A DNA stretch of 32,228 bases from Planctomycetota bacterium. Lineage in GTDB: Bacteria; Planctomycetota; Planctomycetia; Gemmatales; Gemmataceae. Below are positions 1 to 32,228 of the stretch, in pieces. A program made the translations under genes and the position numbers. Within the stretch, counting starts at the first letter, position 1; the number at the start of each line of letters is the position of its first letter. The notes below the pieces were generated by a model. It was given only the letters and a program-made list of their open reading frames with translations, was not told the DNA's origin and ran no database searches. The stretch is taken from the NCBI GenBank assembly GCA_021325115.1, contig JAJPHU010000053.1:1-32228 (forward strand), read 5' to 3'.

Positions 1-48
1 CCTTTGGCGTCGCTTACACTTCCGACTCGTAAGAACATTGCATCATGA
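1..48 (+). CDS. C-terminal end of an upstream gene (partial)
   Basis: The first reading frame is open from base 1 and ends at TGA 46-48, giving a 15-residue tail (PLASLTLPTRKNIAS). The stop overlaps the ATG of the next gene in the compact ATGA arrangement typical of translationally coupled genes. The next gene has no clear Shine-Dalgarno motif of its own, which fits coupling. Product unknown. With only 15 codons visible this could be chance. Confidence 0.4.
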   Translation, partial: PLASLTLPTRKNIAS

Positions 49-851
49 ATCAACTTCACGGCAAGCGTTGTTTGATCGTCGGCGGCACGTCCGGCCTGGG
101 ACGTGCTGCGGCCAGGCGTTTCCTCGAAGAGGGAGCAAATCTCGTTATTGCCGGCCGCTCGGTGGACAAAGGTAAGGAGGCATTGACCGACTTACGCTCG
201 TCAGGTTCAGTTGCCTTCATCGCCTGCGATGCCGCCGTGTCGGAGCAAGTAGAGCGTCTGTTTGCTGACGCAGTGGCGCTTCTCGGCGGTCTAGACGTAC
301 TGTATCACGTCGCCGGCATCAGCGGCCGGCGTTACGGCGATGGTTCCTTGCACGAGTGCAGTGATGAGGGATGGCACGCTACTTTGGAAGCGAATTTGAC
401 CAGCGCGTTTTTGACTAATCGCGCCGCCGTGCGTTGTTTCCTTCAGCAAGGCGGTCCAGGTGCTATCTTGAATATGGCGAGTGTGCTCGGCTTCGCTCCG
501 GCGCCGCGTTATTTCGACACCATCGCTTATGCCGCGACCAAAGGCGGTATCATCAGCATGAGCCGACTCGCCGCCGCCCGCTATGCTGCGGACGGCATTC
601 GTGTTAACGTTCTTGCTCCGGCACTCATCGATACGCCGATGTCGGGGCGGGCCGTGAACGATCCGGTCATCCGCCATTACCTGCGGACCAAGCAGCCATT
701 GGCCGCCGGGCCAGGCCGACCGGAGGATTGTAGCGACGCAGCCGTCTTTTTGTGCAGCGACGCCGCTCGCTTCATCACGGGCATCGTTTTGCCCGTGGAC
801 GGCGGCTGGTGCGTTAGTGAAGGACAATATCCACTGGATCGAGGAACCTAA
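45..851 (+). CDS. Short-chain dehydrogenase/reductase (SDR) family oxidoreductase
   Basis: 268 residues, the usual length of a classical SDR: an NAD(P)-dependent oxidoreductase with a single Rossmann domain. The cofactor-binding glycine motif GGTSGLG is at residues 13-19 (first residue G instead of the usual T). The catalytic set is present: N117, S146 (in NMAS), Y162 and K166 (YAATK). The C-terminal 'TGIVLPVDGGW' is the common SDR ending. The NNAG motif is replaced by YHVAG (87-91). Substrate cannot be told from sequence; FabG-like or sugar/alcohol dehydrogenase activity are both possible. It probably overlaps an upstream gene by 4 bases and shares one base with the RNase D start (TAATG), so all three are likely co-transcribed. 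Confidence 0.93.
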   Translation: MNQLHGKRCLIVGGTSGLGRAAARRFLEEGANLVIAGRSVDKGKEALTDLRSSGSVAFIACDAAVSEQVERLFADAVALLGGLDVLYHVAGISGRRYGDGSLHECSDEGWHATLEANLTSAFLTNRAAVRCFLQQGGPGAILNMASVLGFAPAPRYFDTIAYAATKGGIISMSRLAAARYAADGIRVNVLAPALIDTPMSGRAVNDPVIRHYLRTKQPLAAGPGRPEDCSDAAVFLCSDAARFITGIVLPVDGGWCVSEGQYPLDRGT

Positions 852-2047
852 TGGCTCAAGTGCGCGAAGAGATTATCGCACATCCGGAAGAATTGGCGGC
901 TTGCTGTGCGGAGCTGGCGAAATGTCCTTATTTCGGATTCGATACGGAGTTTGTAGGTGAGGACACGTACCATCCAAACTTGTGTCTGGTACAGGTGGCG
1001 ACGCCGAATTGCCTCTATCTCATTGATCCGCTGACGGCCGGGCCGCTTGATGAGTTCTGGCAACTCGTTGTCGATCCGGCGCGAATCGTCATTGTTCACG
1101 CTGGTCGCGAAGAAGTGCGGTTGTGTCGGCTGTGGACGGGGCGCACACCCGGCAATCTTTTCGATCTGCAATTGGCAGCCGGCCTGGCGGGCTGGACCTA
1201 TCCACTCGGCTACGGTACTCTGGTCAACCAGGTGCTCGGCGTGCAGATGGCCAAGGGCGAGACGCTCACCGAATGGCGACATCGCCCGCTCACCTCCGCT
1301 CAAATCCGTTACGCCTTCGATGATGTTCGTTACTTGCTGCCGGTATGGCGGCGCTTATCGGCGCGGCTGGAAAAACAGGGCCGCACTGAATGGGCGTGTG
1401 AGGAGTTCACACGCCTGGCGCTGAATGCGGCGCCGGAGGAGCCGACCACGGAGCGTTGGCGTAAGCTACGCGGCCTCGGCTCGCTGGACCGGCGGCGGCT
1501 CGCCATTGTCCGCGCTTTGTACAACTGGCGTGAAGAGACCGCCGCCCGTACCAATCGTCCCACGCGCACTATTGTCCGCGACGATCTGATTATCGAAATC
1601 GCTCGCCGCAATCCGACCCGCGAGCGCGATCTGCATGTGGTCCGCGGCTTGCCGCGCCGCGACCTCGATGCCATCCTGCAAACGGTGACCGAAGCCCGAC
1701 GTTTGCCGCTCGAACAATGTCCTGTTGTCTGGGGCCGCGAACAAGATCCGCCGCAGGTAGCGTTGGTGACGAATGTGCTGATGGCTGTGCTCGGCGATGT
1801 GTGCGCCCGCCGTGGCCTGGCACCGAATCTTGTCGCCAGCACCAATGACGTGAAACTGCTCGTTCGCGCGCGTCTGGCCAATCAACCACTGCCCCCCGAA
1901 TCGCTGCTGACCGCTGGCTGGCGCTGTGCGCACATCTTGCCCGATCTGCTCGCCGTTCTCGAGGGCCGGCGGCAGCTGCGCATCGCCGATATCACGGCGG
2001 ATGCCCCATTGGACTACGCGGACACAACTCTCACGCGCCCGGTTTAG
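851..2047 (+). CDS. rnd: Ribonuclease D (DEDD 3'-5' exonuclease with HRDC domain)
   Basis: 398 residues, similar to bacterial RNase D, which trims 3' ends of tRNA precursors and other small RNAs. The N-terminal DEDD exonuclease domain (about 10-190) shows Exo I as FDTEF (D31, E33) and Exo III as YAFDD (Y154, D158), the DEDDy form. Exo II reads HAGREE (83-88), with E88 where the usual fold places the third catalytic aspartate; this conservative change is worth noting. An HRDC nucleic-acid-binding region follows at about 200-290 (RWRKLRGLGSLDRRRLAIVRALYNWRE..), and the C-terminal 100 residues resemble a second HRDC-like segment. The start ATG overlaps the stop of the SDR gene by one base. Followed by 237 bases with no gene. 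Confidence 0.9.
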   Translation: MAQVREEIIAHPEELAACCAELAKCPYFGFDTEFVGEDTYHPNLCLVQVATPNCLYLIDPLTAGPLDEFWQLVVDPARIVIVHAGREEVRLCRLWTGRTPGNLFDLQLAAGLAGWTYPLGYGTLVNQVLGVQMAKGETLTEWRHRPLTSAQIRYAFDDVRYLLPVWRRLSARLEKQGRTEWACEEFTRLALNAAPEEPTTERWRKLRGLGSLDRRRLAIVRALYNWREETAARTNRPTRTIVRDDLIIEIARRNPTRERDLHVVRGLPRRDLDAILQTVTEARRLPLEQCPVVWGREQDPPQVALVTNVLMAVLGDVCARRGLAPNLVASTNDVKLLVRARLANQPLPPESLLTAGWRCAHILPDLLAVLEGRRQLRIADITADAPLDYADTTLTRPV

Positions 2048-2284
2048 CCAGGACATCTTTGTTTTGGCTGCTGTAGGGGAATGGGGTGCCGATCTACCTG
2101 GGCGCGGCCTATGAGACGTTGCCGACTCGAAACTTCTTGAGGCTGTATGGCGGTTCTCTTGCTTCCACTCCCCAGGACACGGATCCGATTGGCTCGCGCT
2201 GAAACGGAATCCTCTATCCTCTTTCATTCTTTGTCGATAGGCTAACGCTGAACGCTACGACCTCCTGGCCTAAAGGAAACTGTC

Positions 2285-3235
2285 GTGCTCATTATCCGTA
2301 CCGATAATCTCACCAAGCATTACGGCCGCATCGAAGCGTTGCGCGGTGTATCGTTGACCGTCGAGCACGGCCAAATTTTCGGTCTGCTCGGTCAAAACGG
2401 CGCCGGCAAGACCACACTTATCAAAATTCTGCTTGGCATCACTCGATGGACAGATGGGACCGCCAAGTTGCTCGATGAGCCGGCTGGCTCTGTTCGGGTT
2501 CGCCGTCGCATCGGGTATCTGCCAGAAGATCATCGCTTTCCCGATTATCACACCGGTGCCAGCTTGCTCGATTTCTATGGCGCGCTCCTGGAAATGCCTC
2601 GCGCCGAACGACGCAAACGTATTCCCGAAGTGTTAGAGTTAGTTGGCCTCAAGGGACGCATGCACTATAAAATTCGCACTTATTCCAAGGGCATGAAACA
2701 GCGTCTGGGCATTGCCCAGGCCATCTTTCACAATCCCGAAGTGATTTTCCTGGACGAGCCGACCGACGGCGTCGATCCGGTCGGCCGGCGCGAAATCCGC
2801 ATCATTATGCAGCAGCTCAAGGACGAAGGCAAAACCATTTTCCTCAACTCGCACTTGCTCGGCGAGGTCGAGCAGATCTGCGATCGGGTGGCCATCTTGC
2901 AAAAAGGTGAGGTCGTCCGGGAAGGCACAGTTGCCGATTTAACACATCTGCAAAATCATGTTCTTCTCGGTCTGGCTTCCGGACAAACTTTCCCTCGTGA
3001 AGAGGTGCAAAAGCTGGGTTATGTAATTAGCTCTAGCGGCGAGATGTGGGAGATTGGACTGCGTGATGGGCAAAGTATCGATCCGGTGATCGATTTGTTG
3101 CGAAGCCGCGGCCTGAGCATTCGCCATCTGGTGGAAAAGCGGCAAACCCTGGAAGATCTGTTTGTCCAGACCGTAGAGGCGTCTGAACCGGGAGTAGATC
3201 GTATCATCCGCCATCCACGACGACGTCCTTTGTGA
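2285..3235 (+). CDS. ABC transporter ATP-binding protein
   Basis: 316 residues starting at GTG, with AAGGA at 2273-2277 as ribosome binding site. One ABC nucleotide-binding domain (about 1-230): Walker A GQNGAGKTT (36-44), signature YSKGMKQR (133-140), Walker B VIFLDEP (153-159), and a switch histidine in NSHLLGEVE. The signature is the YSKGMKQR type common in ABC-2 exporters (drug, lipid or NatA-like systems) rather than LSGGQ. The C-terminal about 85 residues form the extra domain often seen in these ATPases. It lies 18 bases upstream of its membrane partner, so the pair forms an exporter of unknown cargo. Confidence 0.92.
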   Translation: MLIIRTDNLTKHYGRIEALRGVSLTVEHGQIFGLLGQNGAGKTTLIKILLGITRWTDGTAKLLDEPAGSVRVRRRIGYLPEDHRFPDYHTGASLLDFYGALLEMPRAERRKRIPEVLELVGLKGRMHYKIRTYSKGMKQRLGIAQAIFHNPEVIFLDEPTDGVDPVGRREIRIIMQQLKDEGKTIFLNSHLLGEVEQICDRVAILQKGEVVREGTVADLTHLQNHVLLGLASGQTFPREEVQKLGYVISSSGEMWEIGLRDGQSIDPVIDLLRSRGLSIRHLVEKRQTLEDLFVQTVEASEPGVDRIIRHPRRRPL

Positions 3236-3253
3236 GCGAGAGGGCCGGCAGCC

Positions 3254-4576
3254 ATGAAATTTCTGGCCATTTTAAAAGATTCTTTGCGCGAGGCGCTGGA
3301 CACCAAGGTCTTCTACGTCATGGTGGCCTTCTCGCTCTTGGTCATTGTGTTGGTCGGCAGCATCGGCTATCATCCCGTGTCCGTGGAAGAAGAGGCCCAC
3401 CGCTTCGCTGATCAAGCTACATGGTTCCTGACGCATTTCGGCGAACAGCATAAGATGAGCGCGCCCCAGCGTTGGGACATCAAGGACTTTGAACAGACTC
3501 AACCTGGCGCAGCTCCCTGGCAGACTGGCTACCGCTTCGCCCTCACTATCGAATTTCCTGATGAAGAACAGGCCAAGCAAGCCCGCAAGATCCAGAAGTT
3601 GATGCGCGACGGCCTGCAACAGCAATTGCGCCTTCAATTTTACTACCTAAAAAATCTTAAAATTGCCGATGTCGAGCCGCAGGACGCTAAAGAGGTCCGC
3701 TTTCTCGTGACGACCGAGGCCAGCGAAGTATCGCGCATGCAGGATTGGCCCCACTATCCGGTCTTTTTGTTCTCTCTGCCCTTGCGCTTTTGGCGGATGC
3801 CGGTCGGCTCCTTCGTACAGTTCTGGGAATCCTGGCTCGTTAACTTTTTCGGCGCAGCCATCGCCCTGCTCATCAGCACCATTATCACCGCTTTTTTCAT
3901 TCCCAACATGCTTCGCAAAGGTACAGTAGATCTACTCCTCGTCAAACCAATTTCCCGGAGTGTTTTGCTTCTGTACAAGTACATTGGCGGCCTGACGTTC
4001 ATATTCCTCAATACGGTGGTCGTAGTAGTTGGCATCTGGCTGGTCCTGGGCCTGCGGACCCACATGTGGGGGACCGGCTTTCTTCTCAGTATCTTTGTGC
4101 TGACATTTCAATTTGCCTTATATTATGCAGTCTCCACTTTGTTTGCTGTCTTCAGCCGCAGTCCCATCGTCGCCATCCTGATGACCTGTCTCTTCTGGTT
4201 TGTGTTCGCTTTTGTCATCGGTTACGGCTATCATTGGGTGAACCCGAGCCGCAAGTGGCGCGACGTTCGGGAAGCGCAAATAGAGGAGGGACAAGAGATG
4301 CCTTCCGAGAAGATAATGCCTGAAAAACCCTTCCCCGACGTGGTTTACACCACAGCTGATATCATCCATTTCGTCACGCCTCATTTGAAAGATTTGGATA
4401 CCTTGACAGACAAATGGGTCCTTGAAGATGTTATTTCACCTGATAGTCCTCAACGGAAAGCGGCTGAGAAAGCCTATGCAGGCTTTCGTTGGACGGAAGC
4501 CGTCTCTGTAACGTCTCTGTACATCGTGATATTGCTAGCCGTGTCTTGTTGGTGGTTTGCCCGTAAGGATTATTAA
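3254..4576 (+). CDS. ABC-2 type transporter permease
   Basis: 440 residues. Membrane segment 1 is at about 19-39, followed by a 150-residue soluble loop, presumably outside the cytoplasm. Five more hydrophobic segments follow (from FWESWLVNFFGAAIALL on), and a last one sits close to the C terminus (YIVILLAVSCWWFARKDY). This fits an ABC-2/GldF-like permease working with the ATPase just upstream. A second soluble loop of about 80 residues separates segments 5 and 6. Cargo is not recognisable. The stop is 9 bases before the threonine synthase start, so the three genes are probably one operon, although the functional link to threonine synthesis is unclear. Confidence 0.85.
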   Translation: MKFLAILKDSLREALDTKVFYVMVAFSLLVIVLVGSIGYHPVSVEEEAHRFADQATWFLTHFGEQHKMSAPQRWDIKDFEQTQPGAAPWQTGYRFALTIEFPDEEQAKQARKIQKLMRDGLQQQLRLQFYYLKNLKIADVEPQDAKEVRFLVTTEASEVSRMQDWPHYPVFLFSLPLRFWRMPVGSFVQFWESWLVNFFGAAIALLISTIITAFFIPNMLRKGTVDLLLVKPISRSVLLLYKYIGGLTFIFLNTVVVVVGIWLVLGLRTHMWGTGFLLSIFVLTFQFALYYAVSTLFAVFSRSPIVAILMTCLFWFVFAFVIGYGYHWVNPSRKWRDVREAQIEEGQEMPSEKIMPEKPFPDVVYTTADIIHFVTPHLKDLDTLTDKWVLEDVISPDSPQRKAAEKAYAGFRWTEAVSVTSLYIVILLAVSCWWFARKDY

Positions 4577-4585
4577 GCGATTTCT

Positions 4586-5980
4586 ATGACCGAAGCCGTT
4601 TTTCAGCGTTGTATTCATCCGCATTGTGGCGCTACCCTGGGCGTGGATGAGACCACGTTTGCCTGTCCGCGCTGCGGTGGATTGCTCGATGTCGCCTACG
4701 ATTGGCCGCGCCTTCATCCGCCGCGGATGCTGCGCGACTTCGAGTCCAAATGGGCCGATCGCCACAATCCCCTCAATTTCAGCGGCGTCTGGCGCTTCCG
4801 TGAACTGCTGCCGTTCGCGCCACCCGAACAAGTGCTGACCATCGGCGAAGGGCAGACCATTCTCCAGAAAGCCGACAGTGTCGCTAGCTACGTTGGCGTA
4901 CAGCCAGGCAAGCTGTTTCTGCAATATGAGGGACTGAATCCGTCAGGCAGCTTCAAGGACAACGGCATGACGGCGGCGTTCACTCATGCCCGTATGGTTG
5001 GCGCTCGCCGCGCCGCCTGCGCCAGCACCGGCAATACCAGCGCTTCCCTGGCCGTCTTCTGCTCCGCCACCGGGCTAATGCGGGCTATTATCTTTATTGG
5101 GAGTGGCAAAATATCTTATGGCAAACTGGCTCAGGCACTCGATCACGGAGCTCTGACCGTGCAGATTGCCGGTGACTTCGACGATGCCATGCAGCGCGTG
5201 CAACAGGTCAGCCGTCGGCTGGGCATTTATCTCGTCAACAGCATCAACCCCTTCCGTCTGGAAGGACAGAAAACGGTCATGTACCGTGTGCTGGAGGCGC
5301 TGCGTTGGGAAGCGCCGGATTGGGTCGTCGTGCCTGGCGGCAATCTGGGCAACGTCAGTGCGTTTGGCAAAGCGTTCATGGAATTGACCGAATTGGGTCT
5401 GCTCCAACGCTTGCCGCGTCTGGCGGTCATCAATGCCGCCGGCGCCAATACGTTCTTCAAGCTATTCGGGCAAGCCAATCTGCGCTGGGAGGGCGGCAAG
5501 CCGGACAAGCGATCGATTGAGGATTACTACTGCAAGCTCGACGCCGAGAAGATCCGCGCTTCGACCATCGCCAGCGCCATTGAGATTAATCGGCCGGTGA
5601 ATCTGCCCAAGGCGCTGCGTGCCCTGGACGGCTGCGGCGGTGTGGTGCATGAAGTCAGTGATCAAGAGATCCTCGATGCCAAAGCCAAAGTAGGGGCGGG
5701 CGGTCTGGGGTGCGAGCCGGCCTCCGCCGCCAGCGTCGCTGGCGCCCGCAAGCTGCGCCAGGAAGGCATTATCGCTGCTGAGGATCGTGTTGTCTGCATC
5801 CTGACCGGCCACGCACTGAAAGATCCGACCGCTACCGTTGCTTATCACACCACCGACCAGAAGACCTTTGAGGAAGTCCTGGGCACTCGCGGCGTCCGCC
5901 GCGCTACCTATGCCAATCGTGCCGTGCAGGTGCCCAACGATCTTGATGAAATCATCAAGGCGATCGAGCTATATTCGTGA
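4586..5980 (+). CDS. thrC: Threonine synthase
   Basis: 464 residues, fold-type II PLP enzyme converting O-phosphohomoserine to threonine. The N terminus has a zinc-ribbon-like pair C9-x4-C14 and C27-x2-C30, seen in one class of threonine synthases. The PLP lysine is K124 in [11 protein letters not shown] glycine/serine-rich segment ([13 protein letters not shown]) and GGNLGN fit the PLP phosphate-binding parts. Length is close to other long-form bacterial threonine synthases. It is the last gene of the + operon and is followed 7 bases later by an 18-bp perfect inverted repeat. The related cysteine-synthase/threonine-dehydratase enzymes are less likely because of the N-terminal zinc motif and the SFKD(N/R)G context. 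Confidence 0.92.
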
Positions 5981-5987
5981 GGGACCA

Positions 5988-6028
5988 AAGCGCACGAGGC
6001 GAGGTACTCCACCTCGCCTCGTGCGCTT
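5988..6028. terminator. Perfect 18-bp hairpin between convergent genes
   Basis: Arms 5988-6005 and 6011-6028 are exact reverse complements around a 5-base loop (ACTCC). It sits 7 bases after the thrC stop and 30 bases after the end of the convergent cysteine-rich gene, so it can stop transcription from both sides. There is no T-run on either side, so it is not a textbook intrinsic terminator; it could also be a member of a repeat family. Confidence 0.6.
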
Positions 6029-6058
6029 GTCGAACCGGATCATACCGGCATCCTGTTT

Positions 6059-6943
6059 TCAACGGCAACGACGGCACTTTTTGCAGCAGACATTGCAGCA
6101 GGGAGTGCAGCAGACGTTGCAGCAAGACGTGTAGCAGGGCACCTGCTTGACAACGGTGCAGGGCACCATGCGGCAGCAGGTGACCGTCTGTTGGCATGGC
6201 ACGCACTTGGCAACCATGCGCGTGCATTGGTAGGGCACGCATTTGGCGACCATGACCGTGTACGTCTGCGTGATCTGCTGCGGCACGCACTGGTAGCAGC
6301 ACACCTGACAGGTGATCTGTTTGGGCACCATCTTGCAGACAGTGACCTGCACCGGGCAGGGCACGCATTCGCGGCAGCGCACCATCTTGGTGCAGGGCGT
6401 TTCCACCCACACCTTGTTGGGGCACCAGACTCGCACTGTTTTCATCGGCACGCAGCAGCAGTCGCAGCCGCAGCACTTGTTGCACAGCTTGGCCAGGCAG
6501 CCCATACGGCACGGTACTTGACGGCATTCATAGTGTCCCATGTCCACGCATTTGCGCGTCACGGTGGTAACGGGTTTGCAGGTGACAATGGTCTTCATGA
6601 CCATACGGGTCTCGACGCACGGCGTCGGCACACATACAGTACGGACGACGGTTTGCACGTGCGGCACTGTCTTATAGACAGTGCAGACGCGCGTACAGGT
6701 TTGCGGCACACATACCGTCTTATAGGCTGTGAAAGTTTCAGGAACACACACAGTCTTATAGACTGTTACAGTAGTGGTGTAATTTTGCGGCACCCACTGT
6801 GTGACGCAAACCGATTGCATCGCGGGAGCACACGGATCGCTTGCCGCGGGAGTCGGGGTGACAGTTTGCGCGCTGGCGGACACGGTTGCCGCGGCCAAGA
6901 AGACATTCGCCAGCAGAGCAAGACGGGAGTGCTGCCAAATCAT
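6059..6943 (-). CDS. Exported, extremely cysteine-rich repeat protein
   Basis: 294 residues from the ATG at 6943, which has GGAG 8 bases upstream; a longer frame to 7036 lacks such a site. The N terminus is a signal peptide (MIWQHSRLALLANVFLAA..SASA, cut near residue 25). The mature part has about 48 cysteines (roughly one in six residues) in irregular repeats such as TVYKTVCVP, MVAKCVP, VTCKPVTTV and a tail of paired cysteines (CCNVCC twice), ending in KKCRRCR. The TV-rich repeats with cysteines recall the cysteine-rich 'YTV' proteins proposed as planctomycete cell-wall components; that link is inference. A disulfide-linked surface protein or metal-binding protein is likely. It has no operon partner: both neighbours are on the + strand. 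Confidence 0.8.
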   Translation of the reverse strand: MIWQHSRLALLANVFLAAATVSASAQTVTPTPAASDPCAPAMQSVCVTQWVPQNYTTTVTVYKTVCVPETFTAYKTVCVPQTCTRVCTVYKTVPHVQTVVRTVCVPTPCVETRMVMKTIVTCKPVTTVTRKCVDMGHYECRQVPCRMGCLAKLCNKCCGCDCCCVPMKTVRVWCPNKVWVETPCTKMVRCRECVPCPVQVTVCKMVPKQITCQVCCYQCVPQQITQTYTVMVAKCVPYQCTRMVAKCVPCQQTVTCCRMVPCTVVKQVPCYTSCCNVCCTPCCNVCCKKCRRCR

Positions 6944-7348
6944 GCCTACTTCTCCGTTGAGTTGAAACACGTCGATCCGGCCCTCTGCCAGGCACAATCC
7001 GGGGGGCCAATCGAACCAGAATTGCTTTCCACACAACTATGCCCAATACAGGTAGACTGGCAAAGAAAAATACATTGGGTATGAGACGAAATTTACTAAA
7101 GAAGATCGGCCTGCGCAGACATCGCCAAGGGCGTCACGTCTGCATGAAGAAAGGACTATTCGAGGTGAGCAAAACATTCGTCACGGAACGATTGTAACAA
7201 CCAATCGAGTAATATCCTTGCAATCAGTGAACGATCTGCGTAAAAAGAACTTCGCTTAGTCGTGAGCCGTAGGCGAATGCAGTGGTACTTGCCTATGCTC
7301 GCGGCTAAAGGGGGAAACCTGTTTGCTGCTCGCCGAACGAGGATTTCC
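6944..7348. other. 405-base intergenic region between divergent genes
   Basis: Lies between the starts of the cysteine-rich gene (-) and moxR (+), so it must hold both promoters. I cannot assign -35/-10 boxes with confidence. It contains the imperfect hairpin at 7256-7308 and an A/T-rich stretch around 7060-7100. A frame running back from moxR to 7262 is not believed because it would have to translate through the hairpin and lacks a ribosome binding site. Confidence 0.6.
7256..7308 (+). repeat. Imperfect palindromic element upstream of moxR
   Basis: Arms 7256-7274 and 7291-7308 pair over about 17 positions. Two positions in the stem (T7260 and T7263, each opposite a G) pair only as U.G in + strand RNA. 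There is a small CG/A internal bulge. The right arm shares the 10-mer GCCTATGCTC with the element at 20397-20471. It lies about 40 bases upstream of the chosen moxR start. Confidence 0.6.
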
Positions 7349-8383
7349 ATGCTCCATCCCACCGCCAAGGAAGCCGACATCGTGCGCAACTTGGCCGCTG
7401 CTTATCAGCAAATGACCGAACAGATCGGTAAGGTCATCGTCGGTCAAGACGAGGTGATCGAGCAGTTGCTCATGGCCCTGTTCAGCCGTGGCCACTGCCT
7501 TTTGGTCGGCGTGCCCGGTTTGGCCAAGACGCTGTTGGTCAGTACGGTATCGAAGATCCTGCGCCTGACGTTCAAACGCATCCAGTTCACCCCGGACCTA
7601 ATGCCCGCCGATATCACCGGCACCGATATTTTGCAGGACGACCCGGAGACGGGACGGCGTAAATTCGTATTTCTGCCCGGCCCGATCTTTGCCAACATGA
7701 TCCTGGCTGATGAGATTAACCGCACGCCGCCGAAAACGCAGGCCGCCTTACTCGAAGCTATGCAGGAACACCACGTCACCGCCGGAGCGCAGACGTATCC
7801 TCTGCCGGAGCCGTTCTTCGTTTTGGCCACGCAAAATCCTATCGAGCAGGAAGGCACCTATCCGCTTCCCGAAGCTCAACTCGATCGTTTCATGTTCAAC
7901 ATCAAAGTCGGCTATCCCAGCCGCAACGAGGAGTTGGAGATCATGAAGCGGACAACCAGCACCCAGTACATCGAATTGCAGGCGCAGCTCGACGGCGAGC
8001 AGATCCAACGATTGCAAGAAGTGGTGCGGCAAGTGGTGGTGGCTGATCATGTTTTCGAGTACGTCGCCGACCTGGTGCGAGCGACCCGGCCGGGCGAGGT
8101 GAATGCGCCGAAATTTGTATCAGAGTGGCTGACCTGGGGGGCGGGACCACGCGCCTGTCAATACATGATCCTCGGTGGTAAGGCCCGCGCCCTTCTGCAC
8201 AGCCGACTGCATGTCACCACCGACGATATCCGTGCTGTCGCCTATCCGGTGCTGCGCCATCGCCTGGTGACGACATTCAATGCCGATGCCGAGGGGATCA
8301 CTACAGATCGGATCATCCAACGTTTGATCGAGACGATACCACTGCCGCAGCAAGAAGCGGCGGCGAAGGTTCGACGGGCGTAA
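7349..8383 (+). CDS. MoxR-family AAA+ ATPase
   Basis: 344 residues from ATG 7349, preceded by GAGGA at 7339-7343 (5-base spacing). AAA+ chaperone-like ATPase of the MoxR family (AAA_3 core plus C-terminal lid). Walker A is GVPGLAKT (54-61) and Walker B is ILADEINR (118-125). The conserved [14 protein letters not shown] segment follows, then the sensor region [23 protein letters not shown]. Length matches the family. MoxR proteins typically act with DUF58/von Willebrand A partners in assembly or maturation of membrane and secreted complexes; the partner gene starts 11 bases downstream. The rest of the usual BatA/BatB-type cluster is absent here. Confidence 0.95.
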
Positions 8384-8394
8384 GGCAAAAGAAC

Positions 8395-9291
8395 ATGTCG
8401 GATTCCTTCCTCTCCTTTGATCCCACCTCGCTGGCCCGATACGGCCGCCTGGTCCTGATAGCGCGCCGCCTCGTCGAGGGTTTCCTCACGGGCGTACACA
8501 AAAGCCCCTATAAGGGCTTCTCCGTCGAATTCGCTGAACATCGGCAGTATTATCCCGGCGACGAGATCCGCCACATCGACTGGCGCGCTTACGGCAAAAC
8601 GGATCGCTATTATATCAAAGAATACGAGGAGGAGACAAACCTCAAGGCTCATCTGCTCGTGGATGCTTCCGGCAGCATGGGCTACAAGGGCAAGCACGCT
8701 AGCAAATTTCAGTACGCCCAGTACATCGCGGCGTCGTTAGCGTATCTGATGCTGCACCAACGCGATGCTGTCGGCTTGGTGATCCACGATACGCGCGTGC
8801 GCCGGTTGATTGCGCCGCATGCCAACTCGAAGCATCTGCTGCATGTCTTACGCGCGTTGGAGGAAACGCAGCCAGGCGGCGAAACAGCGTTGGCGCCGCT
8901 GTGGCATCAGACCGCCCAGCGGATTAAGCAGCGCGGACTCGTCGTTATCCTGTCGGATTGTTTCGAGCAGGTAGAGTCGTTGTTGCACGCTTTGCAACAT
9001 TTCCGCCATCGCCGACATGAAGTGCTGCTGTTCCACATCCTCGCTCCCGAAGAGATCGAATTTCCCTTCAAGAAGTGGACGCTATTCCGCAATCTGGAAA
9101 CAGCGGGCCACAAGATATTGGTTGATCCGAACCGATGGCGTAAAGAGTATCTGCACAATTTCCAGCGTTTCTGCAAAGAATTGCGCGAAGCGACGGGACG
9201 CACCCAGGTCGATTACTACCCGTTGCGGACGGATGAGCCGGTGGATCGAGCGCTGGGTGTTTACCTGACGAAACGATCCCAACGACGCTAA
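8395..9291 (+). CDS. DUF58 domain-containing protein
   Basis: 298 residues. The DUF58 signature is clear: FAEHRQYYPGDEIRHIDWRAYGKTD at about 46-70, followed by a von Willebrand A-like domain whose metal-site motif DASGS is at 90-94. The protein is soluble, as in short DUF58 members. It starts 11 bases after moxR and the two are surely co-transcribed. Known members are the partner of MoxR ATPases; the client complex is unknown. It ends 47 bases before the stop of a convergent small gene. Confidence 0.93.
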   Translation: MSDSFLSFDPTSLARYGRLVLIARRLVEGFLTGVHKSPYKGFSVEFAEHRQYYPGDEIRHIDWRAYGKTDRYYIKEYEEETNLKAHLLVDASGSMGYKGKHASKFQYAQYIAASLAYLMLHQRDAVGLVIHDTRVRRLIAPHANSKHLLHVLRALEETQPGGETALAPLWHQTAQRIKQRGLVVILSDCFEQVESLLHALQHFRHRRHEVLLFHILAPEEIEFPFKKWTLFRNLETAGHKILVDPNRWRKEYLHNFQRFCKELREATGRTQVDYYPLRTDEPVDRALGVYLTKRSQRR

Positions 9292-9338
9292 CAAGGGGCG
9301 AAAGCGTCCGCAACGGGGGTGGAGGTTAAGTCCGTCAC

Positions 9339-9620
9339 TTATGCTTCCGAATCGTCAGGTTTTGACTTTTCCTCTGTCTCGTTGTCTTTGTCGGAGGTAG
9401 TGAAGGTATCGACGACGACATCGCGCAACAGCATAGCGCTCGTGAGGACGCCGAGCAGTGTGGCGGCAGGATGAGGATCGGTGAATACGCGGTCGGCAAC
9501 AGCTTGCTGCTCGGCCGTGGGAGTAGGGAAACTTGCTTCGCCGGACGGCGTTTGCAGAGACGGCGTCACGGACTGTACAGCGATCACAGGCGGAACAACT
9601 GCGGGCACATCGTCAGTCAT
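9339..9620 (-). CDS. Small acidic hypothetical protein
   Basis: 93 residues from ATG 9620; GGGAGGTGAT immediately upstream is a strong ribosome binding site and lies inside a 5-codon longer frame, which fixes this start. The N terminus is rich in P, V and A, a central segment (HPAATLLGVLTSAMLLRDVVVDTF) could be an amphipathic helix, and the C terminus is highly charged (SDKDNETEEKSKPDDSEA). No signal peptide and no recognisable family. It lies 78 bases downstream of the creatininase-family gene on the same strand and might share its transcript. Confidence 0.6.
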   Translation of the reverse strand: MTDDVPAVVPPVIAVQSVTPSLQTPSGEASFPTPTAEQQAVADRVFTDPHPAATLLGVLTSAMLLRDVVVDTFTTSDKDNETEEKSKPDDSEA

Positions 9621-9698
9621 GGCATCACCTCCCACGGGCAGGTATATTTTACATTATATCGTCTTCCCGAGCGCAAGAACATCACAAGGTTCGTCGAT

Positions 9699-10577
9699 TC
9701 ATTTCACTGGCCGTTGTCTCCACGGCATCGGCATGGTCGGTGGGTGGACATGGCGGTCTTGGCGCGGGTCCTTGGGACGGTCCTTGAACCAGGTTAGGAA
9801 GCGCACCAGTTGCTTGACTGCTTCCTCATAGACTTGTTTGCCCTTCTCGGCCGTGGCCAACTCCGCTTCGCCAAGTACGCCGCTATCCGAATAACTGCTT
9901 GTCCATGATACGATCGTCGCGGGGCCGGCCGCGAATAAGTCCACCCAGTTGAATGGGCTGTTCTCTTCGTTGAAACGGATGACGCCGTTCCTGATCTGGT
10001 CCTTGCGCACGTTATCGCCGTCGAGGTAGAGATATAGGGACGTTTCCAGTTCACAGGCATGAGCGCAGCCGCCAGGAAATTTGCTCTGCCGCCAGCGCGG
10101 CAGAAATTCCTTGTCTACTGTCAGCAGGTTCCACCACGCTGCCAAGATGCACTCAGCGTCGGTCTCCAGGTTGGTGCGGCGAGCTACCAGGTCGAGATTG
10201 GGCATGTTGGAGCCGTGGCCGTTAAGCAGCAGGATTTTTTTGAAGCCGTGATAGGCTAGCGATTGAGTGATGTCGAGAACGTGGTGCATGAAATGCTCGA
10301 AATCGTTGTTGATGGTGCCGGGAAAGTCCATGACATGGCCGGTGTAGCCGTAGCAGACGGTCGGCAGCACCAAGCATTTCTCCGGCACGATCCGGCCGGC
10401 GCCGCGGGCGATCTCGGTCGGACAGATGATGTCTACATCGAGCGGCAGATGCGGTCCATGTTGCTCTACGGCGCCACAAGGCACCACGCAGACCTTGCCC
10501 ATCTCGATAGCGTCGTTGATTTCAGGCCAGGTCAGCTTTTCATAGCGATATTCGGTTCGGGCACGGCTGCTGGTCAT
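9699..10577 (-). CDS. Creatininase-family amidohydrolase
   Basis: 292 residues from ATG 10577, with AGGAG 7 bases upstream; a longer frame to 10649 runs through a palindrome and is rejected. Creatininase-family metal-dependent amide hydrolases bind two metals. The motif GAVEQHGPHLPLDVD is present (ligands E38, H40, D49), as is LNGHGSN (H121 in 119-124), and a later CAHACELETS segment supplies the usual glutamate. Family members include creatininase, the formamide hydrolase of archaeal flavin synthesis and MftE of mycofactocin processing. None of their gene neighbours is here, so the substrate is open. The C terminus (DRHVHPPTMPMPWRQRPVK) is a low-complexity tail. Confidence 0.88.
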   Translation of the reverse strand: MTSSRARTEYRYEKLTWPEINDAIEMGKVCVVPCGAVEQHGPHLPLDVDIICPTEIARGAGRIVPEKCLVLPTVCYGYTGHVMDFPGTINNDFEHFMHHVLDITQSLAYHGFKKILLLNGHGSNMPNLDLVARRTNLETDAECILAAWWNLLTVDKEFLPRWRQSKFPGGCAHACELETSLYLYLDGDNVRKDQIRNGVIRFNEENSPFNWVDLFAAGPATIVSWTSSYSDSGVLGEAELATAEKGKQVYEEAVKQLVRFLTWFKDRPKDPRQDRHVHPPTMPMPWRQRPVK

Positions 10578-10595
10578 GAGGGTTCTCCTGTTGCT

Positions 10596-10658
10596 ACTGG
10601 CGAGTGGGCGTGTCAACGCCCCGATGTTTTTGAACCGGGACGTTGACACGCCCCCAGT
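10596..10658 (-). repeat. Palindromic element in the 5' leader of the creatininase-family gene
   Basis: Outer arms 10606-10618 and 10641-10653 are perfect over 13 bp. The stem continues inward for about 7 more pairs, with two positions that pair only as G.U on the - strand, and outward as ACTGG/CCAGT after a 5-base bulge. It sits just upstream of the ribosome binding site of the - strand gene. It could be a leader structure or a dispersed palindromic repeat. Confidence 0.55.
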
Positions 10659-10948
10659 TGCCTGAATTGAACTGAACTACTTCGGTCTTGGCAAATCAAT
10701 TTTGGGGAAAAAGGAAAAATGGCGCGCAAGTCACAAGATCGGCCGCGTTCTTCTCAGGAACAGAGGTTGGCCCGAGACAGTACATGAGAGGAACCGGACT
10801 TCGCTCTATCGGCGTTTGAGCAAACGATCCCAACGTCACATAGGTGGAAAACCCGTCTCCTGTCTCGGACAGTGCGGATCGAGCACTCATGCGCCGATTT
10901 CCACCCGGCCCTCTTCTAAATTCGGCACCAACTCTTCCCCAAAAGAAG

Positions 10949-10975
10949 ACACCCGGCGGGCGGTCCGCCGGGTGT
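10949..10975 (-). terminator. Intrinsic terminator of the oligogalacturonate-lyase operon
   Basis: An 11-bp perfect G+C-rich stem (10949-10959 with 10965-10975) with a 5-base loop. On the - strand it is followed by CTTCTTTT, and on the + strand by TTCTTCTTCT. It lies about 45 bases after the stop of the last - strand gene, so it is well placed to end that operon. It is also T-rich on the other side and could work in both directions. Confidence 0.8.
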
Positions 10976-11020
10976 TCTTCTTCTCTGATGCATGAATCAG
11001 TTGCAAAGGCACGCTGGCCC

Positions 11021-12250
11021 TCATTCCGGGCTCCTTACAGGTGCGGACTCTGCCGAAACGTCCCTGGTTTTTTTGACCTCGACAGCATAAGTATGCGTCG
11101 CCCCGTGCATATTGGAATGAAAGACGATCCATTGCCCATCGGGCGTGAAAATGACATTCGGCTCCAGTTGGTAATCGTGGCGGGATAGATCGACCAGTTT
11201 TTCAACTTGCAGCTTGCCGTCGTGCGGCGTGAACAGGTAGATCCATTGGCCGTTGCCGGGCGCAGCGACGCTGTGCGGGCCGCCGCCGTCGCCGGCAAAG
11301 AGCTTGCCGTCGGGCGAAACGTTATAATGGACCGACCAATGTTCGCGTGCCACGCGATACTTGATCATTTCCTCGCCCGTCAAGACACGGCCGGCCAGCC
11401 AGAATTCCTTGCCCTTGGGCGTTTGCAGGTCGTACCAGATAATCTTGCCGTCTGGATTGAAGAATTCATGGCCAGCGATCTCCATGTCCATCTGCCGCGC
11501 GTGGATTTTGCGCAGGTCGCTACCGTCGGTGCGGATGGTCCAGATGCGGTCGACTTTGTGCCACGGTCCCTCGTGACAGAACATCATCAACGTCGGATCG
11601 GTTGGCGAAAATTGCACATGATTGAGCCATTCTGTGCTGGGGTGAAACGTCTTGATGGCACCGTCCTTGATGCAGATGGTGTAGAGGCGCATGGGCAGAT
11701 GGGCGGCCCAACGGGCCTCCAAGCCCCCTCCGCGCCGGAAGGGCCATCGCCTTGCTTCCGCTGGGGCTGGCGCCTCGTCAATCTTGGGGCGTTGGCCGCG
11801 CTCGACGAAGGCACCGCCCAACAGCGTCTCATCAGCATTGATTGCCAGACCGGAGCTGCTGCGTATGTCCGGCGGTAAGTCGACGATCGTGCGCGTTTTG
11901 CCACTGTCGAGATGCGTGGCCCGGACAGCGCCGTTTTGGATGTAGTAAACCTGTCTCGTCTTTTTCCCAACCACGGCGCCGAAAGCCTGTCCCTCAACCA
12001 GCGGCTCTATTTGGCGTGTTTTCCAGTCGAGAACGGCCAAGCCGTGCCGCGTGGCCAGGACCAGTTTATCACCTGTGGCAGTGAAGCCATTTTGATGGAA
12101 ATAGAAATGGGACGTGCCGGGTTCGTTCGACAAACGGATGACGCGATGGCCAGTGGCCGGCTCGACCCATTCGCGCGGCGGCTCTGCCGTCTGTGCCAGA
12201 GACCAGCTCAGCGCCATTGTCCATGGTAGGACGAACATTATTTTGTTCAT
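11021..12250 (-). CDS. Exported oligogalacturonate lyase-family protein (PL22-like beta-propeller)
   Basis: 409 residues with a signal peptide (MNKIMFVLPWTMALSWSLAQ). The rest is a seven-bladed-propeller type protein. Segments match the oligogalacturonate lyase family, which cleaves short pectin fragments: TGHRVIRLS (33-41), FHQNGFTATGDKL, FCHEGPW (224-230, H226), EIAGHEFFNPDG (257-268, H261 at the place of the catalytic histidine), and SVHYNVSPDGKLFAGDGG (H308). In the characterised enterobacterial enzymes the metal site includes an HPH motif; here the aligned residues are E363-P-N365 with Q361 nearby, so the metal ligands differ. Enterobacterial enzymes are cytoplasmic, this one is exported. 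A general TolB-like propeller is the alternative. Last gene of a four-gene operon, 30 bases after the lipoprotein gene. Confidence 0.8.
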   Translation of the reverse strand: MNKIMFVLPWTMALSWSLAQTAEPPREWVEPATGHRVIRLSNEPGTSHFYFHQNGFTATGDKLVLATRHGLAVLDWKTRQIEPLVEGQAFGAVVGKKTRQVYYIQNGAVRATHLDSGKTRTIVDLPPDIRSSSGLAINADETLLGGAFVERGQRPKIDEAPAPAEARRWPFRRGGGLEARWAAHLPMRLYTICIKDGAIKTFHPSTEWLNHVQFSPTDPTLMMFCHEGPWHKVDRIWTIRTDGSDLRKIHARQMDMEIAGHEFFNPDGKIIWYDLQTPKGKEFWLAGRVLTGEEMIKYRVAREHWSVHYNVSPDGKLFAGDGGGPHSVAAPGNGQWIYLFTPHDGKLQVEKLVDLSRHDYQLEPNVIFTPDGQWIVFHSNMHGATHTYAVEVKKTRDVSAESAPVRSPE

Positions 12251-12280
12251 TTACGATCTCTAATAGAAAAAGACCTGAGG

Positions 12281-12706
12281 TTATCGCCTTCCTTTTACTT
12301 TTGGGTTACGCTTCAGTTGAATCGGAAGCTCGTTGCTGCCAGATTTGACCTCGAACTCCAGTCCGGAGGTACGAAAATCTGTGTAGCGCTCTTCAAAAGG
12401 GGGCGGGGCAAAGCGGTCGCGCGGATCTTCCGGCGGCGGCGGGGCGATCAAGACACGGTAAACGCCGGCCGGGGCGCCGTCGCCAGGCTTGTGTGTGCCG
12501 AGGCGATAGCTGCCATCGGGTTGAATCTCGGCGCGGGCGGTGATGGCTGGCTCCTGGTCTTTGCTCTCAAAAACTACCAGGCCGCCCGGAACGGGAGCAC
12601 CGTCATCAAAAGTCACCTTGCCGCTCACCGAGTTCATTCTGCCGCAGCCAGTTCCGGCAGCGAGCACGACCAATAGCCAACTCCAACGAAGGACGCGGTT
12701 TGTCAT
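12281..12706 (-). CDS. Lipoprotein with carboxypeptidase-regulatory-like (beta-sandwich) domain
   Basis: 141 residues. A lipoprotein signal ends in AAGTGC with the acylated cysteine at C21. The mature part (SGKVTFDDGAPVPGGLVVFESKDQ...ARAEIQPDGSYRLGT...GVYRVLIAPP) is the transthyretin/carboxypeptidase-regulatory-like fold common in small planctomycete lipoproteins found downstream of DUF1559 genes. GGAG 7 bases upstream supports the start. It lies 30 bases after the DUF1559 gene and 30 bases before the lyase gene. Its role is unknown; surface binding or scaffolding is an inference from fold and context. Confidence 0.8.
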   Translation of the reverse strand: MTNRVLRWSWLLVVLAAGTGCGRMNSVSGKVTFDDGAPVPGGLVVFESKDQEPAITARAEIQPDGSYRLGTHKPGDGAPAGVYRVLIAPPPPEDPRDRFAPPPFEERYTDFRTSGLEFEVKSGSNELPIQLKRNPKVKGRR

Positions 12707-12736
12707 CGGGAAGCTCCTTTTTTTGTGGCGAAAGAA

Positions 12737-13687
12737 TCACCAATCACCAGGGATGGGCAGGCCGTCTTGGCGGTTGGCGAGCAATTGCAAGGTAGTGCCG
12801 GACACCGCGGTGCTCAGGCCATGGACGCTGCCGTCGCAGAAGAGGAACTCCACGACGCCTGTGTGCCAACTGCCGAATTGGATGTTGTTGGCATCGTAAG
12901 GAGACAAGGCCAGCAGGTTTTTGACGCCGGCAACTCGGCCAACCGACCAGGCCGGCTTGGCGGCGTAGACAACGAAATCGTTGGTATTGATCGCCCCGTT
13001 GATGCCGCCCAACTCGCCGACCCGGACATGCTTGTCGCCCATCATCAAGGTGTTGCTCAGTCCATCGGTGATCTGGGCAATGCTCACACCGATGCCGTAG
13101 TTTTGGTTGACCGAGAAGGCACCGTCGTTCCACGAACTGTCGCCATAGCAGACAGCGTAGTCAGAGCAAATACCTTGCTCGTGGCCGTAACTGGCCCCGC
13201 CGTTGACCGACTCAGCAGGGGCATTGCGGCGTGCGGGACAATTGAAGATCTTCACCGGGTAGGTCAGGGCGCCGGTGGCCTGGAATTGCGAGCGATTGAT
13301 ATCGTTGACGGGGATATTGGGAGTAGCGGTGCTGTCCTCGCTGCTGGGATAGTACATGGGGTAGCCCATAGGCGTGGCGAACAGGTTCCACAGTGGTCCT
13401 TGCTCGATGTAGGGCAAAATGTACACGGCCCAGCTGATACTTTGGGGCCGGCCACCGCTGCGACCAAAGGGAAATTTCCCATAGACATCGTGGAAATTGT
13501 GCATAGCCAATCCCATCTGTTTGAGATTGTTCTGGCATTGAGTGCGAGCGGCAGCCTCGCGGACTTTCTGAACTGCGGGCAGCAGCAAACCGATGAGGAT
13601 GGCGATGATGGCGATCACCACCAACAGTTCGATCAACGTGAAGCCGCGGCGAGTCCGGCGGTTGTTGGGGGGAAAGAAGGGAATCAC
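12737..13687 (-). CDS. DUF1559 domain protein with type IV pilin-like N terminus
   Basis: 316 residues from GTG 13687 with GGAGG upstream. The N terminus [19 protein letters not shown] (14-32) is a prepilin-type leader and membrane helix, cut after the glycine by a prepilin peptidase. It continues as [23 protein letters not shown], the hallmark of planctomycete DUF1559 proteins. The C terminus has the expected [12 protein letters not shown] motif. These proteins occur in many copies per planctomycete genome and are thought to form pseudopilus- or fibre-like surface structures. It lies 58 bases after the FecR-like gene in the same operon. Confidence 0.95.
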
Positions 13688-13745
13688 AATAGACCTCCAA
13701 AAAACAAGGAACGAAAGGAAAGGGGCCGCGAGTAGCCCCGCAAAT

Positions 13746-15359
13746 TCACCGCATCAGCCACGGCGCAGCAACCGATGCCCAAGTCGTGCCCAGGCGAACC
13801 TCGTCAATCGTCTGCCGCGTCAGACTGTTAATATGGACCTCCAACCACTCAAAGACTAAATCGCTCTGAAAAGGAGGACCAGTGACGGTCCAGGTTTCCG
13901 GCTCGCGGCGTTCCACGGCCTCCTGGGCGCCGTAGACGCGCAGGAATACTTGGTCTGGTTCGGTGGCGCGAGCGATGATTTTGGCGGCCAGCAAATACGT
14001 GGTGCCGTAATCGAGCGGCAGCGGCGTCCGCGAGCCGACGGCATGGAGATGGGTGAACAGCTGATTCGCGCCACCCACGCCGATGTTCAGCCGCAGCCGG
14101 GAATTTTCGTTACGAATTTCCGAGTTGGTGCGTAGCAACACGGCCACCGCGTTGAGCGGATCGGCGGGCGGCCCCTGGCGGCGAAACAGGAAACTCAAGT
14201 AGTAAGTGCGATCGACGTCCAGGCGCACCGGCGTGGCCAGGCGGCGATAGTATTTGCTGAAACCGAGGTACTCGAAACAGCCTCCCACCGAGGGCGTTGC
14301 CGAGCCGGGCCGAGAGAGACTTTCAGCAATGTGGAGGGCATGATGGTTTGTATCGCCAGGGCGGAGGGGACGAGCAAAGCCCTCCCACGGACCGTTCCAG
14401 CCGAAACCACCATTGGCCTGCTTGCGCCGAAAGGCTTCTGCATCCTTGTAGTCGAAACCTTCGTAAGCCAGAAGTCCGGCGGCTGGATCGCCGTCCGCTT
14501 CTTCGACGTCGGCGAGGTGGCGAATGAAGCGCTCTTCATCGAGCGGCACCGGCTGGCCCGGCGCCTGGGCGGCCGGAGCATAGCGGCGGGCCTGCCCGGC
14601 TGTCAGTTGCTCAACAAGACCGTCATCTCCTTCGCCGTTGAGCGTTCGCCGTACCTCGCCGTTGAAGACGTGGACTTCCTCGCCGTCCGGCCCTACGGCC
14701 ACGGCGTATTCGGTGCCAAAATCTACCAGCGTGGCGGTTGGCGTGTGCAGGTCGAAGGGCGCTGCCGTCTCATCGGCCTGGAAAACGACCTTGCCCTGAA
14801 GTAGAGTGGCTGACGTGCCAGAGTCAAGACGCAATACGACTGGCCCTTCCAGGAGCAAGGCTGAGCCGCCATCGGCGACAATTCGCGCCGCCCCTTTGCG
14901 CAAGCGCAGCTCCCCCAACGCCAACCGTGCGCCGGCGCGGGGTTGATTCTCCCCCTCCCAGACGCAGCCGGCCGCCTGAACGAGGGTAGCGACGTAAGCC
15001 GGCGCTTGTGCCTCTGTCGGGGGCGACGCACCGCCACCAGGCCACCAACTCAGCGACCATTGAATCAACAGCGAAGCCGCCAGCGTCCCCACTGCTACCA
15101 CGACATAGCGCAGCACGGAGACGGTCCGCCTTCGTCGTGCGGCTGCTTCGAGTGGGTAAGCGGAGGGCATCGCTCCGCTGCCCAGGGCTGAATGAGTAAG
15201 CAGACGCGCGTGCAGATCGAGATATTCCAGATACAGACGCCGGCATTCGGCATCCGCGTCCAGCAATTCCTGCAAGCGGGCGTGCTCTGCCTCGTTGAGT
15301 TGGCCGTCGCACAACTCCGCCAGTAAGCGCTGCAATTCCTCACGCATTTCTGCATTCAT
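13746..15359 (-). CDS. FecR-like anti-sigma/transmembrane sensor with C-terminal concanavalin-like domain
   Basis: 537 residues from ATG 15359; GCGAGGCAAGG just upstream supports this over the longer frame to 15410. Parts in order: cytoplasmic helical region (1-75, [25 protein letters not shown].., an anti-sigma-like segment without a zinc motif), one membrane helix (about 82-106), a FecR domain (about 150-260, with [10 protein letters not shown].., [34 protein letters not shown]), and a 240-residue C-terminal beta-rich domain (from [10 protein letters not shown]) resembling the LamG/concanavalin-like domains of planctomycete FecR proteins. The layout suggests a sensor that binds an outside ligand and controls a sigma factor. 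The ECF sigma gene is divergent, 222 bases away. Confidence 0.82.
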
Positions 15360-15581
15360 CGCCTTGCCTCGCTTATGCTTCGGGCCTGGATCAAGGCTAA
15401 CAAAAAGCATTACAGGGCTTTCCGTTAACCCTAAGCTCTACTTTGTTTCCCGGTCAGGACCCAAAAAGTGCCATCACGCGACGGATTTTTCTGGCACGCC
15501 GCCGCGCAAAGGCGGGAATATAACAGGGTACGAGAAATTGCTCATCAAGACTCGGCTTTGGCCCATCGAGGAGCTGCGCTG
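15360..15581. promoter_or_regulatory. Divergent promoter region of the FecR-like operon and ECF sigma gene
   Basis: The 222 bases between the two chosen starts must carry both promoters. No consensus boxes can be assigned with confidence. GAGGAG at 15568-15573 is the ribosome binding site of the sigma gene, 8 bases before its GTG. Confidence 0.5.
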
Positions 15582-16100
15582 GTGGAGGCGGTCCGCACGG
15601 AACTGCTGGTTCGTCTGCTGACGCGGCATCAGGACGAATTGTTTCGTTATATCTTCGCCCTGTTGCCGCACGAAGAAGATGCGCGCGACGTGCTCCAAGA
15701 AACCAGCGTTGCTCTGTACCGCAAATTCGCCGAATATGATCCGGAAAAGCCATTTTTGGCCTGGGCCTATCGCTTCGCCTATCTGGAAGTGCTCAAGCAG
15801 CGCGAGCGCAACCAACGGCGCACGCGCCTTTTCCACCCGGAATTGATTGAGCGCTTGGCCCTGGAGCGTCAAGAACAGGAACCGGTGTTGCAGGCGCGGC
15901 TCCAGGCCTTGGAGTTGTGTTTGCAAGAACTGCCCCCGGACGATCGCGAGCTGATCCGTCAGCGCTACCAAAGCTCCCGACGCACCGAGGAGCTGGTACG
16001 CCAGCTCGGCTCCAGCCGGCGTACTTTTTTCCGCAAGCTCGACCGCCTTCGCCGTGCCCTTTTGGAGTGCATCAACCGCCGTATGGCGGCGGAAGGATAG
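15582..16100 (+). CDS. ECF-type RNA polymerase sigma factor (planctomycete/verrucomicrobial class)
   Basis: 172 residues from GTG 15582 (GAGGAG, 8-base spacing). A longer frame from 15468 adds 38 residues of unlikely composition and has no such site. Sigma-70 region 2 is at about 12-80 (HQDELFRYIFALLPHEEDARDVLQETSVALYRKF, then KPFLAWAYRFAYLEVLKQRER) and region 4 at about 110-168 (CLQELPPDDRELIRQRYQ..RRTEELVRQLGSSRRTFFRKLDRLRR). Length and spacing fit the short sigma factors of the Rhodopirellula/Verrucomicrobium class. Placed divergently from the FecR-like gene, it is the likely regulator of the operon 11021-15359. Confidence 0.9.
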   Translation: MEAVRTELLVRLLTRHQDELFRYIFALLPHEEDARDVLQETSVALYRKFAEYDPEKPFLAWAYRFAYLEVLKQRERNQRRTRLFHPELIERLALERQEQEPVLQARLQALELCLQELPPDDRELIRQRYQSSRRTEELVRQLGSSRRTFFRKLDRLRRALLECINRRMAAEG

Positions 16101-16328
16101 ACAGGCGCCTGCTTGTTAAGAGCTAGCGGACCAAACCTCCTCTCCCCTCGTGGGGAGGGCTGAGGTAGGAGGTGTCAAGGCAAGGGAGCCAGGGAGGGGT
16201 GTCCCTCACCCCAACCCTCCCCCACAAGGAGGGAGGGAAAAGTTCGCTCGCCCTAAGCAGGCCGGCAAGCACCGGCGGTTGCCGCTGAGGCCTGCTTTAG
16301 GTTTCTTATTCATGCGATGGGTCCAGAC
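16101..16328. repeat. Repeat-rich intergenic region between convergent genes
   Basis: 228 bases with no gene. It holds a compound palindrome (ACCTCCT 16135-16141 / AGGAGGT 16167-16173, with inner CTCCCC 16142-16147 / GGGGAG 16152-16157), a C-rich stretch (16204-16233, CCCTCACCCCAACCCTCCC type, common as dispersed repeats in many bacteria), and a hairpin at 16255-16297. That hairpin has AAGCAGGCC/GGCCTGCTT outer arms and GGCAA/TTGCC inner arms. It separates the sigma gene from the convergent lactate permease, and one or more of these structures may act as terminators. Confidence 0.6.
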
Positions 16329-18179
16329 TCACTTCGGCAAATGCGGCACTAGCAGCGTCAAGGGAAATACATACGCTTGCAGCAGCGTCAGCAGCCCCAC
16401 CACGACAGCGAGCAAGATGCTGTGCCACAGAACCGCCTTGAAAATGTCTGCCTCCTTGCCAAGCTGGTTGGTTGCCGCTGTGGCTACCACGATGCTCTGG
16501 GCGTCGATCATCTTGCCCATGACGCCGCCGGTGCTGTTAGAGGTGCAGATAAGCACCTGCAACTGAGACAAATTCAGATGAGGGAACACGGTAGAGCTAT
16601 GGATCTGCGTGGCCGTGATTTTCTGCAAGCTGCCGAACAGGGCGTTACTGCCGGCGTCGGTGCCGGTCAAAAATACGCCCAGCCAACCCAAAAGCGGGGC
16701 GAAGAACGGATACAACACTCCGGCCCCGGCAAACGCATAGCCGAGTGTCGCATCCATGCCAGCGTAGCGCGTTACATAACTGAGTCCCAGCATGAAACAG
16801 ATCGTCGGGATAGGGATTTTCATATGTAGAAATGTGCGCTTGAACACCCAGCCGATCTGTCGTTGGTTCATGCGCAACAGCGCCATCGACAAGAGCGCGG
16901 CAGCGAGTACTGCCGAACCGGGTGCCGTCAACCAGGCGAAATTGAATAAGGCTGCCTCCGCTTTCACCGCCTTGTCGTTATCCTCCTGAAGACGCGCATC
17001 GCGGAACGCCTGCTTGTCCAACCAGGGGACCGGGATGATGTAATTGGTCTGGAGGGGGCCGATCCGCACTGGGCCAAGTGTTTGGCGTTCTCCTTCGCGC
17101 TGGCGTACCAATCCCGTCAGCAAGAGTAGAAGGGACATGAGCACGAAGGGGAACCAGGCCACCGTGATGTTCCAGGCCGTCAACGGCGGCTCCGTACCAA
17201 AACCTCCGGGACGGGGGGTGTCAGCCTTTTCTGATTCGCAACACTCGGAGGACTGACGCCCCTCGTTCCGGAGTGCCGCGGTATCCGTCGGCAGAATCTT
17301 CTTCTCGAAGTGCCATTCCTCGCGCGGTTTCCAGAACTTGAGAAAAACAGCGGTGACAATCAGCGAAAAGATGCCGCCGCCGATGTCGGTCATGGGATAA
17401 AGGACAAGGCCTGGCGCGTAAACGTGCATGGTGGCGAAACAGAACTGGAAGACGGCGAAGGAGCCGCCAGCCACGAGCAGGGCCGGCCATACTTCCCAGG
17501 TCTGTTTCCACGAGCACATGCATTTGACCATGTACAACGGAATGAAAAGCGATAAAAGCGGTAGCTGATGTCCGGCCATGATGCTGAGCGTTTCGGTAGG
17601 CAGGCCGGTCACGCCGGTGAGAGTGATGAGCGGTGTGCCCAGTCCACCATAGGCCACCGGCGAAGTATTAGCGATCAGGCACAACACGGCAGCCAGGAAC
17701 GGATCGAAGCCGAGGCCGACCAGGATGGCCCCGCAAATGGCCACCGGTGTGCCACCGCCGGCCGAGCCTTCCAGAAAGGCACCGAAGGCAAAGGCGATGA
17801 GGATGGCCTGAACGCGGGCATCGCCGGACAACCCGGCCACAGAGCGGCGCACGATATCGAATTTGCCTGTCTGCACCGTGATGTTATACAGCAGCATGGC
17901 GTTGAAGATGGTCCAGCCGACCGGCAACAAGCCAAACAGGGCGCCGTTGATGAAGGCCATGCCGGCCATTAAGGGCGGCATGCCGTAGACGGTCACGGCG
18001 ACGACCAAGGCGACGAGAGCAGCCATCGCCCCGGCCTTGGGCGCCAGCCAGCGCCGCGGCACCAGCAGCCAAAACAGCACCAACACCGGCAGGGCGGCGA
18101 AGGCGATAGAGAGCAAATTGGAAGCGGGGAGTTTGTCGGCCAGCGGATTGAGGCGCTGCTGATAGACGGCCCAAAGCAT
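16329..18179 (-). CDS. lldP: L-lactate permease (LctP/LldP family)
   Basis: 616 residues, longer than the about 550 of E. coli LldP. Lactate:proton symporter family, with about 12-14 hydrophobic segments. Typical parts include GAFLEGSAGGGTPVAICGAILVGLGFDP, LIANTSPVAYGGLGTPL, and near the end LTGTDAGSNALFGSLQ..., SNSTGGVMGKMIDAQSIVVA. Part of the extra length is a hydrophilic loop (about 285-335) that contains the translated palindromic element at 17204-17273 (residues about 303-326). AGGA lies about 10 bases upstream of the ATG. No lactate dehydrogenase gene is nearby. The gene is alone on its strand between two + genes. Confidence 0.93.
   Translation of the reverse strand: MLWAVYQQRLNPLADKLPASNLLSIAFAALPVLVLFWLLVPRRWLAPKAGAMAALVALVVAVTVYGMPPLMAGMAFINGALFGLLPVGWTIFNAMLLYNITVQTGKFDIVRRSVAGLSGDARVQAILIAFAFGAFLEGSAGGGTPVAICGAILVGLGFDPFLAAVLCLIANTSPVAYGGLGTPLITLTGVTGLPTETLSIMAGHQLPLLSLFIPLYMVKCMCSWKQTWEVWPALLVAGGSFAVFQFCFATMHVYAPGLVLYPMTDIGGGIFSLIVTAVFLKFWKPREEWHFEKKILPTDTAALRNEGRQSSECCESEKADTPRPGGFGTEPPLTAWNITVAWFPFVLMSLLLLLTGLVRQREGERQTLGPVRIGPLQTNYIIPVPWLDKQAFRDARLQEDNDKAVKAEAALFNFAWLTAPGSAVLAAALLSMALLRMNQRQIGWVFKRTFLHMKIPIPTICFMLGLSYVTRYAGMDATLGYAFAGAGVLYPFFAPLLGWLGVFLTGTDAGSNALFGSLQKITATQIHSSTVFPHLNLSQLQVLICTSNSTGGVMGKMIDAQSIVVATAATNQLGKEADIFKAVLWHSILLAVVVGLLTLLQAYVFPLTLLVPHLPK
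17204..17273 (+). repeat. Palindromic element inserted in frame inside lldP
   Basis: 21-base arms 17204-17224 and 17253-17273 match except at three positions. Each mismatch would be G.U/U.G in + strand RNA (antisense to lldP). The 28-base centre is unpaired. The reading frame of lldP stays open, adding the hydrophilic segment LRNEGRQSSECC...TPRPGG to a loop between membrane helices. Confidence 0.75.
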
Positions 18180-18284
18180 GGAGGAAGTCCTTTGCGGTGC
18201 GAACGCGGGACGTTGCCGATTCTATCGCAAGATGACGGCGATGCAAGCCGTTCTGCCTGTTGTATCGGTTTCCTGCAATAGGGG

Positions 18285-18340
18285 AGCGGCCGGCGTGCCG
18301 GCTAGGGGGGAACTTGGCCCGCCGGTTAACGTCGGCCGTT
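18285..18340 (+). repeat. Imperfect palindromic element upstream of the DUF2934 gene
   Basis: Arms 18285-18302 and 18321-18340 (AGCGGCCGGCGTGCCGGC against GCCGGTTAACGTCGGCCGTT) pair over most of their length. Two differences are of the G.U type on the + strand, plus a small bulge. It lies in the 283-base space between the lldP start and the DUF2934 gene. No gene is seen in this space. Confidence 0.5.
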
Positions 18341-18462
18341 CGCCAAGAATTGCCGAGTGAAATTTCCTGAAAAAATACTTGCCGAACCGTCGTCGATCTG
18401 ATGGAATAGCTCGATCGTATACGGGCAAATTGTCCGGTCCACTAGATCAAGGAGGGACGTTC

Positions 18463-18666
18463 ATGTCTCGCGTAGTGACTCCGTCTTCGGTTCAACCCAG
18501 CAACCTGCCGCCGCTCGTGATCCCGCACGAGAAAATCGCCATGCGCGCTTACGAAAAATGGGTCAAGCGCGGCCGACCGCAAGGCACCGAAATGCAAGAC
18601 TGGTTGGAAGCCGAAAACGAGTTGAAGGCCGAGATGTCGCGGACCAAGCCGCCCGCGAAGTATTAA
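18463..18666 (+). CDS. Small DUF2934 protein
   Basis: 67 residues from ATG 18463, with AAGGAGG well placed upstream; a longer frame from 18379 is rejected. The core IAMRAYEKWVKRGRPQGTEMQDWLEAENEL (26-55) is the DUF2934 signature: an aromatic-rich helix, 'RGRPxGxxxxDWLxAExEL'. DUF2934 proteins are short, soluble and of unknown function. Its stop is 2 bases before the heptad-repeat palindrome that precedes cbiQ, so it might be the first gene of the cbiQ-cbiO transcript. Confidence 0.88.
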   Translation: MSRVVTPSSVQPSNLPPLVIPHEKIAMRAYEKWVKRGRPQGTEMQDWLEAENELKAEMSRTKPPAKY

Positions 18667-18668
18667 AC

Positions 18669-18748
<80 letters not shown>

Positions 18749-19510
18749 ATGACGCTGGCTTTCACCGTACCGCCGTCGATCTCTTCGTTTCTGAGTCGTC
18801 TTGATCCGCGTTGGAAGCTGGCGGCTCTGGTGTTGTTTGCTGCCGTCGTGGCTACGTTGCACATGCTCCGGACTGCCGCTGCAGCCTTGGCTGCGGCCCT
18901 GCTCCTGGCCCTGTTGGCGCGGCTACCGCCGCGATGGTTTCTGCAACGCTTGGGGGCGGCGGCCTTGTTTTTCCTGCTGTTTGCCTTACCTTTGCCCTGG
19001 CTCCTCGACAGCGATGGGCCGAATTGGATATGGGGACCAATCCACCTCTCGTGGCACGGCGTCGAGTCTGCCCTCCTCCTCATGGCCAAAGCGATCACTC
19101 TGGTCACGCTCTTTTTGACGGCGCAGGCAACAGCCCCCCTGGAAACCACGCTCAAGGCTGCCCATTCTTTGCGCATCCCCGATCTGCTCGTGCAACTGGG
19201 TTTGCTTACCTATCGCTATGTTTTCGTGTTTGCCGATGAGCTGCGCCGTTTACGGATCGCCTTGCGCGTGCGCGGCTACCGCAACCGTGTCCGCCGTCAC
19301 AGTTATCGCACTGCTGGCCACCTTGCCGGCACTCTTTTGGTGCGCGGCTATGAACGGGCCGAACGCGTCGGCTGGGCCATGCGTTGCCGCGGCTTTGACG
19401 GACAATTCCGATCGCTGACCGCCTTTGCCACTCGTCCTGTCGATGTTGTGGTCTTCCTCGGCATCGTAGCGAGCGCGGCGGCGCTCGCGGTGTGGGATTG
19501 GAAGTTCTGA
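18749..19510 (+). CDS. cbiQ: Energy-coupling factor transporter membrane subunit (CbiQ/EcfT)
   Basis: 253 residues. T-component of an ECF-type ABC importer (cobalt/nickel or vitamin uptake). N terminus ISSFLSRLDPRWKLAALVLFAAVVA is typical (DPRxKL). It has about five hydrophobic segments, and the two Ala-Arg-Gly-type coupling-helix motifs appear as LRVRGYRNR and AMRCRGFDG. Last membrane segment is VDVVVFLGIVASAAALAVW. The ATG directly follows the CGGTTTT/CCGAAAA palindrome and has no Shine-Dalgarno motif, so the start is less certain, though the protein begins at the expected place. Its stop lies in the arm of a second palindrome. The substrate-binding subunit (CbiM or an S component) is not in this window. 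Confidence 0.88.
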   Translation: MTLAFTVPPSISSFLSRLDPRWKLAALVLFAAVVATLHMLRTAAAALAAALLLALLARLPPRWFLQRLGAAALFFLLFALPLPWLLDSDGPNWIWGPIHLSWHGVESALLLMAKAITLVTLFLTAQATAPLETTLKAAHSLRIPDLLVQLGLLTYRYVFVFADELRRLRIALRVRGYRNRVRRHSYRTAGHLAGTLLVRGYERAERVGWAMRCRGFDGQFRSLTAFATRPVDVVVFLGIVASAAALAVWDWKF

Positions 19511-19555
19511 GTTCTGAGTAAAAAGATGTTGGAATTGTGACTCAGAACTCAGAAC
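19504..19555. repeat. Palindrome of tandem 7-nt repeats between cbiQ and cbiO
   Basis: Perfect 16-bp arms, GTTCTGAGTTCTGAGT (19504-19519) and ACTCAGAACTCAGAAC (19540-19555), with a 20-base loop. Each arm is two copies of GTTCTGA plus GT. The left arm holds the cbiQ stop codon, and the right arm ends directly at the GGAGG of cbiO. Confidence 0.9.
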
Positions 19556-19566
19556 GGAGGAGAGCC

Positions 19567-20316
<750 letters not shown>

Positions 20317-20396
20317 TGCGAGCCTCTCCACAAGTGGCCGAATAAGGCCGGTAAGAGGAAAGCGCGTTCTACCATGCGCGGCCCAGATTAACGCAA

Positions 20397-20471
20397 GCAT
20401 GGGCGAAGGGAGTTGTGTTAGCGCTCCGAGATTCTCTCTCGGAGCGCTAGCGCGACTCCGCTCGCCTATGC
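20397..20471 (+). repeat. Long palindromic element downstream of cbiO
   Basis: The inner 13 bp are perfect (20419-20431 with 20437-20449). The stem extends outward to GCAT/ATGC (20397-20400 / 20468-20471), with five-base TGTGT opposite GCGCG (alternating G.U in + RNA), one further G.U and two mismatches. It lies 80 bases after cbiO and 42 bases after the stop of the convergent hydrolase gene, so it may act as a terminator. It shares sequence with 24020-24083 (CTCGCCTATG in one arm, its complement in the other). Confidence 0.75.
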
Positions 20472-20512
20472 TCCACGCGCTCATGCGTCACATTGCGCTG
20501 TGTACAATATAT

Positions 20513-22642
20513 TCACTCCTCTCGCCGAATCTGCAAATACTCCTGCCCCAGCGCTTTCTGTAGCTGCATCGGCCAGTCCCATGCCTTTGCTTCGGCGTCG
20601 TCCTTGACGTAGAGGCGCACCTTGCGCGGAAAAGCGAGGGCGACGGCTTGCGGCATATCGAGGACGCGCAGCACATTGAGGAAAATCGGCCCCTGCCGGT
20701 GCGATGCCGGCGGATGCCACAAATCCAGACGCGCCACGTCCGGCTCGAACAGCGCCGCATAGAGTACGATGCCAGCCATATCGTTTTTGCCTTGCAGCCA
20801 TAGCGGCACGTCTTTGAGATCGGCGAGAGTGCGCAGACAGGCCAAGGCTCGGCGCACGTCCCAAACGCGCTGACCATCGAGTGTTTGGCCCAGGAGAGCG
20901 AAGCGGCGACGAATCTGATGGCCATTCGGTTTGCCATCAAACGGGCTGGTTTCCGACCAGCGCGTGGGACCAATGCCACGCGGCGCGACGAAGGCAAAGG
21001 CCCATTTGTTCGCTTGCAATATCTTCACGGTCTGAGCGAAGCGGGCTGTATCTTGCTTTGGCTCCTTCGTCAAGAACAGCGCTTCCTTAATGGCAGGGCC
21101 GAGATCGGTAATCCATTCCTGCCAACCGGCCTCGTCGAGTGCATGGAGAACAACCAGAGTCGGTTTATCAGCTTTTCCCGCCGTCATCAGCCATAAACGC
21201 AGATCCACCTGGTCCTCGCTGACGAAATCGTAGGCACGCAGCCGCAGATCCTCGACCTTGAAATCATCAGCGAGGCGCACATTCAACGGCGGCGCTTGGT
21301 CCGGCCAATTGCGGAACACGCGGCTACGCAGCTCGTCCATTAGTTCCGGAGCGCGGCCCTTCCACCATTCACGCACCACAACCGGTGATTGCGGCAATTC
21401 AATCTTCGCAGGTTTGAGGAATGATTCGTGAATCGTGGCATTGAGCGCATCGGCGGGCAGGTGATCGAATACCTTGAGTTGTTGCGGCGTTAACTTGGCA
21501 GGTTCGTCGTCATGGACTTCGCTGGTGTCGTTTTTCAGCCAGCGGTTCATCCAGCGAAAAGCCCCGATCCGTAATTCCGGCGTGTCCTTGTGTGGTCCTT
21601 TCGTCTCCAGAAGCTGAAAGCGATCGGCTGCACCGTACAGTTCGTAGATGCGCCGCACTTTGTTAGCGAGGCGGCGATAGCCGGCAACGGGGAAAATGTC
21701 ATCGGCATCGCTGTTGCCCAAAAGCAGTGGCCGCGGAGCACACAGGGCCATGACACGGCCAAAGTCCCAGCGATAAGTATTGACGAAATACATGCAATCG
21801 CAATGGCCGGAAATGACGCCGTCGCGCAGGCGCGGGGCCACACCTTCGATTACATGCGAATACAAATCAGCGATGCCGGCCACCGGCACGATGCACTGCG
21901 GCCGATCATCAGCGGCGGCCAACCACCACGACGTTGCTCCGCCGCCGGAGCGGCCGGTGACGCCGATACGTTTAGCATCCACTTCCTGGCGGGTTTCCAG
22001 ATAATCCAGGGCGCGCAGAGCGTTCCAGCATTCGATGCCAGCCGGCGTATAGCCGAGCGCCTGCCACCACCACATGCCGCGCGCGTAGGTGCCGTGATGC
22101 TCACCGCGAATCTCGCCGAGTTGCAGCGTATCGAGGACCAAACAGACGTAGCCATGCTCCGCGAACCATGCCGGGTGACGCTGATAGGAGACCTTACTGC
22201 CATAGGATACGCCATCGATCACGGTGTTGCTGTGGCCGCAGACATACAACACCGTCGGGGCCGGCAGCTTGGCCCGTTTGGGGATGTACAGGTTCGCCGT
22301 GACATACAGGCCAGGACTTGATTGAAAATGGATTTTTTCGACCGTAAATAAGTCTGTTTCGACTTTGCCGGCGATCGTGGCGTGCAGGTCGGTGCGCGGC
22401 GGCAGCGGCCACAGGCCGATCATGTCGAGAAACTGGCGGCGAAATTCCGGACGTTTCTTCTCCCAATCGGCGCGCGTCTGGATGTCGGCAAGATCAGCAT
22501 CAGCGATGCGCTTCACTTGCTGGCGAAAATAGCCGTCGCGCAAACGATCGCCACGTGCGGTGTCGGTGGACACATCTGCCGCCAAAAGGCGAAAAGTGAG
22601 GAGTGATAGGACGAAGGGGACCAAGAGAAAGCGATGCGACAT
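20513..22642 (-). CDS. Exported acetyl-xylan-esterase-like alpha/beta hydrolase, double domain
   Basis: 709 residues with a signal peptide (MSHRFLLVPFVLSLLTFRLLA). The first half (about 60-400) is an alpha/beta hydrolase of the acetyl xylan esterase/dienelactone hydrolase type: nucleophile S232 in GRSGGG, an acid in LLGNSDADDIFP and a histidine in ETKGPHKDTPEL. The second half (about 440-700) again has strands and segments like a hydrolase (KPTLVVLHALDEAG.., FAFVAPRGIGPTRW.., DVRRALACLRTL..) but GKNDMAG replaces the nucleophile elbow, so it seems degenerate. Likely deacetylates plant or algal polysaccharide or an ester in the periplasm. GGAG 9 bases upstream supports the start. No operon partner. 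Confidence 0.82.
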   Translation of the reverse strand: MSHRFLLVPFVLSLLTFRLLAADVSTDTARGDRLRDGYFRQQVKRIADADLADIQTRADWEKKRPEFRRQFLDMIGLWPLPPRTDLHATIAGKVETDLFTVEKIHFQSSPGLYVTANLYIPKRAKLPAPTVLYVCGHSNTVIDGVSYGSKVSYQRHPAWFAEHGYVCLVLDTLQLGEIRGEHHGTYARGMWWWQALGYTPAGIECWNALRALDYLETRQEVDAKRIGVTGRSGGGATSWWLAAADDRPQCIVPVAGIADLYSHVIEGVAPRLRDGVISGHCDCMYFVNTYRWDFGRVMALCAPRPLLLGNSDADDIFPVAGYRRLANKVRRIYELYGAADRFQLLETKGPHKDTPELRIGAFRWMNRWLKNDTSEVHDDEPAKLTPQQLKVFDHLPADALNATIHESFLKPAKIELPQSPVVVREWWKGRAPELMDELRSRVFRNWPDQAPPLNVRLADDFKVEDLRLRAYDFVSEDQVDLRLWLMTAGKADKPTLVVLHALDEAGWQEWITDLGPAIKEALFLTKEPKQDTARFAQTVKILQANKWAFAFVAPRGIGPTRWSETSPFDGKPNGHQIRRRFALLGQTLDGQRVWDVRRALACLRTLADLKDVPLWLQGKNDMAGIVLYAALFEPDVARLDLWHPPASHRQGPIFLNVLRVLDMPQAVALAFPRKVRLYVKDDAEAKAWDWPMQLQKALGQEYLQIRREE

Positions 22643-22833
22643 AATGCAGACTCCGCGTGGGTGGGATGCAAACGTACGATAATTTTATCCGGAAATACTT
22701 TTGCCGAGTAGTATGCGGATGACGCGGACGTAGTACATTGATACGGATCAGGAAACCATGGGATCCACGTAAATCTATCCTCTCCGGGTCACCCGCTTAC
22801 TATCAAAAAAGAGCGAGGTCTCGGTGAGCCGAG

Positions 22834-22839
22834 TATAAT
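22834..22839 (+). promoter_or_regulatory. Possible -10 box (TATAAT)
   Basis: A perfect TATAAT lies 48 bases before the ATG of the following gene, just after a small CTCGG/CCGAG hairpin. No good -35 box is seen 17 bases upstream, so this is only a candidate. The rest of the 245-base gap (22643-22887) shows no gene. Confidence 0.3.
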
Positions 22840-22887
22840 CCACCCTAATTGACAGACCCCGAATTTCAACCGGCGAGGACCTCTCCC

Positions 22888-24006
22888 ATGAATTCACACT
22901 ATGTCATCCGCGATACATCGCAAATCTTCAGTCCCGGCTTGCTTTTTTACAAAGACCTGATTCGCGCCAACATCGCCCGCGCTGTCGAGTTGGCTGGCGG
23001 GGCGGAAAAGCTGCGGCCGCACGTCAAAACGCACAAAACCCGGGAGATCGTCCGTCTGGAGATGGAAGCCGGCATCCGCAAGCACAAGTGCGCCACCGTC
23101 GCCGAGGCTGAGATGGTCGCTTCCTGCGGCGCTGCAGATGTACTCATTGCTTATCCCATTGTCGGACCCAACTGCGGACGGCTGACTCGGCTGATGCGGG
23201 CCTATCCGCACTGTCGTTTCGCCGTCCTTGCCGATCATCCGGCGGGAATCATGGCATTAGCGAAAGCAATGTCTACAGATGGCCAGCAGGTGGACGTGTT
23301 GCTGGATATCGACGTAGGCCAGCATCGTACCGGCGTGGCACCTGGGGCCGAAGCCATCGAACTGTACGAGATGATCCATCGTTCGCCGGGTCTGCGGTCC
23401 GGCGGACTGCACGTCTATGATGGGCATAATAAACAAGAGAACTTCGTCGAACGACAGACAGCGATACGAACACAACTAGAGCCGGTCTTCAACTTGCGGA
23501 CGGCGCTGGTTCAAAAAGGCTTGCCGGTCCCTCGTTTTGTCGTGGGTGGTACGCCGACTTTCCCCATTCATGCGCGCCACGACGTGCCGGGGCTGGAATG
23601 CTCGCCGGGAACGATGGTCTTGCACGATCACAGCTACGGTTCACGCTTCCCTGACGTGGCCGGCTTCACCCCCGCCGCCCTGCTCTTGACGCGTGTCATC
23701 AGCCGGCCAACGCCGGTGCGCATTACCCTCGATCTCGGCTACAAGGCCGTCTCCGCCGATCCGCCACTGGGCAATCGCTGCCTGCTACTCGATGTGCCAG
23801 ACTACCAGGTAGTCTTGCAGAACGAAGAACATCTCGTCATTGAATCACCCGTTGCCGAGCGCTATCGTCCCGGCGACGAGATCTTTGCCATCCCCACACA
23901 CGTTTGTCCAACGGTAGCGCTGCATCGTCAGGCGTATGTGATCGAGAACGGCCAGGTCACTGGAATGTGGGATATCGTGGCTCGGGACCGGGTATTGAAT
24001 GTGTAG
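22888..24006 (+). CDS. Fold-III PLP enzyme, D-threonine aldolase / D-serine dehydratase family
   Basis: 372 residues from ATG 22888 (GAGG 9 bases upstream); a TTG-start frame from 22849 is less likely. N-terminal alanine-racemase-type barrel with the PLP lysine K47 in RPHVKTHK. The C-terminal D-Ser-dehydratase domain has the metal pair H338-x-C340 in THVCPT. From the family literature as I recall it, an H-x-C pair is the zinc site of eukaryotic D-serine dehydratase, and H-x-D is the manganese site of D-threonine aldolase, so this enzyme may be closer to the former. It acts on D-amino acids such as D-serine or D-threonine in the cytoplasm. Monocistronic; a palindrome starts 13 bases after the stop. 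Confidence 0.87.
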   Translation: MNSHYVIRDTSQIFSPGLLFYKDLIRANIARAVELAGGAEKLRPHVKTHKTREIVRLEMEAGIRKHKCATVAEAEMVASCGAADVLIAYPIVGPNCGRLTRLMRAYPHCRFAVLADHPAGIMALAKAMSTDGQQVDVLLDIDVGQHRTGVAPGAEAIELYEMIHRSPGLRSGGLHVYDGHNKQENFVERQTAIRTQLEPVFNLRTALVQKGLPVPRFVVGGTPTFPIHARHDVPGLECSPGTMVLHDHSYGSRFPDVAGFTPAALLLTRVISRPTPVRITLDLGYKAVSADPPLGNRCLLLDVPDYQVVLQNEEHLVIESPVAERYRPGDEIFAIPTHVCPTVALHRQAYVIENGQVTGMWDIVARDRVLNV

Positions 24007-24019
24007 TGGCCAGACATAG

Positions 24020-24083
24020 GCGAGTGGGGTTGCGTCAGTGCCCCGAGTGGTCCCCCTGGGGGCGCTGAGGCAACCCCGCTCGC
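24020..24083 (+). repeat. Palindromic element after the D-amino-acid enzyme gene
   Basis: Arms about 24020-24045 and 24059-24083 pair as GCGAG-GGGGTTGC-TCAG-GCCCC with their complements. Two positions are U.G in + strand RNA and there is one G.G mismatch. The left arm is clearly similar to the left arm of the element at 20397-20471. It sits 13 bases after one stop and 9 bases before the end of the convergent gene, so it may serve as a shared terminator. Confidence 0.75.
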
Positions 24084-24092
24084 TTTCGAGAG

Positions 24093-24863
24093 CTACTTGG
24101 AGCTTGATAGGGAAATTCCTGCATAAGCATTCAGCTGAATCGCCAAGATGCCCGGCCATTCCCTACCAAGTGCCGTGATCGTGTCAATAGTTCCCGGATC
24201 GATGTAGTTGAAAGTGACCGGGCCGATAGGTGTAGTAATGGTGTCCTGCTCCCCTTGGGCCGTGTTGCCCGGAGACAAGGTTGTTGGGGTGCCAGATGGG
24301 TTCTGGAAGGCAGAAATCTCCTGTGCATATACTTGCTGTGGAGTGAGTTGGTTGAATGTGAGCATCCCAGCAAAGAGCACGTTGTCCCAGTTCTTGTAGA
24401 GCGGCGCTAAGAAAGTACTTCCCTCCCAGACGTCGCCGGAAGAGTCTGTCGTTCCTAGATACTGCACTATCATGCCCTGGCCGGCTAAAAACGCCAACAA
24501 GGGCACTTGGAAGGTGGCGGTCGCCTGCCCGCTACTATTCAGGGTGGCCGATTGCATCTGATCGTTCAGATTAAACAGGACCGTCCCGCTGGTAGGAGCG
24601 GTGGCTCCTGCAGGTATAGGTGTGATCTGTCCCGTCGAAGAGTCAAAGCCCTGGAAAGGCGTCACCGTGACCGTGACCTTCTCCGTCACGGTGAAACCCG
24701 GCGTGATCTGGACAGTGGCGTTCGTGTAGGTGTTTGTTGTGAAGCTGGGCACCACTCGGTCTTCCAGTTGCTCCAGCCGCAAGCGAGTGGAAGGACGTGG
24801 TTGAGGCGACTTTACCTGAGACCGTTTACGCAGCCAATGGGTCAGCGAGTGCAGAAACATCAT
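24093..24863 (-). CDS. Secreted protein with LEDR motif and Ig-like repeat
   Basis: 256 residues. Very strong ribosome binding site (GGGAGGAG, 6 bases before ATG). The N terminus has a basic stretch followed by RLRLEQLEDRVVPS (27-40), the planctomycete 'LExLEDRxxP' motif found at the start of many exported proteins, in place of a normal signal peptide. Residues about 50-145 look like a bacterial Ig-like domain (VTVTVTPF.., GTVLFNLNDQMQSATLNSSGQATATF, MIVQYLGT). The C-terminal 100 residues are not recognised. Low in lysine and cysteine and rich in T, S and Q, as expected for a secreted protein. Probably surface or extracellular; function unknown. Confidence 0.78.
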   Translation of the reverse strand: MMFLHSLTHWLRKRSQVKSPQPRPSTRLRLEQLEDRVVPSFTTNTYTNATVQITPGFTVTEKVTVTVTPFQGFDSSTGQITPIPAGATAPTSGTVLFNLNDQMQSATLNSSGQATATFQVPLLAFLAGQGMIVQYLGTTDSSGDVWEGSTFLAPLYKNWDNVLFAGMLTFNQLTPQQVYAQEISAFQNPSGTPTTLSPGNTAQGEQDTITTPIGPVTFNYIDPGTIDTITALGREWPGILAIQLNAYAGISLSSSK

Positions 24864-25018
24864 GGGTGTCTCCTCCCAAAAGAGTGGTATTGAGGCACGT
24901 TACGTAACGGTGCCTGCCAAGTGTTAAAATGGAGCATATAGAGAGAATAAAAAAAATCAACAAAATTTGATGAAAAAATTCCTTTTCATCACGAATACAT
25001 CGGAGTAACACGGGCTTC
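24864..25018. promoter_or_regulatory. A/T-rich divergent promoter region
   Basis: 155 bases between the LEDR gene (-) and lplA (+), far richer in A/T than its surroundings. It includes an 8-bp inverted repeat GATGAAAA (24969-24976) / TTTTCATC (24983-24990). It must hold both promoters; individual boxes cannot be assigned. Confidence 0.45.
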
Positions 25019-25735
25019 ATGCACTTTCTGGATCGGACATTGCCCTCGCTGGCGGAGAACCTCGCGCTGGATGAGGCGCTGTTATTGGCAGCGGAGTGCG
25101 GCGACGGCGGCGAGGTACTGCGTTTGTGGGAATGGCCAGCACCAGCGGTGGTGCTCGGCTCTGGCGGCCGGCTAGCCGATGATGTGAAGGAGGCCGCCTG
25201 TAATGCCGAGGGCGTGCCGATCTTGCGGCGCTCCAGCGGCGGCGGCACGGTGCTGCTCGGCCGCGGTTGTCTGCTCTACACCCTTGTCCTGGCCTTCGCA
25301 GACAATCCCGCCTTGACGGACATCCGCCGCTCTTATCGTTTCATCCTTGGCCGCATCGCCGAGGCGCTGGCCGAGAGCGTTGGTCCCATCAGCCAGGCCG
25401 GCATCAGCGACCTGGTCATCGCTGGCCGCAAGTTCTCCGGCACAGCGCAGCAGCGTAAACGCGCGTTTCTGCTGCATCATGGCACGCTGCTTTATGACAT
25501 GGACTTGTCGCTAATGCCGCGCTATCTCCACGAGCCGCTGCGGCAGCCGGAGTATCGCAGCGGCCGGACGCATCTGGCCTTTGTAGGCAATCTGCCGCTG
25601 CATGGTGCGGAGATCAAACGACGGCTGCGCCGCCTCTGGGGCGCGGAGGTAATCCGGCCCGACTGGCCGGCACTGGAGGTGAGACGACTTGTCGCCGATA
25701 AGTACGCTAATCCGCAATGGACGAGGCGGCGTTAA
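25019..25735 (+). CDS. lplA: Lipoate-protein ligase A family protein
   Basis: 238 residues: a BPL/LplA catalytic domain without the C-terminal accessory domain of E. coli LplA (338 residues). Motifs: LALDEALL near the start, RRSSGGGTV (70-78, lipoyl-adenylate binding), SDLVIAGRKFSGTAQ (130-144) with the catalytic lysine K138, and HHGTLLYD (153-160). It attaches lipoate (or octanoate) to the E2 and GcvH proteins. The short form may need a partner protein or act as an amidotransferase, like LipM/LipL; sequence alone does not decide. GGAG lies 13 bases upstream, rather far. It ends 8 bases before the stop of the convergent sigma gene. Confidence 0.85.
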   Translation: MHFLDRTLPSLAENLALDEALLLAAECGDGGEVLRLWEWPAPAVVLGSGGRLADDVKEAACNAEGVPILRRSSGGGTVLLGRGCLLYTLVLAFADNPALTDIRRSYRFILGRIAEALAESVGPISQAGISDLVIAGRKFSGTAQQRKRAFLLHHGTLLYDMDLSLMPRYLHEPLRQPEYRSGRTHLAFVGNLPLHGAEIKRRLRRLWGAEVIRPDWPALEVRRLVADKYANPQWTRRR

Positions 25736-25743
25736 AGCTCTGT

Positions 25744-26373
25744 TCACGCCTCCGCAAAAACATGCATTTCCCGGCGGAGACGTTCGATGGCGCGCCAGGC
25801 CATTTTACGTACCGCTTCCGGCGAGCGTTGTAAATCGTTGCCGATTTCTGCGAAAGAGTAGCATTCACCAAAGTGAAGCTGGAGCACTCGGCGGTACCGC
25901 GGCGGTAGTCGCTGCAAGGCCGCATCCAGGGCGTGTCGCTGTTCCTGGACGATAAGCTGCTCGTAGATCGGCCCACCCCTGGCCAGGAACGCCCGAAGGC
26001 GAGCGGCAGTGGCGCATTGCCGGTCGAGCAAAGGCACTTCCTGGGCCAGACAGCGGCAACGACACTCGAAATGCCTGGTGAGGTCGGCGAGATTGTGCCG
26101 TAAGATGCCGCGCAGCCAGCCGCGCACCTGATGCCCTGTCTCGCCGCGAAAGTTGGGGAAATCACGCAGCGCCTCGATAAAGGTTTCCTGAACCACATCG
26201 GCAGCATCGACCTTGGTTCGAAGCGGTGCGGCCAGTTCCTGACGAGCGACTGTCAGCAGATAGCCGCGGCAAGCCTCAAATAACCGCCCCAACGCCTCGA
26301 TCGATCCGCCGCGCGCCTTGTGTAGCAATACGGAGAAAAAAGCTTCTCGGCGGAGAGCAACCGAACGATTCAT
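25744..26373 (-). CDS. ECF-type RNA polymerase sigma factor
   Basis: 209 residues from ATG 26373 (GAGG 6 bases upstream); a frame reaching 26610 adds 79 residues not seen in the family. Region 2 is at about 25-105 (SIEALGRLFEACRGYLLTVARQEL.., VDAADVVQETFIEALRDFPNFRG.., VRGWLRGILRHNLADLTRHF) and region 4 at 150-203 (ALQRLPPRYRRVLQLHFGECYSFAEIGNDLQRSPEAVRKMAWRAIERLRR). No anti-sigma gene is adjacent. The divergent neighbour is the LEER-motif secreted protein 328 bases away, a possible target. Confidence 0.92.
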   Translation of the reverse strand: MNRSVALRREAFFSVLLHKARGGSIEALGRLFEACRGYLLTVARQELAAPLRTKVDAADVVQETFIEALRDFPNFRGETGHQVRGWLRGILRHNLADLTRHFECRCRCLAQEVPLLDRQCATAARLRAFLARGGPIYEQLIVQEQRHALDAALQRLPPRYRRVLQLHFGECYSFAEIGNDLQRSPEAVRKMAWRAIERLRREMHVFAEA

Positions 26374-26700
26374 TTCCATCCTCGGTAGGCGACGCCGGGC
26401 AAGGACGAGATCCCGTTCGCCTGCTGTCCTTCGGCGAACGGCCCCAGCGCAACAATGCAAGTCTTGCGCCAGAGCTTCACTTTGAAGTATGAGCATATGT
26501 ATGGAGTGACAAAAGAAAGACGGCCCGATCCCTGAAACAGATTTAAGCAAAGTGAGAAAAAATGAAGAAAAGAGGAAAAAAACGTCCGGTTTTTGAAATT
26601 TGCTCGCCAAGTCTAATAGAAGGCTTCTCTGGGTGGAGAAGCCGACCCCCGTTCGGAGGGTCGTACAACGTGTTCTTCTTACAATCGGGGAGGAAGTGTA
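26374..26700. other. 327-base divergent intergenic region with two leader hairpins
   Basis: No gene seen. Promoters for the sigma gene (-) and the LEER-motif gene (+) must be here. Two back-to-back hairpins, GGCTTCTC/GAGAAGCC (26622-26629 / 26636-26643) and CGACCC/GGGTCG (26643-26648 / 26658-26663), lie about 40-80 bases before the start of the + gene, in its presumed leader. GGGGAGGAAG just before 26701 is its ribosome binding site. Confidence 0.55.
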
Positions 26701-27297
26701 ATGCGCACAAAATGGTTTGCAGATCTCACATCCTGTTCGCCCAAAAAGGACCGTTTCTTCCGTCCATGGCTAGAATCCCTGGAAGAACGCAATGCACCCA
26801 GCGGTCATGGTGGTCCTGGCGGCGATCCCCCTGGCCCGCCACATCCGCCTGGCCCCCCCCATCCGCCGCCTCCTGCGCCGATAAGCGTCGGCGCCTCGGC
26901 CGGCAACAACAACCACGGTTCGTTCAACAACAGTACAATCACCGACTCGTTCAATAACACCATTAATATCGCCATCAACCTGCCGTCCACGCAGTCAGCG
27001 GCGGTGACGGGATTGCTGGGGATCAGCAATCTCTTGTCCTCGGTGTTAAACAACCCGCAGTTAGGCTCTCTGCTCGACGACGAGATCGCTTTGGCAGTCG
27101 ATACCTACCTTACGTCCCCTGCGATTTCCGCGTCCTTGCCTGCCAGTGTAGTGAGCAGTCTGAAGGCGGATGAAGCCACACTCAGTGCCGCCATCGCTGC
27201 TAACCCGCTGGAAAGCAATCCGTTCGGCGCCGCGCTTGGCATGTTGGCGTTTGACATGACCCTGAACGCGTTAACGACGGCCCAGCCCACGATCTAA
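26701..27297 (+). CDS. Secreted protein with LEER motif and proline-rich linker
   Basis: 198 residues with a strong ribosome binding site. N terminus FFRPWLESLEERNAPS (19-34) is a variant of the planctomycete LExLEDRxxP export motif also present at 24093-24863. A Gly/Pro/His-rich linker follows (35-60: GGPGGDPPGPPHPPGPPHPPPP), then an Asn/Ser/Thr-rich stretch (NNNHGSFNNSTITDSFNNTINIAINL). A helical C-terminal 110 residues (LLGISNLLSSVLNNPQLGSLLDDEIAL..) completes the protein. No known family. Probably extracellular; function unknown. Transcribed divergently from an ECF sigma gene. Confidence 0.75.
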   Translation: MRTKWFADLTSCSPKKDRFFRPWLESLEERNAPSGHGGPGGDPPGPPHPPGPPHPPPPAPISVGASAGNNNHGSFNNSTITDSFNNTINIAINLPSTQSAAVTGLLGISNLLSSVLNNPQLGSLLDDEIALAVDTYLTSPAISASLPASVVSSLKADEATLSAAIAANPLESNPFGAALGMLAFDMTLNALTTAQPTI

Positions 27298-27325
27298 GGG
27301 CAGCACGGTCTGTTGTTGGACGATA

Positions 27326-27363
27326 CTTCGCGGAAGCGTCCCCGTTGTAACGCTTCCGTGAAG
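27326..27363. terminator. Hairpin between convergent genes
   Basis: 14-base arms 27326-27339 and 27350-27363 (CTTCGCGGAAGCGT against ACGCTTCCGTGAAG) pair fully, with one G.U in + strand RNA. Loop is 10 bases. It lies 28 bases after the LEER gene and 5 bases after the stop of the - strand gene, a natural place for a two-way terminator. No T-run. Confidence 0.6.
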
Positions 27364-27368
27364 CATCT

Positions 27369-27728
27369 CTATCCTCCGGGGGGGCTCACCTGCGCGAGGA
27401 TTTCCTCGATTTGACGCACCGACGCCGTCAAGGATAACGCTGCCATCTCGAAATTGGTGTGCGACGATACACGGCGATGTTCTGTTTGCAGCACTTCCGC
27501 CACGCGCCGCAGCTTCGGCAATTTGCCACGAATGCGGTGCAAATATTCCTTGGCATCGTTGCGTTGCGCCGCTGGCTCGACGGCGCGCACGTAGTCGAAT
27601 AATGTCCGAGGTATAGCGAGTAGCTCCTCATCCTCCTGGATTTCATCGGCGTGCTTGAGGAAAGTGCGTACCATCCACAGGTGCGCCAGCACGCCTTGCA
27701 AGCGTTCCATGGCTTCGTGGGCGGTCAT
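27369..27728 (-). CDS. Small helical hypothetical protein
   Basis: 119 residues. The ATG at 27728 overlaps the stop of the upstream membrane-protein gene (ATGA), fixing the start and implying translational coupling; a longer frame to 28295 is only the shadow of that gene. The sequence is all-helical and charged (MTAHEAMERLQGVLAHLWMVRTFLKHADEIQEDEELL.., EYLHRIRGKLPKLRRVAEVLQTEHRRVSSHTNFEMAALSL). No family recognised. R85-x4-H90 superficially resembles the motif of HEPN domains, but this is weak evidence. Probably works with the membrane protein encoded just before it. Confidence 0.75.
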   Translation of the reverse strand: MTAHEAMERLQGVLAHLWMVRTFLKHADEIQEDEELLAIPRTLFDYVRAVEPAAQRNDAKEYLHRIRGKLPKLRRVAEVLQTEHRRVSSHTNFEMAALSLTASVRQIEEILAQVSPPGG

Positions 27729-28315
27729 GGTGTGGTCTCCGGCGCGGGGTACGGCACTGGCGTCACGACCGCTGCCGGCGCTTTGGGTGCACCGCGATGC
27801 TTGATCTCTGCCTCTTCCTTCGAGAAGAGGACCAGCGCCGCGCCGACAGCAACAAAAAGAATGCCCGCCCACAGCTTCCAGCCCGGCAGCTCGATATGGA
27901 ACGACCACGGCTCGCCGGGGGTGGGATGCCAGAGGCTGCTGACAAGGGTATTGATAATGGGTGCCAGGCCGAAGATCAGCGGTGCAATGTAAAGATACTC
28001 CTTCGCTTTGGGGCCCCCCGCCGCCTTGCTGGCGAAGATCACACAAAGAGCGCCCAGGGCACCTGCCACGCCGGCCAGGCCGGCGAAAGTCAAGCCGATT
28101 GGCTTGAGCGGCGGCCACGATTCCTTGCCCGACACGAACAGTCCAAGAGGCAGGAGCACAGCGATCAAAACGTAAGCGACCCCCACGCAGAGTAAGGCCC
28201 CAAAACGATTGCCGCTCAATTCCTTGCCGCCGTAGGCAATCATCGGCACATAAGTGCCCCACGACAGGCCCGCCAATCCAACCCAGAACAACCATTCATA
28301 TTTCGTCACGTTCAT
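27725..28315 (-). CDS. Five-segment membrane protein (EamA/DMT-like)
   Basis: 196 residues with hydrophobic segments at about 8-28, 37-61, 73-96, 107-129 and 147-165, and a Pro/Ala-rich cytoplasmic tail. The pattern and the short loops resemble half of a drug/metabolite transporter-type protein, but no firm family motif is visible. AGGAG ends one base before the ATG, a short spacing. It overlaps the following helical protein gene by 4 bases and lies 32 bases after the giant FtsX-type permease gene, so all three are probably one - strand operon. Confidence 0.75.
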   Translation of the reverse strand: MNVTKYEWLFWVGLAGLSWGTYVPMIAYGGKELSGNRFGALLCVGVAYVLIAVLLPLGLFVSGKESWPPLKPIGLTFAGLAGVAGALGALCVIFASKAAGGPKAKEYLYIAPLIFGLAPIINTLVSSLWHPTPGEPWSFHIELPGWKLWAGILFVAVGAALVLFSKEEAEIKHRGAPKAPAAVVTPVPYPAPETTP

Positions 28316-28347
28316 TCTCCTAATCGAAACTTTTGTCAGTTTGACAA

Positions 28348-31300
28348 CTATTCTCGCCGCAGTACCAAAAGCAGCGGCGCACGCAACGTCGAGGCTGTCG
28401 CCAGCGCTCCGGCGCTTAGCCCGATCAGCACCACGCCGGCCAATAAGCCAAGCAAGTGCATCCAGGGAACGTTGCCGGCACTGCCGAGCAGGTGCGGCGC
28501 CACTGCCGCCAGTGCCGATGTTGTGCCCGCCAGTAATCCTATCAACAACAAAAAAGCATTTTCGGCCAAGACCAGCCAGCCCAGTGTGGTGCGGCGGAAT
28601 CCCAATGCACGTAACAGCGCCAACTCGCCGCGCCGCTCCCAGACGCCGCGCAGCAGCACCACCGCCAAACCGAGCGAGCCGAGCAGCAAACCCAAGCCGC
28701 CCAGCGCCTGAAATGTCGAGAGATACGTGCTCACCACTTCCAGATACACATTCAGTCGCTCCACCGTTGGCGTCACCCGCAAACCACGATCGCCATAAGC
28801 TAACTCCAGTACGCGCCGTATCTCGTCTTCTTTGCCTTCTGGCGCACGAATAAGGAAAAAATGATATCCCTCATGTCCGGGATAGAGGCGCAGGAAGTTC
28901 GGCTCGGACACAAGCAAACTGCTCTGAAAAATGCTATCGCTGAGCAGACCATCGATGCGCAGGCGATGGTTGGGCGGCAAGATAATCTGTCCGCCGAGGC
29001 CGGTTTTGAGCATCCATTCGACCGTGTTTTTCTCACCGAAGGCGGGCACCTCGCCTTCTTGGTGCAACAGCAGTGTCCAGGGATTGGCGCGTTCGCTCCC
29101 GGTGTGTGCTGCTGTGGCAGCAAAGCGAAAACCGCTTTGCTGATTTTCGAGAAAAGCCGTAGGAACGCCGAGCAAGCGGGGACGCAGCGGTTGATAGAGA
29201 TTCAAACAGCTGGCATCATCGCCGGCCTGGACGCGGAAAGCGACCACTTTCACCTGTTCCAGTAACGTGGCCGACTCTCTGGCGCGGCGCTCGGCGATAA
29301 CGTTGTCGCCACCGAGCTTATCGCGGTAGATCGGCAGCAGCTTATCTTGTACTTCTTGCCGCCCTTCCTGGGTATTCAGATCGCGGAACAGCGGCACATC
29401 GGATTCGGCAACGAGATTGAAACCGCCGTTGGCCTGAGCGACGGCCTCGTGAGTATCGACACGGCGGCGGAATGCTTCGACGGCAATGAGCAGAAAGGCC
29501 GCGGCAGCGAGCAGTCCCGCCGTCAAGAGACTGCGGTCGGGATGGCGTGCGGCGTTGCGGATGCCGAGCCGGACCACGCTCCACAAGCCGTGTCCCTCAA
29601 CGGTGCGATGACGGCTGCTGCGCATCCATCCCGACAGCACCGCCAAGCAGACGATCAGCAACAAGCTGCCGCTGCCGAAGAATGTCATGGCCCGCATCTC
29701 GGAGTCTTCGACGCGCCCTGAACCGGCAAGGAGAGCAAGTCCGCCCGCCAGCGAGGCACCGGCGATCCACCAGCTCCAACGCTGACGCTGTCGGCTGAGT
29801 TTCTCGCCTTCGCCCGGCACCTGTCCAGCCAGGAGGGCGCTGGGTGCAACACGACCCAGCGAAAATACCGCCCAGGCAACCGTGAGTACACTGACAAGGA
29901 ACGCTCCTCCTGCGCCGTAGATCAGGCTCAGCGGTTCAAAATGCGGCCGCAGGAACGATTGCAGTACCTCGCCCGGCCACAGCGCGGCCAACAATTGCAA
30001 GAGCATCCGGGCATACAGCATCGCCAGGCAGGAGCCGACCACTGCTCCCGCTGCCGCCAGCACGGCCCCCTCGCCCAGAAGGAGTCGTTGCACTGCGGCC
30101 CGGCGATAACCAACCGCCATCAGTAAACCAATCTCCTCGGCCCGGCGATCGATGTTCAAACGAAACAGCAGGCCAACGAGCAAGAGCGCGGCGGCGATGA
30201 GGAAAAAGCTGAAACCCAGGAATAACAAGGCGAAATCCTGACCGCCCTGACTGGCTTGCAGTGCCTGCGCCCGTACGGGGTGGAATACCAGGCCGCCCTG
30301 GGCAGGATCGAGCCGAGCGAGCAAATGTTTCCGGAATATCCCTTTGGCCTCGACGAGATTACCATCTTTCTCAGGGGCCAAGCGCACCGACGTGAGCCGG
30401 CCAAAACGACTGCCCCACAGACGCTGGCCAACCGCCAAGTTCACGTAGGCTTTCGGCGTGGTACGATATTCGCGCCAATAATCCTCATCGCGCGGCTGGA
30501 TGCGCTTGTTGTCGTAGGGAAACGGCGGATCCCAAGCAGTGATGCTCAGCTTGTCGGTGATGCCGGGAAACTCGGGCGTCAGGTCCGGATCATCCGCAAT
30601 GCCTTCAAGCGGAACGAACGCAGCCAGGCGAAACGTTGCGCTCTGTTCACGCGGCTCACCCTGATGGGTCGGCGGGAAAAAAGACAGCGTCACCTGCGCA
30701 CCAATCTTGGGCGGCAGCGGCGACGCCTTCCAGTCCGCCAACACGATTTCATCATCTGCCAGATGTGTGACACCGGCGGGGAGGAACGGCCCCAAAGGCG
30801 GCAATTGGGCGGGGTCGAGTGCGGCGACGACCGAGTACGGAATTTCCGCACTGCCGATGGCGATGGTGTTGGCGAGATATACAAGCGTTGGAGCTGCACG
30901 TAAATGACTTTCCTTCGCTGCTGCCAGCGCCGCATCCGCGAGAAACGGCTCCAGCAACAGCTGCTTGCTTTCCAGGCTCAGATAAGGACGATTTTTACGG
31001 TAGAAATTATCAACTTCCTCGCGTGTCAGCGTCGGATTTCGACCTGGACGAATAGCTGTCCCGATGGAGGCGGCCAGACGCTCACGCCATTCGCGTGGTT
31101 GCAGCTTGCCATCTCGGTTTTTGTCGAGTTGTTGGAACAAGTTTTCGACACGCTCATCCGGTCCCTGCAATACCAGTCCCCAATCGGCAAGTTGCAGATG
31201 CGAACGCAACGGCTCTTCCAGCGATGAATGAATCCCACCCGCGAGGAGGGCGTTGCAGCGCCCGAGCAATCCGAGCCGTTGCTGAAGCGCGCCCAAGGGA

Positions 31301-31938
31301 ACGAACACGGTGCGCGGCGCTTCCAATTCGGGATGCAGACAGAATGAATCAGCGGCCTCGTCTGCACTCAGTACCTTGCTCACCGTCAGCGGCCAATCGT
31401 CGATAACCGACTGATCATCACGGCGGCCCAGCAGCGCCTCGCGCGGAATGGTGCTCGGTTTTTGCAAGCGTACAGACACTATATCTCCTGCCGATACGTC
31501 CAACTGTTTTCCCAGCACGCTGTTGAGGATGACGCTATCTTCATTGGGTTCTTTGCCTTCGCCGAAGGCAGACCAGAAACTGTCCTCGACGCCGAGGACG
31601 GTGATGCCGCTCATCTGCCGGCGAATCGCGCCTGTGTTCCCCTTCGCCCGCACTACCATCGTACCTTGGAGCAAAATAACTGGACAAACATGCTCCGCCG
31701 CCCCACTCAGACTCAGGTCGCCGGCCAGTCCCTGGCGAAAGAATCGTGGTGCGATCAGTGCTTCATCAACCCAGCCAAGCTGATGCAGGATGCGTTGGCG
31801 CAGGCTGCCGCGCAGCGAATCGCCGACCAACAGAGCGCCGGTCAGTACCGCGGTGCCGACAACAACGCCAAGGAACACGGCCAAGTTGCCGCGCCAATGA
31901 AACAGCAGGTTCCGCAAACGCAGACGTTTGAGCGTCAT
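28348..31938 (-). CDS. Giant FtsX-type ABC transporter permease with an EF-hand
   Basis: 1196 residues from ATG 31938 (six codons inside the longest frame, which begins GTG at 31956). First membrane helix is near the N terminus (NLAVFLGVVVGTAVLTGALLVG), then a very long soluble region (about 35-570). An FtsX core with several helices follows (FALLFLGFSFFLIAAALLLVG.., EEIGLLMAVGYRRAAVQRLLLGEG..), then a second soluble region and a second FtsX core near the C terminus (GLLLGSLGLAVVLLRGVWERRGELALLRALGFRR..). This is the YbbP/MacB-like ten-helix layout but much larger than the usual 800. Residues 272-283 (DKNRDGKLQPRE) form a perfect EF-hand calcium loop. The ATPase partner is not in the window. 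It may move lipoproteins or lipids. Confidence 0.85.
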   Translation of the reverse strand: MTLKRLRLRNLLFHWRGNLAVFLGVVVGTAVLTGALLVGDSLRGSLRQRILHQLGWVDEALIAPRFFRQGLAGDLSLSGAAEHVCPVILLQGTMVVRAKGNTGAIRRQMSGITVLGVEDSFWSAFGEGKEPNEDSVILNSVLGKQLDVSAGDIVSVRLQKPSTIPREALLGRRDDQSVIDDWPLTVSKVLSADEAADSFCLHPELEAPRTVFVPLGALQQRLGLLGRCNALLAGGIHSSLEEPLRSHLQLADWGLVLQGPDERVENLFQQLDKNRDGKLQPREWRERLAASIGTAIRPGRNPTLTREEVDNFYRKNRPYLSLESKQLLLEPFLADAALAAAKESHLRAAPTLVYLANTIAIGSAEIPYSVVAALDPAQLPPLGPFLPAGVTHLADDEIVLADWKASPLPPKIGAQVTLSFFPPTHQGEPREQSATFRLAAFVPLEGIADDPDLTPEFPGITDKLSITAWDPPFPYDNKRIQPRDEDYWREYRTTPKAYVNLAVGQRLWGSRFGRLTSVRLAPEKDGNLVEAKGIFRKHLLARLDPAQGGLVFHPVRAQALQASQGGQDFALLFLGFSFFLIAAALLLVGLLFRLNIDRRAEEIGLLMAVGYRRAAVQRLLLGEGAVLAAAGAVVGSCLAMLYARMLLQLLAALWPGEVLQSFLRPHFEPLSLIYGAGGAFLVSVLTVAWAVFSLGRVAPSALLAGQVPGEGEKLSRQRQRWSWWIAGASLAGGLALLAGSGRVEDSEMRAMTFFGSGSLLLIVCLAVLSGWMRSSRHRTVEGHGLWSVVRLGIRNAARHPDRSLLTAGLLAAAAFLLIAVEAFRRRVDTHEAVAQANGGFNLVAESDVPLFRDLNTQEGRQEVQDKLLPIYRDKLGGDNVIAERRARESATLLEQVKVVAFRVQAGDDASCLNLYQPLRPRLLGVPTAFLENQQSGFRFAATAAHTGSERANPWTLLLHQEGEVPAFGEKNTVEWMLKTGLGGQIILPPNHRLRIDGLLSDSIFQSSLLVSEPNFLRLYPGHEGYHFFLIRAPEGKEDEIRRVLELAYGDRGLRVTPTVERLNVYLEVVSTYLSTFQALGGLGLLLGSLGLAVVLLRGVWERRGELALLRALGFRRTTLGWLVLAENAFLLLIGLLAGTTSALAAVAPHLLGSAGNVPWMHLLGLLAGVVLIGLSAGALATASTLRAPLLLVLRRE

Positions 31939-31952
31939 GATCGTCCAAAATA

Positions 31953-31979
31953 ACACGGATTACACGGAGGACACAGATT
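31953..31979. repeat. Three tandem 9-nt repeats upstream of the FtsX-type gene
   Basis: ACACGGATT, ACACGGAGG and ACACAGATT follow one another without spacing, 14 bases before the ATG of the - strand permease gene. The units differ by one or two bases. Confidence 0.75.
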
Positions 31980-32151
31980 AGGATAGGAGTTACGCAGTAG
32001 CATTGACTGGGTTCATACTACTGCTTGTACAAAATCCAGCAACCCGATCGAGATCCTCTACGGCAGCTTTGACTGCCGCACCGACTCAGAAGAGTTGATT
32101 GTTCCCGCTCCAAAGAAAGCAACAGAAGCAGCCCAGCACAGCGCAAAAAGT

Positions 32152-32176
32152 GGCCGGCCCCATACGGGGGCCGGCC
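32152..32176 (-). terminator. Intrinsic terminator of a gene beyond the right edge
   Basis: A 10-bp G+C stem (GGCCGGCCCC 32152-32161 with 32167-32176). On the - strand it is followed by ACTTTTTG, a proper T-run. It should end a - strand gene lying to the right of the window. Next to it, ATCGCGCTG (32181-32189) and CAGCGCGAT (32199-32207) form another perfect 9-bp hairpin. The 170 bases from 31980 to 32150 show no gene. Confidence 0.75.
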
Positions 32177-32228
32177 GGGTATCGCGCTGTCGCCCAATCA
32201 GCGCGATGATTCAAAAATAGGTCTCCGC

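Follow-up and report, generated by a model that had tools for sequence, protein, structure and literature searches.

The 70-base palindrome that lies at positions 17204-17273, within the L-lactate permease gene lldP, raises the question of whether a small element that spreads through a genome has been inserted into a coding sequence and is read there as protein. The window, that is, the whole stretch of DNA analysed (32,228 nucleotides), is contig C60 of a 5.6-Mb Gemmataceae MAG that is 93.7% complete, and the host gene lldP (16329-18179, - strand) encodes a 616-aa protein whose Pfam match (Lactate_perm, PF02652; 471 bits) spans the element, extending over residues 38-615 of the stop-to-stop frame. 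An earlier note on this DNA had described 21-base arms with three differences, all of G.U type on the + strand, and an insertion that keeps the frame and adds LldP residues 303-326. The sequence confirms both descriptions (arms 17204-17224 and 17253-17273; peptide LRNEGRQSSECCESEKADTPRPGG), and the element contains no stop in this frame. In gene orientation, arm 1 (17253-17273, - strand) has the outer foot CGGAAC and the core GGCGTCAG, and arm 2 (17204-17224, - strand) shows decayed bases just inside (AGAAAAGG vs. CTCGGGGGG in other copies). The + strand of the element folds at -48.4 kcal/mol (z -7.28) and the - strand, which has the sense of the mRNA, at -35.7 kcal/mol (z -4.74), with 0 of 200 shuffles equal in either case; no Rfam entry was found at 17204-17273 at E <= 1. 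The explanation that we favor with good confidence is that the lldP palindrome is a copy of a REPIN-like family, likely moved by a RAYT-like Y1 transposase, which was probably inserted into a predicted disordered loop and is open in frame.

Plain blastn of a 96-base element against its own genome gave no other good copy (best other E 0.467), and the resulting impression of a unique palindrome was overturned when weak matches and a covariance model disclosed a diverged family. The model (R1) was built from 12 copies including the lldP copy of the window, a type I member, and the 66.6 bits that R1 gives to this copy are thus the score of one of its own founding sequences. At E <= 10, R1 produced at least 118 two-strand matches in the genome of origin (150 of 2,527 candidates scored), which collapse to at least 73 distinct places, so that the palindrome is repeated in the genome, as the earlier note had proposed to check. 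Sixty-nine of these places were read, those left unread all being weak (C130:11091, C177:50137, C252:24541, and C379:13690), and rescanning 323 kb around the places added one new place (a third UvrA copy, 22.4 bits) and one already listed. The family palindromes share a plan consisting of an outer foot NGAGC, a core GYRTNAGC, an inner GAG...CTC, and often the loop GCGAATC, and fall into two clear subfamilies, type I (CCTGAGCGGGGGGCGTCAGCCCCCTGAG...) and type II (GGCGAGCGGGGTTGCGTTAGCGCCCCGAG...). Because an unrelated palindrome at 18668 likewise scores 23.2 bits with R1, a few of the weak R1 places may be false, and feet and cores were therefore checked by letter: the exact GAGC foot together with the core occurs at 57/69 places and in 0.46% of 20,000 random palindromes matched in composition, and exact GAGC stands at one or both ends at 63/69 places, the lldP copy failing this test because its foot is CGGAAC.

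With filters off, the window itself holds four members of the family, of which 17204-17273 and 20396-20472 are among the 69 places and the other two lie outside them. The second member (20396-20472, type II, 31.2 bits) is found between the convergent ORFs 19537-20316 (+) and 20513-22642 (-), and the third (24018-24085, type II, GGCGAGTGGGGTTGCGTCAGTGCCCCGAG..., 27.7 bits) between the convergent ORFs 22849-24006 (+) and 24093-24863 (-). A probable fourth member (10597-10660, GGCGAGTGGGCGTGTCAACGCCCCG..., 21.9 bits) at the 5' end of ORF 9699-10649 (-) rests on its foot and core as judged by eye, since its score is below that of the unrelated palindrome. The latter (18669-18748) is built of TTTTCGG/CCGAAAA steps with 35-base arms and ends just before ORF 18749-19510 (+); microRNA models of Rfam match both it (at 18668) and the member at 20396-20472, all under their gathering scores.

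The family extends beyond this genome. In a search of 59 genomes with stricter filters than those used for the genome of origin, at least 24, the latter included, had R1 matches at E <= 0.01, and two-strand matches at this threshold numbered at least 75 in the genome of origin, 68 in G001, 87 in G002, 63 in G003, 78 in G030, and 73 in G020. Of the 15 genomes that share no rank below the class, 14 had none among the matches listed and the remaining one had a single match. As in a REPIN, two inverted repeat units combine into one hairpin that is dispersed in the genome. Pairing is good in the long hairpin and also in the mini-hairpins, in which each arm folds on itself, and covariation favors the long hairpin (69/781 cells changed on both sides, shuffled mean 31.5) over the mini-hairpins (33/604 cells, shuffled mean 23.5), a comparison that leans to the long hairpin because R1 picked most rows by it. 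The core pair 19:55 of the long hairpin shows changes on both sides in 18 sequences.

Copies inside genes were counted where an ORF of at least 200 aa continues for at least 40 codons past the element on each side with a positive coding score in both flanks, the score having been trained on long ORFs from the same loci. By this test, 23 of the 69 read places, in 22 ORFs, were called genic and in frame and 46 were not, which supports the suggestion of the earlier note that a spreading small palindrome can code for protein segments. The hosts include LldP, LutC (LUD), an S41 peptidase, UvrA, a P-type ATPase, kinases, an S10 peptidase, PurL, CobN, a magnesium-chelatase-like AAA/VWA protein, an FAD oxidase, acetolactate synthase (ALS), a helicase, and repeat proteins; 20 of the 22 ORFs have a Pfam family above the cut-off, L215 has a weak one, and L180 has none. 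LldP, LutC, CobN, and the S10 protein each have a single Pfam domain match that crosses the element; in ALS, PurL, S41, and UvrA, the element has Pfam domains on either side. In ALS, for example, the spacing of the two aligned blocks between which the element lies is 45 residues, against 8 in the plant enzyme 3e9y; in PurL, it sits at the linker joining the halves; and a double UvrA of 2,365 aa (L182:1740-8834, G000:C23) holds two counted in-frame palindromes and a weaker third. Both lldP and a LUD-domain LutC-like gene (L201:2091-2804) serve lactate use and carry copies unseen in genus-mates, which is possibly a coincidence. The same genic test applied to places fetched from other genomes found 3 of 26 genic, two of them well preserved and in the frame that is dominant here and the third being the PurL of G001. 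A well-preserved palindrome in G003 (L132, G003:C160:1690-1757), in frame in a 1,006-aa ORF (SLSGGRQPPEKGDTQGADAPRSE), would be a young insertion.

At the lldP locus itself, an R1 search of 29 relative loci, some of them partial, found no match within lldP, and the absence of the palindrome from relatives, which the earlier note had put forward as a check, thus holds across this sample. In the 17 relatives (same family or order) aligned with the LldP of the window, these 18 of 30 loci having passed a motif filter, the loop is unrelated in sequence and ranges from very short to longer than here, and no exact empty site was found for lldP, as the loops of the relatives differ in sequence and length. 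In the structural model of LldP, residues 293-328 are the sole stretch with pLDDT below 50 and lie between two long helices, and the loop holding the element is thus predicted to be disordered; no PDB relative of LldP was found by sequence. The earlier note had also considered the protein longer than usual on account of the element, which is only partly right: the loop in relatives is hypervariable and often long, in some cases longer than in this protein, so that it is better described as a tolerant loop that the palindrome filled or replaced. The lldP loop of the closest relative, G002, straddles two contig ends (C287 and C228; L081 and L080) with a 23-base overlap; this break of the assembly within the loop may reflect strain variation there.

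Other genic sites were compared by searching the genus-mates G001-G003 with ten native segments of the genome of origin, joined as one query, and aligning the matches. The CobN segment had no match in G001-G003, and the element is absent from LutC and S41 in all three genus-mates and from ALS in G001 and G003, with a different linker in the ALS of G002. As judged by eye, both UvrA sites are occupied in G001-G003 by decayed copies that are still open and palindromic, and the S10 site holds a copy in G002, the sole mate found. In PurL, G001 and G003 have a single REP and a doublet, in frame, and G002 has a linker that does not resemble these. Similarly, the ChlD-like linker is of type I in the genome of origin and of type II in G002 (the sole mate found), and at the FAD-oxidase linker, which holds one doublet here, G003 has a longer array in frame, G002 has no copy, and the G001 sequence reads N. 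The G003 array (L353, G003:C227) consists of several REP units in tandem and looks like an intragenic expansion. No target duplications were obvious by eye in these alignments, which contain no exact empty sites. Presence and absence between species are hence observed, and it is from such sequence comparison that we infer movement of the family.

Genic copies are unevenly distributed over the reading frames. Among the type I copies, 15 of 19 use the CGT CAG frame and 3 and 1 use the other two, and the four type II copies all use the two other frames (3 and 1). In the 28 non-genic type I copies, with both strands read, the CGT CAG frame is open 37 times and the other two are open 32 and 10 times, and the bias (at least 15/19 vs. 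37/79 expected from open non-genic frames) has P = 0.0045. The element peptides have a mean KD of -1.16, compared with -0.17 for their whole proteins. A frame bias beyond openness and peptides more hydrophilic than their hosts are what would be seen if the element were kept as a useful linker cassette, with host selection acting on the peptide and mobility being secondary, and the same can be said of the two UvrA sites, open in all four genus members and by eye still palindromic, and of the ChlD-like, FAD-oxidase, and PurL linkers with their differing REP arrangements between species. However, in non-genic copies as well, the favored frame gives the most hydrophilic peptide (KD -1.0 vs. -0.38 and -0.1), so that purging of harmful insertions alone would suffice, and we consider retention as a cassette unlikely. 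Either the loss of bad insertions or selection acting on the peptide would account for the frame pattern as such. A broader and speculative proposal, which we rate as doubtful, is that the mobile palindrome is a portable linker gene: one REPIN frame would encode a peptide (LSGGRQPPE...GADAPRSE) that is hydrophilic and probably disordered, and Gemmataceae would re-supply the linkers of UvrA, PurL, the ChlD-like protein, and the FAD oxidase with fresh copies under selection on the peptide.

The favored reading of a transposase-moved family draws on the genes beside which its palindromes occur in relatives. A Pfam Y1_Tnp search gave two matches adjoining family palindromes, in G036 and G038, where copies of the family surround the transposase gene, whose C-terminal end extends into one of them. 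Two RAYT-like genes (L217:3780-4430 and L218:2944-3879) have C-termini coded by the flanking REP (GERGASAPCF and SPSGGRQPAV, respectively), the latter in the same frame as dominates in host genes. With the G036 protein as the query, relatives were found in 32/59 genomes, and an R1 match at E <= 0.1 lies within about 120 bases of the RAYT-like Y1 gene at 13/31 loci, which include those of G036 and G038 where the link was first noticed. Matches on both sides of the gene are present at seven loci (L218, L313, L314, L315, L316, L325, and L327), those of L316 and one of L218 being weak, and under the stricter E <= 0.01, 12/31 loci have a match, five of them on both sides. G003, of the same genus, has a match on one side of a gene that contains a stop codon, and the closest relative, G002, has no R1 match beside its RAYT-like gene match. 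As a control, 31 loci of Y1_Tnp genes found by PF01797 (genome of origin and G001 included) had no R1 match near the gene and one weak match about 800 bases off, and among the 29 lldP loci a single weak match (E 0.028) was found, outside the gene at a distance of about 80 bases. The genome of origin and G001 each have one such other Y1_Tnp gene (28.4 and 60.8 bits, respectively), with no R1 match nearby.

The linked protein scores 27.9 bits against REP_Tyr_transpos, under the cut-off, and 25.2 bits against PF01797, over the cut-off. HxH is present in 18/18 aligned relatives of the enzyme, Y----Q in 10/18, and Y---Q in 7/18, the one other being a fragment that ends before the motif. Inverted palindromes are visible by eye at 16/17 printed transposase loci, with stems that vary between genera and a foot that stays GCGAGC, CCGAGC, or close. 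No gene of the G036-type clade was found in the genome of origin, G001, or G030, all of which are rich in copies; in the genome of origin, the gene may have been lost or may belong to the 6% that the MAG lacks.

These three genomes, with many copies and no gene of the linked clade, would suit the view that the family spread otherwise, through template switching or an unrelated transposase, and that Y1 genes are merely frequent landing sites; the strong covariation of the long hairpin, including the 18 sequences at 19:55, could likewise come from copying of one arm to the other. On the other hand, palindromes near genes of the linked clade (13/31 loci) are set against 0/31 for other Y1_Tnp genes and 1/29 for lldP loci, and stems that differ by genus around a nearly constant foot, at 16/17 printed loci, are expected of an enzyme and an element that evolve together, which makes such a spread decidedly unlikely in our estimation. 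Highly improbable is the remaining alternative that the hairpin is an lldP mRNA structure under selection (attenuation or pausing), palindromic by chance and not mobile, for despite a fold that is strong in RNA terms, the mRNA-sense strand folds worse (-35.7 vs. -48.4), the family occurs in 22 other genic and 46 non-genic places, a dispersal that contradicts it, and 29 relative loci have no match within lldP.

Under the transposase-moved reading, the family would move as folded single-stranded DNA by means of the RAYT-like Y1 enzyme, which would mobilize the doublet by recognizing the NGAGC foot and the hairpin and insert it through a single-strand reaction like that of IS200/IS605. Insertions that break the frame would be purged, and those in linkers with an open, hydrophilic frame would persist and subsequently accumulate point mutations, as the lldP copy appears to have done. 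In translation, this copy would contribute about 24 hydrophilic residues, and it would have stayed because it is open in frame.

The family is known in kind. Mobilization of a REP doublet by a transposase has been proposed for REPINs (PMC3116915), and recognition of REPs has been treated elsewhere (PMC8266576). In keeping with the published accounts of REPIN/RAYT systems, two inverted short repeats make up one hairpin unit with tens of dispersed copies (PMC3116915, PMC6006769), two copies in the window lie between convergent genes, and copies flank a cognate HuH-Y1 transposase gene, the last in relatives only. REPIN/RAYT elements differ in having the foot GTAG/GTGG rather than NGAGC, and, unlike in those systems, the arms of about 27 bases pair end to end here, a third of the read copies lie in genes, and the genome of origin has no detected gene of the linked transposase clade. 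Class 3 of the Y1 proteins has been described chiefly from planctomycetes and acidobacteria, where it goes with many copies of structures that have a CnGA foot (PMC6006769), and the linked enzyme probably belongs to it, judging from a partial fit. Both share the phylum and many atypical structures. Y----Q is present in 10/18 proteins, and since Y----Q or Y---Q is found in 17/18 aligned proteins, class 3 is likely; a CNGA foot at one or both ends occurs in 45/69 copies of the genome of origin, GGCGA in 21/69, and either one in 64/69. In contrast to what is described for class 3, GGCGA stands in those 21/69 copies and at most printed transposase loci, and 7/18 proteins have Y---Q, which was assigned to class 1, and the passages on class 3 mention no copies within genes (PMC6006769). 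The NGAGC foot is less novel because of this fit.

Coding REPs also have precedents. REPs of GTAG and CGTC type, with intragenic ones coding for 20-30 residues, have been described, including coding REPs in Rickettsia, Opitutus, and others, and two O. terrae uvrA genes carry REP dimers, which resembles the double uvrA here with its two copies and weaker third (PMC3733652). According to the same paper, GTAG repeats occur in the PVC group, and R. baltica has many tyrosine transposase genes that are accompanied by repeats; its main text gives no coding case for either (PMC3733652). Neither the GTAG nor the CGTC tag, as described there, fits the present family, and CGTC REPs are without a transposase whereas this family is linked to one in relatives (PMC3733652). 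Identity with CGTC REPs was accordingly dropped, as GTCAG is mid-arm and not a terminal tag and Y1 genes are linked in relatives. The Rickettsia palindromic elements (RPE) are palindromes found in frame within many unrelated genes. The present family likewise has many in-frame insertions in unrelated genes (23/69 places in 22 ORFs) and, unlike RPE, has a linked Y1 gene in relatives, so that the comparison with Rickettsia drawn in the earlier note stands as a parallel and REPs of REPIN/RAYT type, rather than RPE, are the nearest kin; RPE-4 and RPE-6 have themselves been classed as CGTC REPs (PMC3733652). The earlier note had further stated that no such element was known for planctomycetes, and this holds for coding cases as far as the literature search reached (supplements, including the intragenic-REP table of PMC3733652, and subscription papers lay outside it), although GTAG REPs in the planctomycete group and coding REPs elsewhere are in print (PMC3733652).

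What appears to be new, as far as searched and judged from sequence, is the coding use of such palindromes in planctomycetes, the frame bias, and the reuse of linkers. Protein-coding mobile palindromes would thus be present in planctomycetes with a third of the read copies genic, which is enough to permit statistics on frame bias, hydropathy, age, and reuse of sites across orthologues, and their tie to a Y1 lineage that partly fits the little-studied class 3 makes insertion testable in vitro. For annotation, LldP, UvrA, PurL, CobN, and ALS of this bacterium carry residues that seem to be derived from a transposon. If the proposal of a portable linker gene were true, a transposon would be a standing source of new protein segments.
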